Assembly: GCF_015354405.1 (NCBI RefSeq)
Contig: NZ_JADKYP010000009.1
Location: forward strand, 107,232 to 171,231
Reading direction: 5' to 3'
DNA length: 64,000 nucleotides
Source: Nocardia sp. BSTN01
GTDB taxonomy: Bacteria; Actinomycetota; Actinomycetes; Mycobacteriales; Mycobacteriaceae
In this document: positions 1 through 64,000 of the stretch, one piece after another
How the letters are laid out: each line of letters begins with the position of its first letter
Position numbering within the stretch: position 1 is the first letter of the stretch
Notes under the pieces: generated by a model
Database searches by the model: none
The model's input: the letters and a program-made list of their open reading frames with translations, nothing else
What the model was told of the DNA's origin: nothing
Position numbers and translations under genes: made by a program

Positions 1-1550
1 TCGGCCGTGAAGGCCCGCAGCTGGTCCTCGGTCACGCCGGCGGGATCGGCGACGACCACGACGGCCGCCACCTCCTGCCCCAGATCCGCGTGCGGCACAC
101 CGAGCACCGCCGATTCCAGCACCGCGGGATGCTCGTCGAGCACGTTCTCGATTTCGGTCGGGTACACGTTCTCCCCGCCGCGCAGGATGAGATCCGACCG
201 CCGTCCCGACAGGCGCAGCCGGCCCTCCTCGAGGACACCGAAATCGCCGGTGTGCAACCACCTTTCGGCATCGATAGCGGTCGCGGTGGCGGCCGGGTCG
301 TTCCAGTAGCCGAGCATCACGTACGGGCTGCGCACACAGATCTCGCCCTCCTCGCCGTCGGGCAGCGTCCTGTTGTCCGGATCGCGAATCTCGATGCTCA
401 CTCCGATGATCGGCATTCCGACGGTGTCGGGGTGGGCGGCCAGTACCGGCGGCGTGGCAACCGTTGCCGCGGTGCCGCTTTCGGTGAGACCGTAGCTCGT
501 GGTGAGCGCGACCTCGGCCATCGGGAGTTCCCGGCGCAGCCGTTGGTGGAAGGCCGGCGAGGACGGGGCGGCGTTGAGCGAGAACGCGACCAGACTCGAC
601 AGGTCGTAACGGGACAGGTCGTGTTCGAGCATGCGGCTGACCATCGTCGGCACCGCACCCCAGTTGGTCACCCGTTCCCGCTCCATCAGCGACAACACCC
701 GCTCCGGATCGAAGCTGCCGGTGTTGATCACCACCGTCGCGCCCGTGGCCAGCCGCGGAATGATCAGATTGTGCAGGCTCGCGATATGAAACAGCGGTGA
801 GGTCAACAGGAATCGGCGATCGCTGGGCCCGGGTCCGAGCTGTTGTCCGCGGAAGGCGGCGGCCATGGCATCGGTGAATCGGTGATAGTCGCAGACCGCC
901 AGCAGGTTCCGCTGGGTGTGCACCACACCCTTGGGCCGCCCGCTGGTGCCGCTGGTGTACAGGATGACCGCCGGGTCGTCCTCCGCGATCGGCACTTCCG
1001 GCGCCGGGCCGGGATGGTCGGCGATCAGCCGCGGCAGATCGGATTCCATGGTGAGCACCGGAATGTCGCTGCCCACCTCGGCCAGCAGTGCGGCGCGCTT
1101 GGCGTCGGCGACGACCACCGTCGGGCGGGTGTGCTCCAGACCGTAGGCGATCTCGCGCGGCGCCCACCACGCGTTGTAGCCCACCGGAATCGCGCCGAGC
1201 AGTTGCGCCGCCCAGAACGTCGTCACCCATTCGGGCGTGTTCGCGGCGAGGATGCCCACCCGGTCGCCCTTGCCGACACCGTATCGATCGGCGAGTGCGC
1301 GCGCGAGAGCCGTTGCCTCGGCGCCGTGTTCGGCGAACGTGATCCGGCGGTCGGGGGTCACCAGATAGTCGTGGTCACCCCAGGCCGTGCCCGCGTGGAA
1401 CAGCTCCGCCATACTGCGCCGCCGATCGCGCATCACCGGGATCGGCGCGCCCAGTACCTGTTCGACCACCATCTCGAACGGTCCGCCGGGACCGGTGAGG
1501 TCGGCGGTGATCCGGGCGGCGATGGCCTGCGGGTCGGCAGCTCGCGTCAT
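1..1550 (-). CDS. Acyl-CoA synthetase / AMP-dependent ligase (3' end cut by window)
   Basis: Adenylate-forming enzyme of the fatty-acyl-CoA ligase family, which activates a carboxylic acid with ATP and transfers it to CoA. The minus-strand reading frame stays open from the ATG at 1550 to the window edge, about 516 codons, so the C-terminus is missing. The family P-loop is visible as [12 protein letters not shown] (around 930-960), and the C-terminal hinge stretch with [16 protein letters not shown] is present. It starts 16 bp after the stop of the upstream alcohol dehydrogenase gene, so the two are probably one operon under the promoter at 2662-2690. The substrate cannot be told from sequence; an alcohol to aldehyde to acid to acyl-CoA route is an inference from the neighbour. 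Confidence 0.85.
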
Positions 1551-1566
1551 AACCTTCACTTTCTGC

Positions 1567-2607
1567 TTACGGGATGAGCACGGCACGACCGCGGATCAGG
1601 CCCCGGTCGAGTCGTTCGAATGCGGCCGGGCCCTCGGCGAGGTCGAAACGTTCCACCGATACGCCGATGGCGCCGCGCTGGGCGAGCGCGACCGAGGCGT
1701 ATAGGTCACTTCTCGTGCCGCCGTACGACTTTCGGACGGTGGCGCCCCACGGCAGGCCGGGTCCGCCGGCGGGTCCGGCGTCGATGCCCGGAATACCGCC
1801 GTCGAGTCCCACCATGCGATAGGCGCCGTTCGGCGCGACCGATTCGACGGCCAGTTTCGCGGTGGCGTCGTTGCCGACGAAGTCGAACACCGCCTCGGCG
1901 CCCCGGCCGTCGGTGAGGTCCAGAATGCGGGCGGCGGTCTTCTCGTCCGCCGGCAGGGTGAGGTCGGCGCCGCATGCCGTGGCGAGCTCCAGTTTCTCCG
2001 CGGAGATGTCGACCGCGACGATGCGGCAGGCCGTGGTGGCCTTCAGGATCTGCACCGCGACATGTCCGAGCCCGCCGATGCCGATCGCGACGGCGGTGGC
2101 GCCGGGCCGCAATTGGTCGGCGGCCCCGCGGATGGCGTGATACGGCGTGAGCGCCGCATCGGCCAGCGGCGCCGCCGTCGCGAAGTCCAGCTCGCCGATG
2201 GGCACGAACGAATTCGCCGGAATGCGAACGTATTCCGCCATCCCTCCGTCCGGCCCGAGTCCCGGGCACGGCGGCATCGCGGTGCGACCCGCCGCGAGGC
2301 AGACGTTCTCGTTACCGCTCACGCATTCTCGGCACACGCCACAGGACCAGCACAGATAGACCAGGCCCCGCTCCCCCGCGCGACGACCGTCGACCTCGGT
2401 GCCGACGGCCTCGATGGTGCCGGCGATCTCGTGGCCCATCGTCAGCGGATCGTCGCGCAGCGGGAACGGCAAGCCGAGCACGAACGAATCCGAATGGCAG
2501 ATTCCGGCCGCCCCGACCTTCAGCAGCAGCTCGGTGGGTCCGATCTCGGGGATCGGGACCTCGCGAAGCTCCAGCGTGCCGGGCCCGGTCAATTGCAATG
2601 CGCGCAT
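1567..2607 (-). CDS. Zinc-dependent alcohol dehydrogenase (MDR family)
   Basis: Medium-chain dehydrogenase of about 346 residues, probably oxidising an alcohol with NAD(P). Near the N-terminus it shows the catalytic-zinc motifs GICHSD and [13 protein letters not shown] structural zinc cluster follows, with four cysteines in the stretch [18 protein letters not shown]. The nucleotide-binding loop [11 protein letters not shown] sits mid-protein. The ATG at 2607 ([10 protein letters not shown]) is preferred over the longer frame because family members start just before this beta strand and because the promoter lies at 2662-2690. First gene of a leftward operon with an acyl-CoA ligase. It is divergent from a TetR gene whose probable operator overlaps this promoter, so TetR repression is likely (inference). 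Confidence 0.85.
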
Positions 2608-2661
2608 CTTCTGTTTCCTCACCGCGGCGTTCGGCGCAGCGCCGGACGTGACGTGGCACAC

Positions 2662-2690
2662 ACCGTAGCACTCACTGGACACGGCGTCCA
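2662..2690 (-). promoter_or_regulatory. Promoter of the alcohol dehydrogenase operon
   Basis: On the minus strand there is TGGACG (-35, 2690-2685), a 17-bp spacer, and TACGGT (-10, 2667-2662) preceded by TGC. This puts transcription start near 2655, about 48 nt before the ATG. The -35 and spacer lie inside the inverted repeat at 2669-2697, as expected for a repressed promoter. Confidence 0.55.
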
Positions 2691-2697
2691 GTGAGTG
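2669..2697. promoter_or_regulatory. Perfect inverted repeat, probable TetR operator
   Basis: CACTCACTGGAC, then ACGGC, then GTCCAGTGAGTG: two perfect 12-bp arms around a 5-bp spacer, centred between the divergent alcohol dehydrogenase and TetR genes. Its size and position are typical of a TetR-family operator that would control both directions. Confidence 0.75.
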
Positions 2698-2720
2698 TGC
2701 GGGCGTCTATCATCAACGTC

Positions 2721-3341
2721 ATGCCTTCGGAATCGACCGCCCGGCGCGGGTCGCTGCGCGATGAGCAGAAGCGCGCGACGCGGATGCGCATCGTCGAGGA
2801 GGCGCGGCAGTTGTTCGCGCGTGAGGGCTATCTGGGAGTGCGCGTCGACGACATCGCGGCCGCGGTCGGCTGCAGCCGGGCCACCTTCTACCTGCACTTC
2901 ACCGGTAAGACCGAGGTGCTGCGGGCGATCGCCGAACAGGGCACACTCGCCAGCGTCCAGTTCTTCTACCGGGATCTGGACCGGGTCCTGGCCACCGGTT
3001 CCCGCGCGGAGTTCACCACGTGGATGCGCCGGGCCATCGAGTGGTTCTTCGACAACAAGGATCTGCTTCCCGCCTGGGACGAGGCGACCGCCCTGGAACC
3101 GGAATTCCGCGACCTCGCGCGGGAGGGCATCATGCAGCTCGCCGACGGGATGCCGGACTATCTGGCGCGCTGGCCCGAGGGCCGCCGCGACGAAGCGCGC
3201 CTGCGCATCGAACTACTCGTAGCGCAGCTGGAACGCTTCTTCACCCGATGGGCGATGCAGGGCACCATCGAGGTCACCGCGGCCGCCGCCGCCGAAGTCC
3301 TCACCGATATCTGGTTCCCCGCCCTGCAAGCGCCCGAATAA
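2721..3341 (+). CDS. TetR-family transcriptional regulator
   Basis: DNA-binding regulator of 206 residues. The N-terminal helix-turn-helix is plain (VDDIAAAVGCSRATFYLHFTGK, about residues 35-57), followed by a helical ligand-binding domain of no recognised specificity. The ATG at 2721 (MPSESTARRG) is chosen over an upstream GTG at 2691, because that GTG lies inside the operator. A TATCAT -10-like hexamer at 2708-2713 would put the transcript start almost on this ATG, so the mRNA may be leaderless. It is divergent from the alcohol dehydrogenase/acyl-CoA ligase operon and most likely represses it and itself (inference from layout). Confidence 0.85.
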   Translation: MPSESTARRGSLRDEQKRATRMRIVEEARQLFAREGYLGVRVDDIAAAVGCSRATFYLHFTGKTEVLRAIAEQGTLASVQFFYRDLDRVLATGSRAEFTTWMRRAIEWFFDNKDLLPAWDEATALEPEFRDLAREGIMQLADGMPDYLARWPEGRRDEARLRIELLVAQLERFFTRWAMQGTIEVTAAAAAEVLTDIWFPALQAPE

Positions 3342-3364
3342 CACAGCGGGACAACGTGTTCCGG

Positions 3365-3700
3365 TCATTTCGGCGGGAGCGTACGGGCGTATCCGAGCCC
3401 GCGATCCAGCCAGGTGTGCAGGACCTCGTCGTCGCCGAGGTATTCCGGCGCCACCCGCAACCAGTTCCGCATCTCCCGGCCGCCCATCACCATCGGCGCG
3501 ACCGCGGAGCCGTCGATGAGCTCCTCGGCCTGCGCCGGATCGACCCGGACCAGCAGGCCGCCCTGGCCGCTGGCCGCCACCGCCATATTGCCGCCGACCA
3601 AGAAGGCCAGCCCGCCGAACATGCGCTTTTCGACCGTCTCGGTCACCGCCGGCCCGAGCAGGTCCCGGATCCGGTCCGCCAACTCTTCGTCATAGGCCAT
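3365..3700 (-). CDS. TfoX N-terminal-domain family protein
   Basis: Small cytoplasmic protein of 111 residues. It matches the TfoX/Sxy N-terminal fold: MAYDEELADRIRDLL at the start, the conserved KRMFGGLAFLVGGNMA around residues 25-40, then an L-V-R-V-D strand and a tryptophan-containing C-terminal helix. Single-domain members of this family are common in actinobacteria and have no agreed function; natural competence should not be assumed from the name. It is convergent with the preceding TetR gene, ending 24 bp from its stop. Confidence 0.75.
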   Translation of the reverse strand: MAYDEELADRIRDLLGPAVTETVEKRMFGGLAFLVGGNMAVAASGQGGLLVRVDPAQAEELIDGSAVAPMVMGGREMRNWLRVAPEYLGDDEVLHTWLDRGLGYARTLPPK

Positions 3701-3837
3701 ACGGCATTCTCACACCGGGCACCGACAGATCCGGACCGATCCCGCGGTGGCCGGTTCGAAGAATTCACCGAGAATTCGCGCCCTTGGGAACCCGCAGCGG
3801 TTGCTCCGGTGCGGTGGTTGGACCAGCATCCAACCTC

Positions 3838-5538
3838 ATGCGGAATCGCTTGAATCCTGCCGGTGACGTCCCCGATACCGGAATCCCCGAGCAGCTGGCC
3901 GCCACCATGACGATGGCCGAACAGCACGAATGGCACCGGGGATATCTGCGGCGGCATGCGGTGTCGCGGCGGAACTTCCTGCGCGGTTCGGCCGCGGCCG
4001 CCGCGGTGGCCGCCGTCGGCACCTCACCGTTCGCGGGGCGGGCCTATGCCGATCAGGCGCAGCTCGCGGTGGGCGGCCGCCACGTCGGCTTCGGCCCGGA
4101 CGCCGCCAGCCAGCTGCGCTTCGCCGCGCAGCTGTCGCGTAATCCCGGTGGCGCCAAGGTCTTTCTCGATCACGGACCGACCCCGGCGCTCGGCGCGAGT
4201 GTCGAGGCGGAGGTGCGCGATCTGGTGACCCAGATCCCCACCAGCGACAGCGGCGTACTCGCCGCCGAACAGTTCTATGTGCACGCGCCGGTCGACGGCC
4301 TGCCCGGACGGCTGCCGCATTTCTACCGCTGGCGCACCTCCGACGGATTCGTCGGCGACATCCGCGCCGCGTCGACCGCGATGCCGAGCGTGCGCAATGC
4401 GGTGCTGCCCTTCCGGTTCACCATGATGGGCGATCAGGGCACCGACGACACACCCGCCCAGCCGGCGGGCATCGCCCCCGGCGACTACGACGACAAGTAC
4501 TACAAACCCGACAACGACCCGGCCGTCCCGCACGCGGACAACGTGATGCGCCAGATCGTGGCCTGCAAGCCGGATTTCCATGTGCTGGCGGGCGATATCG
4601 CCTACGCCGACCCCTCGGGTGCGGGGAAGAAGCCGCGCTACGTCGCCGCCGGCGACAAACTGCCCGACGGATTCGACAAGTTCAATCCGTATGTGTGGGA
4701 CGTGTACTTCGGCGCCATCGAAGCCAGCGCGTCGACCACGCCGTGGATGTTCGCCACCGGCAACCATGACATGGAGGCCGCCTACGACACCCACGGGTAC
4801 GGCGGACACCTCGCCCGCCTGGACCTTCCGGCCAACGGGCCCGCGGGCTGCCCGTCTGCGTACTCGTTCACCTACGGCAATGTGGCGGTGCTGTCACTGG
4901 ACGCCAACGACGTCTCCTACGAGATCAAGGCCAACACCGGCTATTCGGGCGGCGCCCAGACCAGTTGGGTGGAGCGGACTCTCGCGGAGTACCGCGCGAA
5001 TCCGGATATCGACTTCATCGTCTGCTTCTTTCACCACTGCGCGTACTCGACCACCGATTCCCATGCCAGCGACGGCGGTCTGCGTGATGCGTGGTGCGCG
5101 CTGTTCGACCGCTATCAGGTCGATCTGGTGCTGCAGGGGCACAACCACATCTTCGAGCGCACCGACCCGATCCGCGGCGGACGCCCGACCAAGGCGGCGG
5201 GCGACAATTCGATCGTCTACCCGGATGCGGACGGCACCGTCTACTACACGGTGGGCGGCGGCGGCCGTCCCCGCTACGGCTTCCAGCCCGGCTCCCCGGA
5301 GTCCTACCGCGGGCACGAGGTGCCCGACACCGCGGTGCCCAACAGCTATGTGTGGACACCGGCCGGCACCAAACAGGACGAGGCCGCACCTTGGTCGCGG
5401 GTTCGGTTCCGCAACTACTCCTTCATCCGGGTCGATGTGCGACCCGGATTCTTCGCCAGCGAGATGGATGTGGTGGCCGTGGACGAGTACGGCCGCGAAT
5501 TCGACAAGGTGACCTATCGCCGGCAGGTGGGCCGCTGA
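3838..5538 (+). CDS. Tat-exported purple-acid-phosphatase-like metallophosphoesterase
   Basis: Secreted metal-dependent phosphoesterase of about 566 residues. A twin-arginine signal SRRNFLRG followed by an alanine-rich segment lies near residues 43-65. All five metal-binding blocks of the purple acid phosphatase type are visible in order: GDQG (~198), GDIAYAD with the tyrosine that ligates ferric iron in this family (~252), GNHDME (~308), FFHH (~397) and GHNHIFE (~434). The region before them resembles the family's N-terminal beta domain. The start is uncertain: ATG 3838 has no clear ribosome binding site, and ATG 3907 would place the twin arginines near residue 21, more usual for a Tat signal. 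Probable role is phosphate or phosphoester scavenging outside the membrane. Confidence 0.85.
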   Translation: MRNRLNPAGDVPDTGIPEQLAATMTMAEQHEWHRGYLRRHAVSRRNFLRGSAAAAAVAAVGTSPFAGRAYADQAQLAVGGRHVGFGPDAASQLRFAAQLSRNPGGAKVFLDHGPTPALGASVEAEVRDLVTQIPTSDSGVLAAEQFYVHAPVDGLPGRLPHFYRWRTSDGFVGDIRAASTAMPSVRNAVLPFRFTMMGDQGTDDTPAQPAGIAPGDYDDKYYKPDNDPAVPHADNVMRQIVACKPDFHVLAGDIAYADPSGAGKKPRYVAAGDKLPDGFDKFNPYVWDVYFGAIEASASTTPWMFATGNHDMEAAYDTHGYGGHLARLDLPANGPAGCPSAYSFTYGNVAVLSLDANDVSYEIKANTGYSGGAQTSWVERTLAEYRANPDIDFIVCFFHHCAYSTTDSHASDGGLRDAWCALFDRYQVDLVLQGHNHIFERTDPIRGGRPTKAAGDNSIVYPDADGTVYYTVGGGGRPRYGFQPGSPESYRGHEVPDTAVPNSYVWTPAGTKQDEAAPWSRVRFRNYSFIRVDVRPGFFASEMDVVAVDEYGREFDKVTYRRQVGR

Positions 5539-5636
5539 CCCGCGGTACGGGCCGGGTCAACCCGTCGGCCCACTGAGTCGTCCCGCCGAGCCGCTGAGCG
5601 GGCCGCCGGCCCACCACACCGCGACCGGCGGCCACC

Positions 5637-6533
5637 ATGGCGGTCATGCGTTTCCATTTCGCCGAGGCGGGCGGTGACCCCGTGCATTGGGTGGACCTCG
5701 CGCGGGCCGCGGAGCGGGCCGGTTTCACCGGCATCTGCCTGGCGGACAGCCTGGCCTATCCGCGCGACGGTGACCCGCGCTACCCCTACACCGCTGACGG
5801 GCAACGAGAGTTCCTGCGCGGCAAGCCCTTTGCCGAGCCGATGATCGCCGCCACCGCGATCACCACGGCCACGACCACACTGCGGGTCACACCGTTCGTG
5901 CTGAAATTGCCGGTGCGCCCGCCCGTCCTGGTGGCCAAACAGGCCGCGACGCTGGCGGTGCTGAGCGGCAACCGGCTCTCCCTGGGCGTCGGAATCAGCC
6001 CGTGGCCACAGGATTTCACCATGATGGGCGTCCCGTTCGAGCGGCGCGGCGCACGGCTGGACGAAGGTATCGACATCGTGCGCGGCCTGTGCGGGGGCGG
6101 TGAATTCGCCCATCGCGGACAGATCTACGACCTGCCCGCCGTGGAGATCACTCCGGTCCCCACCACACCGATTCCGATCCTCGTCGGCGGGCACAGCGAG
6201 CCCGCGCTGCGGCGTGCGGTCCGGCGCGGCGACGGGTGGATGCACGCGGGCGGCGACCTCGGCGAACTGTCCGCACTCCTGGGTCGGCTGGCCGAATTAC
6301 GTTCGGAATACGCCGCTTCCGGGTCGGCGCGAACCTCCGAATTCCAGATCCACGTGGTGGCGCGCGACCCCTTCGACACCGCGGGCATCGCGGATCTGGC
6401 CGCCTCGGGTGTCACCGATGTGATCGTCGGGTTCCGCAGCGTCTACGACGCCACGCCGGATACCCGCGACCTCGCCGAGAAGATCGAGGCGATCACCCGC
6501 TACGGCGACACCGTCATCGCCGCGCACCGATAG
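5637..6533 (+). CDS. LLM-class (luciferase-like) F420-dependent oxidoreductase
   Basis: Flavin/F420-type TIM-barrel oxidoreductase of 298 residues. Family features are the N-terminal barrel strand with WVDLARAAERAGFTG, the central stretch VAKQAATLAVLSGNRLSLGVG, a WPQDF segment and the late motif ILVGGHSEPALRRAVRRGDGW. In mycolate actinobacteria most such proteins use coenzyme F420, but the cofactor cannot be proven here. An in-frame ATG at 5646 (MRFHFAEAGG) is an equally good start. The following NTF2-like gene begins 4 bp after the stop, so the two are cotranscribed and probably act on the same small molecule, which is unknown. Confidence 0.8.
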   Translation: MAVMRFHFAEAGGDPVHWVDLARAAERAGFTGICLADSLAYPRDGDPRYPYTADGQREFLRGKPFAEPMIAATAITTATTTLRVTPFVLKLPVRPPVLVAKQAATLAVLSGNRLSLGVGISPWPQDFTMMGVPFERRGARLDEGIDIVRGLCGGGEFAHRGQIYDLPAVEITPVPTTPIPILVGGHSEPALRRAVRRGDGWMHAGGDLGELSALLGRLAELRSEYAASGSARTSEFQIHVVARDPFDTAGIADLAASGVTDVIVGFRSVYDATPDTRDLAEKIEAITRYGDTVIAAHR

Positions 6534-6537
6534 GAGA

Positions 6538-6957
6538 ATGATGGCCGACCATCCGGCTCGCGCGGCGGGACTGGCATCCCAGCACGCCGTCCGCACCAAG
6601 GACCGCGCCACCTGGCTGAATCTGTTCGCCCCGGACGCGGTGGTGGAGGATCCCGTCGGCCGATCGCCGTACGACCCCGCCGGCAACGGCCACCGCGGCC
6701 GGGACGCGATCGCCGCGTTCTGGGACACCGCCATCGCCGACAGCGATATCGCCTTCCGGATGCGCGACTCCTACGCCTGCGGCGCCGAGGTCGCCTTCGT
6801 CGGCACCATCACCAGCGTCCGCAGGGAGATCACCGTCGAGGTCGACGGGGTGTTCACCTATCGGGTGGACGCCGACGGCCGCATCGCCGCCCTGCGCGCG
6901 TATTGGGAACTCGACCGGGCCCGCCGCACGACGTCCGAGCCGGGTACGGCCGGCTGA
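6538..6957 (+). CDS. NTF2-like / SnoaL-type small protein
   Basis: Cone-shaped NTF2-fold protein of 139 residues, judged from ASQHAVRTKDRATWLNLFAPDAVVEDPVG at the start, the RGRDAIAAFWD segment and the terminal strand FTYRVDADGRIAALRAYWE. Members bind small hydrophobic ligands or act as isomerases, dehydratases and cyclases. The start has a good ribosome binding site (AGGAG near 6532) and a tandem ATGATG, so initiation may be at 6538 or 6541. It is coupled to the upstream luciferase-like oxidoreductase gene. The substrate is unknown. Confidence 0.7.
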   Translation: MMADHPARAAGLASQHAVRTKDRATWLNLFAPDAVVEDPVGRSPYDPAGNGHRGRDAIAAFWDTAIADSDIAFRMRDSYACGAEVAFVGTITSVRREITVEVDGVFTYRVDADGRIAALRAYWELDRARRTTSEPGTAG

Positions 6958-6969
6958 TCGGAATCCGGC

Positions 6970-7953
6970 CTACACTCCCAGCGCCGGGGCGAAGACCGAC
7001 CACGAGTCGTGCAGATCGTCCTGCCAGTACACCCACGCGTGAGTGCCGTTGCGGTGCACGACAGTCGCCGGAATGCCCAGGGCGGCAAGGCGACCGGTGA
7101 GCTGTCCGGTGCAGGAGTCGACGACGCTCTCCATCACGCCGCCGATCGCGACCCGGTTGGCCAGCGCGCCCGCGTTGCCGCCGATCGAGGGATCGGCGAG
7201 GGTGTCGTGCGCGCCGGGCACCCCGTTACCCGAGGAGATGTAGAGGGCGGTTCCGCGCAGCCGATCGGCGTTCACCACCGGATCGTGAGCGGCCCAGTCC
7301 GGATCACCCGGTCCTCCCCACATATTCCCGGCATTCGCCCCGAAGACGCCGAGCTGCGAATACACGTACGCCTGCGGAATCGGGCCGTTGGTCAGCGGAC
7401 AACCGCTGTAGGCGCCGACCGCCTGGTACAGGCCCGGCGCCCCGATCGCCAGATCCAGTGACGAGGTCGCCGACATCGAGGTGCCCGCGACGGCATTGCG
7501 GCCCGTCATCTGGAACCGCGAGTTGAGCAGCGGCGGCAACTCCTGGGTCAAAAACGTCGTCCACTCGTTGCGGCCCAGCACCGGATCGTCGGACTTCCAG
7601 TCGGTGTAGTAACTGGCCCGCCCGCCCATCGGGACGATCACGTTCACCGGTTTGTCGGCGAAGAATTGCGCGACGTCGGTGCGGGTGGTCCACGGCCCGC
7701 CGTCCTCACCGCCGTCGACGGCGTTGAGCAGATACAGGGCCGGCGCCGCGAAATCCGGATGCGACATCCATACGGTGATCTGCTTGTTCATCGCCGCGGA
7801 ATAGACCACCACCGAATATTGGCGACCGCCCAGCGGATGGACGTCGACGATGGCGGGCCCGCCGGGATCTGCCGAGGCTACCGCGGGCACAATCGCGGCA
7901 ATCGAGGCGAAGGCGGCGAACAGGACAGCAAAACAGCGCGGAAGCCGGTGCAT
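6970..7953 (-). CDS. Secreted esterase of the antigen 85 / mycolyltransferase superfamily
   Basis: Exported alpha/beta hydrolase of 327 residues. The Sec signal peptide is clear (MHRLPRCFAVLFAAFASIAA, cleavage probably after ASA near residue 28). The nucleophile elbow GTSMSATS lies near residue 159, and the C-terminal histidine block GTHAWVYWQDDLHDSW matches the antigen 85 block that places the catalytic His beside a tryptophan. Antigen 85 proteins move mycolic acids onto trehalose and arabinogalactan. A cell-wall mycolyltransferase role is likely but not proven, since many family members are plain esterases. A second, related protein lies at 44295-45338. The ATG at 7953 is chosen because the signal peptide begins there. 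Confidence 0.8.
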   Translation of the reverse strand: MHRLPRCFAVLFAAFASIAAIVPAVASADPGGPAIVDVHPLGGRQYSVVVYSAAMNKQITVWMSHPDFAAPALYLLNAVDGGEDGGPWTTRTDVAQFFADKPVNVIVPMGGRASYYTDWKSDDPVLGRNEWTTFLTQELPPLLNSRFQMTGRNAVAGTSMSATSSLDLAIGAPGLYQAVGAYSGCPLTNGPIPQAYVYSQLGVFGANAGNMWGGPGDPDWAAHDPVVNADRLRGTALYISSGNGVPGAHDTLADPSIGGNAGALANRVAIGGVMESVVDSCTGQLTGRLAALGIPATVVHRNGTHAWVYWQDDLHDSWSVFAPALGV

Positions 7954-8157
7954 ACGCGGAGTATTCCACCCTGTCGCGGTCCCCGCAGTACTCTCGGGAG
8001 GCGTGTCCACCGGGAAGCCGGGCCCGCAGGCGGCGGCTGCGGCGAGCCCGGCACCGGCGGCCCGCATCCTCCGGGCTATCCGTCTGCGCAGCTGCCACGG
8101 CCCTGCCACCACGACGTCACCACCGGAACGTCCGGTGGTGACGTCCACGGACGTGGC

Positions 8158-8604
8158 TCAGTGCGCGGCGATGGCGGCGCGGATCGCGGCGATATCGATC
8201 TTCGACATGGTCTGCAGCGCGGCGCCGGCCGCGGCCGCGTGCTCGCCGCCCATCAACGCCGGCAGCTCGGCCGGCACGACCTGCCAGGACAGGCCGTAGC
8301 GATCGGTCAGCCAGCCGCACGGCCCCGGCTTGCCACCCGCGGTCAGCGCCGCCCACAGCCGGTCCACCTCGTCCTGCCCATCGACCACCAGCTGAACGGA
8401 GGCGGCATCGGTGAACGGATGGCCGGGTCCGCCGTTCATCAACGTGAGCGCGTGTCCGGCCAGATCGACCTGCACGACGAAGGCCGAGCCGTCGGGATTA
8501 CGAGTGATGCCCGTGATGCGGGCGCCGGGTATGTGCTCGGTGTAGAACCGGGCGGCGTCCTCGGCGGCACTGTCGAACCAGAGGAAGGTGCTGATGTCGG
8601 TCAT
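8158..8604 (-). CDS. VOC-family protein (PhnB-like)
   Basis: Glyoxalase/bleomycin-resistance-fold protein of 148 residues, PhnB-like subgroup. It starts MTDISTFLWFDSAAEDAARFY and contains the usual TLMNGGP and FTDAASVQLVVDGQDEVDRLW stretches, followed by GWLTDRYGLSWQVVP. These proteins are small cytoplasmic dimers; some are enzymes and many are uncharacterised. The ATG at 8604 follows a reasonable ribosome binding site (AGGAG, complement of 8610-8616). It is separated from the esterase gene by its own spacing and has no obvious partner. Confidence 0.75.
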   Translation of the reverse strand: MTDISTFLWFDSAAEDAARFYTEHIPGARITGITRNPDGSAFVVQVDLAGHALTLMNGGPGHPFTDAASVQLVVDGQDEVDRLWAALTAGGKPGPCGWLTDRYGLSWQVVPAELPALMGGEHAAAAGAALQTMSKIDIAAIRAAIAAH

Positions 8605-8709
8605 GATCGCTCCTGGGGTGTGTTTCCGACTCGCTGTCACCCCTTGGTCGAGGCCGATCTCGCATATTCGACACAGTTCGCGAATTTTCTCGGGATTTTT
8701 TCGCCGGAC

Positions 8710-9540
8710 CTATTCGGCGGCGAGACGATCCAGTGCCGCCCGGCTCGCGTCGTCGGCGGCGCGGTAGATGATCAGCCGCTGATCGGGGTCCTGCAGCGGC
8801 ATCAGCGCTTCGTAGGCGACGGTGACCGCACCCACCCGCGGATGATGCATCGTCTTGTGCCCGCGGCCTTGCACGCGCACATCTCTGCGCTCCCACAGTT
8901 CGGCGAATTCGGCACTGCCCGTGCGGAATTCGTCGATCAGTTCGGTCAGGACCCGGTCGTCGGGATGGGCGGCCCAGGCGGCGCGCAGGCCGGCGATCCC
9001 CTCCCGCACGGTCCGTTCGCGGTCGGCGTAGAAGTTGCCCATCCCCGGATAGAGCAGGCACAGCCACATGGAGTTGCGATGCCTGGGCGGCAGCGTGTCG
9101 AAATCCAGCAGCAGGCGCGACATCTCGCGATTCCAGGCCAGGATGTCGTAGCGGTGGTTGAGCACCATCGCCGGTATCGGCGCCAGATCCGCGACCAGCC
9201 GGGCCAGCTCCGGTGAGGCCGTGGTCGCCGGTTTGCCGTCGTCCGGGGGCCGCTGCCGGGCCAGATCGAACAGATAGATGCGTTCATCCGGCGCGAGGCG
9301 CAGGGCCCGTGCGAGCGCGTCGAGCACCTCCGGCGAGGGCCGCAATCCACGCCCCTGTTCGAGTCGCACGATGTAGTCGGTGCTCACGCCGGCCAGCTCG
9401 GCGACCTCCTCACGGCGCAGTCCGGGGGTGCGGCGGGACCGGCGGCGCAGCGGCAAACCGAAATCACCCGGATCCAGTCGTTCGCGCCGGGTGCGCAGAA
9501 AGGCCCCCAGTTCCTGTGTCACTTCCACGGTGGCGGTCAT
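8710..9540 (-). CDS. XRE-family regulator with MmyB-like ligand domain
   Basis: Transcription factor of 276 residues. The N-terminal helix-turn-helix covers about residues 40-65 (LRREEVAELAGVSTDYIVRL). The long C-terminal part contains the MmyB/PAS-like features typical of this actinobacterial group: IPAMVLNHRYDILAWN, LLYPGMGNFYADRE and the late IIYRAA strand. MmyB-type domains bind fatty-acid-like ligands in the characterised cases. The gene is divergent from the aldo/keto reductase at 9659, with 118 bp between the starts. This is the usual regulator-target arrangement for the family, so control of that reductase is the first guess. Confidence 0.85.
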   Translation of the reverse strand: MTATVEVTQELGAFLRTRRERLDPGDFGLPLRRRSRRTPGLRREEVAELAGVSTDYIVRLEQGRGLRPSPEVLDALARALRLAPDERIYLFDLARQRPPDDGKPATTASPELARLVADLAPIPAMVLNHRYDILAWNREMSRLLLDFDTLPPRHRNSMWLCLLYPGMGNFYADRERTVREGIAGLRAAWAAHPDDRVLTELIDEFRTGSAEFAELWERRDVRVQGRGHKTMHHPRVGAVTVAYEALMPLQDPDQRLIIYRAADDASRAALDRLAAE

Positions 9541-9658
9541 CGCTGTCGATCCTACGACGAGGCTGGTACCGGCGATCCCAGGAAAAACCTTCCCTTACCG
9601 CGTGCGTCCCGGCCGCGCAGACTTGCCGTCGAGAATCGAATCCACACAGGAGGAAGAT

Positions 9659-10723
9659 ATGGCGCTCACTCTCGACACCTATCGGCTGCTCGGCCGGTCC
9701 GGACTGCGGGTCTCACCGCTCGCACTGGGCACCATGACCTTCGGCACCGACTGGGGCTGGGGCGCCGAACGGGACGAGGCGCGCAAACTGTTCGACGACT
9801 ACGTCTCGCGCGGTGGCAATTTCATCGACACCGCCAGCGTCTACACCAACGGCAGTTCCGAGCGGCTGCTCGGCGAATTCACCCGCGACAATCGCGAAAG
9901 CCTGGTGCTGGCAACGAAGTACACGATGTTGCGGCGGCCCGGTGACCCGAATTCCGGCGGCAACAACCGCAAGTCGATGTTCGCTTCGGTGGAGGCCAGC
10001 CTGCGCAACCTGAACACCGATTACATCGATCTGCTGTATCTGCACGCCTGGGACTTCACCACGCCGGTCGAGGAGGTGCTGCGCGGCATGGACGATCTGG
10101 TCCGGCAGGGCAAGGTGCTCTACGTCGCCATCTCCGACACCCCGGCCTGGCAGGTGGCGCGCATGCAGACCATCGCCGACCTGCGCGGTTGGTCCCCGCT
10201 GGTGGCGCTGCAGGTGGAATACAGCCTGATCGAACGCACCGTGGAACACGACCTGTTCCCGATGGCGCGGGAACTCGGGCTCGGCGTGATTCCGTGGTCG
10301 CCGCTCGGCAGCGGCGTGCTGACCGGCAAATACACCACCGCCGATCTGGACGCCTCGGCCGCGGGATCGCCGGAGGGCAGTCGTAAGAACGTCGCGCTGG
10401 CCAACGGTTCGCTGACCGAACGGGGCCTCGCGATCGCCGAGGTGGTGAAGGAGGTCGCGGCGGAACTGGACCGGACACCGGCCCAGACCGCACTCGCGTG
10501 GACGCTGCGGAATCCGGCGGTGACCGCTCCCATCATCGGCGCCCGCACCCCGGCTCAGCTCGCCGACAACCTGGGCGCCCTGGATGTGGAATTCGATGCG
10601 GCGCAATTGGATCGGCTGGACGCGGCCAGTGCCGTCGAACCCGGATTCCCGCACAATATGCTCGCTCGCGAGCTGACCGATACGGTGATCAACGGGGACC
10701 TGACGGTCGTCCCGCGATCCTGA
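9659..10723 (+). CDS. Aldo/keto reductase
   Basis: NADPH-dependent reductase of 354 residues with the (beta/alpha)8 aldo/keto reductase fold. The catalytic tetrad is visible in order: Asp in FIDTASVY, Tyr in the same block, Lys in LATKYTM and His in LLYLHAWD. Late nucleotide-binding residues are in PIIGARTPAQLADNL. The ATG at 9659 has an AGGAGG ribosome binding site at 9649-9653 with correct spacing, which decides the start over upstream in-frame codons. It probably reduces aldehydes or ketones of broad type. Likely controlled by the divergent XRE/MmyB regulator. Confidence 0.88.
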   Translation: MALTLDTYRLLGRSGLRVSPLALGTMTFGTDWGWGAERDEARKLFDDYVSRGGNFIDTASVYTNGSSERLLGEFTRDNRESLVLATKYTMLRRPGDPNSGGNNRKSMFASVEASLRNLNTDYIDLLYLHAWDFTTPVEEVLRGMDDLVRQGKVLYVAISDTPAWQVARMQTIADLRGWSPLVALQVEYSLIERTVEHDLFPMARELGLGVIPWSPLGSGVLTGKYTTADLDASAAGSPEGSRKNVALANGSLTERGLAIAEVVKEVAAELDRTPAQTALAWTLRNPAVTAPIIGARTPAQLADNLGALDVEFDAAQLDRLDAASAVEPGFPHNMLARELTDTVINGDLTVVPRS

Positions 10724-10745
10724 ACGACTCGGACGACGCGCCCCT

Positions 10746-10769
10746 GCGACCGGTCACCACACCGGTCGC
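10746..10769. terminator. GC-rich stem-loop after the aldo/keto reductase gene
   Basis: GCGACCGG, an 8-nt loop, then CCGGTCGC form a perfect 8-bp stem 22 bp after the reductase stop. There is no T-run. A stem-only terminator is plausible in a high-GC actinobacterium but unproven. The rest of the gap to 10920 shows nothing convincing. Confidence 0.35.
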
Positions 10770-10920
10770 TCGGACGCCTCGTCGAGTACGCGGCGGAACT
10801 CACCGGTCTACGCCGACAGCAGCTTCTTCACCCTCGGCAGCGACGGCATCACCGCAGATCGCGGCACCGGGCGTATGCGAACCCGCATGGCTGCTGCGGA
10901 CCCCTCGAGCTTCGGACGAA

Positions 10921-11637
10921 TCAGGCTGCGGTGGTCAGGAATTCGGCTGCCGCACTGCGATAGCGGTCGGCCAGCAGGCGCACCACCGCCGTATGCACGC
11001 CGAGCGGTTCGGCGACTCCGTCTGCGCCCGACTCGTGCAGGCGCTGGTGGAACAGCCCTCGCGCCAGCAGGTAGGAGCCGACGAACACCCGCTCGGCACC
11101 GGATTCGCGCAGGGCCGCAACGACATCCGGCACCCGCGGCTCGCCGGTGGCGATATATGCCGTGCGGACCGTGACCCCCAGCTCCTCCGCCAGCATGGCG
11201 GTCGCCCGCCGGACATCGTGGCGCGCACGGGCGTCGGAGGATCCGGCCGCCGCGAAGACCACCGCGTCGCCGGGACGCATCCCGGCCTCGTGCAACCGCA
11301 TCCGCATCACCCGGGCCAGCATCGGGTCCGGGCCCATCGCGGGAGTCACCACCACATCCGAATGCCCACTGTCGCGGACTTCGCGCGGGACATCCTGGTA
11401 GACGTGGTAACCGGAGGCCAGGAAGGCCGGAACCACCACGGCCGGAACACCGTTCAGCTCGCGCAGCACCTCGGCGGGCGTCGGGCCGAGCACGTCGACG
11501 AAGGCGGTTCGTACCGGCGCTTCCGCGCCGGTACGTCCCATCTCCGCACGTACCGCATCGGCCAATGCGGCAATCATCCGCACACCTTCGGCACTCCGGG
11601 TGCCGTGCGCCACCAGCACCAGCGCGGGGGCGCTCAC
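10921..11637 (-). CDS. Sirohydrochlorin chelatase (CbiX/SirB type)
   Basis: Class II chelatase of 238 residues that inserts ferrous iron (or cobalt) into sirohydrochlorin; in this operon the product should be siroheme for nitrite reductase. The two half-domains each keep the metal-binding histidine: VLVAHGTRS at the start and YLLARGLFHQRLHESG in the second half. The GTG start at 11637 overlaps the stop of the upstream hemD-like gene by 4 bp (GTGA), which indicates translational coupling and fixes the start. It is the last gene of the narK-nirB-nirD-hemD operon, so it should be expressed whenever apo-nitrite reductase is made. Confidence 0.85.
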   Translation of the reverse strand: MSAPALVLVAHGTRSAEGVRMIAALADAVRAEMGRTGAEAPVRTAFVDVLGPTPAEVLRELNGVPAVVVPAFLASGYHVYQDVPREVRDSGHSDVVVTPAMGPDPMLARVMRMRLHEAGMRPGDAVVFAAAGSSDARARHDVRRATAMLAEELGVTVRTAYIATGEPRVPDVVAALRESGAERVFVGSYLLARGLFHQRLHESGADGVAEPLGVHTAVVRLLADRYRSAAAEFLTTAA

Positions 11638-12860
11638 CAGACCCCTGCCATGGGCGCGGGTCGCTGTGGCCGCAGCGACGGGGCGTACCCGCCCGGCGGG
11701 CGGGTGTTGTTGTCCACGCATTCGGCGGGGTCGAGAGCGAGCCGATAGCCGCGCTTGACCACCGTCTGAATCGCCTTCGGTGTACCGAGACCCGCACGCA
11801 GCCGGGCGATTCCGGTCTCCACGGCATGGGTGTCGTCACCACCGCCGGGCAGCGCCGCGAGCAGATCCTCCCGGGACACCACCCGGCCGGGCTGACGGGC
11901 CAGCGCCCGCATCAACGCCATCGGCGCGGGAGCGAGCTGACGCACCGAACCGTCCACCACGACACAGCCGCCGCGGACGCTCAATTCGTGCCCGGCGGCG
12001 TGAATCCGGTTGGCGCGGCGGGGAAGTTCCTCGGCGACGTGGCGGGCCAGCGCCCCGAGTCGCGCGCGGCCCGGCATGGACGTCGGCACCCCGAGTTCCT
12101 CCAGCGGCGCGGCGGTGATCGGGCCGACGCACGCCGGCAGCACCCGGGAACGCATCGCCTGCAGGACGCCCTCGAGCAGCCCGGTTTCCTTCGCCCGCAT
12201 CAACATCGAGGCCACCGCGGGTGCGCTGGTGAACGTGACACAGTCCAGCGCGGAGGTGACCACGCCCTCGATCAGGCGGTCCATCGGCACACGATCGTCC
12301 GGTGGCACCCAGCGGTACACCGGCACCGGCACGACATCGGCGCCGGCGCAGCGCAACACCTCGCAGAAGTCGGGTACCGGCTCCCATTCGGTGGTCGCAC
12401 CGTGCAATTGCACCGCGATGCGCACACCTTCGACACCCGCCGCCAGCAGGTGATCGAGCACCTCGGCGGACGATTCGGAGGCCGGCGACCATTCCTCGCG
12501 TAGTTCGGCGGCCCGGATAGCGCCCTTGGCCTTGGGGCCACGGGCCAGCATACGCGTGGCAGCCAACGTGTCCCGGAGGTTTTCGGCCAAGCCCCACCCC
12601 TCGGCCGCTTCCATCCAGCCGCGGAAGCCGATGCCGGTGGTGGCGACGGCGATCTGCGGCGGATCGGCGACCAACTGCCGCGTCACCCGCTCCAGCTCGG
12701 TGTCATCGGACAGGGGGATGATGCGAATCGCCGGGGCGGAAACGATATTCGCGCCTCGGCGACTCAACAGCGTGGCCAGTTCGTCGGCCCGGCGGGCGGC
12801 TGTCACACCGATGGTGAAGCCGTCCAAAGGTTTCAATTCGGTGGGTCGCGCTTCGTTCAC
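11634..12860 (-). CDS. Uroporphyrinogen-III synthase fused to a winged-helix DNA-binding domain
   Basis: Two-domain protein of 408 residues. Residues ~1-285 are HemD-like (GFTIGVTAARRADELATLL, VAVATTGIGFRGW in approximate form, CVTFTSAPAVASML, CVGPITAAPLEELGV). Residues ~300-390 form an OmpR-type winged helix: a strand before VVSREDLLAALPGGGDDTHAV, then the wing TVVKRGYRLALDP. It corresponds, from memory, to the Rv0260c-type protein beside mycobacterial nirBD. It may make the siroheme precursor, regulate the operon, or do both. The ATG at 12860 overlaps the nirD stop by 4 bp (ATGA). The last ~25 residues are a proline-rich tail. Confidence 0.8.
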   Translation of the reverse strand: MNEARPTELKPLDGFTIGVTAARRADELATLLSRRGANIVSAPAIRIIPLSDDTELERVTRQLVADPPQIAVATTGIGFRGWMEAAEGWGLAENLRDTLAATRMLARGPKAKGAIRAAELREEWSPASESSAEVLDHLLAAGVEGVRIAVQLHGATTEWEPVPDFCEVLRCAGADVVPVPVYRWVPPDDRVPMDRLIEGVVTSALDCVTFTSAPAVASMLMRAKETGLLEGVLQAMRSRVLPACVGPITAAPLEELGVPTSMPGRARLGALARHVAEELPRRANRIHAAGHELSVRGGCVVVDGSVRQLAPAPMALMRALARQPGRVVSREDLLAALPGGGDDTHAVETGIARLRAGLGTPKAIQTVVKRGYRLALDPAECVDNNTRPPGGYAPSLRPQRPAPMAGVW

Positions 12861-13249
12861 GGCGTACCGCCGTATTGGACCGGTTCGTTGGTCACCGCGA
12901 CGACCCCGTCGACGACGCGCACGCCGTAGACGGGCAGTGCGACCGAGTCGTCGTCCAGGCAGCGGCCGTCCAGCAGCGAGAACGACTGCTTCAGCAGCGG
13001 CGAGGCGACGACCGGCACACCGGCGCGGTCGCCGACGATGCCGCGCGACATGACCGCCGCCCGCCCGAACGGATCGATATTGCCGACGGCGTAGAGCGTG
13101 CCGTCGGGCAGCAGGAAGAGCGCGGCCTGCCGTCCGCCCCTGAGCAGTACCGCCACGCCGCGGCCGGGAATCAGATAATCGAGCCGGCAGGCCGAGGTCC
13201 AGCCGGTGGTGGTTGCCGGTGCGAAGCCGGGTGTGTCGATAACGGTCAT
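12857..13249 (-). CDS. nirD: Nitrite reductase (NADH) small subunit
   Basis: NirD, 130 residues, partner of NirB in assimilatory cytoplasmic nitrite reduction to ammonium. It has the Rieske-like beta fold of the family (GRGVAVLLRGGRQAALFLLPDGTLYAVGNIDPFGRAAVMSRGIVG) without the Rieske Cys/His iron ligands, which is normal for NirD. The gene starts 65 bp after nirB and overlaps the following hemD-like gene by 4 bp. Length and order are typical of actinobacterial nirBD operons. Confidence 0.92.
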   Translation of the reverse strand: MTVIDTPGFAPATTTGWTSACRLDYLIPGRGVAVLLRGGRQAALFLLPDGTLYAVGNIDPFGRAAVMSRGIVGDRAGVPVVASPLLKQSFSLLDGRCLDDDSVALPVYGVRVVDGVVAVTNEPVQYGGTP

Positions 13250-13314
13250 CGGTAATCTCCTCCGAACGCCTTACCTAATAAGTACCGGCGTCCTGTTTCC
13301 GCACGATTACGTGG

Positions 13315-15861
13315 CTATTTCCCGGGCGTGGCAATCGCGGTCGGCACATCGGGCAGGCCGAGCAGAACCGGCGTCTTGCGCTCCCCGCTCTCGTCGAAGG
13401 CGATCGTCGGATCGGCCTCCTCCGGCGCGTTGACGAAGGTGACGAAGCGCGAAAGCTTCGCGGGATCCTCCAGCACCGCGGCCCATTCGTCCTTGTAGCC
13501 GGCGACGTGGCGGGCCATGCTCTCCTCCAGATCGGCGGCGATGCCGAGGGAGTCCTCGCAGACGACCTGCTTGAGGTGCTCGATACCACCCTCGAGCGCT
13601 TCCTGCCACGGCGCGGTGCGCTGCAGCCGGTCGGCGGTGCGGATGTAGAACATCAGGTAGCGGTCGATGTAGCGGATCAACGTCTCGTCGTCGAGGTCAC
13701 CGGCCAGCAGCACCGCATGCTTCGGGCTGAGGCCGCCGTTGCCGCCGACATAGAGGTTCCAGCCGTTCTCGGTGGCGATGACGCCGACGTCCTTACCGCG
13801 CGCCTCGGCGCATTCGCGGGCACAGCCCGAGACACCGATCTTCAGCTTGTGCGGCGAGCGCAGGCCGCGGTAGCGCTTCTCCAGCAGCACCGCCATGCCG
13901 ACCGAATCCTGCTGGCCGTAGCGGCACCAGGTGGAGCCCACGCAGCTCTTCACGGTGCGCAGCGATTTGCCGTAGGCGTGACCGGATTCCATCCCCTTGT
14001 CGACAAGTCGCTGCCAGATCAGCGGCAACTGCTCGACCCGCGCGCCGAACAGGTCGATGCGCTGACCGCCGGTGACCTTCACATAGAGGCCGAAATCCTT
14101 GGCGATCTGACCGATTTCGATCAGCTGTTCGGGCGTCACCTCGCCGCCCGGCATTCGCGGCACCACCGAATAGGTGCCGTTCTTCTGCAGATTGGCCAGG
14201 AAGTGATCGTTGGTGTCCTGCAGTGCGGACTGCTCACCGTCGAGGATGTGGTCGCTCGAGGTCGAGGCGAGGATGGAGGCGACGGTCGGCTTGCAGATAT
14301 CGCAACCGAGTCCGGTGCCGTGTTTGGCGATCAGTTCCGTGAAGGTGCGAATTCCGGTGACCTGCACGATCTCGAACAATTCGGACCGGGACTGGGTGAA
14401 GTGCTCGCACAGCGCCTTCGACATCTCCACGCCGGACTGCTCGAGCAGCTTCTTGATCATGGGAACACAACCGCCGCACGAGGTTCCGGCGGAGGTGCAG
14501 CTCTTGACGCCGGCGATATCGCAGGCGCCCTCCGCGATGGCACCGCAGATCGCACCCTTGCTCACGTTGTTGCAGGAGCAGATCTGCGCCTCGTCGGGCA
14601 GGGCGTCCGCACCCAGTTCGGCGCCCGCGGGCGAGATCAGCGCGGCCGGTTCGGCGGGCAGTTCGCTGCCGACCAGCGGGCGCAGCGCAGCGTACTGCGA
14701 GGCGTCGCCGACCAGGATGCCGCCCAGCAGCGTCTTCGCGTCGTCGGAGATCACCAGCTTGGCGTAGGTGCCCTTGGCGGCGTCGTGCAGGACTACCGAC
14801 AGCGCGCCCTCGGTGGTGGCATGGGCGTCGCCGAAGCTGGCCACGTCCACACCGAGCAGTTTCAGCTTGGTCGACAGGTCGGCGCCCGGGAATTCGCCGG
14901 CGCCGCCGACCAGCCGGTCCGCGACGATCTCGGCGGTGGTGTAGCCGGGGGCGACCAGGCCGTAGCAGGTGCCCTCCACGGCCGCGACCTCACCGACGGC
15001 GTAGATGTGCGGATCGGAGGTGACCATGCCGAGGTCGGTGAGCGCACCACCGCGCGGCCCGATCTCGAGTCCGGCGTCGCGGGCGATCTGATCGCGCGGG
15101 CGTACACCGGCGGAGAACACCACCAGCGAGGCATCGATCACCGACTCGTCGGACAGCGAAACCCGCAGACCCGCACCGTCTTCGGCGGGCTCGATGGCCG
15201 AGGTGCCGACACCGGTGTGCACGTGCAGGCCCAGATCGGTGACCAGCTTCTCCAGGATCGCGCCGCCACCCTCGTCGACCTGTACCGGCATCAGCCGCGG
15301 CGCGAACTCGACGACATGCGGCGTCATTCCCAGGAGCCGCAGGGCATTCGCCGCTTCCAGACCGAGGAGTCCACCGCCGACGACCACACCGACCGCACCG
15401 GGACCCGCCTTCTGCGCGGCGGCCCGGATGCCGTCGAGGTCCTCGAGGGTGCGGTAGACGAAGCATTCCGGACGGTCGTGGCCCGGCACCGGCGGCACGA
15501 AGGCATACGATCCGGTCGCGAGAACCAGTGCGTCGTAACCGATCACGTCGCCGGAGGAGGTGGTCACCTTGCGGGCGGCGCGGTCGATCTCGTCGGCGCG
15601 CACGCCGAGGCGCAGATCCACCAGCGCGTCACCGGCGTACTCGTTACCGGGCAGGGCGAGCGCGCTCTTGTCCCAGGCGCCGACGTAGGACGACAGGCCG
15701 ACGCGGTCGTAGGCGGCCTGGTCCTCTTCGCTCAGCACGACGACCTGCCATTGCCCGGCCTCGTCGCGGGAGCGCAGCGCCTCCACGAACCGGTGCCCGA
15801 CCATGCCGTGGCCGACGACCACCACGGTCTTGCGCTGCGTGGGTTCGACTGTCGTGTTCAT
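13315..15861 (-). CDS. nirB: Nitrite reductase (NADH) large subunit
   Basis: NirB, 848 residues, full length. Order of parts: an N-terminal FAD/NADH module (VVVGHGMVGHRFVEALRSRD, later VVVGGGLLGLEAANAL); a BFD-type [2Fe-2S] domain with the cysteines of CSCNNVSKGAI and SCGGCVPMIK; and a siroheme/[4Fe-4S] C-terminal half whose ligands are C-x5-C in SCVGSTWCRYG (~640) and C-x3-C in GCARECAEARG (~680). It reduces nitrite to ammonium with six electrons from NADH in the cytoplasm. It sits 26 bp after narK, so it is cotranscribed with the transporter, with nirD and the siroheme genes downstream. Confidence 0.95.
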   Translation of the reverse strand: MNTTVEPTQRKTVVVVGHGMVGHRFVEALRSRDEAGQWQVVVLSEEDQAAYDRVGLSSYVGAWDKSALALPGNEYAGDALVDLRLGVRADEIDRAARKVTTSSGDVIGYDALVLATGSYAFVPPVPGHDRPECFVYRTLEDLDGIRAAAQKAGPGAVGVVVGGGLLGLEAANALRLLGMTPHVVEFAPRLMPVQVDEGGGAILEKLVTDLGLHVHTGVGTSAIEPAEDGAGLRVSLSDESVIDASLVVFSAGVRPRDQIARDAGLEIGPRGGALTDLGMVTSDPHIYAVGEVAAVEGTCYGLVAPGYTTAEIVADRLVGGAGEFPGADLSTKLKLLGVDVASFGDAHATTEGALSVVLHDAAKGTYAKLVISDDAKTLLGGILVGDASQYAALRPLVGSELPAEPAALISPAGAELGADALPDEAQICSCNNVSKGAICGAIAEGACDIAGVKSCTSAGTSCGGCVPMIKKLLEQSGVEMSKALCEHFTQSRSELFEIVQVTGIRTFTELIAKHGTGLGCDICKPTVASILASTSSDHILDGEQSALQDTNDHFLANLQKNGTYSVVPRMPGGEVTPEQLIEIGQIAKDFGLYVKVTGGQRIDLFGARVEQLPLIWQRLVDKGMESGHAYGKSLRTVKSCVGSTWCRYGQQDSVGMAVLLEKRYRGLRSPHKLKIGVSGCARECAEARGKDVGVIATENGWNLYVGGNGGLSPKHAVLLAGDLDDETLIRYIDRYLMFYIRTADRLQRTAPWQEALEGGIEHLKQVVCEDSLGIAADLEESMARHVAGYKDEWAAVLEDPAKLSRFVTFVNAPEEADPTIAFDESGERKTPVLLGLPDVPTAIATPGK

Positions 15862-15887
15862 GACTGTCCTCCGATGCTTTCCGATGG

Positions 15888-17363
15888 TCAGGCGCGAGCC
15901 GAGGTGGTGGACTGGGTGGAATCGGATTCGGGCGACCGTTCGGCCTCGAGCACCAGGGCTTCCGCCTGGGCGACGACACCGGATTCGGTACGCGCCGAAC
16001 GCATTCCGGGCCGCCGCAGGAAGACCGACCAGACGACGATCGCGCAGACGACGTAGAAGCCGAGGAACACCCAGAACGCGGTGGTCGCGGAATTGGTGGA
16101 GGCGTAGGAGGAGCGCAGCACCAGGTTGATGGCCACACCACCCAGGGCGCCGATCGCACCGACGAAGCCGATCAGCGCGCCCGAGGTGTTACGCGACCAG
16201 GCGGCCTGCTCCCCGGCGCTCACTGGAAGGCTCTTGGACTTCGCGTCGAAGACCGACGGGATGATCTTGGTGACGGACCCGTTGCCGATTCCCGAGAGCA
16301 CGAACAGCGCGATGAATCCGCAGACCAGGGCGACCATGGTCGCACCCGAGGCCACGCCGCCGTTGTGGTCGGCGGCCACACTGGCCACCGCGACCACGAC
16401 CGCCGCCACCATCATTCCGGCGAACCCGGCCAGCGTGACCCGGCTGCCGCCGAAGCGGTCGGCCATCTTGCCGCCGTAAGGGCGGGCCAGCGAACCCAGC
16501 AGCGGGCCGATGAAGGCGATCTGCGCGGCGTGCAGACTCGCCTGGGCGGCCGAATCACCGCCGGCCTTGAAGCCGATCTGCAGAATCTGGCCGAAGGCGA
16601 AGCTGAAGCCGATGAACGAGCCGAACGTACCGATGTAGAGGAAGGCGATCGCCCAGGACTGCGGAACCTTCAGCGACTCCAGCATGTAGGACAGATCGGC
16701 CTTCTGGTTGCGCAGATTGTCCATGTAGAGCGCGGCGCCGAGACCGGCGACCGCGATGAACGCCAGATACACCAGGCAGACGACCGATGCGTAGGAGTTG
16801 CCGAGCGTGGCGATCACCAGCAGGCCGATCAGCTGGATCACCGGGACGCCGATATTGCCGCCGCCGGCGTTCATGCCCAGCGCCCAGCCCTTGAGCCGCT
16901 GTGGGTAGAAGGCGTTGATATTGGTCATCGAGGAGGCGAAGTTGCCGCCGCCCAGGCCCGCGAACGCCGCCACCACCATGAACGTGGTGTAGGAGGTGCC
17001 CGGCTGGTTGATGAAGTACAGCGTCAGCAGCGTCGGGATCAGCAGCATCAGGGCGCTTAAGATCGTCCAGTTGCGACCGCCGAAGCGCGCGGTGGCGACG
17101 GTGTAGGGGATGCGCAGGATGCCGCCGACCAGGGTCGGCATGGCGACCAGGAAGAACTTCCCGGCGGCGTCGATGCCGAACTTGTCGGTCGGCATGAACA
17201 GCACCATCACCGACCAGATCGACCACACCGAGAATCCGACATGTTCGGCGACGACCGACCAGATCAGATTGCGACGGGCGATCTTCTTGCCGCCGGCCTC
17301 CCAGGCCGCGACATCCTCGGCATCCCATTGCTCGATGTCGTGGTTACGCGTCAGCGTGCTCAA
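15888..17363 (-). CDS. narK: Nitrate/nitrite transporter, NarK type
   Basis: Twelve-helix major facilitator of 491 residues for nitrate uptake or nitrate/nitrite exchange. Both nitrate-signature loops are visible: GLGGGNFASSMTNINAFYP in the first half and GIGNGSVTKIIPSVF in the second. I choose the TTG at 17363 as start because a perfect AGGAGG (complement of 17370-17375) stands 5-6 nt upstream and the resulting N-terminus (STLTRNHDIEQWDAEDVAAW) matches the second narK in this window. First gene of the nir operon; a GlnR-type site lies about 130-165 bp upstream. Its paralogue is at 19853. Confidence 0.92.
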   Translation of the reverse strand: MSTLTRNHDIEQWDAEDVAAWEAGGKKIARRNLIWSVVAEHVGFSVWSIWSVMVLFMPTDKFGIDAAGKFFLVAMPTLVGGILRIPYTVATARFGGRNWTILSALMLLIPTLLTLYFINQPGTSYTTFMVVAAFAGLGGGNFASSMTNINAFYPQRLKGWALGMNAGGGNIGVPVIQLIGLLVIATLGNSYASVVCLVYLAFIAVAGLGAALYMDNLRNQKADLSYMLESLKVPQSWAIAFLYIGTFGSFIGFSFAFGQILQIGFKAGGDSAAQASLHAAQIAFIGPLLGSLARPYGGKMADRFGGSRVTLAGFAGMMVAAVVVAVASVAADHNGGVASGATMVALVCGFIALFVLSGIGNGSVTKIIPSVFDAKSKSLPVSAGEQAAWSRNTSGALIGFVGAIGALGGVAINLVLRSSYASTNSATTAFWVFLGFYVVCAIVVWSVFLRRPGMRSARTESGVVAQAEALVLEAERSPESDSTQSTTSARA

Positions 17364-17490
17364 CAGGGCCTCCTGAAATCCGGTTGGCCCCAAGGTAGAA
17401 AACGGGTATTGCCGCGATGCTGCGCCACATGACGCACAAATCAACGGTTGCTCACGAATTCGGCGATTTCCCGGTGAGAACCGGGACTTT

Positions 17491-17527
17491 GTTTCGCCCA
17501 TATGACACAACGGTTTCCGTGCGTCAC
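17491..17527 (-). promoter_or_regulatory. GlnR-type binding site upstream of the nar/nir operon
   Basis: Read on the minus strand: GTGAC (17527-17523), 5 nt, GAAAC (17517-17513), 6 nt, GTCAT (17506-17502), 6 nt, GAAAC (17495-17491). The actinobacterial GlnR consensus is gTnAC-n6-GaAAC repeated, so three of four half-sites are near perfect and two of three spacings exact. The rest of the 318-bp gap (17364-17681) holds a small hairpin at 17470-17485 and no gene that I can support. Confidence 0.65.
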
Positions 17528-17681
17528 AAAGTGCCGACGCTCACACGAGGAGCCGGTGAGATCGATGGCGGCGAGTGGTCCGGGCCACATTGCGCGGCCG
17601 TCGGCTCACATCATGGCCACAAGCTCACCGCGGCGCAACCCGAGCGGTGAAACAGCCCAGCGGTCGCGCCGCGGAAGCCGG

Positions 17682-18929
17682 TCAGTGCCAGGTGTCCTCG
17701 AGCATGCGCGGCTTGCACGCCTGCCAGGCGCCGGCCACCAGCACCAGGACGGCAACCGCCAGCAGGGCGAAGGGCGCGCCCCAGCCGCCGGCCACGCTGT
17801 GCAGCACACCGAACAGCAGGGGGCCGACGCAGGCGACGGTGTAACCGACGCCCTGCGTGAAGCCCGACAGTGCCGCCGAACCGGCCTGGGTGCGGGTACG
17901 CAGATTGATCAGCGTGAGCGCCATCGGGAAGGTGCTCGGCCCGAGACCCAGCAGCAGTACCCACAGCCACGGTGCGCTCATCGGGGCGATCAGCAGGCCG
18001 GCGAACGCCGCGAAAAACGCTATTGCGCAGGCGATCACGACGGGGAACGGATTGCGGATGCGGGCGGTGAACGACGGTGCGGTCAACGCGGCCGCCAAGC
18101 CCATGAAGGAGAAGAAGGCGACCATCGTGCCGCCGAAGCTCGCGTCGGCGCCCGCGTCGGCGAAGAGTTTGGGCAGCCAGGTGAACATCGAGTAGGTGAC
18201 CAGCGAGGTCATGCCGAACATGGCGGCCATCCCCCACGCCAGCGGCGACCGCCGGATATTGCCGGCGCGCGCGGGCTGTTCGCCCGGCACCTCGGACACC
18301 GCGGTGGTGTCGGCGCGGTCGTGACCGCGCCGCCCCCGCAGCACACCCAGCCACGGCACCGCGGCCGCGAATCCGAGCAGCGCCCACAGCCCGAGCGAGA
18401 CCCGCCAGCCGGCCGCGTCGGCGACCGGGACGGCGATCAGCGCCGGCACCACGGTGCCGATCTGCACCATCGTGATGTACACCGAGCTCAGCACCGCCAG
18501 TCGATCCGCGAAATACCGCTTGACCAGCGGCGGAATCACGACATTGCCGATGCCCATACCGGCCAGCGCCAGCGCGGACAGGCTCAGCAGCTCCCAGGTG
18601 TCGGGCACCAGCGCCCGGGTGAGCTGCCCGGCCCCGGCCATGCACATGGCGACCAGTGCCGTCCGTTCCAGGCCCAGCCGCCGCACGAAGATCGGGGTGA
18701 TCAGCCCGGCCAGCGCGAACATGGCGGTCGGGATCATGCCGAAGACACCGACGATGGCGGTGGAATAGCCGATATCGAGGCCGATCCGCTCGGCGAGCGG
18801 AGTAAAGGCGGTGACCGCCACCCGCAGGGTGAGCGCCGAGACGACGATCGCGACGAGGACGAGGATCCGGCCCTCGGCCAGACCGCGGCGCCGGATGTCG
18901 GTGGTCGACTGCAGATTGGTAACCGTCAC
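17682..18929 (-). CDS. CynX/NimT-type major facilitator transporter
   Basis: Twelve-helix MFS permease of about 415 residues, closest in pattern to the CynX/NimT group. Supporting stretches are TAFTPLAERIGLDIGYSTA near the start, GIGNVVIPPLVKRYF in helix 4-5, and FPMALTLINLRTRTQAGSAALSGFTQ in the second half. CynX members carry cyanate or nitroimidazole-type compounds; here the substrate is unknown, though the position between two narK genes hints at nitrogen compounds. The GTG at 18929 is chosen because a good promoter puts the transcript start on it (leaderless mRNA). An upstream TTG at 18968 is the alternative. It is divergent from a GntR/FadR-type regulator. Confidence 0.8.
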   Translation of the reverse strand: MTVTNLQSTTDIRRRGLAEGRILVLVAIVVSALTLRVAVTAFTPLAERIGLDIGYSTAIVGVFGMIPTAMFALAGLITPIFVRRLGLERTALVAMCMAGAGQLTRALVPDTWELLSLSALALAGMGIGNVVIPPLVKRYFADRLAVLSSVYITMVQIGTVVPALIAVPVADAAGWRVSLGLWALLGFAAAVPWLGVLRGRRGHDRADTTAVSEVPGEQPARAGNIRRSPLAWGMAAMFGMTSLVTYSMFTWLPKLFADAGADASFGGTMVAFFSFMGLAAALTAPSFTARIRNPFPVVIACAIAFFAAFAGLLIAPMSAPWLWVLLLGLGPSTFPMALTLINLRTRTQAGSAALSGFTQGVGYTVACVGPLLFGVLHSVAGGWGAPFALLAVAVLVLVAGAWQACKPRMLEDTWH

Positions 18930-18934
18930 CGCGA

Positions 18935-18949
18935 AATCATAGGATGATT
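18935..18949. promoter_or_regulatory. Inverted repeat over the -10 box, probable GntR/FadR operator
   Basis: AATCAT-AGG-ATGATT, 6-bp arms and a 3-bp spacer, covering the -10 hexamer of the transporter promoter. A repressor bound here would block the promoter. The divergent GntR/FadR-type gene is the natural candidate; the pairing is inferred from position. Confidence 0.5.
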
Positions 18950-18965
18950 GGATGAAAGCGGGCAA
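18937..18965 (-). promoter_or_regulatory. Promoter of the CynX-type transporter gene
   Basis: Minus strand: TTGCCC (18965-18960), 17-bp spacer, TATGAT (18942-18937). The predicted transcription start, 18929-18931, coincides with the GTG start codon at 18929, so the mRNA is probably leaderless. Confidence 0.6.
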
Positions 18966-18988
18966 CAAATGTGAGGAGGGGTACTCTA

Positions 18989-19663
18989 TTGGCCGTGCAA
19001 CCAGTCCGGCGCACCAGCCTCATCGCTCAGGTCACCGAACAGCTGCGCGCTGAAATCCGTTCGGGGCGTTGGCCGATCGGCTCCCGCATCCCGACCGAAC
19101 CGGAACTCACCGAATTGACCGGCACCGGCCGCAATACCGTGCGCGAAGCGGTGCAGGCGCTCGTGCACGCCGGCATGCTCGAACGCCGGCAGGGTTCGGG
19201 CACCTACGTCATCGCCGCCTCCGATCTCGGCGGCACCCTCACCAAATACTTCGCCGACGCCGTCGAACGCGATGTGCTCGAACTGCGCCAAGCCCTCGAC
19301 GTGCAGGCCGCCCGGCTGGCCGCGCTGCGTCGCGACGACAACGACGTGCAGACCCTGCTGCGACTGCTCGACCGGCGCAGCCAGGTCTGGGATACCGACA
19401 GCACCGCCGCGATCGACGCCGACGTGGCGCTGCACCGCGCCATCGTCGCCGCCAGCCACAACACCGTCTACCTCGAGTTCTACGATTCGCTGCTGCCCGT
19501 GATCGAGGACGTGATTCGTTCTCGCACAACCAAATACGGCAACCAGTATCACGACGAACACGCCGAGCTGGTCCACGCCGTGATCGACGGCGACTCCGAC
19601 CGCGCCGCGCGCGCCGCCAACTGCTTCCTCGGCTCGCTCATCGCCGAATACCCCGAACGGTGA
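18989..19663 (+). CDS. GntR-family (FadR subfamily) transcriptional regulator
   Basis: Regulator of about 224 residues. The N-terminal winged helix is clear (IGSRIPTEPELTELTGTGRN, then TVREAVQALVHAGMLERRQG, about residues 25-65). The all-helical FCD ligand domain follows, with metal-ligand-type histidines in DVALHRAIVAASHN and DEHAELVHAVIDGD. Start codon choice: AGGAGG at 18974-18979 stands 9 nt before the TTG at 18989 and 15 nt before a GTG at 18995, so TTG is preferred. It is divergent from the CynX-type transporter gene and is probably its repressor. Confidence 0.82.
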   Translation: MAVQPVRRTSLIAQVTEQLRAEIRSGRWPIGSRIPTEPELTELTGTGRNTVREAVQALVHAGMLERRQGSGTYVIAASDLGGTLTKYFADAVERDVLELRQALDVQAARLAALRRDDNDVQTLLRLLDRRSQVWDTDSTAAIDADVALHRAIVAASHNTVYLEFYDSLLPVIEDVIRSRTTKYGNQYHDEHAELVHAVIDGDSDRAARAANCFLGSLIAEYPER

Positions 19664-19735
19664 AGGTTTCCGCCGACAGGTAAACGATTCGTCACCGTGG
19701 TGCCGGAAGCGGGGTGAGCGAGTGTTGCTGCGAAC

Positions 19736-19767
19736 GTCACGGAGCGTGAATCGGACGTAATTTCGCG
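19736..19767 (+). promoter_or_regulatory. Weak GlnR-like site upstream of the second narK
   Basis: GTCAC (19736-19740), 5 nt, GTGAA (19746-19750), 6 nt, GTAAT (19757-19761), in the same 5-then-6 spacing as the site upstream of the nir operon; the fourth half-site is not conserved. A further GTAAA-n6-GTCAC pair is at 19680-19695. Candidate only. Confidence 0.35.
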
Positions 19768-19852
19768 TTCCTACCGTGGATACGACCGCCGGACCCCGAC
19801 CTCCGGGTCCCCGAGATGAGGGCGGTCGCATCCCTTCGAGAGGAACGCGCCG

Positions 19853-21319
19853 ATGACTACCACCGACGCCGCGATATCGGCCACCGCCGCTCCCGACTTC
19901 CACCATCAGGCCCGCGGCCGCTGGCTCGAGCACTGGGAGCCGGACAACGAAACCTTCTGGGAGAACGGCGGAAAGCGCACCGCCCGTAAGAATCTCGCCT
20001 TCTCGGTCTTCTCCGAAAACCTGGGATTCAGTATCTGGGTGCTGTGGGCCAGCGTGGTCACCGCCATGGGCTCGGCGGGCTTTCATTATCTGAGCGGCCC
20101 GGACGCCGTGGCCAATTCACTGCTGCTCACCTCCACTCCCACCCTCGTCGGCGCCGCATTGCGCGTGCCCTACACCTTCGCCATTCCGAAATTCGGCGGC
20201 CGCGCGTTCACCGTCTTCAGCGCGGGCATGTTGCTGCTGCCGACCCTGGGGCTGGCCTATTTCGTCAATCAGCCCGGCACGCCGTTCTGGGTGTTCATGT
20301 TGCTGGCCGCGCTCGCCGGCGTGGGCGGCGGCAATTTCTCTTCGTCGATGGCGAATATCAATTTCTTCTTTCCCGAGGGTAAGAAGGGCGCCGCACTGGG
20401 AATCAACGCGGCGGGCGGCAATATGGGGGTCGCGCAGACTCAGCTGCTGGTGCCGCTGATCATCACCCTCGGCACCCATCTCATGGCGAAGGATCCCGCC
20501 GGTTACCGGTTCGGCATCACCCTCGCGGTGCTGGTGTGGATTCCGTTCATCCTCGTCGCCATGTTCGGTGCGCTGCGGTACATGGACTCGATCACCGGCG
20601 CGAAATCCGACGGCAGTTCCTATCGGCTGGCACTGACCAACCGGCACACCTGGATCATGGCGGTGCTCTACATCGGCACCTTCGGATCGTTCATCGGCTT
20701 CTCGTTCGCCTTCCCCACCCTGCTCAAATCCACGTTCCCGGAGCTGGCGAAGATCGGCTGGATGTCCACGATCGGCAACCTCGCCTTCCTCGGCGCCTTC
20801 GTCGGATCGCTGAGCCGGCCCTTCGGCGGGTGGATCGCCGACCGATTCACCGGCGCCCGGATCACCGTCTACGTCTTCGCCGGTATGGCCGGGGCCACCG
20901 CGCTGATCGTGGCCGCGCTCTCGATGAAGAACTTTCCGCTGTACCTGATCTCGTTCCTGCTGCTGTTCGTGCTGTCGGGCATCGGCAACGGTTCCACCTA
21001 CCGGATGATCCCCTCGATCTTCGGCGCCGAGGCCAAGCGCCGCGCCGCCGAGTACGGCCAGGACCCGGCGACCGCTCTGGCCGCGGCCAAACGGCAGGCG
21101 GGTGCCGCGATCGGGGTCGTCGGCGCGGTGGGCGCGGCCGGCGGGTGGGTGCTGCAGCAGGCGCTGCGGGAATCCAATATCCACTTCGGCGGGATGGCAC
21201 CGGCCTTCTGGGCCTACGCCGTCGCCTTCCTGGTGATGGGCGGACTCACCTGGTGGTTCTATCTGCGCTCGTCGTTCGCCGTCGAGCGGGTGCCGTCACT
21301 GGCCCACGCGGGCGTCTGA
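19853..21319 (+). CDS. narK: Second nitrate/nitrite transporter, NarK type
   Basis: Twelve-helix MFS nitrate/nitrite carrier of 488 residues. Signature loops are GVGGGNFSSSMANINFFFP and GIGNGSTYRMIPSIF. The N-terminus RWLEHWEPDNETFWENGGKR aligns with WDAEDVAAWEAGGKK of the first NarK. A GAGGA ribosome binding site precedes the ATG. It is not in an operon with a reductase, so it may bring nitrate to a reductase elsewhere or export nitrite. Its loop residues differ enough from the other copy to suggest an old duplication or separate acquisition rather than a recent one. Confidence 0.9.
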   Translation: MTTTDAAISATAAPDFHHQARGRWLEHWEPDNETFWENGGKRTARKNLAFSVFSENLGFSIWVLWASVVTAMGSAGFHYLSGPDAVANSLLLTSTPTLVGAALRVPYTFAIPKFGGRAFTVFSAGMLLLPTLGLAYFVNQPGTPFWVFMLLAALAGVGGGNFSSSMANINFFFPEGKKGAALGINAAGGNMGVAQTQLLVPLIITLGTHLMAKDPAGYRFGITLAVLVWIPFILVAMFGALRYMDSITGAKSDGSSYRLALTNRHTWIMAVLYIGTFGSFIGFSFAFPTLLKSTFPELAKIGWMSTIGNLAFLGAFVGSLSRPFGGWIADRFTGARITVYVFAGMAGATALIVAALSMKNFPLYLISFLLLFVLSGIGNGSTYRMIPSIFGAEAKRRAAEYGQDPATALAAAKRQAGAAIGVVGAVGAAGGWVLQQALRESNIHFGGMAPAFWAYAVAFLVMGGLTWWFYLRSSFAVERVPSLAHAGV

Positions 21320-21338
21320 GGGCTGGACTCACGACAAT

Positions 21339-21373
21339 GCGGGCTCGCCGGTCGATTCGATCGGCGGGCCCGC
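21339..21373. terminator. Bidirectional stem-loop between convergent genes
   Basis: GCGGGCTCGCCG (21339-21350) pairs with CGGCGGGCCCGC (21362-21373) with one non-Watson-Crick position and an 11-nt loop. It lies in the 50-bp space between the convergent narK and kinase-like genes. No T-run. Confidence 0.5.
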
Positions 21374-22224
21374 TACAGCATCAACCGAATCATGTCGGCG
21401 GTGTGCGCCAGGCCGGGAAACGCCTCCGGTGTCGAACGCGGATGCAGCGCGTGCACCGCGAGCCGGAACATGACCGCGCGCAACAACATCTGCGGCCACT
21501 CCGGCAGATCCGACCACCGCTCGAGCAGGCCCGGATCCGCACCGCCCCAGGACAGCGCGTCCACCACGATCACCCCGGCCGCCCAGGACGCGGGCCGCCA
21601 GTACGGGGTGATGTCGGTCAGCCCCGGAGCCTGGCCGTTCGTGAACAGCACCGTGCCGAACAGATCACCGTGCACGAGCTGCGACGGTATCTGCACCGGT
21701 TTCCGCAGCGTCGCCAGTTGCGCCAGCATATCGATGCTGTGGCGGCCGTCGGGCGTGGTCACCGGCAGCATGCCACCGGCTTTCAGGCTGCGCAGCGGCA
21801 CCGTCTCCCAGGCGGCCCGGTCCGCGGCGACGAAGACATCGACATCGACCCACGGCGCGATCGGCTGCTGGGCCAGGAAGCGCGGGCGCTCCAGCCGGGC
21901 GGTGGCGTAGTGCAAGCGCAACGACACCGACACCACCTCGTCGTGGCGCGGTTCCGGAGTGCCGTCCATATAGGTATCGGCACGCCAGCCGGACACCACG
22001 TAGCGACCGTCGGTGGCGCGCACCGGCCGCGCCAGCCGCACCCCGTCCACCCGCAGCGTTTCCCGAACCTTCGCCGACCACGCCGCCCGGGCGTGATCGG
22101 CCACCGGGCTGAGCACCACCTCTCCGCACCGCCACCCACCGTCCCAGTCGCCCAGCGCGACCGGGGACACTTCGCGCAGCCCGAAAGTGGCCCGCACATG
22201 CTCCGGAGGTTCGACAGATGTCAC
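21373..22224 (-). CDS. TIGR02569-type actinobacterial protein, aminoglycoside-phosphotransferase-like
   Basis: Protein of 283 residues found, as I remember it, next to moeZ in mycobacteria (Rv3205c type). It begins MTSVEPPEHVRATFGL and has a kinase-like core, with SQLVHGDLFGTVLFTNG about residues 182-197 recalling the HGDLxxxN catalytic loop of aminoglycoside phosphotransferases, followed by LTDITPYWRPASWAAGVIVVD in place of the metal-binding block. There is no clear nucleotide-binding lysine motif, so catalytic activity is uncertain. The gene follows moeZ on the same strand after 170 bp. Function unknown. Confidence 0.65.
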   Translation of the reverse strand: MTSVEPPEHVRATFGLREVSPVALGDWDGGWRCGEVVLSPVADHARAAWSAKVRETLRVDGVRLARPVRATDGRYVVSGWRADTYMDGTPEPRHDEVVSVSLRLHYATARLERPRFLAQQPIAPWVDVDVFVAADRAAWETVPLRSLKAGGMLPVTTPDGRHSIDMLAQLATLRKPVQIPSQLVHGDLFGTVLFTNGQAPGLTDITPYWRPASWAAGVIVVDALSWGGADPGLLERWSDLPEWPQMLLRAVMFRLAVHALHPRSTPEAFPGLAHTADMIRLML

Positions 22225-22343
22225 GGCCGTACCGTAACCCCGCCGGCCCGCCTCCCCGCGTATTCAGGCCATACAAGTCGCGAGCCGCATGCGTCGGTCA
22301 CAGGTCCTGCGTCGGAAAGCTATCCGGTTCGGGCGTGCCCGAC

Positions 22344-22370
22344 GAGTTACCCATGTAGTCGCGAAATCAG
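22344..22370 (-). repeat. Copy 1 of a 27-nt motif flanking moeZ
   Basis: The plus strand begins GAGTTACCCATGTA and ends AATCAG. It is identical to 23767-23793 at 24 of 27 positions. It lies 120 bp upstream of the start of the kinase-like gene at 22224, in the 5' to 3' sense of that gene. Possibly a shared promoter or regulator site. Confidence 0.5.
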
Positions 22371-22394
22371 TCGTCTCTGCGCGGAGACCTTCTC

Positions 22395-23594
22395 TCAGTA
22401 AACCGGCAGGCTCGGGTCTACTTGGTTGGCCCAGGCGACGATTCCGCCTTGGAGGTGTGTCGCGTCCGAGAATCCGGCGCGCTTGAGGGCCGCCAGTGCC
22501 TCCGCGGAGCGGATGCCGGTCTTGCAGTGCAGGACGATCGGGGTGTTCTGCGGGAGTTCGGCGAGGGCCTCGCCGGACAGGATGCGGTCCTTGGGGATCA
22601 GGGTCGCGCCGTCGATGCGGACGATGTCCCATTCCACCGGTTCGCGGACGTCGATGATGGCGACGTCCTTGCCCGCGTCGAGCATGTCCTTGAGTTCGCG
22701 GGCGGTCACCGTGGAACCGACCGCGGCCGCCTGGCCCTCCTCGGAGACCACACCGCAGAACGCCTCGTAGTCGATGAGCTCGGTGATGGGCTGACGCTCC
22801 GGATCGCGCCGCAGCTTGATCGTGCGGTAGTTCATATCCAGTGCGTCGTAGACCATCAGCCGGCCGAGCAGGGTCTCCCCGATGCCGGTGATCAGCTTGA
22901 TGGCCTCGGTGACCATGATCGAACCGATCGACGCGCACAGCACACCCAGCACACCGCCCTCGGCGCAGGACGGGACCATGCCCGGCGGCGGCGCCTCGGG
23001 GTACAGATCGCGGTAGTTGATGCCGCGCTTCTCACCGTTCGGACCGTCGGGGGCGTCCTCCCAGAACACCGACACCTGGCCCTCGAACCGATAGATCGAC
23101 CCCCACACATAGGGCTTGCCGGCCAGCACGGCGGCGTCGTTGACCAGATAGCGGGTGGCGAAGTTGTCGGTGCCGTCGACGATCAGGTCGTACTGCGTGA
23201 ACAGGTCGACCGCGTTCTCCGGCTCCAGCCGGATCTTGTGCAGCACCACCTCGACGCCGGAATTGATCTCCAGAATCGAATCGCGCGCACTGTCGGCCTT
23301 GCTGCGGCCGATATCGGATTCACCGTGAATGATCTGCCGCTGCAGATTCGACGCGTCCACCTCGTCGAACTCCACGATGCCGAGCGTGCCGACACCGGCG
23401 GCGGCCAGATACAGCAGCGCCGGCGAGCCGAGACCACCGGCACCGATCACCAGCACCTTGGCATTCTTCAGACGTTTCTGCCCGTCCATCCCGACATCGG
23501 GAATGATCAGATGCCGGCTGTAGCGGGCGACCTCATCCCTGGTCAGCTCCGCGGCCGGTTCGACCAGTGGCGGCAGGGACTGTGGTGATGACAC
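22395..23594 (-). CDS. moeZ: Adenylyltransferase/sulfurtransferase MoeZ
   Basis: Two-domain protein of 399 residues. Residues ~15-260 are an E1-like adenylyltransferase (YSRHLIIPDVGMDGQKRLKN; ATP loop VIGAGGLGSP; ARDSILEINSGVEV; active-site region MVPSCAEGGVLGVLC). Residues ~290-399 are a rhodanese domain with the sulfur-carrying cysteine in VLHCKTGIRSAEAL. It activates and thiocarboxylates small ubiquitin-like sulfur carriers such as MoaD2 and CysO for molybdopterin and cysteine synthesis. The paired CxxC zinc motif of MoeB is absent, as in mycobacterial MoeZ. The GTG at 23594 has GAGGAG 8 nt upstream. Confidence 0.93.
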   Translation of the reverse strand: MSSPQSLPPLVEPAAELTRDEVARYSRHLIIPDVGMDGQKRLKNAKVLVIGAGGLGSPALLYLAAAGVGTLGIVEFDEVDASNLQRQIIHGESDIGRSKADSARDSILEINSGVEVVLHKIRLEPENAVDLFTQYDLIVDGTDNFATRYLVNDAAVLAGKPYVWGSIYRFEGQVSVFWEDAPDGPNGEKRGINYRDLYPEAPPPGMVPSCAEGGVLGVLCASIGSIMVTEAIKLITGIGETLLGRLMVYDALDMNYRTIKLRRDPERQPITELIDYEAFCGVVSEEGQAAAVGSTVTARELKDMLDAGKDVAIIDVREPVEWDIVRIDGATLIPKDRILSGEALAELPQNTPIVLHCKTGIRSAEALAALKRAGFSDATHLQGGIVAWANQVDPSLPVY

Positions 23595-23766
23595 GTCGCA
23601 GACTCCTCGAATCGAATTCGCCGATAGGGCTGATGGGTGCAACGCGGCGAATCGGGCCGTTCTTCCCAGTGCCGCCTCTCCGCAACTTTAACGTGCCGCC
23701 TACTGCCGCGAGACTTGCGTGTCGGGCCGGCGGTTGGCTGCCCACTCGGGGTAGCCCGTCCCCGGT

Positions 23767-23793
23767 GAGTTACCCATGTACTCCCGAGATCAG
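23767..23793 (-). repeat. Copy 2 of a 27-nt motif flanking moeZ
   Basis: Matches 22344-22370 with three substitutions. It stands about 170 bp upstream of the moeZ start and just after the stop of the DUF3152 gene, the same relative place and orientation as copy 1. Read on the gene strand, both carry an identical TACATGGGTAACTC. Confidence 0.5.
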
Positions 23794-23815
23794 CTGTGGC
23801 GTTGACATGCCGTCG

Positions 23816-24940
23816 TCATCCGCGGGGATACGGCCAGGGGTTGAAGCGGCACTTCTTGCCGTCCATCGGCACCACGCCCTGCGGGTCCAGAGTCGCGATG
23901 TCGTTGTTACGGGTGCCGAAGGTCTGCTGCATCATGACCGGCGCCAAACCGCCGTCGATCTCGCACGGCTGGTGTTCGTGGTAGCCGATGGCGTGGCCGA
24001 CCTCGTGATTGATCTGGTACTGGCGATAGGAGCCGATATCGCCCTCGAAGGCGGTGGCGCCGCGCACCCAGCGCACCTCCGAGAGCACCACTCGGCCGAG
24101 ATCGGAGTTGTAGCAGGAGGAATCGATCGGAATCTCGAAACCACAGGCCGATTTGGTGGTCTGCCGGGAGGTCAGCGACACCCGGAAATCCGGTTCGCCG
24201 GTGTCGATGCGGCGGAAACCGAAACGCGGGTCGTGGGTCCAGCTCTTGGGATTGGCCAGGGTCGCCTCCACCATCTTGGCGACCGAATCGTCCCCGCCGA
24301 GCGAGGTGGTGTCGACACCGTTCTCGACCTCGACGGTGTAGCTGAACTGATGCTCCTGACCGGCCCCGACCTGCGCCGACGTTCCGGGAACGATATGCCA
24401 GGTGCCCGCCGCGGTCTCGGTGAACGCACCGCCCGCGGGGAGTGCGCCGGAGGGCGGATCGCCGGCGAATTTACCGTCGCCCTTCGGCGGGGCGCCGATG
24501 ATGCCGGCCTTGCTGGTGTGCTGGCTGAGCCGGCCCAGGGCGGGAGTGGAACCGCCGGAGGTGTCGGTACCCCCCTTGACGGCGTCCACGACGACCAGCA
24601 TGGTGATGATCACCAGGACCGGCAGTGCGTAGGCTCGCCATCCGTAGGTGGAGACGAACCGGCCCAGCGCGCTCTGCTTCTTCGTATCCCGTTCCGGCCG
24701 TGGCCGATTCGCCGCATCGTGGGCACCGGTCGGATCCCATTTCGCGCGCAGCGGCTGATGGGAACGATCGCCGTGGCCATTGCCGGAATAGAGGCCGAGC
24801 GGATCGTAGAATTCGGGGATTTCCGTAGGTTGCTGCCGGTCACGCCGGCCGGCGCCGACCGGTTCCGCGCGCGCGGCCAGCACGCCTGCGGGGCGAGGCG
24901 AATCGGGCCCGCCGGTCGGTCTGCCCCCTTGATCGCTCAC
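23816..24940 (-). CDS. Membrane-anchored DUF3152 protein with a metzincin-type zinc site
   Basis: Protein of 374 residues. The first ~100 are a charged, proline-rich cytoplasmic tail, a single transmembrane helix (YALPVLVIITMLVVVDAV) lies around 104-122, and the rest is outside the membrane. The external domain has HEVGHAIGYHEH, an HExxHxxGxxH zinc motif of metzincin proteases, plus conserved-looking cysteines (CGFEIPID, CYNSDLG, CEIDGG). It corresponds by position to Rv3207c of M. tuberculosis (from memory). A cell-surface protease role is plausible; the substrate is unknown. It is transcribed leftward, divergent from a TetR gene across a site-rich 282-bp gap. Confidence 0.8.
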   Translation of the reverse strand: MSDQGGRPTGGPDSPRPAGVLAARAEPVGAGRRDRQQPTEIPEFYDPLGLYSGNGHGDRSHQPLRAKWDPTGAHDAANRPRPERDTKKQSALGRFVSTYGWRAYALPVLVIITMLVVVDAVKGGTDTSGGSTPALGRLSQHTSKAGIIGAPPKGDGKFAGDPPSGALPAGGAFTETAAGTWHIVPGTSAQVGAGQEHQFSYTVEVENGVDTTSLGGDDSVAKMVEATLANPKSWTHDPRFGFRRIDTGEPDFRVSLTSRQTTKSACGFEIPIDSSCYNSDLGRVVLSEVRWVRGATAFEGDIGSYRQYQINHEVGHAIGYHEHQPCEIDGGLAPVMMQQTFGTRNNDIATLDPQGVVPMDGKKCRFNPWPYPRG

Positions 24941-24991
24941 CCGAACAGATTCTCACAGGCCGTTCTGTGGCATCTACATACCTGCCGTTGA

Positions 24992-25885
<894 letters not shown>

Positions 25886-25911
25886 GAAGGCACAGGCACT
25901 GAGCCGACGAC

Positions 25912-25945
25912 AAGGCCCGGATCTGCTATCGCGGATCCGGGCCTT
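25912..25945. terminator. Strong bidirectional terminator
   Basis: AAGGCCCGGATC and GATCCGGGCCTT form a perfect 12-bp stem with a 10-nt loop, with a short T/A tract on either side. It lies between the convergent TetR and DUF3107 genes and can serve both. Confidence 0.85.
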
Positions 25946-25988
25946 TCGAGTTCGATACAGCGGCGACGAGTTCTTCGCCGCAGGAGGA

Positions 25989-26216
25989 TCACACCGCGGC
26001 GAAACCCACGCGGCCGCTGGTGGAGGTGCCGATTTCGACGTAGGCCACCTTCGAAGCCTGGATCAGGTACTTGCGACCCTTCTCGTCCTCGAGGGTCAGC
26101 ACACCACCCGAACCGCTCAGCGCGCCGGATACCAGCGCCTCGACCTCCTCGGGGGTCTGCGAGCTGGCGATCACCAGTTCCCGCGGGCTATCCGAAATGC
26201 CGATCTTGACCTCCAC
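25989..26216 (-). CDS. DUF3107 small protein (TB9.4-like)
   Basis: Protein of 75 residues: VEVKIGISDSPRELVIASSQ at the start, then an alpha helix with TPEEVEALVSGALSG and strands VLTLEDEKGRKYLIQ and VAYVEIGTS. It corresponds to Rv3208A (TB9.4) in the same context. The GTG at 26216 is preferred over an in-frame TTG at 26220-26222 because the AGGAGG (complement of 26223-26228) is 6 nt from the GTG but directly abuts the TTG, and the homologue as I recall it starts MEVKIG. Function unknown; a small ATP-binding-like fold has been suggested for the family. Confidence 0.8.
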   Translation of the reverse strand: MEVKIGISDSPRELVIASSQTPEEVEALVSGALSGSGGVLTLEDEKGRKYLIQASKVAYVEIGTSTSGRVGFAAV

Positions 26217-26340
26217 GGCCAACCTCCTAGAGTCCAGATGGTGTCGCTGCCCAGGCTAGTGCAGCGAGGGGGCCGGCGACGATGCGCCTGCCTGTGCTGT
26301 CAGCGAACAGCCGCCGGTCCCGGCGGCCGTCGCGGGCGGC

Positions 26341-27039
26341 TCATCCCAGGCTCAGTACCCGCATCCGCTCGGCATGCGAGTTCTGCATCCGCTCGAACAG
26401 CGCCGCCACCCCGTTGAGGTCGCCGGTCGCGGTGAGGACCAGTTCGGTCAGCTCGTCGCGCTGAGCCATGACGTACTGCGCCTGGGTGATGGCCTCACCG
26501 AGCAGCCGGCGGCCCCACAGCGTGAGCCGGTCGCGCTCGGAGCGGCTGACGGTGACCGCCCGGCGCACCTCCTCGATGACGAATTCCGAATGGTGGGTTT
26601 CGGCCAGCACGTCGCGGACGACCGCGGCCACGTCCGGCGCGAGCGCATCGGCGAGCACCGCGTAGAAGTCGGCGGCGATACCGTCGCCGACGTAGAACTT
26701 GACCATCGACTCGAGCCAGTTCGAGGGATCGGTCGAGGCGTGATAGTCGTCCAGGGCCCGCACGAACGGCGCCATCGCGTCGAAGACGTCGACGCCGCGG
26801 CCCTGTAGCGCGCGCTCGAGCGTGTCGAAATGCTCCATCTCGGCGGCGGCCATCTTCGCCACCGCGACCTTGCCCCGCAGCGTGGGCGATAATTTCGCCT
26901 CTTCCGCCAAGCGGTAGAACGCGGAGATCTCACCGTAGGCGAGCACCGCGAACAGGTCGGTGACACCGAGATGGCCGGCGGGGATTCGATGATCGGATTC
27001 GGTCGAAACACCCAGCGCGCCAGATGTGTTTGCACCCAT
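26341..27039 (-). CDS. Ferritin-like diiron-fold protein (MiaE-like, Rv3210c type)
   Basis: Helical protein of 232 residues in the ferritin-like superfamily. Candidate metal ligands occur in helices in the expected order: YGEISAFYRLAEEA, KMAAAEMEHFDTLE (ExxH), ETHHSEFVIEEVRR (ExxH-like) and NSHAERM at the end. Family members are annotated as tRNA hydroxylase (MiaE-like), but the substrate in actinobacteria is not known. The ATG at 27039 (MGANTSGALG) begins the conserved part. Position next to DUF3107 and rhlE matches Rv3210c of M. tuberculosis. Confidence 0.75.
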   Translation of the reverse strand: MGANTSGALGVSTESDHRIPAGHLGVTDLFAVLAYGEISAFYRLAEEAKLSPTLRGKVAVAKMAAAEMEHFDTLERALQGRGVDVFDAMAPFVRALDDYHASTDPSNWLESMVKFYVGDGIAADFYAVLADALAPDVAAVVRDVLAETHHSEFVIEEVRRAVTVSRSERDRLTLWGRRLLGEAITQAQYVMAQRDELTELVLTATGDLNGVAALFERMQNSHAERMRVLSLG

Positions 27040-27168
27040 GAAGACCACCCTAACGGGTCGGTGCCCGGAGGGGGCGGCGGCGCGACGCCGAAAAGAGTTC
27101 CCCTTCCGGCCGCGCGTCACACCGGCATGTCCGAGCCGACGAGTAGCTGCTTTCCCTCCACGGCCGGT

Positions 27169-28218
27169 TCATGCCTGGTCGCCCAGAAATTTCTCCAGGT
27201 AGCTCCAGGTGGTGTCGCGGGCGATCAGGATGCCCAGATGACTGCCGGGCGAGGTCTCGTAGCGCACCTCGCGGGCGCCGGTCAGCGTCCGCTGCCCGTG
27301 CGCCACCGCCGCCGCGGGGGTGATGACGTCGTCGGTCCCGCCCACGAGCAGGACCGGCGCGGTGATCTCCGCCAGCGCGATCGGCCGGTCGCCGACGTGC
27401 ACCACGCCCTTGCCGATGTCGTTGGCCAGCATGAACCGACTCCACAGCTGGTTGTAGAAGCGGCCCGGGTAGCCGGGCAGCTGCGACTGGAACCGGTCGA
27501 TGGTCTCCATCCGGGCCAGCGTCGCCGCATCGGTCAGATTGCTCGCCAGGAACATCGGCCGGCGCAATTCCCGATCCCAGGCCGCGGCCCGGTAGGCGAT
27601 GCGGGTCAGCGGCGCCGGGACCCCGCCGGCCGCGCGGATCAGCGTCGAGACGGCGCGACCGCCGTCGATCCGGGCCAGCGCGCGGACCTGCGGCACACCG
27701 TTGACGCGGTTGTAGTCCAGCGGTGCGCCGACGGCGGTGACCGAGCGGATCGGCAGGGCGGCGTCGGCCGCGGCGGTGAGCAGCGACAGCACGCCGCCGA
27801 GCGACCAGCCGACCAGATCGACCGAAGCTCCGTCGCGATCGGCCGAGACGCGCCGCACCGCCTCGGGCAGGATGTCGTCGACCCAGTCCTCGAATCCCAT
27901 GCGGCGGTCGGCGAAGCCGATCTCGCCGTAGTCGACGAGGTAGGGGCGGCGGCCGATCTCGAGCAGGAAGCGGGCCATACTCTGGTCCGGGCGCAGATCG
28001 AAGCACACCGCCGGGGCCGCCAGCGGCGGAACCATCAGCACTGCCGTGTCGTCGGCGGGCGGCGGTCCGGCGGGATCGCCGTCGAAGCGGCGCAGCAGCC
28101 GATGCGGTTCGTCCCAGAGCACCGTCGAGGGAGTGGGGACGGGCGCTTCGATGCCGTCGCCGAAGGTCAGCGCCCATGCGTTGCGGGCCGCGACGCCCAC
28201 GGTCTCTGCCAAGCTCAC
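27169..28218 (-). CDS. Alpha/beta hydrolase, PHA-synthase-like group
   Basis: Cytoplasmic alpha/beta hydrolase of about 349 residues. The nucleophile elbow is VDLVGWSLGGVLSLL (~residue 138), with acid region LLVGGTDDVITPAAAV and histidine in SPGSHLGILIARD. Overall shape, with PYLVDYGEIGFADRRMGFEDWVDDI before the elbow, resembles the PhaC-like class of poly(hydroxyalkanoate) synthases, but the nucleophile here is Ser, not Cys, so it is more probably an esterase or acyltransferase. The start is uncertain: GTG 28242, TTG 28227 or GTG 28218. A TAAATT -10-like box (complement of 28226-28231) would give a leaderless transcript from 28218. Confidence 0.7.
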   Translation of the reverse strand: MSLAETVGVAARNAWALTFGDGIEAPVPTPSTVLWDEPHRLLRRFDGDPAGPPPADDTAVLMVPPLAAPAVCFDLRPDQSMARFLLEIGRRPYLVDYGEIGFADRRMGFEDWVDDILPEAVRRVSADRDGASVDLVGWSLGGVLSLLTAAADAALPIRSVTAVGAPLDYNRVNGVPQVRALARIDGGRAVSTLIRAAGGVPAPLTRIAYRAAAWDRELRRPMFLASNLTDAATLARMETIDRFQSQLPGYPGRFYNQLWSRFMLANDIGKGVVHVGDRPIALAEITAPVLLVGGTDDVITPAAAVAHGQRTLTGAREVRYETSPGSHLGILIARDTTWSYLEKFLGDQA

Positions 28219-28242
28219 AGCGACCAATTTATCGTGTGACAC

Positions 28243-28749
28243 ACCGTCTCACATATGTGGGCTGGACCACGCCGCGCCGGACCGCTCGCGGAAACCCGGC
28301 GGACCGAAGCAGACATATCGACCGCCCGACATCCGTCCGCATACTGCGCGAAATCACCGTGCCGGTCGACCGCGCAATTTCGCGGGTCACGATGAATTAC
28401 CGTGTGCCGCATACGGACCGGACACCGAGCGGCGGCAGACGATAGCGGGAGCGAGGCGAAGAAAGCTATCACGCTACAATCTCTATGGGCAACGGAAATT
28501 TTCGCTCGCACCGCCATATCCCGGCCGGCTGATCGAGACCGGTGGTCGAGGCAGTGCGACAAGGGGTAACCGGGGCCCACCGAAAATGTGCGCGCACCAG
28601 ATCCGCGACCCCCTTTGCGCCGCGCTCGGACAGCGATCCGGGTGGCGAGAGTGCAGGTGGAAACCGCCGGAAATGTGGTGGCCCGGAAATCCGGTCCCAA
28701 TCCACCCTCGTGCGCGCTGGATGCGATCAACACGAGGAAGGCACGAATC
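28243..28749 (+). other. Long leader/intergenic region before the RNA helicase gene
   Basis: About 500 bp without a gene I can support. It includes ACATATGT (28251-28258), a TACAAT -10-like hexamer preceded by GC at 28475-28480, and several AT-richer patches. If transcription starts near 28487, the helicase mRNA would have a leader of roughly 260 nt. Several antisense reading frames cross it but lack ribosome binding sites. Confidence 0.4.
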
Positions 28750-30393
<1,644 letters not shown>

Positions 30394-30419
30394 TCGCCGG
30401 ATCGGTTAGTCTCGCTGAC

Positions 30420-31637
30420 GTGCTCGCACCCGAGCGGCGGACGCGCGCCGACCTCTATGCCGCAGTCGCGATCGCCGTTGTCGTGGCGATCGCGGGGGTT
30501 GTCGTGTGGTCGACGAGCGACGCCCGCGGCACCGAATCCGATCCGGCGGCACATCCGGCCTCGGTGGCGCCGGTGGCCGATCGGCTGCCGGACACCCTCA
30601 CCGAACGATGGCACGCCCCGGACGGCGTCGCCGCGCGGGCATTGACCTCGAGCGGCGTCGCCATCACCGGTGACGGCGGCACCGTGCGCGGCCTCGACGC
30701 CGCCACCGGGCGCGAGCTCTGGAAGTATCAGCGCGATCTGCCGCTGTGCGCGCTGGAGAGCCAATTCGCCACGGTGATCGCCACGTATCGCGATCCGCGC
30801 GGTTGCAGCCAGACGACGATGCTCGGCGCGGAGGACGGGCGCCGGCGCACCGCGCGCAGCAGCTATATGGATTCCCAGGTCCGGCTGTCCACCGACGGCA
30901 CCTACGTGCTGGCCCAGGGTCCGCGCCGGCTGGAGGTGTGGCGGTCGGATCTGGTCCGCACGCTCGAATACGGCTACGTCGACGCGCAGGTGAACCCGCA
31001 CACCCAGCCCCGGCACGACTGCACGCTGCTGTCGGCGGCCTCGGGCGGCAGCCGCCTGGCCGTGCTCGAACGCTGCCCCGACGACGCCGCGAACCGGCTG
31101 ACGGTGCTGAATCCGGCGCCGAAGGACGCCTCCGCTCCGGAGGAGTACGGCTCGCACGTCCTGACCGAACCCGGCGCCGCGGCCGCCGACGCCCGCGTCG
31201 TCGCGGTCTCGGACAACCGGATCGCGCTGTATCTTCCCGGAACCGACGCCGCGCCACCGGAATTCGCGATCTACGATGCCAGCGCGAATTCGCTTGCGGT
31301 ACATCGTCTCACCGCGCCGATCGCGGACAACAGCACGGTCACCCGGCTCGGTTCCGCATATTTCGTCTTCACCGGCAACAGCGTGATCGCGTTGAGCGCG
31401 AGCACCTTCGAGCCGCTGTGGACCGCACCGGACGCCCTGGGCGCACCGGCGATGATGGCGGGCAACGTCCTGGTTCCGGTCGCCGACGGTATCGCGGCGC
31501 TCGATCCGGGCAGCGGCGCCCAGCAGAAGCGGATCCCGTTGCGGCGCAGCGACTATCACGGGGAGCCGATTTCGCTGGCCGTGAGCGGTCCGATGGTGCT
31601 GGAGTTGCGGGGCGGCCGGCTCTACGGAACCAGCTGA
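30420..31637 (+). CDS. Membrane-anchored beta-propeller protein (Rv3212-like)
   Basis: Protein of 405 residues starting at a GTG. One N-terminal transmembrane helix (LYAAVAIAVVVAIAGVVVW, ~12-30) anchors a large outer domain with repeated WD/PQQ-type propeller blades (for example VRGLDAATGRELWKYQRD, VIALSASTFEPLWTAPD and IAALDPGSGAQQKRI). Four cysteines in the outer domain could form two disulfides. It follows the helicase gene after 26 bp, the same order as Rv3211-Rv3212, and is probably cotranscribed. Function unknown; a cell-surface binding or scaffold role is the modest guess. Confidence 0.75.
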   Translation: MLAPERRTRADLYAAVAIAVVVAIAGVVVWSTSDARGTESDPAAHPASVAPVADRLPDTLTERWHAPDGVAARALTSSGVAITGDGGTVRGLDAATGRELWKYQRDLPLCALESQFATVIATYRDPRGCSQTTMLGAEDGRRRTARSSYMDSQVRLSTDGTYVLAQGPRRLEVWRSDLVRTLEYGYVDAQVNPHTQPRHDCTLLSAASGGSRLAVLERCPDDAANRLTVLNPAPKDASAPEEYGSHVLTEPGAAAADARVVAVSDNRIALYLPGTDAAPPEFAIYDASANSLAVHRLTAPIADNSTVTRLGSAYFVFTGNSVIALSASTFEPLWTAPDALGAPAMMAGNVLVPVADGIAALDPGSGAQQKRIPLRRSDYHGEPISLAVSGPMVLELRGGRLYGTS

Positions 31638-31693
31638 GCCCACGCCTCGGTCCGTCCGCCGGGCCGCCCGCGCGGTGCGGCATGATCGAAATC

Positions 31694-32326
31694 ATGAGTG
31701 CATCGGACAGGGACTATCGGCTGGTGCTGCTGCGGCACGGCGAGACCGCGTGGTCGGCGGCGCGCAAACACACCGGGCGCACCGATATCGCGCTCACCGA
31801 ACGCGGCGAAGCGCAGGCCCGCGCCGCCGGGAAGGTCGTGGCGGGACTCGGCCTGAGCGATCCGCTGGTACTGACCAGCCCGAAGCAGCGCGCCGTGCGC
31901 AGCGCCGAACTGGCCGGGCTGCCCGATCCGCGCATCGACGACGACCTGGTCGAATGGGATTACGGCGACTACGAGGGCCTGACCACCCCGCAGATCCGCG
32001 AAACCGCGCCGGGCTGGACGGTCTTCACCGGCGACGTCCCGGGCGGTGAATCCGCCGATGCGGTCGGCGCGCGGGCCGATCGGGTGCTGGAATCGGTGGC
32101 GCCCGCGCTGCGGATACGCGATGTGGTGCTGGTCGGGCACGGACATTTCTCCCGGGTGCTGATCGCGCGCTGGGCGGGGTTCCCGGCCCGGGAGGGACGG
32201 CGATTCTTCCTGTCCACCGCCGCGATCAGCGTGCTCGGTCACGATCACCAGGCCGCGACGATTCTGGCGCACAATATCGTGGCGCCCGAGGCGAGCCGAG
32301 AATCAGACACCGAGGCGAGCCGATGA
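31694..32326 (+). CDS. Histidine-phosphatase-superfamily acid phosphatase (Rv3214-like)
   Basis: Phosphatase of 210 residues. The phospho-accepting motif LVLLRHGETAW is at residues ~9-19 and the second catalytic histidine is in VVLVGHGHFSRVLIARW. The stretch EWDYGDYEGLTTPQIRE is shared with Rv3214, formerly called Gpm2 or EntD, which was shown to be an acid phosphatase rather than a mutase. ATG 31694 is chosen; an ATG 12 nt upstream (31682) is in frame. It overlaps the following acetyltransferase gene by 4 bp. Confidence 0.88.
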   Translation: MSASDRDYRLVLLRHGETAWSAARKHTGRTDIALTERGEAQARAAGKVVAGLGLSDPLVLTSPKQRAVRSAELAGLPDPRIDDDLVEWDYGDYEGLTTPQIRETAPGWTVFTGDVPGGESADAVGARADRVLESVAPALRIRDVVLVGHGHFSRVLIARWAGFPAREGRRFFLSTAAISVLGHDHQAATILAHNIVAPEASRESDTEASR

Positions 32327-32802
32327 TCCGCCGCGCCACGCCCGAGGATGTGCCCGACCTCGTCGAACTCGTCTACGACCTCGCCGACTACGAGAAGGCG
32401 CGCGAACAGTGTGCCTTGACCGCCGCCGACCTGCACACCGCCCTGTTCGGTCCGGCGCCGGCGCTGTTCGCCCATGTCGCGACCGTCGATGGGCGGGTCG
32501 CCGGATGCGCGATCTGGTTTCTCAATTATTCGACCTGGACCGGTAAGCACGGCATCTACCTGGAAGATCTGTACGTCCGGCCGGAGGCGCGCGGTCGCGG
32601 CCTGGGCAAAGCGCTGCTCGCCGAACTGGCCCGCGAGGCCGTGGCCAACGGGTACACCCGGGTGGATTGGTCGGTGCTGGACTGGAACACGCCCTCGATC
32701 GAGTTCTACCGTGGGCTGGGCGCGGCGGCCCAGGACGAGTGGACCGGGTTCCGGCTCGCGGGTGACGCGCTGGCGCGGCTCGCCGATTCCGGAAAATCCT
32801 GA
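32323..32802 (+). CDS. GNAT acetyltransferase, diamine/spermidine type
   Basis: N-acetyltransferase of 159 residues. The acetyl-CoA loop is YVRPEARGRGLGKALLAEL (R-x-x-G-x-G/A at about residues 87-98). The sequence pattern, including WFLNYSTWTGKHGIYLEDLY just before the loop and WSVLDWNTPSIEFYRGLGA after, is that of the SAT1/SAT2-type polyamine or thialysine acetyltransferases. Its ATG overlaps the phosphatase stop (ATGA), so translation is coupled. The true amine substrate is not known. Confidence 0.82.
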   Translation: MIRRATPEDVPDLVELVYDLADYEKAREQCALTAADLHTALFGPAPALFAHVATVDGRVAGCAIWFLNYSTWTGKHGIYLEDLYVRPEARGRGLGKALLAELAREAVANGYTRVDWSVLDWNTPSIEFYRGLGAAAQDEWTGFRLAGDALARLADSGKS

Positions 32803-32818
32803 GAATTCTGCGCGCCGG

Positions 32819-32845
32819 TGTCGATTCCGCGGCGGGGTGCGCGTC
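32819..32845 (+). promoter_or_regulatory. ECF42-type promoter of the YCII/sigma-factor operon
   Basis: TGTCGA at 32819-32824, a 17-bp spacer, and CGTC at 32842-32845, ending about 50 bp before the YCII gene start. As I recall, the published ECF42 signature is TGTCGA in the -35 and CGA/TC in the -10 region. This fits autoregulation by the sigma factor encoded two genes on. Confidence 0.6.
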
Positions 32846-32895
32846 GAAGAGTTGAATGGCTCGAAAGGCGGGCCACCCACTCGGAGGACGAAACC

Positions 32896-33237
32896 ATGTC
32901 GCAATATCTGATCCTCATCTACCAGGACGAGCGTGCCGTGGCCGAACCGGAGTCCGGCGGCGCGATGGCGGACAGTCACCGGCAGTTCGGCGAGGCCCAC
33001 GCGGCGGCGCTGCGCGGCGGAAACGCCTTGCACCACAGTCACACCGCCACCACTGTGCGGCCGGACGGCGCCGGTGACTTCGTGATCACCGACGGCCCGT
33101 TCGCCGAGACCAAGGAGCAGCTCGGCGGCTACTACCTGATCGAGGCCGAGGATCTCGACGCCGCGATCGCCATCGCCCGCCGCGTGCCGATGGGCTCCGG
33201 GGGCGTGGAAGTGCGCCCGGTCCTCGAATTGAGCTGA
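32896..33237 (+). CDS. YCII/DGPF-domain protein, partner of an ECF42 sigma factor
   Basis: Small protein of 113 residues beginning SQYLILIYQDERAVAEPES, with the family signature ITDGPFAETKEQLGGYYLIEAEDLDAA. The DGPF motif gives the older family name. In ECF42 loci one or more such genes always accompany the sigma factor and are its main targets; what they do is unresolved. A GGAGGA ribosome binding site (32883-32888) precedes the ATG. The sigma gene follows after 8 bp. Confidence 0.88.
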   Translation: MSQYLILIYQDERAVAEPESGGAMADSHRQFGEAHAAALRGGNALHHSHTATTVRPDGAGDFVITDGPFAETKEQLGGYYLIEAEDLDAAIAIARRVPMGSGGVEVRPVLELS

Positions 33238-33245
33238 GCCGCACC

Positions 33246-34559
33246 GTGCTCGACGACCACTCCCCCGACCCGATCGACCGCTCCGCCGATCGGGTCGCCG
33301 CGGCGGTGGCCGACGCCCATCGACGGGAGTGGGCGTTCGTGCTCGCGTCGACCGTACGGGTGACCCACGACCTCGAGCTCGCCGAGGAATGCGTCCAGGA
33401 CGCGTACGCGCAGGCGCTGGTGCGATGGGCCGCGGACGGAATTCCGTCCCGGCCCGCGGCCTGGCTGACCACGGTGGCGCGCAATCGCGCACTGGATCTG
33501 CTGCGCCGGCAGTCCACCGCGCGCCGGGCGCTGCCACTGCTGATCGCGGACGAGACAACCACCGGGACAACAGATTTCGATGCCATCGATCCATACGATC
33601 CGCAGTTCCCCGACGATCGCCTGCGACTGATCTGCACCTGCTGTCATCCGGCGCTGGCCCCGCAGACCCAGGTCGCGCTCACCCTGCGACTGGTCTGCGG
33701 GCTCACCACGGCCGAGGTCGCGCGCGCCTTCCTGGTGGCCGAGCCCACGATGGCCGCGCGGATCACCCGCGCCAAGAAGAAGATCGCCGCGGCCCGGATT
33801 CCCTATCGAGTACCGGCGCCGGCCGAACTGCCCGAGCGCATCGAGGCCGTGCTGGCGGTGGTGCATCTGCTGTTCACCACCGGGCACACCGCACCGTCGG
33901 GCGACGACCTCATCCGCCGCGATCTGACCGAACGCGCCCTCGATCTGGCGCGGATGCTGCACGGTCTGCTGCCCGAGGACCCGGAGATCGCGGGCCTGCT
34001 CGCCCTGCTGCTGCTCACCGACGCCCGCCGCGCGGCGCGGGTGACGTCCGGGGGCGCCATGGTCGCGCTGGCCAATCAGGATCGCGCGCGCTGGGATCGG
34101 GCGGAGATCACCCAGGGCATCGCACTGGTGCGCTTCGCGCTGGAACGGCGGCCGGGCCGCTATGCGCTGCAGGCCGCGATCGCCGCCGTGCATGCCGAGG
34201 CGCCCAGCTACGCCGCCACCGACTGGCAGGAGATCCGCGGGCTCTACGACGTGCTGATCCGGATCTGGCCCTCGCCGGTGGTGGCGCTCAATCGAGCCGT
34301 CGCGATCGGGATGACGGGCGGTCCGGCCGCCGGGTATGTCGAGCTCGACGCCCTCGCCGCCGAACCGCAGCTGGCCGGATACAGCTACCTGCCCGCCGCA
34401 CGAGCCCACTTCCTCACCGAACTCGGGCGGTTCGACGAGGCCCGGCTCGCCTACTCCGAGGCTCTGCTGCTGACCGAGAACGCCGCCGAGCGCGATTTTC
34501 TCGACCGTCGCCTGGCCGAGGTCGACCGGCGCGCGTCCGGCCGCCACAATGGCCGCTGA
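33246..34559 (+). CDS. ECF sigma factor, group ECF42, with C-terminal TPR-like extension
   Basis: RNA polymerase sigma factor of 437 residues, about twice the length of a plain ECF sigma. Region 2 covers ~30-95 (LELAEECVQDAYAQAL and RPAAWLTTVARNRALDLLRRQ), and region 4 covers ~145-190 (QVALTLRLVCGLTTAEVARAFLVAEPTMAARI). The remaining ~240 residues are the DUF6596/TPR-like extension typical of ECF42, which is needed for activity in the studied case. No anti-sigma gene is adjacent, as usual for this group. It starts at a GTG and is cotranscribed with the YCII gene. Confidence 0.9.
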   Translation: MLDDHSPDPIDRSADRVAAAVADAHRREWAFVLASTVRVTHDLELAEECVQDAYAQALVRWAADGIPSRPAAWLTTVARNRALDLLRRQSTARRALPLLIADETTTGTTDFDAIDPYDPQFPDDRLRLICTCCHPALAPQTQVALTLRLVCGLTTAEVARAFLVAEPTMAARITRAKKKIAAARIPYRVPAPAELPERIEAVLAVVHLLFTTGHTAPSGDDLIRRDLTERALDLARMLHGLLPEDPEIAGLLALLLLTDARRAARVTSGGAMVALANQDRARWDRAEITQGIALVRFALERRPGRYALQAAIAAVHAEAPSYAATDWQEIRGLYDVLIRIWPSPVVALNRAVAIGMTGGPAAGYVELDALAAEPQLAGYSYLPAARAHFLTELGRFDEARLAYSEALLLTENAAERDFLDRRLAEVDRRASGRHNGR

Positions 34560-34597
34560 GGCGGCGTTTCGCGCGGTCGCGGGCATAGGGTGGACCG

Positions 34598-35212
34598 ATG
34601 GATGTGACCGTTCGTCCCGTGACGGAATCGGAAGTGCCCGAACTGGCCCGCGTGCTCGGTCTGGCGTTCGACGACGATCCGATCATGCGGTGGTGCATAC
34701 CCGCCGAACGCTCCCGGCCCGTCCGCGCGGCGACCATGTTCGGCGTGCTGATCCGGCATCTGTACCTGCGGCACGGGACGGTCGACGCGGCCTTCGACGC
34801 ATCGGGCCGGATCGTCGGGGGTGCGGTGTGGTCGCCGCCCGGGCAGTGGAATTCCTCCGACGCCGATCAACTGCGAATGCTGCCCGCGCTGGCGCGTGCG
34901 TTCCGGCTGCGGCTGCTCTCCGTGGGGCGGATGTCGGATCGGATGAGCAAGGCGCATCCGCACGAACCGCACTGGTATCTCGCCATCGTCGGCACCGATC
35001 CCGCGGTCCGCGGCAAGGGGTACGGGCACGCGCTGCTGGCGCCGCGGCTGGCGCACTGTGACGAAACCGGCGCGCCCGCATACCTGGAATCCAGCAAGTT
35101 CGCCAATATCGCCTATTACGAGCGCTACGGCTTCGATCTGCGCGGCGAACTCGACGTCACCGGCGGCGGACCGCCGCTGTGGCCGATGTGGCGTCAGTCC
35201 GCGGCGTCGTAG
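34598..35212 (+). CDS. GNAT-family N-acetyltransferase
   Basis: Acetyltransferase of 204 residues starting MDVTVRPVTESEVPELARVL. The acetyl-CoA loop is AIVGTDPAVRGKGYGHALLAPRL (~125-145), followed by the usual YLESSKFANIAYYERYGFDLRGE. Similar proteins are common in actinobacteria with no assigned substrate. Its last 19 bp overlap, on the other strand, the 3' end of the membrane protein gene at 35194-35640. A short 38-bp gap from the sigma gene suggests possible readthrough from the ECF42 promoter. Confidence 0.8.
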   Translation: MDVTVRPVTESEVPELARVLGLAFDDDPIMRWCIPAERSRPVRAATMFGVLIRHLYLRHGTVDAAFDASGRIVGGAVWSPPGQWNSSDADQLRMLPALARAFRLRLLSVGRMSDRMSKAHPHEPHWYLAIVGTDPAVRGKGYGHALLAPRLAHCDETGAPAYLESSKFANIAYYERYGFDLRGELDVTGGGPPLWPMWRQSAAS

Positions 35213-35640
35213 GCCTGGGCCATCCAGCGCACCGACGGCGGCGAGAAGATCAGGCCGAGGGTGACGAGAGCGAGCAGCCCGACCGGAATGCCCAGTTCGA
35301 ACCGATGCGAGCTGAGCATGTACCAGGCGGCGGGCAGCAGCAGCACCTGCGCGATCACCACGATGGCCCGGCCCCAGCGCTTTCCGCGCAGTAGGCCGAG
35401 GCCGGCGGCCAGCACCGCGCCGGCCAGGATGACGAACCAGGCGGCGGTGCCGTAGGCCGATTTCGCGGAGGTGTCGGCCGACGTGATGCCCTGCACCACG
35501 AGCACGATCGCGATGATCACCCCGATCAGGCCCTCGAGCGTGGCCAGCGCTCCGGCCGCGCGCACCGTGCCCGGAGTCGGGTCGGTCGCGCCGCCGGTGG
35601 TGCCGCCGGTGCTCTCACTGTCCGCGTTCTGCTTCGCCAC
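35194..35640 (-). CDS. Four-helix integral membrane protein (Rv3217c-like)
   Basis: Protein of 148 residues with a polar N-terminus of about 25 residues and four hydrophobic segments (LEGLIGVIIAIVLVVQGI, AAWFVILAGAVLAAGLGLL, AIVVIAQVLLLPAAWYML and LGIPVGLLALVTLGLIF). The ending SPPSVRWMAQAYDAAD is characteristic. By order it corresponds to Rv3217c. Start is a GTG at 35640. No function is known. Its 3' end overlaps the convergent acetyltransferase gene by 19 bp. Confidence 0.75.
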   Translation of the reverse strand: MAKQNADSESTGGTTGGATDPTPGTVRAAGALATLEGLIGVIIAIVLVVQGITSADTSAKSAYGTAAWFVILAGAVLAAGLGLLRGKRWGRAIVVIAQVLLLPAAWYMLSSHRFELGIPVGLLALVTLGLIFSPPSVRWMAQAYDAAD

Positions 35641-35732
35641 CCGCCCAGCGTAGAACCGCGCGAACCGGGCCTCGCACCCGTGGTCACCTCCGCGGCGGGA
35701 TTCGCCGGCGATCGCTCAGTAGGCTGCTCAGG

Positions 35733-36758
35733 GTGCGGACGCTGTTGATCGTGAATCCGAATGCCACCTCGACCACTCCGGCCACGCGGGATCTGCTCGC
35801 CCACGCGCTGGAGAGCCGCACCCAGCTCATCGTGGCCCACACCCAGCATCGCGGCCACGCCGCCGAATTGGCGCAGTGGGCGACCGATGCCGAGATGGAC
35901 CTGATCGTGGTGCACGGCGGCGACGGCACGGTCAACGAGACCGTCAACGGATTCCTCCCGCTGCCGCGACCGAGCGCGTCCGCATCGGACGCCGTCGGCG
36001 CCGCGGAATCGGCCGCCGCGCAACGAGCGGGCACCTGGATCCCGCGGTTGGGCGTGATCCCGGGCGGTTCGGCGAACGTGTTCGCGCGTTCGCTGGGTAT
36101 CGAGGCGGATCCGGTGGCCGCGACCAATCAGCTCATCGACCTGCTCTCACTCGACGGCGGCGACGCCCACGCCGGCGATCGCCGGATCGGCCTGATGGTC
36201 GCCGACGGCCGCTGGTGCGCGTTCAGCGCGGGCGTCGGGTTGGACGCCGACGTGTGCGAGGCGATCGATCGCAGCCGCGCCGCGGGCCATGCCGCGACGC
36301 CGGCCCGGTACCTGCGCACCACGGTCCGGCAATTCTTCCGGGCCAAGCGGCGCGAGCCCGCGATCACCGTGCGTGTTCCCGGCCACGATCCGGTGCCGGG
36401 CGTGCATTACGCCTTCGTCACGAACACCAGTCCGTGGACCTATCTGGACAGCACTCCCGTGCGCACCAATCCCGGGACGACCTTCGAACGCGGACTCGGT
36501 GTGTTTGCGATGCGGACGATGGGGGTATTGCCGACACTGTCGGTCGCCAGGCAACTCCTGGCGTCCGACGGAGATCCGAAGGCCCGCAATTTGTTTCGCG
36601 TCGACGATGTATCTTCGGTGCGAATCGAAGCCGACGACGAGGTCGGCCTGCAAATCGATGGCGACTTCATCGGCCGCCGCAACGTGGTGGATTTCACCTC
36701 GGTGCCGGAAGTGCTCGAAGTGGTCGCTCCCGAGCCGGATTCCGCCCGACACAACTGA
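35733..36758 (+). CDS. Diacylglycerol/sphingosine-kinase-domain protein (Rv3218-like)
   Basis: Lipid-kinase-fold protein of 341 residues. The nucleotide-binding loop is DLIVVHGGDGTVNETVNGFL (~60-80), preceded by LLIVNPNATSTTPATRD at the start, and followed by LGVIPGGSANVFARSLGI. The C-terminal beta domain ends with GLQIDGDFIGRRN. The substrate may be diacylglycerol, phosphatidylinositol-related lipids or others. It starts at GTG 35733. The block before whiB1 has this gene in the same place as Rv3218. Confidence 0.85.
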   Translation: MRTLLIVNPNATSTTPATRDLLAHALESRTQLIVAHTQHRGHAAELAQWATDAEMDLIVVHGGDGTVNETVNGFLPLPRPSASASDAVGAAESAAAQRAGTWIPRLGVIPGGSANVFARSLGIEADPVAATNQLIDLLSLDGGDAHAGDRRIGLMVADGRWCAFSAGVGLDADVCEAIDRSRAAGHAATPARYLRTTVRQFFRAKRREPAITVRVPGHDPVPGVHYAFVTNTSPWTYLDSTPVRTNPGTTFERGLGVFAMRTMGVLPTLSVARQLLASDGDPKARNLFRVDDVSSVRIEADDEVGLQIDGDFIGRRNVVDFTSVPEVLEVVAPEPDSARHN

Positions 36759-36839
36759 GAAACCTCGCAGTTGCGCTGCGGAAACCCGCACAAGCGAGTA
36801 CAAAGGACTCCGCAGGCCCGGCTTTTCAGGGCTTTAGAG

Positions 36840-36904
36840 CGTGAGCTTCCCCACGGTGCACCCGAAGGCTATTGACATCTACGGTGTTCGTGAAAGCATT
36901 CACA
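36840..36904 (+). promoter_or_regulatory. whiB1 control region with two CRP-like sites
   Basis: A good CRP-type site, CGTGA-AAGCAT-TCACA, is at 36889-36904, and a weaker one, CGTGA-GCTTCC-CCACG, at 36840-36855 (centres 49 bp apart). TTGACA at 36872-36877 is a possible -35. M. tuberculosis whiB1 is controlled by the cAMP receptor protein through two sites, one activating and one repressing, so the arrangement is expected here. Confidence 0.55.
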
Positions 36905-36992
36905 AGCAACCGTGCGGAAACATTCGAGACGCACAAGTGAACGGACCACAAACCAGCGGCGCCTTACGGCGCCCATGCAAAGGAGCAGAGGA

Positions 36993-37247
36993 ATGGACTG
37001 GCGCCACAAGGCCATCTGTCGCGACGAGGACCCCGAGCTGTTCTTCCCGGTGGGTAACAGTGGTCCGGCGCTCGCGCAGATTGCCGATGCCAAGCTGGTC
37101 TGCGCCCGCTGCCCCGTGACCGCCGACTGCCTGTCCTGGGCCTTGTCCTCCGGACAGGATGCCGGCGTGTGGGGTGGTATGAGCGAAGACGAGCGCCGGG
37201 CGCTGAAGCGGCGCAACGCCCGCACCCGCACTCGCAGCGTCGTCTGA
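36993..37247 (+). CDS. whiB1: WhiB1-type iron-sulfur transcription factor
   Basis: WhiB-like protein of 84 residues. The four cluster-ligand cysteines are at 9, 37, 40 and 46 (C-x27-C-x2-C-x5-C), followed by the turn GVWGGMSEDERRALKRRN and a basic C-terminal tail ARTRTRSVV for DNA contact. WhiB1 of M. tuberculosis is essential, binds sigma factor A region 4 and reacts with nitric oxide. The near match in length and sequence and the position between the lipid kinase and pdtaS genes support orthology. AGGAG at 36981 precedes the ATG. Confidence 0.95.
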   Translation: MDWRHKAICRDEDPELFFPVGNSGPALAQIADAKLVCARCPVTADCLSWALSSGQDAGVWGGMSEDERRALKRRNARTRTRSVV

Positions 37248-37304
37248 GACGCGCGGCGTTACCGGCCTGTAGTAACCGCACAGCCCGACCGGTAACGCAT
37301 TTCG

Positions 37305-37329
37305 GCCCGGCACCGGAAAGGTGCCGGGC
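37305..37329 (+). terminator. Intrinsic terminator of whiB1
   Basis: GCCCGGCACC, loop GGAAA, GGTGCCGGGC: a perfect 10-bp stem 57 bp after the whiB1 stop, followed by a short T-rich stretch (TGTTTTTG from 37335). It also faces the convergent pdtaS gene. Confidence 0.88.
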
Positions 37330-37438
37330 TTCACTGTTTTTGTTGCCGGATTGTTTTCCCGCGCCATTTCACATAACCGTTCGACAGCGATTCGGACTTA
37401 TCCGATTTCCGCGACTCGCGTGTGCGTGAGGCGCCGTT

Positions 37439-38953
37439 TCAGCGCGCGTTGCGGCGACCCAGCGGCACCCGCAGCACGGCGTCGGTGCCGATATCGGCGC
37501 CGGGATGCAAACCGATCGAGCCCCCGAGTTCCGCGGTCACCAGAGTGCGCACGATCTGCAATCCCAGCCGATCGGAACCCTCGAGGCTGAATCCCTCCGG
37601 CAACCCGCGTCCGTCGTCGCTGATGATGACATCCAGCCACCGCGCCGAACGCTCGGAACGTATTGTGACAGTGCCGTTTTCGCCCGCGTCGAAGGCATGC
37701 TCGATGGCGTTCTGCACCAATTCGGTCAGCACCATCACCAACGGGGTCGCGCGTTCGGCCGAGAAAACTCCCAGCGAACCGTCGCGGCGGACCTTGATGC
37801 GCGCGGTGTGGACGGTCGCCACATCGGCCATGATCGGCAGCAGGCGATCGACCACCTCGTCGAGGTCGACCTCCTCGTCCACCGACATCGACAGCATTTC
37901 GTGCACGGAAGCGATGGAGGTGACGCGGCGCACCGATTCGGTGAGCGCCACCCGGGCCTCTTCGTTCTCGGTGCGGCGGGCCTGCAGGCGCAGCAGGGCG
38001 GCGACGGTCTGCAGGTTGTTCTTCACCCGATGATGGATCTCGCGGATGGTGGCGTCCTTGGACAGCAGCGCCCGGTCGCGGCGCTTGACCTCCGTGACGT
38101 CGCGGACCAGCACCGCGGCCCCCGCCAGTTCACCGTGCGGGCGCAGCACCAGCGTGCGCAGCAGCACCGTCGCGCCGCGCGCCTCGACCTCCATCCGGCG
38201 GCCCGATTTGCCGGCCAGCGCGGCCTGGATGTCGCTGACGACCTCCTGCGCGTCGAACGGATCGGTGATCAGCGAGCGGGTCGACTGGGCCAGATCCTGG
38301 CCGGCCAGCTCGCTCTGCAGGCCCATGCGGTGATACGCCGACAGCGCGTTCGGGCTGGCGTAGACGACCAGGCCGGCGGTGTCGAGGCGGATGAAGCCGT
38401 CCCCGGCGCGCGGGCTGGAATGTGAGCCGGTGCGGTCCTCGAGGGTGGGGAAGGTGCCGTCGGCGATCATCTGACACAGATCGTCGGCGCAGCTCATATA
38501 GGCGTGCTCGAGGCTGCCGCGGATCTTCGAGCGCTGCATATCGGTATCGCGGCCGAGCACGGCGATGACGTCGGTGCCGCAGCGCACCGGAATTCCCTCG
38601 CGGATGACCCGCGCGGGGGTGGGGTGGTAGACGCCGGTGGATTCGCCGTCACCCTCGACCCGCACGATCTCCCCCGAACTCAGGGCCTGGAAGATCTGCG
38701 GATGTTCCTGGCGCGACGCCAGCGATCCGACCAGATCGTCGGGCTGGACCGTCTGGGCGGTGGTGGGCCGGCATTGGGCGACGCAGACCACGTCGGCCCC
38801 GTCGGTCACCGGGCCGATGCCGACCCACAGTTGCAGATCGGCGAACGACAGGTCGGCCAAGAGCTGCCAATCCCCCACCACGCGCTGCAGATGATCCACC
38901 GCCGCACCGGGGAGATCGGTGTGTTCGGCGAGCAGATCACTAAGAGTGGACAC
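37439..38953 (-). CDS. pdtaS: Sensor histidine kinase PdtaS
   Basis: Soluble two-component kinase of 504 residues. Order: GAF domain (~1-150), PAS domain (~185-290, with RDVTEVKRRDRAL at its end), a HisKA_2 dimerisation domain with the phospho-accepting histidine in IREIHHRVKNNLQTVAALLRLQ (~310), and an HATPase domain (LTELVQNAIEHAF; DDGRGLPEGF). Its partner in mycobacteria is the ANTAR-domain antiterminator PdtaR, encoded elsewhere. Cysteines 57 and 61 (VVCVAQC) sit where the M. tuberculosis protein has the pair linked to copper and nitric oxide sensing. Start is GTG 38953. It is convergent with whiB1. Confidence 0.93.
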   Translation of the reverse strand: MSTLSDLLAEHTDLPGAAVDHLQRVVGDWQLLADLSFADLQLWVGIGPVTDGADVVCVAQCRPTTAQTVQPDDLVGSLASRQEHPQIFQALSSGEIVRVEGDGESTGVYHPTPARVIREGIPVRCGTDVIAVLGRDTDMQRSKIRGSLEHAYMSCADDLCQMIADGTFPTLEDRTGSHSSPRAGDGFIRLDTAGLVVYASPNALSAYHRMGLQSELAGQDLAQSTRSLITDPFDAQEVVSDIQAALAGKSGRRMEVEARGATVLLRTLVLRPHGELAGAAVLVRDVTEVKRRDRALLSKDATIREIHHRVKNNLQTVAALLRLQARRTENEEARVALTESVRRVTSIASVHEMLSMSVDEEVDLDEVVDRLLPIMADVATVHTARIKVRRDGSLGVFSAERATPLVMVLTELVQNAIEHAFDAGENGTVTIRSERSARWLDVIISDDGRGLPEGFSLEGSDRLGLQIVRTLVTAELGGSIGLHPGADIGTDAVLRVPLGRRNAR

Positions 38954-39006
38954 GGGAACAAAGGCTACGGCACCCGCCCGTGAGCCGAAGTGGTGTCGTG
39001 GCGAAG

Positions 39007-39222
39007 CTAGGAAATGACGGCGATCAGATCGCCCTTCTGCAGGACGTCGCCGGGCTTCACATTGATCGAGGCGACGGTGCCGTCCGCCTCGGCCACCACC
39101 GGGATCTCCATCTTCATCGATTCCAGCAGCACCAGGGTGTCACCTTCGCGCACCGCCGCGCCCTCGTGCGCGACGATCTGGAAGACGGTGGACACCATCT
39201 CCGCGAGCACTTCCTCAGCCAT
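39007..39222 (-). CDS. Biotinyl/lipoyl-domain protein TB7.3-like
   Basis: Single-domain carrier protein of 71 residues. The biotin-type attachment motif ESMKME puts the modified lysine at residue 37, on the hairpin between VREGDTLVLL and IPVVAEADGTVASINVKPGD. The size equals TB7.3 (Rv3221c), its positional counterpart. It may serve an acyl-CoA carboxylase or be a free biotin carrier. The ATG at 39222 (MAEEVLAEMV) is taken because the homologue starts there. It is 53 bp upstream of pdtaS on the same strand. Confidence 0.9.
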   Translation of the reverse strand: MAEEVLAEMVSTVFQIVAHEGAAVREGDTLVLLESMKMEIPVVAEADGTVASINVKPGDVLQKGDLIAVIS

Positions 39223-39334
39223 GACACCCTTCCGGTCGATCGGCCCGTATCCGCTGACGGTACAGCCAACCACATCCGTACCGAGAGCGTTCGATCGCTC
39301 GAAAGATACCGGGCCGTAGGCGCTGTCGCGCCGG

Positions 39335-41488
39335 TTATGCGGTGGTGCTCACCTTGACCCAGGTGTTGTTGACGGCAGCCGTGCCGGACAGCGGGTCGAC
39401 CAGTGCCGGGTCGTGGAGGAGGTTGACGTTGGCGCCCGGGAGGGAGGCGGCGACCCGCCAGCCGACGCCGGGTTCGCGGTGGCCCCAGCCGTGCGGGATC
39501 GCGACCGTGCCGGGGCGGATATCGTCGCCGACCTCCAGGGTCACCACGATCGAACCGCTCGACGAGGTGACGGTGACCGGTTCGCCGTCGGCCAGCCCGC
39601 GCGCGCCGGCGTCGGCCGGATGCATGAGGACGGTGCAGCGATCGCGGCCCTTCACCATGGCCGGGACGTTGTGCAGCCACGAGTTGTTGCTGCGCAGATG
39701 GCGACGGCCGATCAGGCGCAGATCGAATCCGTCGGCTCCGGCGGACGGAGTCGCCGGCAGGTCGGCGAGCAGCTTCGCCACCTCGGCACGGAAATCCTGC
39801 GGCGCCAACCGGACCTTGCGGTCGCGGGTGCCGATCAGCGTGCGCAGGCGGGGGCGCAGCGGCCCGAGATCGATGCCGCCCGCGGAGGCGCGCAGCTTGG
39901 TGACGGTCAGGCCCGCCCGGCCGCGGCGCAGCACGCCGTACGGGCCGGCCGCGATGCCCAGCGCGGCCAGCCGCACCGGCGAGAGGCGTTCGAACACCGC
40001 GTTCAGCATCCGGCCGGTGAGGCGTCGCGCCGGCAGCGGCACCACCTCGGTGACCAGCCGCGCCATGATCTCCCAGTCCTCGAGGCCGTCGGCCGGCGGC
40101 TCGAACACCTTGGCGTCGTAGCGCAGATTGTTGCGCACGCTGAACACCGGGAACAGCAGGTTGACGTCCTCGCGCTCGAGCTGGGACACCGGCGGCAGGA
40201 TGATGTCGGCGTGCCGGGTGGTCTCGGTGACATACATGTCCACGGCCACAAAGAAATCCAGCGATTCCAGCGCCGCGTCCAGGCGCCCGCGCTGCGGCGT
40301 CGACAGCACCGGATTGCCGGCGTAGGTGACCATCGCCCGGATCTGCCCGGGGCCCTCGGTGAGAATCTCGTCGGCCAGCGCCGCCACCGGCAGTTCGGAC
40401 CGGAAGGACTTGTAGCGGCCCGAGCGGTCGGTCCACGCGCCGTGGCCCATCGACAGATATTTGCCGTACCGGGCGGCGTCGACCGGCGCGGTCGCGAACA
40501 TCTGCCCGCCCGCCCGGTCCAGATTGCCGGTCACCGCGTTGATCGTGTTCACCAGCCAGTGCGTGAGTGTGCCGGTCACCTGCTGGCATACGCCGATCCG
40601 CGCGTAGAGCACGGCCGAGCGGGCCGCGGCATGGTCGCGGGCGAATCCGCGGATGGTCTCGGCGTCGACACCGGCATGCGGGGCCGCCAGTTCGGGCGTG
40701 CACTGCGCGACGGTCTCGCGCAGTTCGTCCCAGCCCGAACAGCGCGCACGCACGGCCCGCTCGTCGCACAACTTCTCGTCGATCAGCACATTGAGCACGG
40801 CCAGCAGCAAATAGACGTCACCACCCGGGACGACCGCGATGTGCCGGTCGGCCAGTCGCGCGGTCTCGGTGCGGCGCGGATCGATCACCACGACCGTGCC
40901 GCCGCGCTCACGCACCCGCTTGATGCGCTGCTTGGCATTCGGCATGGTCGTCACCGACCCGTTCGACACCGCCGGATTCGCGCCCAGGATCACCAGCCGG
41001 TCGGTGCGGTCGATATCGGCGACCGGCATCAGGACATTGGATCCGAACATCCGCCAGGCCGCGAACTCCTGCGGGAGTTGATCGATCGAGGAAGCGGAGA
41101 AGAAGTTGCGGGTCGCCAGCGCGACCCGCAGCAGCACGCCGTACAACACCGAAGAACTGTGTGCCGCAGGGTTTCCCAGATACATGCCGATCGCGCTCGG
41201 ACCGTGCTCCGCGCGGATCCGGCGCAGCCGCTGGCCGATCTCGCGGAACGCTTCGTCCCAGCCGATAGGCTCGAACCGATCGCCGACGCGGCGTACCGGC
41301 GTGCGGAGCCGATCCGGGTCGTGGTGCAGCGCTCCCATTGCCGTGGCCTTGGGACAGATATATCCCTCGGACAGCACATCGTCGGGATTTCCCTCGATCC
41401 GGACGACGCGGTCGCCTTCGACGGTGACCCGGATTCCGCAGTGCGCCTCACACAGGGTGCACTGTCGAGAAACAATGCGAGTATCCAT
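39335..41488 (-). CDS. Molybdopterin-dependent oxidoreductase (DMSO-reductase superfamily)
   Basis: Molybdenum bis-pterin enzyme of 717 residues. An N-terminal [4Fe-4S] site has Cys 10, 13, 17 and 45 (C-x2-C-x3-C-x27-C), then the large pterin-binding fold (VILGANPAVSNGSV, VVVIDPRRTETARLADRHIAV) and a C-terminal dinucleotide-binding barrel (VTSSSGSIVVTLEV, IPHGWGHREPGVGW). No Tat signal is seen, so it is cytoplasmic. It resembles uncharacterised formate-dehydrogenase/nitrate-reductase-like enzymes of mycobacteria. No Cys or Sec is evident at the molybdenum-ligand region (SASSIDQLPQ), so serine or aspartate ligation is possible. Substrate unknown; nitrate is conceivable given the two narK genes. 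Confidence 0.82.
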   Translation of the reverse strand: MDTRIVSRQCTLCEAHCGIRVTVEGDRVVRIEGNPDDVLSEGYICPKATAMGALHHDPDRLRTPVRRVGDRFEPIGWDEAFREIGQRLRRIRAEHGPSAIGMYLGNPAAHSSSVLYGVLLRVALATRNFFSASSIDQLPQEFAAWRMFGSNVLMPVADIDRTDRLVILGANPAVSNGSVTTMPNAKQRIKRVRERGGTVVVIDPRRTETARLADRHIAVVPGGDVYLLLAVLNVLIDEKLCDERAVRARCSGWDELRETVAQCTPELAAPHAGVDAETIRGFARDHAAARSAVLYARIGVCQQVTGTLTHWLVNTINAVTGNLDRAGGQMFATAPVDAARYGKYLSMGHGAWTDRSGRYKSFRSELPVAALADEILTEGPGQIRAMVTYAGNPVLSTPQRGRLDAALESLDFFVAVDMYVTETTRHADIILPPVSQLEREDVNLLFPVFSVRNNLRYDAKVFEPPADGLEDWEIMARLVTEVVPLPARRLTGRMLNAVFERLSPVRLAALGIAAGPYGVLRRGRAGLTVTKLRASAGGIDLGPLRPRLRTLIGTRDRKVRLAPQDFRAEVAKLLADLPATPSAGADGFDLRLIGRRHLRSNNSWLHNVPAMVKGRDRCTVLMHPADAGARGLADGEPVTVTSSSGSIVVTLEVGDDIRPGTVAIPHGWGHREPGVGWRVAASLPGANVNLLHDPALVDPLSGTAAVNNTWVKVSTTA

Positions 41489-41565
41489 GGCACATCCTCT
41501 CACGCGCGGGGCATCTCGCAGCGTACCGGCGCCCGCGGCATCGGTACAGCCCCGCCGGATCGGCG

Positions 41566-42360
41566 TTACCGCCCGCGGATTTCATAGAGCAGGGTGCGGC
41601 CGTCACGGATGACCGTACGCACGGACTGCTGGTAGGTCGTGTGGCCGCCGTCGGGCCGATGCTCCTCGATATCCACATCGAACAGATCCGGCTCGCGCGT
41701 GGTGATGTGAACGCAGTACGTGGTCCCGGGCGGGATCACGGTGTCGATCGCCTGCTGCAGACCGTCGGCGGCGGCGACGTTGACGGTATCCGGGGCGACG
41801 AAGGCCTGAGCCCGCACACCGCTGCGCTCGGTGTAATACGAATACTCGAATCCCAGAATGGAATTCGGCCCGTCGGTGACGCCACCGGCACCGTTGCCGA
41901 CGACGATGCCGTCGTGCGACTCGGCCGGGCACGCCGGAGTCTGCGGCGCGGTGGCCGGGGCGGATGTTTCGGCGGATCCGGCCGGGGCCGAGCTCGTCGC
42001 GGTCGCGACCGCGGCGGCGGTACCAGGTTCCTCGCGCGTGGCCGTCACCGCCAGCGCGATTCCGCCACCGGCGAGCGCGACCACGGCGGCCGCGGCGGCG
42101 ATCCACGGCTTGCGCCGGCGGGGCCGGCGCGGCGGCCGGGTGGACGGACCCAGTGCGAGCTGGATGGCATCGGGATCGATCGCCCATTCCGGGGACTCCG
42201 GCGGCCGCCGGACTATGCGCGGTGGCGAGGCCGCGGGACGCGAATCGCGCAGCGGGGGCGGCTGCGGTGGACGGGGCGGCGTGAACCAATCGGCCGAGCC
42301 GACCGGCGGGCCGAACGGTTGCGGCACGGGTCCGGGCGGCCGGTTGGATTCAGAACTCAT
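41566..42360 (-). CDS. Proline-rich single-pass membrane protein, unknown function
   Basis: Protein of 264 residues not recognised as a named family. Residues 1-90 are proline- and arginine-rich and cytoplasmic, a transmembrane helix (KPWIAAAAAVVALAGGGIALAVT) lies near 88-110, an Ala/Ser/Thr-rich linker follows, and the C-terminal ~120 residues form a compact outer domain with two cysteines (TPACPAES and TTYCVHIT) and a run of beta strands. This layout is common for actinobacterial surface or signalling proteins. The ATG at 42360 has GAGGG upstream; an in-frame ATG at 42465 would add 35 residues. Confidence 0.6.
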   Translation of the reverse strand: MSSESNRPPGPVPQPFGPPVGSADWFTPPRPPQPPPLRDSRPAASPPRIVRRPPESPEWAIDPDAIQLALGPSTRPPRRPRRRKPWIAAAAAVVALAGGGIALAVTATREEPGTAAAVATATSSAPAGSAETSAPATAPQTPACPAESHDGIVVGNGAGGVTDGPNSILGFEYSYYTERSGVRAQAFVAPDTVNVAAADGLQQAIDTVIPPGTTYCVHITTREPDLFDVDIEEHRPDGGHTTYQQSVRTVIRDGRTLLYEIRGR

Positions 42361-42812
42361 CACATCCCTCACGCCCGCTGCTGTCCCGCCGGGAAGACGA
42401 TGCCAGTACTTGCCCCACCGCACAACCGGAAGCCGCCCCCAGCGCTGGGAGGTACTCCTTGCCATCGACGCGCAACCTTGGCTACGGACAGTCGCCTGAG
42501 GCGCTGACGGCAATCATGCGGAGAACGTGTCGACCGCAACCAAAGTAATGCGCAATAGCTATTACTATCTGGAATCGATGCTCTGCTGACGCCGCCCCGG
42601 CGTGACCGCTCCGGACCACCCCGTCTCCCGCGCGCTCCGAAATTCCTCCATTCATCGCATCGGATTCATACATTTTTCGACCGTCGCGCATTTCCGCACC
42701 GGATTTCCCTACCGCCATCGCCGCATCGGTCGCCGCGACTGTAGACTCCGCCGCGGAAGAAATTGTGCGGACATATTCTCGCCCGCCGCACAATGGCCGG
42801 TCAGGAGTAATC
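42361..42812. other. Intergenic region between divergent membrane protein and WS/DGAT genes
   Basis: About 450 bp with no supported gene. It contains the palindrome CCCAGCGCTGGG (42438-42449), the near-palindrome at 42551-42566 listed separately, and an AT-richer stretch from 42640 to 42760 that may hold the WS/DGAT promoter (TAGACT at 42743-42748 is a possible -10). Confidence 0.4.
42551..42566. promoter_or_regulatory. Near-palindrome shared with the mce promoter
   Basis: CGCAATAGCTATTACT. The 13 nt CGCAATAGCTATT are identical to 61643-61655 in the yrbE-mce promoter, where the palindrome is perfect over 16 bp. It lies 247 bp upstream of the WS/DGAT start. Probably a binding site of a common regulator; the regulator is unknown. 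Confidence 0.5.
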
Positions 42813-44270
42813 ATGACGACGACAACGGTCCGCGCTGCGAGCAGCGGTCTCCACCTCACTGCCGAACAGCTGACGCCGCGCGATGCGGTATTCGTCTACG
42901 ACGAGTTCGAGCGGCACCCGTCGAATATCGTCGCCGCCTATGTCTTCGCCGGTGCGGCGGAACCGGAAGGCCGGTCGGTGAGCCGGGCCCAGGTGCGGGC
43001 CTGGATGCGGGAGCGGCTCGGTTACGCATCGCTGTTCCACCGCCGCGTGGAACGTGTACCGGGTGACGTCGACCTGCCGTACTGGGTTCCCGACCCCGGC
43101 TTCGACATCGATCATCACGTGACGATCGAGGAGCGCGCGTCGTGGTCCTGGGCCGAGGCGCGCGCTCGCCTGGCCGACATCGCCGCGGCGCGGATGGATC
43201 TCACCCGCCCGCCGTGGCAGCTGTACCTCTTCGACGGTGTGCGCGGATTTCCCGGGACCGCCGATCCGGTGACGATCGTGGTGCTGAAGTTCCATCACAG
43301 CGTCGGCGACGGTGTGGCCACCCGCGAACTCGAACGGAAACTGTTCGGCACCACGGACACTCATCCTCCGCTCCCTACGACCGATCGTCGCTGGTCGCAG
43401 CCGGGCGCGCTGATGCGCGCCGCCGCCGTCACACCGTATCGATTCACACGTTTCGTCTCCGGCGTGGCCCGCACGCGCGCGGCGGCACGCACGGTAGCAG
43501 CCAAGGCCGCGGAAAACCTGCTCCGCGAACCGATTCCGCTGCGGCCCGCCACGCGCTTCAATCGCCGCATCGGCACGGCACCCGTCTTCGATCTGGTCAC
43601 CCTGCCGCTCGCACAGGTCAAGGCGGCGACAGCTGCCTCCGCCGAGCGGGTCACGGTCAACGACCTGCTGCTGTCGGTCGTCTCGGGCGCTCTGTCGGCC
43701 TATCTTGCCGAGCAGGGCGAGACGCCGTCCGCATCGCTGGGCGCGATGGTGCCGATCTCGATGCGCGAACTCACGCAGTGGAATTCGGCGAATCAGCTGT
43801 GCCAGATGTCGGTGGACCTGCACACCGATCTCGCCGATCTGCTGGAACGCCTGTACGCCATCCGGAACTCCGCCCGGGAGGAGAAGCAGCGCTGGGCCGA
43901 TCCGGCGGTCATCGCCCGCGAGAGCCGTATGCAGACCTCACCCGCCTGGCTGTTGCGCCTGGCCGGATGGGCTCGCGCGCAGCGGGTTTTCGATGAGGTC
44001 GACACGGTGCCGCTGTCCAACACCACCGTCAGCAATGTGCCTCCGGTCGCGGACCGTCTGGAATTTCTCGGGGCACCGGTGATCAGCGTCTTCGGCGTAC
44101 TCCCGATCATGGACGGCGACGGGCTGCGGCATCTGATCACTTCTCAGGGCGATCAGGTGGTGATCGCGGTCAGCTCCGACGCCGACATGCTCCCGGACCC
44201 GGCGCGGTACGGCGAACTGCTGCTGCGCTCGTTCCGGGAGCTGAGTGAACGGCTCGCCACACACGGGTGA
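42813..44270 (+). CDS. WS/DGAT wax ester synthase / diacylglycerol O-acyltransferase
   Basis: Acyltransferase of 485 residues that forms triacylglycerol or wax esters from acyl-CoA. The active-site motif HHxxxDG is FHHSVGDGVATRE at ~161, preceded by the family LTRPPWQLYLFDG. The second conserved block is VNDLLLSVVSGALSAYL with LGAMVPISMR, and the C-terminal NVPPVADRLEFLGA is also typical. An AGGAG at 42803-42807 decides the ATG at 42813. Such enzymes build storage lipid droplets at the membrane. It is convergent with the mycolyltransferase-like gene and may be co-regulated with the mce operon. Confidence 0.9.
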   Translation: MTTTTVRAASSGLHLTAEQLTPRDAVFVYDEFERHPSNIVAAYVFAGAAEPEGRSVSRAQVRAWMRERLGYASLFHRRVERVPGDVDLPYWVPDPGFDIDHHVTIEERASWSWAEARARLADIAAARMDLTRPPWQLYLFDGVRGFPGTADPVTIVVLKFHHSVGDGVATRELERKLFGTTDTHPPLPTTDRRWSQPGALMRAAAVTPYRFTRFVSGVARTRAAARTVAAKAAENLLREPIPLRPATRFNRRIGTAPVFDLVTLPLAQVKAATAASAERVTVNDLLLSVVSGALSAYLAEQGETPSASLGAMVPISMRELTQWNSANQLCQMSVDLHTDLADLLERLYAIRNSAREEKQRWADPAVIARESRMQTSPAWLLRLAGWARAQRVFDEVDTVPLSNTTVSNVPPVADRLEFLGAPVISVFGVLPIMDGDGLRHLITSQGDQVVIAVSSDADMLPDPARYGELLLRSFRELSERLATHG

Positions 44271-44294
44271 CGGACCGCGCGGCGGCGGAGCGGC

Positions 44295-45338
44295 TCAGTT
44301 CGCGCCGATCGCCGCCGCCATCATCGGCCAGGATTTGTGCAGGTCGTCCTGCCAGTAGCCCCACGAGTGGGTGCCCGCAGGATGGAAGGTGTAGGTGATG
44401 TCCGTGCGTCCGAGTTCCCGGGTGCGCTCGGCGAGTTTGGTCGTGCAGTAGTTCGCCGCCGATTCGATCCCGCCGCCGAGCAGGACCTGATTGGCCAGTA
44501 CCCCGGTGTTCGCGCGCACGCTCGGGTCGGCGAGACTGTCGTGCCGGCCGGGGAGTCCGCTCGCGCTGGAGATGTACATCGGAATCCGCGGCAGCCGGTC
44601 GGCGTGCAGATACGGATCGTGTGCCTTCCAGCCCTCACCTCCGACCGGTCCCCACATATTCGTCGCATCGCCCTTGCCCAGGCTGATCACCAGGCTGACG
44701 AACGACTGGCCGAGCGGATCGCTGGTCATCGCGCAACCGCTGTAGGCGGAGACGCTTCGATAGAGCGCCGGGGCCTCGATCGCCAGATCCAGCACCGAAG
44801 TACCGGCCATCGAGATGCCGGCCAGCGCATTGGCGCCGGTGGTGCCGAAGGCCGAATCGATCACGGGCGGAAGCTCGTCGGTGAGGAAGGTGGCCCACTT
44901 GTTCCGGCCGTTGTTCTTCAGTTTCTTCGCCAGGCCCGGGTCGTCGCGCTCCCAGTCGGTGTAGTAACTGAACGCGCCCTCCATCGGGATCACCACGTTG
45001 ACGTGTTTGTCGGCGAAGAAGTCCGCGGCATCGGTCTGCGCCAGCCAGGTCGCGGCGTCCTCGCCACCGCCGGCGCCGTTGAGCAGATACAGCGTGGGCG
45101 CCGGGGTACGGGAGTCCTTCGCGGGCAACACTTGCAGCGGGATGTCGCGATCCATCGCCGGCGAATGGACGCTGATCCGGAGTACACGCCCGGGGCCCGG
45201 GGTTTCACCGACGATATGCGCCGCGGGAGCGGCCGAACCGATCGGCGCGACCGACGTCCACAGCAGGGCGGCCGCACCGAGATATGCCACCAGCCAGGCG
45301 ATCCCGCGCACCGCGCCGGCCCTTTTACCGCTCGACAC
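44295..45338 (-). CDS. Secreted antigen-85-family mycolyltransferase-like protein
   Basis: Exported alpha/beta hydrolase of about 347 residues. A signal peptide or anchor (GIAWLVAYLGAAALLWTSVAP) occupies the N-terminus. The nucleophile elbow is LAGISMAGTSVLDLA (~175), and the histidine block GTHSWGYWQDDLHKSW (~323) matches the antigen 85 THSWxYW block better than the other copy at 6970-7953. Expected reaction: transfer of mycolic acid between trehalose and cell-wall or protein acceptors. GTG starts at 45338 or 45341 follow an AGAGG box. It is the third gene of a leftward operon behind two tiny peptide genes, which are candidate acceptors (inference). Confidence 0.82.
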   Translation of the reverse strand: MSSGKRAGAVRGIAWLVAYLGAAALLWTSVAPIGSAAPAAHIVGETPGPGRVLRISVHSPAMDRDIPLQVLPAKDSRTPAPTLYLLNGAGGGEDAATWLAQTDAADFFADKHVNVVIPMEGAFSYYTDWERDDPGLAKKLKNNGRNKWATFLTDELPPVIDSAFGTTGANALAGISMAGTSVLDLAIEAPALYRSVSAYSGCAMTSDPLGQSFVSLVISLGKGDATNMWGPVGGEGWKAHDPYLHADRLPRIPMYISSASGLPGRHDSLADPSVRANTGVLANQVLLGGGIESAANYCTTKLAERTRELGRTDITYTFHPAGTHSWGYWQDDLHKSWPMMAAAIGAN

Positions 45339-45361
45339 CACAACCACCTCTACACAGCACT

Positions 45362-45394
45362 GTGGGGGCGCACCCGGTTCGAGTGAGCCCCCAC
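45362..45394 (-). other. Stem-loop between the small peptide genes and the mycolyltransferase-like gene
   Basis: GTGGGGGC (45362-45369) and GCCCCCAC (45387-45394) form a perfect 8-bp stem with a 17-nt loop. Read leftward there is no T-run after it, so it may be a partial terminator or an mRNA-stability element allowing far more peptide than enzyme to be made. Confidence 0.5.
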
Positions 45395-45408
45395 CATCGA
45401 CGACTGGA

Positions 45409-45525
45409 TTATTTTCCGGCGGCCGGGGTGCCACCACTGAGGGTGATGAGCGCATTCACGATGGTGGTTCCGACCGAACCGGCGCTCTGCGTGCCCATTC
45501 CCAGAATATCGATGAGCGATCCCAT
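45409..45525 (-). CDS. Small peptide 2 of the mycolyltransferase operon (38 aa)
   Basis: Unrecognised protein of 38 residues: MGSLIDILGMGTQSAGSVGT, continuing TIVNALITLSGGTPAAGK. There is no signal peptide and no charged core. It has two amphipathic or hydrophobic stretches with five serines and five threonines, and a single Lys at the end. AGGAG (complement of 45533-45537) is well placed before the ATG. It shares the beginning MGSxxD(I/L)L with the peptide encoded just upstream. Features resemble the very short PorA/PorH/ProtX mycolated proteins of corynebacteria, which also lack signal peptides; homology cannot be claimed. Coding is supported by the ribosome binding site and the paired layout. 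Confidence 0.6.
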   Translation of the reverse strand: MGSLIDILGMGTQSAGSVGTTIVNALITLSGGTPAAGK

Positions 45526-45595
45526 ACTTTTCTCCTAAATATCCGTGCACCGAGTTACCGCGCGCAACTCGATGAATACGAGCGTTTTCGTCGAA

Positions 45596-45709
45596 TTACT
45601 TGACGATGCTTCCGAGCGAACCGAGGAAGGTTTCCCACAGCCCGTCACCCGCAACTGCGGAACCCAGGGCCGGAATCAACGCGGTAAGCAAGTCGCCCAT
45701 CGAACCCAT
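45596..45709 (-). CDS. Small peptide 1 of the mycolyltransferase operon (37 aa)
   Basis: Unrecognised protein of 37 residues: MGSMGDLLTALIPALGSAVA, continuing GDGLWETFLGSLGSIVK. A strong AAAGGAG (complement of 45718-45724) stands 8 nt before the ATG, and a good promoter lies at 45809-45837. The sequence can form an amphipathic helix with repeated L-G-S motifs, two acidic residues near its middle and a terminal Lys. It lacks a signal peptide. Together with the next gene it forms a tandem of short paralogue-like peptides ahead of a secreted mycolyltransferase-like enzyme. A pore-forming or cell-envelope role modified by mycolate is the working guess, not shown by sequence. Confidence 0.62.
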   Translation of the reverse strand: MGSMGDLLTALIPALGSAVAGDGLWETFLGSLGSIVK

Positions 45710-45808
45710 CGATGAATCTCCTTTGTGAGCGTGTTCAATCGCCTCTCAGTCGCCGGAATCACGCCTGAGAGTTATCGGTCACGGCCGGTACCGGTTAGTG
45801 ACCGAGGC

Positions 45809-45837
45809 AACATATCAAGCGTCCACTTTTCAAGCAA
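45809..45837 (-). promoter_or_regulatory. Promoter of the small-peptide/mycolyltransferase operon
   Basis: Minus strand: TTGCTT (45837-45832), 17-bp spacer, TATGTT (45814-45809). Transcription would start near 45802, giving a leader of about 93 nt before the first peptide gene. Confidence 0.6.
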
Positions 45838-46234
45838 GCACCTCCTCTAAAACCGGAAGCCGCTTCACTACCGCTTTGTAGCTATTTTCCAGCAACTTCC
45901 AGACAGAATCGGTTACCTCGAACCGGAACCGAGTCCGCCGCGCACACCGCACGCCAGTCGGCGAGTTGCCTTGCTCGACAACACGTTTCAATTCCGATCG
46001 GAAGTTTCAGCTTTCGCGGAACCGAGTACAGGGTGCACCCGCGACATCGCTCGCCGGCCTCGACCGGTCCGCGAGACACTTCGTTTTGCTAGGAAATTTT
46101 TTTCGGAACCCGCCGGAGACACGACACACCCCGGGAATCGGGCGCACAACGCCGCTCGAGACCGGTGATCCCGGCCGCGCCATCCGCGAACCGGAACTGG
46201 AACTGGAGTTCTCGGGGGTGTGATCGACGACTGT
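45838..46234. other. Gap upstream of the small-peptide operon
   Basis: About 400 bp, AT-richer than its surroundings. It contains TAGCTATT (45879-45886), a partial copy of the mce-type palindrome core; the 12-bp palindrome TTCCGATCGGAA (45992-46003); and a T7 run at 46097-46103 region. A 65-codon frame on the minus strand (45882-46079) has no ribosome binding site and I do not call it. Confidence 0.4.
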
Positions 46235-46262
46235 CACCGGGCGGCCGGTCGGCCGCCCGGTG
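46235..46262 (-). terminator. Stem-loop terminator of the universal stress gene
   Basis: CACCGGGCGGCC, loop GGTC, GGCCGCCCGGTG: a perfect 12-bp stem 6 bp beyond the stop codon of the universal stress protein gene. No T-run, as is common in actinobacteria. Confidence 0.75.
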
Positions 46263-46268
46263 GGCATC

Positions 46269-47162
46269 TCACCGCCGGCGCACCACGATCACCGGGCATT
46301 CGGACGACTGCAACAGGGCATGACCGGTCGACCCGAGCAGCATGCCGGTGAACCCGCCCCGTCCGTGACTGCCGACCACCACCAGCTGGGAATGTTCGGA
46401 TTCGGCGAGCAGCGCACGGGCCGGTCGATCGGCCCACACCACCGGCCGCACGTCGACATCCGGGTACTGTTCCCGCCATCCGGCCAGACTCTCCGAGAGC
46501 GCGGCGCGCTCGGATTCGCGCAGCGTGTCCCAGCCGGCCACCGCGACCTCGGGCAGGCTGATATCGCTCCACGTGTGCACAGCGATCAGCGGCACCTTCC
46601 GCCGCGAGGCTTCGTCGAAGGCGACCCCGATCGCGGGTTCGCTGTTCTCGGTGCCGTCGACGCCGACCACCACCGGCTTCGCCGCGGTCACCATGTCGGT
46701 CGCGGAATTACCGGGAATCACCGCGACCGGGCAGTGCGCCCGCTGCACCACCGCCGAACTCACCGATCCGAGCAGCGCCCGCCGGACGGCGCCGCGCCCG
46801 CGACTGCCGACGACCAGGCGGTGCGCCCGTTCCGAACGTTTGATCAAGGTCGGGATGATCGGGTCGAACACCAACTCGGCATTGATCTCCAGCGGCCCCT
46901 CGACCAACCCGGCAATCCGGCGCGCTTCGGCGACGATGCGCTCACCGTCCTCACGCACCCAATCCGCGCCGCCCGTCCACACTTCGGAGCCGAAACCAGT
47001 CGGCAGGGTGGCCGAGGTGATGATGTCCAGACGCCGCCCGTGCAGGACGGCGTCGACCGCGGCCCAGGCCACCGCCTGATAGGAGATTTCCGAGCCGTCG
47101 ACGCCGACCACGATGGGCCGGTCGGGTTCGTCCGCGAGGTACGCCTCGGCTGATTCGGTCAC
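46269..47162 (-). CDS. Tandem-domain universal stress protein
   Basis: Protein of 297 residues made of two UspA domains. Each has the starting strand (RPIVVGVDGSEISYQAV and KPVVVGVDGTENSEPAI) and the ATP-binding signature G-x2-G-x9-G-S/T (VVGSRGRGAVRRALLGSVSS and VVGSHGRGGFTGMLLGSTGH). Such two-domain proteins are typical of mycobacteria and relatives, often induced under hypoxia or stationary phase through DosR; no DosR box was searched with certainty. GTG at 47162 is chosen with GGAG 7 nt upstream; GTG 47174 is an alternative. Confidence 0.9.
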   Translation of the reverse strand: MTESAEAYLADEPDRPIVVGVDGSEISYQAVAWAAVDAVLHGRRLDIITSATLPTGFGSEVWTGGADWVREDGERIVAEARRIAGLVEGPLEINAELVFDPIIPTLIKRSERAHRLVVGSRGRGAVRRALLGSVSSAVVQRAHCPVAVIPGNSATDMVTAAKPVVVGVDGTENSEPAIGVAFDEASRRKVPLIAVHTWSDISLPEVAVAGWDTLRESERAALSESLAGWREQYPDVDVRPVVWADRPARALLAESEHSQLVVVGSHGRGGFTGMLLGSTGHALLQSSECPVIVVRRR

Positions 47163-47402
47163 AGTCGGCTCCACTTCGTTTCGGCGAGCGGTCTCCGCGC
47201 CGAGGTTACCGGGGGAAGCGGGAGGCGGCATCGGAGGCACCGAGTATCGCCACATCAGCAATCTGTCAGCGCACAGGGTTGTGATGGCGCGCGCGGACGT
47301 CGAATCGGCTGGTTGCGCGGAGGTATCGATATGCAGACAAGTTGAGCCCCAATGATTCCAGCGCGATGGCCGGGCTTCACCCGGCCTGGTTATGTTGGAT
47401 TC

Positions 47403-48668
47403 ATGTCTCGCGTGTCGACACCGACCAAGATCGCCCGCAATCGCCGGGCACGACGTGGTCGGCTGGTCGTCGCGGCATTGGTCTCGCTCGCGGCCACGAC
47501 GGCCACCGCGGCGGCGGATCCCACCGGCAGCACGACCGTCCCGGAGGGTCAGGCCTTCTACGACGCCCCCGCCGAGGCGATCGCCGGACCACACGGCTCG
47601 GTGATCCGGGCCCGCAGTATCACCGGCGATCCGGGGCTGCCCGGGGCGCGGAATCTGCTCGTCCTGTACCGCTCGGTGGATCTGCAGGGGCATCCGGTGG
47701 CGGTCTCGGGAACATTGGCGGTACCCGACGGCACGCCGCCGCCGGACGGCTGGCCGCTCATCTCGTGGGCACACGGCACCACCGGTGTGGCCGATATCTG
47801 CGCGCCCTCGCGTGATACCGGCCCCGACTATCCCGCCCACGACTACACCGCACAGGTGCGCGAGGTGCAACAGCGCTGGCTCGCGGCCGGATACGCGGTG
47901 GCGCAGAGCGATTACCAGGGCCTCGGCACGCCGGGCCCGCACGGATACCTGATCGGCGCCACCGAGGCGCGGGCCGTCGCCGATATGGCACTCGCCGCGC
48001 GGGAACTCGACGCATCGATCGGCACGCGATGGGCGGCGATCGGCCACTCGCAGGGCGGCCAGGCGGCGATCTTCACCGATGCGCAGGCCCGCGCCTGGGC
48101 ACCCGGACTGGACCTGCGCGCCGTGGTGGCACTCGCACCGGCATCGCAGGTGGAATTCGGCATCGGAGCGCAGCGCGTGGCGAGTACGGTCGGAGCCGGC
48201 GAGGCCCTGGCCGACACGCTCGGCAACTCGAATGCGTTCCTGCCGTTGCTGATTCGTGGTGCGCAGACCGCCGAGAATATCGATCCGGCCCGCTTCCTGA
48301 CGCCGCGCGCACTGAGCCTGCTGCCCGAGGCCGACACCGGGTGCATCGGCGCCCTGCGCGCGCCGGACAGCTGGGGTGGCCTTCCCGCCGATGCCGCGTT
48401 CAGCCCACTGGGTGACGCCGCGCCTTTCCTCCGAGTACTGACCGACAACGATCCCAGCACGCTGCGCATCGACGCGCCGCTCCTGGTGTTGCAGGGCAGC
48501 GCCGACACGACGGTGCCCCCGCGGGCGACCGACGCGATGGTCGCCCGTCTGCGCCTGACCGACCAGCAGGTCACCTACCGCACCTACCCCGGCGCCGACC
48601 ATCGCGGCGTCCTGCAGGCCTCGCTCCCCGACGCCCTCGCCTGGGTCGGCGAGCGCTTCACCTCATAA
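47403..48668 (+). CDS. Secreted lipase (LIP/secretory lipase family)
   Basis: Exported alpha/beta hydrolase of 421 residues. A basic N-terminus and hydrophobic stretch (RRGRLVVAALVSLAATTATAAADP) form the signal peptide, cleaved near residue 38. Secretory-lipase features are the early block GNxxSWAHGTTGVADICAPS in approximate form, the nucleophile elbow IGHSQGGQAAIF (~216) and the late VLQGSADTTVPP (acid) and PGADHRGVL (His). It probably hydrolyses triacylglycerols or other esters outside the cell. The ATG at 47403 begins the signal peptide. Neighbouring WS/DGAT, mycolyltransferase-like and mce genes also deal with lipids. Confidence 0.85.
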   Translation: MSRVSTPTKIARNRRARRGRLVVAALVSLAATTATAAADPTGSTTVPEGQAFYDAPAEAIAGPHGSVIRARSITGDPGLPGARNLLVLYRSVDLQGHPVAVSGTLAVPDGTPPPDGWPLISWAHGTTGVADICAPSRDTGPDYPAHDYTAQVREVQQRWLAAGYAVAQSDYQGLGTPGPHGYLIGATEARAVADMALAARELDASIGTRWAAIGHSQGGQAAIFTDAQARAWAPGLDLRAVVALAPASQVEFGIGAQRVASTVGAGEALADTLGNSNAFLPLLIRGAQTAENIDPARFLTPRALSLLPEADTGCIGALRAPDSWGGLPADAAFSPLGDAAPFLRVLTDNDPSTLRIDAPLLVLQGSADTTVPPRATDAMVARLRLTDQQVTYRTYPGADHRGVLQASLPDALAWVGERFTS

Positions 48669-48728
48669 CCGACCTGATGCGAATTCGGCTCGGCTCCAGC
48701 GCATTCGGACGCCAATCGCGCCGACGTT

Positions 48729-49526
48729 CTACTCCCCCGCGTACATCTCGCGCATGCTCTTGCCCATGAGGGCGACGGCCTTCTTGCGGGGCAGTATTCG
48801 CGACAGCAGCGTGCCGTTGAATCGGTTGGCCCGGCCGGGGATCACCGAGGGTTGTCTGCCGAGTGCGGCCAGGCCGGCGGCGACCACCGGGGCTACCGGC
48901 ATCACCTTCGGGGAATTGCGGATCGTGCGCGGTCGGTCGGCGCGGTAGCCGGGAGTGTCGGTGGGCCCGGGCACGACCGCGACGACGTCGACGCCGTGCG
49001 GACGCCATTCGTCCCACAGCGATTCGGCCAGATTCAGTGTCAGTGCCTTGGTGCCCGCGTAGGAGGCGTACATGGGGGTGCCGAGCAGACCGGACATGGA
49101 GCTGAGCAGGATCACGCCGCCGCGGCCGCGGTCGATCATCGGCGGGACGAAGCGGTGCAGCACGGTCATCATCGTGGTCACGTTGATGTCGATCGTCTTC
49201 AGATGCCGTTCCAGCGGTGTGTCCAGCCACATACCGCAGACCGAGAGCCCGGCGTTGTAGACGACCAGGCCCAGTTCGACGTCGTCGACCAGCAGCGCTA
49301 CCGATTCCAGCACCTCCGGCGCGGTGATGTCTCCGGTCACCGTCCGGGTGCGGATGCCGTAGCGGTCGGCCAGATCCGTTGCCAGCGTGTCGAGTTCGTC
49401 CTTCTCCAGCGCCACCATGACGAGGTTCAGGCCGCGCTCGGCGAGCTGACGGCAGAATTCGGCCCCCAGTCCCAGCGCGGCACCGACCACCAACGCCCAC
49501 GGCCCGTACCGCTGCGGAAAGCTCAT
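48729..49526 (-). CDS. Short-chain dehydrogenase/reductase
   Basis: SDR enzyme of 265 residues. The nucleotide loop is VVGAALGLGAEFC, the NNAG counterpart is VVYNAGLSVCG, and the catalytic Ser and Tyr-x3-Lys are in LLSSMSG and SYAGTKALT. It belongs to the classical SDR group often annotated as acyl or steroid dehydrogenases. It follows the cytochrome P450 gene on the same strand after 120 bp, so the two may act on the same lipid or steroid-like substrate (inference). The ATG at 49526 has AGGAG upstream. Confidence 0.85.
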   Translation of the reverse strand: MSFPQRYGPWALVVGAALGLGAEFCRQLAERGLNLVMVALEKDELDTLATDLADRYGIRTRTVTGDITAPEVLESVALLVDDVELGLVVYNAGLSVCGMWLDTPLERHLKTIDINVTTMMTVLHRFVPPMIDRGRGGVILLSSMSGLLGTPMYASYAGTKALTLNLAESLWDEWRPHGVDVVAVVPGPTDTPGYRADRPRTIRNSPKVMPVAPVVAAGLAALGRQPSVIPGRANRFNGTLLSRILPRKKAVALMGKSMREMYAGE

Positions 49527-49646
49527 CTGCTGTCTCCTCGACTCCGATCAGAAACGCATGCGAGTCCGATCATTGCATCCAGGAGACGAACACGCCTCCG
49601 GCCAGGGCCGGCCGGCCTTCGCGATCCGCTTTGCGCGACAACGGGA

Positions 49647-50846
49647 TCAGGTGCCGGCGGGCAGACTTTCCCAGCCACGCACCGTCGAGGTCGGCGACAG
49701 TCGCGCCTGCGACATATCGACCTCCCACTCCGGGAATCGTGTCAGGATCTCCTCGAGTGCGATGCGTCCCTCCAGCCGCGCCAGCGCCGAACCCAGGCAG
49801 AAGTGGGTGCCGACACTGAACGCCAGATGCGGCTGCGGCGCGCGCAGGATGTCGAAAACGTCTCCGTCCGGCGCGAACTGGCGATGGTCGCGGTTCGCCG
49901 CGCCGATCAGGAACATCAGCACCGACCCCTCGGGCACCTTCTGCCCGTGGTACTCGATCTCGCGGGTCACGTAGCGGCACGTGTGCGGGGCGGGCGATTC
50001 GAAGCGCAGCAGTTCCTCGATCGCCTGCGGGATCAGAGCCGGATTCTCGACCAGCAGCCGGCGCTGTTCGGGATGGTCGGCGAGCACCTTTCCGGCCCAG
50101 CCGATCAGCCGCGTCGTGGTCTCGTTCCCGGCGCCGGACACCACATTCACGTACATGAGCAGTTCGTCGCGGGTGAGGCGGCGCTCGGTGCCCGTCTCGT
50201 CGACGAATTCGACGTTGAGCAGTTCGGTCATGATGTCGTCGGAGGGATGTTCGGCGCGCCAGTCGATATAGGGGCCGAAGATGTCGCCGGACACCATGCC
50301 CTCGGAGGCGGCCTTCATCGGCTTGCCCTCCTCGGTGCGCATCTGCTCGTTGGCGAAATCGCGGATCGCCTCCTGATCCTCTTCCGGGATGCCGAGCAGC
50401 ATGCCGATGGTCCGCATCGGCATCCGGGCGCCGATGTCTGCGATGAAGTCCAGGCGCCCGGTACCGACCAGCGGATCGAGACTTTCGGCGCAGAAGTCCC
50501 GGACCTTCGATTCCAGCGCCTTGATCTTGCGTGGAGTGAACATCCGCGACAGCAGTTTGCGGTGGATCGTGTGCACCGGCGGGTCCTCGAAAAGCAGGAC
50601 GCCGGAGGGGATCTCGATATTCGCCTTGATGAGCTCCAGGATGGCGCCGCGGCCGGAGATGAAGGTGTCCTTGTCGATCAGGCCCGCGTTGACGTCCTCG
50701 AATCGGCTCAGCGCGTAGAAGTCGTGCTGCGCGTTGTAGTAGAGCGGCAGCTCGTCGCGCAGGCGCTGGAACATGGGATAGGGATCGGCGTTGAGTTCGA
50801 CGTCGTACGGGTCGTAGTGGACGTCGCTGGCCGCGCTGATGGTCAC
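49647..50846 (-). CDS. Cytochrome P450
   Basis: Heme monooxygenase of 399 residues. Visible motifs are the I-helix oxygen-binding VVSGAGNETTTRLIGW, ExxR in EELLRFES with its downstream Arg in CRYVTREI, and the heme loop FSVGTHFCLGSALARLE with the cysteine ligand. It is soluble and needs ferredoxin partners encoded elsewhere. The general look is of the actinobacterial CYP107/CYP1xx type; the substrate cannot be told. Probably cotranscribed with the SDR at 48729 and regulated through the palindrome at 50948-50964. Confidence 0.92.
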   Translation of the reverse strand: MTISAASDVHYDPYDVELNADPYPMFQRLRDELPLYYNAQHDFYALSRFEDVNAGLIDKDTFISGRGAILELIKANIEIPSGVLLFEDPPVHTIHRKLLSRMFTPRKIKALESKVRDFCAESLDPLVGTGRLDFIADIGARMPMRTIGMLLGIPEEDQEAIRDFANEQMRTEEGKPMKAASEGMVSGDIFGPYIDWRAEHPSDDIMTELLNVEFVDETGTERRLTRDELLMYVNVVSGAGNETTTRLIGWAGKVLADHPEQRRLLVENPALIPQAIEELLRFESPAPHTCRYVTREIEYHGQKVPEGSVLMFLIGAANRDHRQFAPDGDVFDILRAPQPHLAFSVGTHFCLGSALARLEGRIALEEILTRFPEWEVDMSQARLSPTSTVRGWESLPAGT

Positions 50847-50947
50847 TGGTTCACCCCTTGCGGAAATCTCCGGAATGCGGCTCGGCCGCGGACAGGCACA
50901 GGGGCAGGCGCCGCCGACCTCGCGTCATGGCGCCTCCCGCCACCATG

Positions 50948-50964
50948 AGAGAAGGATATTCTCT
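50948..50964. promoter_or_regulatory. Inverted repeat between P450 and Mce-associated genes
   Basis: AGAGAA-GGATA-TTCTCT, 6-bp arms with a 5-bp spacer, in the 268-bp space between divergent genes. TTGACA follows at 50969-50974 on the plus strand, and a TACAGT -10-like hexamer is at 51044-51049. Confidence 0.45.
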
Positions 50965-51114
50965 AGAATTGACAATGACAATCCCTGAGGTCACATGCAA
51001 ATCCCGCAATAACTACAGCCTTCATCCGTCAACGCAGGTAGAGTACAGTTCTCGTTGCGCGAAAATATTGTTCTCGCCGATCTGCCCGGCGCCGCCCGAC
51101 GAACGGAGCACGCA

Positions 51115-52131
51115 GTGACGTCCGGAAAACACCCCACGCCGCCGGATACCGGGGACATCACCGATCGTGATCTGCTGCTGGCCGCAGCGGTTGCCGAGGC
51201 GGAGGCCGAAGCCGCGGAGGCGGTGGCGGCCGCTGCCCGCGCCCGAGCCCGCGCGGCCACCCTGCGCCGCCGCGCCGGGGCCGCCGCACAGTCGAGCGAA
51301 CCCTCGTACGCGAACGACACGCCGGCCAGCGATGCCCCTACGCCCGGCACAAAAGACAACATTGCCGCTCCAGGTCGGGACGTCGCGTCGACCCGGCAGC
51401 CCGCCCCGAGTGCCGAGCGAAAGCTGGCCGATGAAGCCTCCGCCCCGGAAAGGTCTGCGGTCCAATCGCTTTCCCGACAACCGCCCTCGAGGGGTGGTGA
51501 CGCGGCTACCGATGCCGCCCCCGGATCCGACGCCGACGCGGAGCCCGACGCCGACGCAAAGGCTGATTCTGGCGTAGAGGCAGATTCCGACGCGAAGACC
51601 GAGAAGAGCCGTCGCCGCATACGACCGCGACTGGGCGGCGTTCGGCGTATCCGGCGGCGCACGGCGGGCGTGGCGGTCGCGGCAGTCGTCTTGTGCGCCG
51701 GCTTGGGCAGCAGCGGATACATGATGTGGCGCCATCACGAGGTGACCGCGAAACAGCATCGCGAGGCGGAGTTCGTGGCGGCGGCGCGGCAGGGCGTGAC
51801 CACGCTGACCTCACTGGATTTCAATCATGCCGCCGACGACGTGAAGCGCGTGCTCGACGATTCCACGGGTAGTTTCCGCAACGATTTCCAGTCGCGCGCC
51901 GACGATTTCGCCAAGGTGATCCAGCAGTCCAAAGTCGCCACCCAGGGCAGGGTCAACGCCGCCGCGGTGCAGTCGATGACCGACGACTCCGCCGTGGTCC
52001 TCGTCGCGGCGACCTCGGAGGTCACCAATTCCGCGGGCGCCAAACAGGAACCGCGCGCCTGGCGGTTGAGCGTCACCGTGGAGCGCGTCGACGGCCGACT
52101 CAAGATGTCGAAAGTGGAGTTCGTCCCATGA
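51115..52131 (+). CDS. Mce-associated membrane protein with long acidic N-terminal tail
   Basis: Protein of about 338 residues. The first ~190 are low complexity: a coiled-coil-like Ala/Glu/Arg run ([18 protein letters not shown]) and then an Asp/Ala/Ser stretch, followed by a basic patch and one transmembrane helix ([21 protein letters not shown], ~180-205). The outer C-terminal domain ([38 protein letters not shown]) is the usual Mce-associated fold that helps assemble Mce importers. GTG 51115 is preferred; a TTG at 51055 is possible. It overlaps the next gene by 4 bp and converges with the mce operon. Confidence 0.8.
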
Positions 52132-52769
52132 GCACAGCATCCGATTCCGGGCCCCGGAGCGCCGCGGTCGCAGACACCGGTGCCGACGGCGTCGACGCCG
52201 AAAAACCTTCTCCCCCTGCGCCTTCCGAAACTCCGCCGCAAAAATCTATGCGCACGCACGCAGCGCTGTCATGGATACGCACCCACCGTGCCGGCGTGGG
52301 GACGGGACTGCTCGGCGGGCTCGCGGTGGCCTCCGTGGTCGCCGCGACCAGCCTGTATTTCACGCAGTACCGCCCCGACCGGCAGACCGACGACGCTGCC
52401 CAACGGGCGGCCACGGCGGCCGCCACCAACGGCTCGGTCGCCATTCTCTCCTACGCCCCCGATACCCTGGACCACGATCTCACCACCGCGAAATCCTTCC
52501 TGACCGGAGATTTCCTCACCTACTACGGGCAGTTCACCCAGCAGGTGGTGGCGCCGGCCGCGAAGCAGAAGTCGGTGAAAACCGCCGCGGCGGTGGTTCG
52601 TTCGGCGGTCGAGCAGATCCATCCGGATTCGGCCGCGGTGCTGGTGTTCATCAACCAGACCACCACCACCTCCGACAAACCCGATCCGTCGATGACCTCG
52701 AGCAGCGTCAAGGTGTCGCTGGCACACGTCGACGGGAAGTGGTTGATCTCCTCGTTCGATCCGGTCTGA
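52128..52769 (+). CDS. Mce-associated membrane protein
   Basis: Protein of 213 residues: a proline-rich cytoplasmic tail of ~45, a transmembrane helix ([22 protein letters not shown], ~55-78) and an outer domain ([47 protein letters not shown]). It is the same fold as its neighbour. In M. tuberculosis such Mas proteins stabilise Mce complexes. The ATG overlaps the previous stop (ATGA). Its stop is only 32 bp from that of mceF on the other strand. Confidence 0.85.
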
Positions 52770-52801
52770 TCGGCAGCGCACGCGACATCAGCGCCTCGAT
52801 A

Positions 52802-54304
52802 TCAGTGCGCCACCATATCTTTCCAGCTCGCCGGCCGGGCGCCGACCAGATCATCCTGCCGATACATCCTTCCGTCCGGCGCCAGATAGTTCCCGGTGTG
52901 CGGGTCGTAGTGCGCGAAACCCACCGACGGTTCGGTCCCGGTGCGCGATGCCGCGGGCGCGTTCAGTCCGGGAATCCTGGGAAGCTCGATCTGCGGTAGC
53001 TGCGGCAACGGCGCCGCCGGCGCCGGGGCGGGGGGATTCCAGCGCGAATCCGGCGGGATGCCTTGCGATTCCAGATTCGGATCGCGCGGATACGGCCCCA
53101 CCACCGGCTGATCCGGCGCCACCGGTTCGTACTCCTGGTCGCTGTTGCAGATCTCCGCCGTCGGCGCCCGCTTCCCCGGTTTGCCGGCACACGGGAAGTT
53201 GCGCGCACCGCGGACCGCGACGGGCGAATCCTGCGGCAGCTTGCAATACAGCCCGTCCGGGGTGTCGATCGTGGTGGTGTCCGAGGGCGGTCGCCATGCC
53301 GACGGCGGCAGGAAGCCGACCGTACAGGCCGGCGGATCCGAGATCCCGCTGATGCGGAAGTCGCCGGGCCCCAACCCCTGTGCGTTCTTGGTGGGTTGCA
53401 CCGCCTGCACGATCGAGACCTCGGGCGGCAGCAACACCAGCACCTGTTCCAGCCCGGCGTGATAGGTCACGCCCAGCTGCGCGACCGAGGTCAGATTCGA
53501 CAACAGCACCGGCAGCGTGAGTTTCACCGAATCCAGTAGTTTCGTCGCCTCCTGAACCGCACCGGGCCCGGTGTTCAGCAGCGTCCGCACCTGCTCGTCG
53601 TCGGTGGCGATCTGTCCCGACACCCCGGCCAGGCCGCGCGCCCAGATCCGGATCGCATCGGCCGAGCGGTCCTGCGAGTCCATCAGCGGCTCGGCCTTCG
53701 CCAGCAGGTCACGGGTGGTGTCGCCGGTCCGGTTCGCATCGGCGGCCACGGTCGCGGCCGAATTCAGCAGCGACTGCAGGTCGTAGCGCGCGCCGTTCAC
53801 ACCGGTGAACACCTCGTCGAGCATGTCGTGCAGCCTGTCTTTCGGAATGCTGCCGACGAGACTGTCGAGTTCGTCGAGCATCGGTCCCACCGGCTGCGGA
53901 ACGGTGCTGTCACGCACGTCGATCACGGATCCGTCGTGCAGATACGGCGGCGCGTCGGTGCGCGGTTGCAAGTCGACGTACTGCTCACCCACCGCCGACA
54001 CACTGCGCACCTGCGCGCGCAATTCGGCGGGAATCTTGTGCCCGCCGTCGATCGACAGGGTCGCCAACACCCCGTCGTCGGTCAGATCGACGGAGGTGAC
54101 CTTGCCGATCTGGACCCCGCGATAGGTGACGTTGCCGAATCGGTACAGCCCGCCGGAGGTCGGGAGTTCCAGCGTCACCTTCATGGTGCCGATGCCGGCG
54201 AGGGTCGGCAGCCGCATGTACTGCACGGCCATCGACACCATGCCGATCACGGCCAGGATCGAGAAGATCACCAGCTGCGCTCGGACGAATCGGGTGAGAA
54301 TCAT
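52802..54304 (-). CDS. mceF: MCE family protein, sixth of the operon (MceF position)
   Basis: Substrate-binding subunit of an Mce lipid importer, 500 residues. An N-terminal anchor helix (AQLVIFSILAVIGMVSMAVQY) precedes the MCE domain (~38-115, with TSGGLYRFGNVTYRGVQIGKV), a long helical region forming the transport tunnel (~120-290), and a proline-rich C-terminal tail with several cysteines (PCAGKPGKR, AEICNSDQE). The tail, ending WKDMVAH, is longer than in the other subunits. ATG 54304 overlaps the mceE stop by 4 bp. Last gene of the operon. Confidence 0.9.
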   Translation of the reverse strand: MILTRFVRAQLVIFSILAVIGMVSMAVQYMRLPTLAGIGTMKVTLELPTSGGLYRFGNVTYRGVQIGKVTSVDLTDDGVLATLSIDGGHKIPAELRAQVRSVSAVGEQYVDLQPRTDAPPYLHDGSVIDVRDSTVPQPVGPMLDELDSLVGSIPKDRLHDMLDEVFTGVNGARYDLQSLLNSAATVAADANRTGDTTRDLLAKAEPLMDSQDRSADAIRIWARGLAGVSGQIATDDEQVRTLLNTGPGAVQEATKLLDSVKLTLPVLLSNLTSVAQLGVTYHAGLEQVLVLLPPEVSIVQAVQPTKNAQGLGPGDFRISGISDPPACTVGFLPPSAWRPPSDTTTIDTPDGLYCKLPQDSPVAVRGARNFPCAGKPGKRAPTAEICNSDQEYEPVAPDQPVVGPYPRDPNLESQGIPPDSRWNPPAPAPAAPLPQLPQIELPRIPGLNAPAASRTGTEPSVGFAHYDPHTGNYLAPDGRMYRQDDLVGARPASWKDMVAH

Positions 54305-55422
54305 CGGCCGCCTCCGTTCGGATCGGGCGGGTTCACCGGTGCACCCAGCGGGTCGTTGGTCTGCTTGCCGTAGCCGGGGTCGCCGACCATGGCCTGCAGC
54401 ACGGCATTCGGATCTCCCAGTGGCGTGCCGAGCAGCAGTTCGCGCCGCAACCGCGGCACGGTGAGGTCGATGGTGGCGAACAGATTGACGTAGTCGCCGC
54501 GGATACCGTGGTCGATGCCGTACTGCCCGTACGGGAACACGGTGAGGAAGGCGACCGCGCCGTCGATCTTCGACCCCACGTCGGCCAATTCCCGCAGGGT
54601 CGGTTCGAGGTTGTGCAGATTCGTCAGCAGATCCGCCTGCACCTGCGAGATCACCCCGGTCGCGGTGTCGCTGAACGTGCGCAGTTTGTCCAGTGCGGTG
54701 GTGATGGTGGGCCGCTCGGTGAGCAGCACCTGGAGCGCGGGCCCGATCTGACGCAACGTGTCGCTGACCGTATCCCGTTGCTGGGCGAAGGTTTCCGCCA
54801 TCCGGTTCAACCCCGTCAGCGTGGCGAGCAGATTGTCGCGCTGCTGATCCAGCACGGTCATGAACGCGTCCAAGCGCGGAATCAGGTCGTGGATGGCGCC
54901 CTCGCGACCGGAGAACGCGGCGTCGAGATTATGGATGATGTCGTTGATCTGGCCCATCCCGCCGCCGTTGAGCACCACCGACAGCGACGCGAGGGTCTGT
55001 TCGGTCGACGGATAGGTCGAGGTCCGATTCAGCGGCACGGTCGCCCCGGGTTGCAGGCGCCCGCTCGGCGCCTGTCCGGCCGGCGGATTCAACGCCAGAT
55101 GGGTCGAGCCGAGCAGACTGGTCTGGCCGATGGTCGCCGCCACATTCGCGGGCACGACCACATCCGGTTTCACCGAGACGTCCACGACGGCGTGCCAGCC
55201 GCGCACGGTGATCGACCCGACGCTGCCCACCACCACGTCGTCGATCATGACCGGCGAATTCGACACCAGCGTACCGATATTCGCCATTTCGACGTGGTAG
55301 ATCGCGGCGTCGGCACCGCGTCCGGGGGCACCGGGCAACGGCAGCGAATCCACTCCGCGCCAGCCACATCCGGTGACGGTGACCAGTGCGCACGCGCACA
55401 GAACCAACAGCCGCGCGATCAT
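54301..55422 (-). CDS. mceE: MCE family lipoprotein (MceE/LprK position)
   Basis: Lipid-anchored Mce subunit of 373 residues. A lipoprotein signal peptide ends in VTGC with the modified cysteine at residue 19 (LVLCACALVTVTGCGW). The MCE domain follows (~40-115, ANIGTLVSNSPVMIDDVVVGSV) and then the helical tunnel region (DAAFSGREGAIHDLIPRLDA). The fifth position and lipobox match LprK-type MceE proteins. The ATG at 55422 overlaps the mceD stop (ATGA). Confidence 0.9.
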   Translation of the reverse strand: MIARLLVLCACALVTVTGCGWRGVDSLPLPGAPGRGADAAIYHVEMANIGTLVSNSPVMIDDVVVGSVGSITVRGWHAVVDVSVKPDVVVPANVAATIGQTSLLGSTHLALNPPAGQAPSGRLQPGATVPLNRTSTYPSTEQTLASLSVVLNGGGMGQINDIIHNLDAAFSGREGAIHDLIPRLDAFMTVLDQQRDNLLATLTGLNRMAETFAQQRDTVSDTLRQIGPALQVLLTERPTITTALDKLRTFSDTATGVISQVQADLLTNLHNLEPTLRELADVGSKIDGAVAFLTVFPYGQYGIDHGIRGDYVNLFATIDLTVPRLRRELLLGTPLGDPNAVLQAMVGDPGYGKQTNDPLGAPVNPPDPNGGGR

Positions 55423-56666
55423 GACGGTGGCCTCCCCCAGGGCTGGAGCAGTTCGGTGACCGACGTCGGCGCCGGCGGGCCGGGTTGCTGTCCCACGATC
55501 TTCGGCACCAGATCGGGTTCGCTGTAGATCACGTTGTTCGGATCCGGTGCCGGCCCGGTCGCCGGGCTCACCGGGAACGGCAGATAGTTGAAGCTGAGCA
55601 GGGGCAGGATCGGGCCCAGATACTGGCGGCACTTCTCCCCCGATTCCGCGGCCGTGGCGTTCTCGATACTGGCCACACCGGCGCAGATGAACTGCATCGG
55701 GTTGGAGAAGTTGTTGAGTTCGAAAACCCCTGCCTCCGTGCCGGTGTCGGGGTTGTAGATGTGATAGAAGTTGGCGATGCTGTTCGGCGCGATATGCAGC
55801 AGATTCTCCAGATCCGCGCGATGATCCACCAGATTCTGGGTCACGTTCGCCAGCCGCTGCACCTGTTCGCCGGCCTTCGCGCGGTTCTCGGAGACGAAGC
55901 GCTGGACCTCACCCACCGCGACCGACAGTTCGCGCACCGCGGCGTCCAGATCGGATGTGCTGTCGTCGACCACACTGGACAGCGTCGCGAGCCGATTCTC
56001 GAACTGGACGATCTCGGTACCGCTGCCCTTCAACGCGTCCACGAAGGTCTGCAGATTCTGCAGGATGTCGACGATATCGCCGCTGCCGTCGGCGAGGATG
56101 CGCCCCACCGCGGACAGCTGAGCCAGCATCTGCCGCAACTTCTCCCCGTTGCCGTCGCTCAGCGCGGCGGCGGTGCTGTCGACGAACCGGCCCATCGAAC
56201 TGCCGGCCGCGTCACCGTTGGGTCCCAAACCCGTTGCCAGCTTGGTCAATTGCGTCTTGATCTCGTCCCATTCCACCGGCACCGCGGTGCGTGCGACCGG
56301 GATCACCGCACCGTCGGCGAGCGTCGGGCCGCTGGTCCGATACGCGGGCGTCAACTGGACGTAGCGGGCCGCGACCAGGCTCTGCGCCACGATCACCGCC
56401 CGCGCGTCGGCGGGTACGCGGATATCACGGTCGACGGCGAGCACCATCTCGGTGGTCGTCCCTCGCGGGGTGATCGATCGGATATGCCCCACCTTCACCC
56501 CGGCGACACGCACGTCGTCGCCGGGATAGATGGCGGTCGCGGTGGTGAATATCGCCGTGAAGTGTTTGGGCCCGAACAGTTCTCGATAGCCGATCACGCC
56601 CCCGGTCATCACGACCGCGACGATCACCACGGCACCGACGATCCGGACGATCCATCTCGTACTCAT
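55419..56666 (-). CDS. mceD: MCE family protein, fourth of the operon (MceD position)
   Basis: Mce subunit of 415 residues. Anchor helix IVGAVVIVAVVMTGGVIGY, MCE domain (IYPGDDVRVAGVKVGHIRSI, about 38-115), helical region with SAVGRILADGSGDIVDILQN and a C-terminal tail containing two cysteines (FICAGVASI and GEKCRQYLG) and proline-rich ending. Its ATG at 56666 overlaps the mceC stop by 4 bp, so the subunits are translationally coupled in order. Confidence 0.9.
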   Translation of the reverse strand: MSTRWIVRIVGAVVIVAVVMTGGVIGYRELFGPKHFTAIFTTATAIYPGDDVRVAGVKVGHIRSITPRGTTTEMVLAVDRDIRVPADARAVIVAQSLVAARYVQLTPAYRTSGPTLADGAVIPVARTAVPVEWDEIKTQLTKLATGLGPNGDAAGSSMGRFVDSTAAALSDGNGEKLRQMLAQLSAVGRILADGSGDIVDILQNLQTFVDALKGSGTEIVQFENRLATLSSVVDDSTSDLDAAVRELSVAVGEVQRFVSENRAKAGEQVQRLANVTQNLVDHRADLENLLHIAPNSIANFYHIYNPDTGTEAGVFELNNFSNPMQFICAGVASIENATAAESGEKCRQYLGPILPLLSFNYLPFPVSPATGPAPDPNNVIYSEPDLVPKIVGQQPGPPAPTSVTELLQPWGRPPS

Positions 56667-57697
56667 CGCGGCGGCTCCGGATGCGGTAGCGGGAACTGGG
56701 CCGGGGGGTTCATACCGAACGCCCGGTCGATGAAGGGCTGAATATCCTGGCCGTCGATGAGATTGGCGACGTAGGCGTTGTAGAAGCGGCCGCCGGAGAC
56801 GGCCTCACCCTGTGTCAGTGCGACTTTCGCGTATCCGGGTATGGCCTTGCCGATATTGTCGCGATTCTTCTCGAGCATCGCGGCGATCGAGTTCAGCCGG
56901 TCCAGCGTCGGGCCGAGCACGGCTTCGTTGTCGGCGACCAGGCCCGATAGTTGCTTCGCCACCGCCGAGGTGTTGGCGAGCAAATCGACGATTTCCTGCC
57001 GGCGTTGCGCGAGCACGTCGACCAGCGCATTCGCGTTGAGGATCAGCGTATTCACCTGCTGACCGCGCTGGGCGAGCACCGAGGTGACCGTACCCGCGCC
57101 GGCCAGCAACTGCCGCAGCGATTCGTTGCGGCTGTTGATCGTCTTCGACAACTGGGTGAGCCCGTCGAATGCCGGGCCCACCTGCGGTGCGATGTGGTTC
57201 AACGTCGAGGACAGCATGTCGAGGGAGCGGTTGAGCGAATCGATGTCGATCGCCGAGGTCTTGGTGCTCAGATCGCCGACGGCGTCGGTCAGCGAATACG
57301 GCGAGGAGGTCCGGGACGACGGAATGGTGTCGAGGGAGCGCATCCGGCCGGATCCCGCGGAGACGACGGTGAGATCGCGCTTGCCCAGCAACGAACTGGT
57401 CTTGATATGGGCCGAACTGTCGACGCCGAGCCGGATGGTCGAGTTCACCGAGAACACCACCAGCGCATCCCCGTTGTGCAGCACCACCTTCTGCACCGTG
57501 CCGACCCGCACGCCCGAGACGATCACGTCGTCGCCGACCGCGAGCCCGGCCGCCTCGCCGAACAGCGCCTGGTAACGCACGGTGGTGCCCCATGCCATGA
57601 ACTTCTGCGACTGCAGGCCGATCAGGATGACGCACACCATCATCACGATCCCGACCAGTCCGGGGCGTAACAGATGAGCGCCGCGGTAATGCAGCAT
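56663..57697 (-). CDS. mceC: MCE family protein, third of the operon (MceC position)
   Basis: Mce subunit of 344 residues. Anchor helix PGLVGIVMMVCVILIGLQS, MCE domain (AVGDDVIVSGVRVGTVQKVV), then a long helical region (DSLNRSLDMLSSTLNHIAPQ; LLAGAGTVTSVLAQRGQQVN) and a short proline-rich end. ATG 57697 overlaps the mceB stop by one base (TAATG). It is the shortest of the six Mce subunits here. Confidence 0.9.
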   Translation of the reverse strand: MLHYRGAHLLRPGLVGIVMMVCVILIGLQSQKFMAWGTTVRYQALFGEAAGLAVGDDVIVSGVRVGTVQKVVLHNGDALVVFSVNSTIRLGVDSSAHIKTSSLLGKRDLTVVSAGSGRMRSLDTIPSSRTSSPYSLTDAVGDLSTKTSAIDIDSLNRSLDMLSSTLNHIAPQVGPAFDGLTQLSKTINSRNESLRQLLAGAGTVTSVLAQRGQQVNTLILNANALVDVLAQRRQEIVDLLANTSAVAKQLSGLVADNEAVLGPTLDRLNSIAAMLEKNRDNIGKAIPGYAKVALTQGEAVSGGRFYNAYVANLIDGQDIQPFIDRAFGMNPPAQFPLPHPEPPR

Positions 57698-58719
57698 TAC
57701 GGTGCACACCTCCCCGTCTCGGTTTTGATCCAGGGCAGCTGGACCACCTGCCCGGACTGATCGCTGACCCGAATGGTCAACGCGCACACGAAGTATTGGA
57801 TGAAGTTGCCATAGGAACCGGTTCGCACCATCTTCCGGAAGTTCTCCGGCGCCCGCTGCAACGCGTAGTCGACCTTGTCCTTGCCGTCGTCCACGGCCGG
57901 AGCCAGCCGCGCGAGCTGGTCCACGGTGTCGGCCAAGGGAGCCCGGCTCTGCGTGAGCAGGTCGGCGACCGACGCGGTTCCGCGGTCGAGCGCGTCGATC
58001 GCGGAACCGATCGGATCGCGGTCCTGCGACAGCTGGGTCACCAGTTGCTCGAGGCGGTCGATGGCGTCGGAGAACTTGGTGCCGTTGCTCGCGAGAGTCT
58101 CCATGACCTGGTTCAGGTTGTCGATCACCTTGCCCACCACATCGCTGGTGTCGGCGAGCCGGGAGGTGAAGGAGGCGGTCTTGGTCAGCAGCGAATCGAC
58201 CGTGCCCTCCTGGCCCTGCACGATCTGCACCAGCGACCAGGTGAGCGAGTTGACCTCCTGGGCGTTCAGGCCCTGCAGCACCGGTTTGAGGCCGCCGAGC
58301 AGGAGGTCGAGATCCAGTGCGGGCGTGGTCCGTTCGAGCGGAATACGCGCCCCGGGTCGCAGGGTCGCGGTCGATCCCGGGCCGTCGGTCAATTCCAGAT
58401 AGCGGTCGCCGACCAGATTCAGAAAGCGGATGGCGGCCTTGGTGCCTCCGGTGAGCACGATGTCGCGGTCGGCGTCGAAGGTCACCACCACCCGCTGATC
58501 CGGACGCAGCGTCACCCCCTGCACCCGTCCCACCTCGACACCGGCCACCCGCACACTGTCTCCGGAACGCAGTCCCGACGAGTCGGTGAATTCCGCCGAA
58601 TAGCCGTTGGTGGAACCGGTGCGGTACTGGCCGAAGACCAGGACCAGGAATCCGGAGAGAACCACCATCACCAGCGCGAAGGCGCCGAATTTCAGCAGCG
58701 GTGTATCCCGTTGTCTCAT
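57697..58719 (-). CDS. mceB: MCE family protein, second of the operon (MceB position)
   Basis: Mce subunit of 340 residues. Anchor helix LKFGAFALVMVVLSGFLVLV, MCE domain (LRSGDSVRVAGVEVGRVQGV, about 40-118), helical tunnel region with LLGGLKPVLQGLNAQEVNSL, and two conserved-type cysteines near the end (FVCALTIRV, ETGRCAP). The ATG at 58719 overlaps the mceA stop by 4 bp. Confidence 0.9.
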   Translation of the reverse strand: MRQRDTPLLKFGAFALVMVVLSGFLVLVFGQYRTGSTNGYSAEFTDSSGLRSGDSVRVAGVEVGRVQGVTLRPDQRVVVTFDADRDIVLTGGTKAAIRFLNLVGDRYLELTDGPGSTATLRPGARIPLERTTPALDLDLLLGGLKPVLQGLNAQEVNSLTWSLVQIVQGQEGTVDSLLTKTASFTSRLADTSDVVGKVIDNLNQVMETLASNGTKFSDAIDRLEQLVTQLSQDRDPIGSAIDALDRGTASVADLLTQSRAPLADTVDQLARLAPAVDDGKDKVDYALQRAPENFRKMVRTGSYGNFIQYFVCALTIRVSDQSGQVVQLPWIKTETGRCAP

Positions 58720-59882
58720 CGCGGACCTCCGGCGGTGGGATCGACGGCGCCGAACAGCACGCTCTGCAGCAGATCCGGATTCACGCGCAGGGTGCGGTTG
58801 GTATTCGGGAACGGCACGGCGCCGTCGTCGACCACCACGAACTTGGGCTTGCCGTTGTAGGGCACCGGCAGCACCGAACACTGCGGACCACCGGACGCCG
58901 CGACCTTCGGCAGATCACGCGGATACCGATACGGTTCCGCGCCCCACAGGAAGTTGACCGTCAGGCCCATACCCGGAACCTGCACCGGTTTCACATTGTC
59001 CATATAGTCCAGGCCCTCGATCGAACACTTCAGCGCGGGTGCGTATTCGGCGGCCAGATCGGTGGTGGGCACCAGCAGGTGCAGCATCGAGGCCAGCGGC
59101 GCGCCGTTGTCGCCGAGCACCTGATTGCCGACATCGGCCAGGCCGATCGCATTGACCAGCAGCGCGTCGAGATTCGCCTGCTCATCCACCACAGTCCGGC
59201 TGATCGTGGTGGCATTGTGCGCGGTGGACAGCAGATCCGGCGCGGCGTCGCCGTAGGAAGCGGCCACATTCGGTCCGGCGGCGATCTCGCGGCTCAGGGC
59301 GGGCAGGGCCGGCTGGATCTTCGCCAGGAACGAGTCGAGATCGGTGAGCATCTGCCCGACCTGCTCGCCGCGGCCGTTGGTCGCACCCGCGATCGCCCCC
59401 AGCGTCTCGTTCAACTTCTCCGGTTCGATCTGCCCCAGCACCGCGGTCAATCGCTCGAAGATGGTGTTGATCTCGACCGTCACATGTCCGGAGTCGAAGA
59501 TCTGGCCGGCGTGGATCGAGGTCGCGGATTTCTCTGCGGGCGGCAGGAATTCGACGAATTTGGCGCCGAACACCGTGGTGGAGGCGATATCCACGGTCAC
59601 ATTCGACGGGATCCGTCGCACCTGGTCGGCGTCGATGGCCAGCTGGATCGCGGCGAGTCCGTCGGGCCGCTCGTCCACCACGGCCACCCTGCCCACGGTC
59701 ACCCCGCGCATCTTCACCTTCGCGTCGGGATACATGACCAGGCCCGCGCGCGGCGACAGGACGGTGACTCGCACGGTATCGGCGAATCCGCCGCGGAACA
59801 TGACCACCGCCAGGGCGACCACCCCGGCGATCGCGGCGATCGACAGCAGTCCCACTATCGGACGTAAAATCTTGCGCACCAA
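58716..59882 (-). CDS. mceA: MCE family protein, first of the operon (MceA position)
   Basis: Mce subunit of 388 residues. Anchor helix VGLLSIAAIAGVVALAVVMF, MCE domain (MYPDAKVKMRGVTVGRVAVV), helical region (TIFERLTAVLGQIEPEKLNE; LSREIAAGPNVAASYGDAAP) and C-terminal part with two cysteines (LKCSIEGLDY, GGPQCSVLPV). The frame opens with a TTG at 59882 with GGGGAG 6 nt upstream; GTG 59879 is the alternative. It starts 10 bp after yrbEB. Confidence 0.88.
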   Translation of the reverse strand: MVRKILRPIVGLLSIAAIAGVVALAVVMFRGGFADTVRVTVLSPRAGLVMYPDAKVKMRGVTVGRVAVVDERPDGLAAIQLAIDADQVRRIPSNVTVDIASTTVFGAKFVEFLPPAEKSATSIHAGQIFDSGHVTVEINTIFERLTAVLGQIEPEKLNETLGAIAGATNGRGEQVGQMLTDLDSFLAKIQPALPALSREIAAGPNVAASYGDAAPDLLSTAHNATTISRTVVDEQANLDALLVNAIGLADVGNQVLGDNGAPLASMLHLLVPTTDLAAEYAPALKCSIEGLDYMDNVKPVQVPGMGLTVNFLWGAEPYRYPRDLPKVAASGGPQCSVLPVPYNGKPKFVVVDDGAVPFPNTNRTLRVNPDLLQSVLFGAVDPTAGGPR

Positions 59883-59892
59883 GGCTTCTCCC

Positions 59893-60738
59893 CTAGCCCG
59901 ACAGGTTGAAGTTGCCGTTGGAGCCGTAGATGGCCAGTGAGACCAGCAGGGTGACCGAGACGACCGCGATCAGCGAGGTCCGCACCGCGTTGCCGACCGC
60001 GATACCCACGCCGGACGGCCCACCGGCGGCGAAGAACCCGAAATAGCTGTGTATCAACAGAATCGTCAGCGCCATGAGGATCGCCTGCACGAACGACCAC
60101 ACCAGATCGAGCGGGTTGAGAAAGGTGGTGAAGTAGTGGTCGTACAGCCCCGAGGACTGGCCGAGCAGGAAGACGGTGGTGACCCGGCTGGCGAGGAAGG
60201 ACGCCACCACCGCCAGTGAGTACAGCGGGGTGATCGCGATCATTCCGGCCACGATGCGGGTACCCACCAGATAGGCGATCGGTTCGATGGCAATGGATTC
60301 CAGCGCGTCGATCTCCTCGTTGATCCGCATGGCACCCAACTGCGCGGTGGCTCCCGCGCCGAACGTCGCCGCCAGTCCGATGCCGGCCACCACCGGCGCC
60401 GAGATGCGCACATTGATGAATGCCGACAGAAATCCGGTCAACGCCTCGATCCCGATATTGCCCAGCGAGCTGTAACCCTGCACGGCCAGGGTGCCTCCGG
60501 TGGCCAGGGTGAGGAATCCGACGATCACCACGGTTCCGCCGAAAACGGCCAATGTGCCCGAGCCCATGCTGAATTCGGCGATGAGCCGGATGGTCTCCTT
60601 CTTGTAGCGCCAGGCGGCGACCGGAGCGCCGAACAGCGCCCGCACATAGAAGAGGGTGTGATCGCCGATGTTGCCGAGGCTTTTCACCGGCCGGCGTGCC
60701 CGCCGCACGGCACGCGGATATCTCGCTTCCAGTACCAC
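59893..60738 (-). CDS. yrbEB: YrbE/MlaE-type permease B of the Mce importer
   Basis: Permease subunit of 281 residues with five or six membrane helices. The MlaE signature is in VVAGIGLAATFGAGATAQLG and the cytoplasmic coupling segment MRINEEIDALESIAIEPIAYLVGTRI, which contacts the MlaF-like ATPase encoded elsewhere. The end NGNFNLSG is distinctive. It starts at GTG 60738, 12 bp after yrbEA. Together with YrbEA it forms the inner-membrane channel. Confidence 0.92.
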   Translation of the reverse strand: MVLEARYPRAVRRARRPVKSLGNIGDHTLFYVRALFGAPVAAWRYKKETIRLIAEFSMGSGTLAVFGGTVVIVGFLTLATGGTLAVQGYSSLGNIGIEALTGFLSAFINVRISAPVVAGIGLAATFGAGATAQLGAMRINEEIDALESIAIEPIAYLVGTRIVAGMIAITPLYSLAVVASFLASRVTTVFLLGQSSGLYDHYFTTFLNPLDLVWSFVQAILMALTILLIHSYFGFFAAGGPSGVGIAVGNAVRTSLIAVVSVTLLVSLAIYGSNGNFNLSG

Positions 60739-60750
60739 AGCCGTTCCCCC

Positions 60751-61548
60751 TCATCTGGCCGTCATCTGGATGCCGATCGCGGTCACGACGACATTGATCA
60801 CGAACAGCGCCATGAAGGCGTAGACCACGGTTTCGTTCACCGCGTTGCCCACGGCTTTGGCGCCACCGGAGACGATCAGCCCGCGATAACACGCGATGAG
60901 GCCGGCGACGAGGCCGAACAGCAGCGCTTTGACCGCCGAGATCACGACTTCGTTCAGCCCGGTCAGCAAGGTGATGCCGTTGGCGAAGGCACCGGGGTTG
61001 ACGTTCTGCACATAGACCGAGAAGACGTAACCACCGGCGATACCGATGATGCAGACCAGACTGTTCAGCAGCAGCGCCACCAGTCCCGAAGCGAGCATGC
61101 GTGGGGTGACGAGTCGCTGTACCGGATTGATGCCGAGGACCTCCATGGCGTCGATCTCCTCGCGGATGGTCCGCGAGCCCAGATCCGCGCACATCGCGGT
61201 GGCGCCGGATCCGGCGACGATCAGCACGGTCACCATGGGACCCACCTGGGTGACCGCGCCGAATGCCGCGCCCGCGCCGCTGAGATCGGCCGCACCCAGC
61301 TCGCGCAGCAGAATGTTGAGGGTGAAGCTCACCAGCACGGTGAACGGAATCGCCACGAGCAGGGTCGGAATCAGCGACACCCGTGCCACGAACCAGGATT
61401 GCTCCAGGAATTCGCGGGTTTGGAAGGGCCGGCGGAAGGCGAATTTCACCGCATCGGCCGACATGGCGAACAACCCGCCGACGGTCTGCAGCCCGCCCGC
61501 CGAACGGCGGGACATACTCCGGGACCACCCCGGCAGAGTTATCGCCAT
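60751..61548 (-). CDS. yrbEA: YrbE/MlaE-type permease A of the Mce importer
   Basis: Permease subunit of 265 residues. The MlaE signature is VTVLIVAGSGATAMCADLG and the coupling helix SRTIREEIDAMEVLGINPVQRLVTPR. Five or six membrane helices follow the pattern of the family. A GGGAGG ribosome binding site (complement of 61555-61560) decides the ATG at 61548 (MAITLPGWSRSM). First gene of an eight-gene operon; the promoter and palindrome are at 61620-61658. Confidence 0.92.
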   Translation of the reverse strand: MAITLPGWSRSMSRRSAGGLQTVGGLFAMSADAVKFAFRRPFQTREFLEQSWFVARVSLIPTLLVAIPFTVLVSFTLNILLRELGAADLSGAGAAFGAVTQVGPMVTVLIVAGSGATAMCADLGSRTIREEIDAMEVLGINPVQRLVTPRMLASGLVALLLNSLVCIIGIAGGYVFSVYVQNVNPGAFANGITLLTGLNEVVISAVKALLFGLVAGLIACYRGLIVSGGAKAVGNAVNETVVYAFMALFVINVVVTAIGIQMTAR

Positions 61549-61619
61549 GCCGCCACCTCCCGGAGCCCCGCTGCGTCGCGACAACTTCGCTCGCGGAAAT
61601 CGCATTCTCGGTTTCGATA

Positions 61620-61647
61620 ATGCTACATCCGCGAGACAAGAACGCAA
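61620..61647 (-). promoter_or_regulatory. Probable promoter of the yrbE-mce operon
   Basis: Minus strand: TTGCGT (61647-61642), 16-bp spacer, TAGCAT (61625-61620), giving a leader of about 65 nt before yrbEA. The -35 lies in the 16-bp palindrome described next. Confidence 0.45.
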
Positions 61648-61658
61648 TAGCTATTGCG
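61643..61658. promoter_or_regulatory. Perfect 16-bp palindrome at the mce promoter
   Basis: CGCAATAGCTATTGCG, a perfect palindrome overlapping the -35 region of the mce operon. Its first 13 nt recur exactly upstream of the WS/DGAT gene at 42551. Likely an operator; which regulator binds is not known. Confidence 0.65.
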
Positions 61659-61676
61659 AGTAGGTAGCGTTTCGGA

Positions 61677-62663
61677 TCACCAGCGGTTACGCGCCTCTTC
61701 CGCCCAGCCGGTGAGGCCGTCGAACTCCACCCAGTCCCCCTCGTCGGTGCGGGCGCGCCCGGTGAAGTGCCCGAAGCACTGATGAGTGTCGTTGGCCAGC
61801 ACACCCAGCGCGGTCCGGGATTCGCGCACATGGAAGGGAGTGAACTCCACCGCGACACGTGGACCACGAATCTGCCACGGCCGCAACCAATCCCGGCGGT
61901 CGTACACCCATTCCAGCTCGTCACCGATCTTGTGCAGCCGGCCATGCACGAACAGCGCGTTCTCGGTCGAACCGGTGCCGTCGGTCCACTTGCCGCCGAG
62001 CTGGATCGCCGTCTCCGGGCCGCAGCCGGCAGCCCAGTTCCACGCGATCGAGTACGGCCACTTCCCGCGTCCGTGATCGAGGACGGCGAACCCGTCGGCG
62101 ACCACGTAGGCGACGCCGTCCACGGTGAGGGTGCCCGACACCGGACGGCCGAGATCCTTGACCGTGTACTGGAAACGCTTCGCACTCCACGGCACCACGA
62201 CCGCCAGCGATTCGTGTCCCGCCGGCAGCCCGGCCGTCAGATCGATGTCGATGCGCGGGGTGGCGGCGTGAATCCTGGTGCCGGCCGGATCGTTTCGCAA
62301 TTCGATCACCAGATCGCCGCCATATCCGGTCGCGGTGGCGACACCGCTGCGATCGGGAAGGTACACACCGCGGGCGAACGGCGTCACCACATCCTTGACG
62401 ATCTCGGTGCCGTTCGCCCGGTCGAGCAGGTAGATCCCCTGCAGCCCGGCGTAATCCAGCGACGTCAGCACGATTCCGATGATGTGATCGGGAGTGACGA
62501 TGCCCCAGTACTCCCATCGCTTGGTGCGACCCCAGCCGCGCAGATTCGCCCGATGCAGCGGCCGACGCGTCCAGCCCACCGCGTCGGAATTCAGCCGGCC
62601 CCGCGGCGTGCACAGATCGACGCTCGCGGTGATCTCACGCTCCGTGGTCACCCATTCGGCCAT
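61677..62663 (-). CDS. DUF2804 domain protein
   Basis: Cytoplasmic protein of 328 residues matching the DUF2804 type: early RGRLNSDAVGWTRRPLHRAN, the middle WEYWGIVTPDHIIGIVLTSL and the late GKWPYSIAWNWAAGCG followed by GGKWTDGTGSTENALFV. It is all beta in character, resembling lipocalin-like or svf1-like folds, with no known reaction. ATG 62663 has AGGAGGG 7 nt upstream. It lies directly upstream of the mce operon and may be cotranscribed, although a palindrome and promoter intervene. It is divergent from a TetR gene. Confidence 0.75.
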   Translation of the reverse strand: MAEWVTTEREITASVDLCTPRGRLNSDAVGWTRRPLHRANLRGWGRTKRWEYWGIVTPDHIIGIVLTSLDYAGLQGIYLLDRANGTEIVKDVVTPFARGVYLPDRSGVATATGYGGDLVIELRNDPAGTRIHAATPRIDIDLTAGLPAGHESLAVVVPWSAKRFQYTVKDLGRPVSGTLTVDGVAYVVADGFAVLDHGRGKWPYSIAWNWAAGCGPETAIQLGGKWTDGTGSTENALFVHGRLHKIGDELEWVYDRRDWLRPWQIRGPRVAVEFTPFHVRESRTALGVLANDTHQCFGHFTGRARTDEGDWVEFDGLTGWAEEARNRW

Positions 62664-62826
62664 CGTGGCCCTCCTTCGCTGCCGCGGTCGCCGCGACCGC
62701 GGTCGATCCATTGTCGCGGCCGGGCCGGTCGTCACGAACGGGCCACGCCTGCGGCGAGGCCATCACCGGCGGGCATGTCCGAGGTCATGCTGGACGTGTT
62801 GCGCTGCCGGTAGCTCCGAGTATGCT

Positions 62827-62850
62827 CATTAATGAGCGCACTCATTAATG
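62827..62850. promoter_or_regulatory. Inverted repeat upstream of the TetR gene, probable operator
   Basis: CATTAATGAG (62827-62836), CGCA, CTCATTAATG (62841-62850): perfect 10-bp arms. The left arm also lies in a self-palindrome CTCATTAATGAG (62825-62836). It ends 22 bp before the TetR start and lies between the divergent TetR and DUF2804 genes. Confidence 0.65.
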
Positions 62851-62871
62851 CAGGCCGATGGGAGGTGTCGA

Positions 62872-63528
62872 GTGACGGACACCCAGCAGAACCAGCAGGT
62901 CGGGCGGCGGGTCCGCAATATGCGTGCGAAGCAGAGCCGGATCTTCGAGGTGGCGGCGCAGTTGTTTGCCGAACGCGGGTTCGCCGCGGTCACCACCCAG
63001 CAGATCTCCGATCGGGCCGATATCGCCGCGGGCACCCTCTTCCGCTACGCCTCGTCCAAGGGGCAGTTGCTGCTCATGGTCTACAACGAGGACTTCCGGT
63101 CGGCACTCGAGACGGGCGCTCGCCGCGCCCGCGCCATCGCCGATCCGGTCGGCGCGATCACGGCACTGCTGCGGCCGATTCTGCTCGTGGCCGCGCGCAA
63201 TACCGAGAACACCATCGCCTACCAGCGCGAATTGCTGTTCGGGCCACCGGAGGAGACGTATCGGGAACAGGGCCTGGCGCTGGTGGCGCAGCTCGAGTCG
63301 GTGCTCGCCGAGATCCTGCTGACCGCGGTCGCGGACTCCGGCGGGCCCACGGCCGCCCAGCGGGAAGCGGCGCGCGTGGCGGGCCGCAGTCTCTTCGCGG
63401 TCCTGCACATGGCGCTGGTGCGCCCGTCCACCGGCGTGCATCCCCACCATGATCCGATCGCCGATCTGCACGCCCAGATCGCTCAACTCGTCGCCGGTTT
63501 CCGCAGCGCCGCGGTCTCCGGCATCTGA
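62872..63528 (+). CDS. TetR-family regulator next to the mce locus
   Basis: Regulator of 218 residues. The helix-turn-helix is VTTQQISDRADIAAGTLFRY (~40-60), followed by ASSKGQLLLMVYNEDF and a helical ligand domain with ARNTENTIAYQRELLFGPPE. The GTG at 62872 is chosen because GGAGGT stands 8 nt upstream; an ATG-like upstream codon would put the start in the operator. It probably represses itself and the DUF2804/mce genes through the repeat at 62827-62850. A 3-hydroxyacyl-CoA dehydrogenase gene follows after 41 bp. Confidence 0.85.
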   Translation: MTDTQQNQQVGRRVRNMRAKQSRIFEVAAQLFAERGFAAVTTQQISDRADIAAGTLFRYASSKGQLLLMVYNEDFRSALETGARRARAIADPVGAITALLRPILLVAARNTENTIAYQRELLFGPPEETYREQGLALVAQLESVLAEILLTAVADSGGPTAAQREAARVAGRSLFAVLHMALVRPSTGVHPHHDPIADLHAQIAQLVAGFRSAAVSGI

Positions 63529-63569
63529 AAAACACCAGCGCGGGCCACGGTCCGCAGAACGGAGTCGAC

Positions 63570-64000
63570 ATGTCCGCGACGATTCGCAAGGTGAGCGTCC
63601 TCGGGACCGGAGTCCTGGGATCCCAGATCGCCTTCCAGACCGCCTTCCACGGTTTCGAGGTGACCGCCTACGACATCGACGACGAGGCGCTGACCGCCGC
63701 GCACGAGCGCTTCGACAAACTCGCGGCCACCTACCGTGAGCAGGTGCAGGGCGCGGGCGACGGCAAGGCCGAGACCATCGCGGCGGGCATCACGCTCACC
63801 AGCGATCTCGCCGAGGCCGCCCGGGACGCGGATCTGATCATCGAGGCGGTGCCGGAGGTGCTGTCGATCAAGCAGGACACCTATCGCCGGCTCGGCGAAC
63901 TCGCGCCCGAGCGCACCATCTTCGCCACCAACTCCTCGACGCTGCTGCCCAGCGATATGAAGGACGCCACCGGCCGCCCGGACCGCTTCCTGGCCCTGCA
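63570..64000 (+). CDS. 3-hydroxyacyl-CoA dehydrogenase, N-terminal part (cut by window)
   Basis: The first 143 codons of a beta-oxidation-type dehydrogenase, which oxidises 3-hydroxyacyl-CoA with NAD. The Rossmann loop VSVLGTGVLGSQIAFQTAFH is at ~8-27, followed by the acidic end of strand two in VTAYDIDDEALTAAHERFD, and ADLIIEAVPEVLSIKQDTYR plus TIFATNSSTLLPSDM, all as in the family. GGAG at 63561 precedes the ATG. It may be cotranscribed with the TetR gene and fits a locus for lipid import and breakdown. Confidence 0.88.
   Translation, partial: MSATIRKVSVLGTGVLGSQIAFQTAFHGFEVTAYDIDDEALTAAHERFDKLAATYREQVQGAGDGKAETIAAGITLTSDLAEAARDADLIIEAVPEVLSIKQDTYRRLGELAPERTIFATNSSTLLPSDMKDATGRPDRFLAL

Follow-up and report, generated by a model that had tools for sequence, protein, structure and literature searches.

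Protein O-mycoloylation is documented in Corynebacterium, and the accessible parts of the literature examined contain no documented case outside this genus. According to the accessible part of PMC11927696, the mycoloyltransferase MytC uses trehalose monomycolate as the donor and is sufficient on its own to mycoloylate PorA in vitro, while the modification of ProtX is absent in a mytC mutant. As far as the available portion of PMC12632848 goes, the assembly of PorH at the surface requires PorA, and also that one or both of these proteins be mycoloylated, and the export route of signal-less proteins of the PorA/PorH type is unknown. With respect to the modified residue, a preference for serines located near glycine or alanine is reported in the part of PMC11066868 that is accessible. 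In the available part of PMC9233653, every pore known from Mycobacteria, Nocardia and Tsukamurella is attributed to MspA-like polypeptides of about 20 kDa. A literature search, from which most subscription papers were out of reach, yielded no report of tiny signal-less paired peptides in Nocardia or Rhodococcus. A first-pass annotation of the DNA considered here had read a short operon as a possible Nocardia-type counterpart of the mycoloylated porin system; this reading is partly supported by the present analysis, comes out of it strengthened, and is the best available.

The window consists of a stretch of 64,000 nucleotides from Nocardia sp. BSTN01. Inspection of its sequence reveals, on the minus strand, the succession of a promoter, the genes of two short peptides (P1 and P2), a stem-loop and a mycoloyltransferase gene (Table 1), so that all the elements described by the first-pass annotation, including the ribosome binding sites, are present at this place. 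As the likely start of the enzyme gene, the GTG at 45341 was chosen, which is preceded by AGAGG at a distance of five bases; an alternative start occurs at 45338, and a longer listed open reading frame (ORF) beginning at 45455 overlaps P2. The three genes are presumably co-transcribed.

Table 1. Features of the P1-P2-mycoloyltransferase operon and its surroundings, in coordinates of the window.
Feature	Position	Strand	Remarks
-35 element TTGCTT	45832..45837	-	
-10 element TATGTT	45809..45814	-	17 bp from the -35 element
Inverted repeat GGTCAC-N15-GTGACC	45777..45803	.	immediately downstream of the promoter; may act as an operator or form a 5' UTR hairpin
Second 5' UTR hairpin CTCTCAG...CTGAGAG	45743..45771	-	
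RBS of P1, AAAGGAG	45718..45724	-	
P1	45596..45709	-	signal-less peptide of 37 aa, encoded by the first operon gene; MGSMGDLLTALIPALGSAVAGDGLWETFLGSLGSIVK
RBS of P2, AGGAG	45532..45536	-	
P2	45409..45525	-	38-aa signal-less peptide with a C-terminal LSGGTP motif; MGSLIDILGMGTQSAGSVGTTIVNALITLSGGTPAAGK
Stem-loop between P2 and the enzyme gene	45363..45393	-	devoid of a T run
Presumably secreted mycoloyltransferase from the clade that contains MytC	44295..45341	-	likely GTG start
Wax ester synthase/diacylglycerol acyltransferase (WS/DGAT) family gene	42765..44270	+	convergent neighbour

In most of the Nocardia loci examined, P1 is preceded at about 125 bp by a TTG...TATGTT promoter with the same -35/-10 distance, which is absent in a sub-group with duplicated peptide pairs (e.g., L157, L158 and L161). 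Of 62 distinct upstream regions, 35 contain an exact GTCAC-N-GTGAC repeat, at -88 to -102 in 29 of them and elsewhere in six, compared with 0.6% of mononucleotide-shuffled regions, a contrast that is inflated by the relatedness of the real regions. In an alignment of 14 Nocardia sequences the arms of the inverted repeat are nearly invariant, which suits an operator, and the second 5' UTR hairpin displays some compensatory changes along with broken pairs. The repeat does not delimit a regulon, since GGTCAC-N10-16-GTGACC occurs at 26 sites in the genome of the strain, too many to be informative.

Both peptides are small and Gly-rich, both start with MGSxxD, and no signal peptide was seen by eye in either of them. 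The whole window contains eight ATG-initiated ORFs of 25-80 amino acids with a Shine-Dalgarno (SD) core just upstream, of which P1 and P2 contain 3% Arg+Lys and the other six 10-24%. Throughout the genome of the strain the SD-ATGGGNTCN pattern has eight matches, consisting of P1, P2, a doubtful ORF of 30 amino acids and five starts of frames of 120-414 amino acids. Neither peptide matched any entry of Pfam or NCBIfam at E-values up to 10, nothing credible was retrieved from the PDB, and P1 and P2 have the MGSL start alone in common (hhalign probability 40%). The AlphaFold model predicted for P1 consists of two helices, comprising residues 4-22 and 24-36, with moderate confidence (pLDDT 74.5, pTM 0.30). 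In 20-row alignments, the rows of which were picked by eye near profile matches, P1 exhibits invariant S3 and S31 and a constant Gly-Ser, and P2 invariant S3 and S30 and a constant Ser-Gly; the two serines of P2 are also invariant in a 13-row alignment, and rows ending in ASGGTP or VSGGTP were left out of the 20-row P2 alignment. Leu-Ser-Gly-Gly occurs in 31 of 41 distinct P2 sequences, a count that results from construction because the peptide sets were picked by motif patterns. A conserved serine among small residues could hint at a mycoloylation site in both peptides, as it would in the many other peptides that hold such a serine.

When P1 was compared by tblastn with 60 related genomes, 34 of them gave a match at E-values up to 1; the matches at 1.8e-4 or better came from 17 genomes, all of them Nocardia, the remaining ones being weak and located mostly within long frames. 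In 24 genomes from other families of the order, tblastn returned nothing better than an E-value of 0.049. The order P1, P2, enzyme is the same in 16 of the 17 Nocardia loci, and genome G001 contains P1 alone. A further set of 35 contigs, hereafter the named loci, comprises 31 Nocardia records together with Rhodococcus spelaei, R. maanshanensis, Speluncibacter jeojiensis and Prescottella subtropica; all were fetched via the P2 motif, several are strains of one species, and the set overlaps the other genome set. P1 is located upstream of P2 and a mycoloyltransferase downstream of the pair in all 35 of them, the latter with at least 60% identity to the enzyme of the window in 33. Profile searches of 401 genomes of the family gave P2 matches in 50 genomes and P1 matches in 70. 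Sixteen of the 70 were set aside, 15 of them for a weak match within a frame of at least 366 amino acids, and 54 were kept. The sixteenth, G145, has a partial match in a 55-aa ORF with an MGS start and an SD core, with no P2, and its exclusion was too strict. P1 accompanies 48 of the 50 P2 matches, within 400 bp in all 48 cases; the other two P2 matches (G108 and G351), which are partial and devoid of P1, are probably due to chance. Six genomes have P1 only, and two of these, G068 and G267, contain a P2-like ORF below the threshold.

The distance between P1 and P2 in Nocardia is mostly 63-78 bp. The pair is duplicated in several Nocardia loci, with one enzyme gene seen in the fetched stretch, and locus L150, from genus g31, which holds Prescottella subtropica, contains eight signal-less, SD-led ORFs organized in four pairs with gaps of 96-115 bp. 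Pooled pN/pS values are 0.27 for P1 and 0.29 for P2, and pN is lower than pS in 368 of 369 P1 pairs and 659 of 660 P2 pairs, the pairs being of equal length, at least 60% identical, taken from motif-picked sets and not independent of each other. Both frames are under purifying selection. Owing to their low Arg+Lys content, to the recurrence of frames, spacing and promoter in other species, and to pN/pS values of 0.27-0.29, P1 and P2 are more than chance ORFs.

Besides the motifs GISMAG and THSW, the enzyme possesses a hydrophobic N-terminal stretch, for which a helix at residues 16-29 is modelled with low pLDDT, and its triad S178/E294/H326, numbered from the codon at 45344, corresponds to S189/E310/H341 of MytC. 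The SMAG and THSW blocks of its earlier description as antigen-85-like are present in this esterase-fold enzyme; its sequence is nearer to MytC/Cmt1 (E-value of 8.6e-69 for Cmt1) than to Ag85A (2.4e-27), with PS1 at 1.9e-41. Cmt1/MytC is also its best solved relative and occupies Foldseek ranks 1-5; the fold comparison gives no separation of MytC from Ag85. In a tree of 59 rows (57 picked from 116 ORFs plus two references, with no Ag85 row) built by a quick method with midpoint rooting, the 22 operonic enzymes form one fully supported sub-clade within a 33-row group that holds Cmt1 (support 99) and leaves PS1 outside; within this group the branch of Cmt1 is unplaced, and L066, a paralogue from the same strain, ties with the operonic enzyme for closeness to Cmt1. 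The stretch preceding the catalytic Glu counts 32 residues in the enzyme of the window, 37 in MytC/Cmt1 and 24 in PS1 (MytA). Its length is 32-36 residues in all 22 aligned operonic enzymes and 25 in all 17 type-B enzymes, a length of 32 being found as well in 7 of 18 rows from the strain's own genome; a MytC-specific loop is named in the accessible part of PMC5310785. Members of a second mycoloyltransferase clade (17 rows, support 100), in which this stretch is as short as in MytA-like enzymes, are the neighbours of the peptides in genera of the Rhodococcus type. By sequence, the enzyme of the window sits with MytC rather than with MytA or Ag85.

About nine paralogues with 48-54% identity to the operonic enzyme are encoded in the same genome, and no SD-led MGS peptide was seen within 1.5 kb of these other mycoloyltransferases. 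The linkage between the enzyme and the peptides was followed in 25 Nocardia genomes devoid of the pair, comprising 20 genomes lacking both profile matches, four lacking P1 by single-sequence search, and G001 with its orphan P1. Six of them contain no match to the enzyme; in the other nineteen a match reaches an E-value of 1e-98 or better, its identity never exceeding 57%; the orthologues in Nocardia with the pair have at least 64% identity. Pair and enzyme orthologue are thus present or absent together, no orthologue occurring in any of the 25 genomes. P1, P2 and the enzyme form a real, conserved and selected three-gene unit. The first-pass annotation had staked its reading on the conservation of the pair, on its co-occurrence with the enzyme gene and on purifying selection; the pair was found in Nocardia, Rhodococcus, Prescottella and Speluncibacter, a mycoloyltransferase gene stands beside it in every named locus, and the substitution ratios point in the expected direction.

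The reading preferred here, with a probability of about 0.62, is that the operon encodes a two-component mycomembrane mini-protein pair together with a dedicated acylating enzyme that acts on it. The three genes would share a transcript. Like PorA, PorH and ProtX, which have no classical signal peptide either, P1 and P2 would pass through the plasma membrane and would meet the secreted mycoloyltransferase in the envelope. There the S178-E294-H326 triad would take mycolate from trehalose monomycolate and transfer it onto one conserved serine in P1 and one in P2, the candidate sites being Ser31 (in LGS) or Ser3 of P1, and Ser30 (in LSGG) or Ser3 of P2. Anchored by the lipid in the mycomembrane, the helical peptides would form a joint assembly, perhaps a small pore. 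Computation establishes the class of the enzyme as well as the genes with their conservation, pairing and selection, and it is by analogy that export, mycoloylation, sites, assembly and pore would be extended to P1 and P2.

The same gene order might simply reflect a shared regulation of envelope biogenesis, P1 and P2 being mycomembrane or cell-wall peptides that are not substrates of the adjacent enzyme, which would then make trehalose dimycolate or mycolated arabinogalactan. This explanation, rather unlikely in our view, draws on a fold comparison that does not part MytC from Ag85, on the nine or so paralogues devoid of neighbouring peptides, and on the two named loci in which the pair adjoins another type of mycoloyltransferase. 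However, a housekeeping transferase would have no need to appear and disappear together with the pair, and the near-MytC length of the stretch before the catalytic Glu, shared by all the aligned operonic enzymes, also speaks against this explanation.

A cytosolic or inner-membrane location, with P1 and P2 acting as small helpers (e.g., by regulating or chaperoning the mycoloyltransferase or the neighbouring WS/DGAT enzyme) instead of building blocks of the envelope, is improbable: the pair is duplicated beside one enzyme gene in several Nocardia loci, as expected of structural products, and the WS/DGAT gene, which varies in side and orientation between loci, was not found in the 7-kb stretches of five g44 loci, even if a WS/DGAT homologue is present in 33 of the 35 named loci and the lack of a signal peptide would suit such helpers. 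Two small, Gly-rich and helical peptides encoded in tandem behind strong ribosome binding sites also recall a secreted two-peptide bacteriocin-like or signalling system, in which the esterase-fold enzyme would serve as a processing or immunity factor, but the peptides have no obvious double-glycine leader, their net charges of -2 and 0 are not cationic, a mycoloyltransferase comes next to them in every named locus, and the 24 genomes from the other families of the order gave just weak P1 matches within long frames, all of which makes such a system highly improbable.

Extended beyond the genus, the preferred reading of a mycoloylated pair with its own acylating enzyme might mean that a separate class of signal-less, paired and mycolate-anchored mini-proteins evolved independently in bacteria of the Nocardia and Rhodococcus type, with a dedicated protein mycoloyltransferase per locus and an expansion to four different pairs in one locus of one genus, a proposal whose chances we hold to be even. 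If true, mini-protein pairs modified by O-mycoloylation would be common among mycolate bacteria and no speciality of Corynebacterium, and one and the same export route would serve two unrelated families of peptides. Because it links a MytC-like enzyme with two peptide families that are new, the operon provides named genes with which to ask about protein mycoloylation in Nocardia and Rhodococcus, and whether tiny paired envelope proteins exist in these genera. Its peptides also add further candidate substrates, unrelated to the first set, with which to learn what is recognized by the enzyme and by the signal-independent export route.

With respect to the channels described in the genus itself, NfpA/NfpB of Nocardia farcinica, which are MspA-like, also form a two-gene channel (PMC5310785, accessible part), but they are Sec-exported proteins of about 20 kDa, in contrast to the signal-less P1 and P2 of 37-38 amino acids; an assignment of P1 and P2 to the MspA-type porins was rejected, with no Pfam match at E-values up to 10 and no signal. 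ProtX of C. glutamicum comes closer in size: the accessible part of PMC5310785 describes a mycoloylated protein of 38 residues with no classical signal sequence, for which an S37A mutant was used to locate the site; it is described as a single gene. MytC/Cmt1 of C. glutamicum (PDB codes 4h18 and 8qhf) shares with the operonic enzyme 41% identity, the triad, the larger clade, an extended stretch ahead of the catalytic Glu and a Cys pair, the latter recurring in most paralogues and in the type-B enzymes, but the operonic enzymes form a separate sub-clade with peptide genes attached.

For PorH and PorA, a PorA probe matched 12 of 61 genomes of genus g24 at E-values up to 1, and in six of nine g24 loci examined a short PorA-like ORF is preceded by a PorH-like ORF with gaps of 52-131 bp. 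In the first g24 pair, PorH matches NF033938 above the cut-off, and PorA matches NF033925 with 44.7 bits for a cut-off of 50. The porH_2 model matched 13 of the 401 family genomes, all from g24, nine of them over the cut-off and none with P1-P2, and it matched C. glutamicum alone among 14 control genomes; since its matches are confined to g24 and to this control, g24 is very probably Corynebacterium. Homology of P1/P2 to PorA/PorH was not detected at this sensitivity, with hhalign probabilities below 1%, and the profiles confirm the first-pass annotation in its statement that the peptides are not recognizably homologous to PorA/PorH. Corynebacterial porin genes are located between groEL2 and ppk2 (PMC5944148, accessible part), and not beside a mycoloyltransferase. 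Apart from the absence of any sequence or profile similarity, the PorH-PorA system (NCBIfam NF033938/NF033937 and NF033925) resembles the present locus in its tandem genes, its signal-less peptides of 34-66 amino acids, its strong ribosome binding sites, its close spacing and its mycolate-bearing hosts. An invariant Leu-Ser in nine PorA rows holds the modified Ser15 (PMC5310785, accessible part), and P2 has its constant Ser-Gly; P1 is predicted to form two helices, as described for PorA in the available part of PMC11927696. The best reading of these comparisons is that P1-P2 would be an analogue and not a homologue of PorH/PorA, outside both of these porin families, and that, by this analogy, the operon probably works like the PorH/PorA-MytC system.

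The pair of signal-less peptide genes, P1 and P2, occurs in duplicate 5' of a single enzyme gene at several Nocardia loci (L016, L101, L156, L157, L158 and L161). The genus of Prescottella subtropica possesses arrays of signal-less short ORFs with MGS, MAS, MSS or MTS starts and strong Shine-Dalgarno (SD) sequences, which are interspersed with mycoloyltransferase genes. No credible match was found for the eight ORFs of one such array (locus L150) in NCBIfam (seven of the eight scanned) or Pfam (six of the eight scanned).

Isolated ORFs of the P1 or MGS type also occur. For the orphan P1 of genome G001, neither P2 nor the enzyme was seen within a 9-kb stretch, and this ORF is possibly a remnant. 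Elsewhere in the window's own genome, the 30-residue ORF MGSFGLDLGVGFTAAVKWIELMFGIDLGVH is preceded by AGGAG, located 9 bases 5' of its ATG. Additional SD-led MGS ORFs of 37-55 residues belong to two other genera, g25 and g35, and the filters applied at their loci (L145-L148) found no P2-like partner or mycoloyltransferase.

Upstream of P1, a conserved inverted repeat and a partly covarying hairpin suggest a control exerted at the level of the DNA or of the 5' UTR. Of the 35 named loci, 33 have a homologue of the neighbouring wax ester synthase/DGAT family gene, with 44-94% identity; it may flank the operon on the one side or the other, and its orientation varies. No homologue was found in L135 or in L114, where the contig ends.

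Location of the features in the window and in the loci of relatives (L)
Feature	Location	Strand	Remark
Inverted repeat	window 45777-45803		conserved; 3' of promoter
Hairpin	window 45743-45771		5' of P1 RBS
Wax ester synthase/DGAT family gene	window 42765-44270	+	loci compared: L102-L136, L082-L101
Further mycoloyltransferase gene	window 6973-7911	-	50% identity to operonic enzyme
Second-clade mycoloyltransferase	L084
Second-clade mycoloyltransferase	L093	reverse
Second-clade mycoloyltransferase	L133 6026-7222; L134 5891-7306; L135 5199-6371; L136 5000-6163
Short-ORF arrays, genus of P. subtropica	L150 3232-6932; L151, L089, L095, L097		four pairs in L150
Orphan P1	L154 4486-4605	reverse	genome G001; weak RBS
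30-residue ORF	L165, start about 1515	+
SD-led MGS ORFs, g25/g35	L147 3185-3352 and 3719-3877	reverse
SD-led MGS ORFs, g25/g35	L145, L146, L148

No SD-led MGS ORF was seen within 1.5 kb of the further mycoloyltransferase gene of the window. In the Rhodococcus-type genera, the peptides are adjoined by a mycoloyltransferase of a distinct second clade, which is either the sole one or placed after the MytC-like enzyme, and which displays a short stretch resembling that of MytA.
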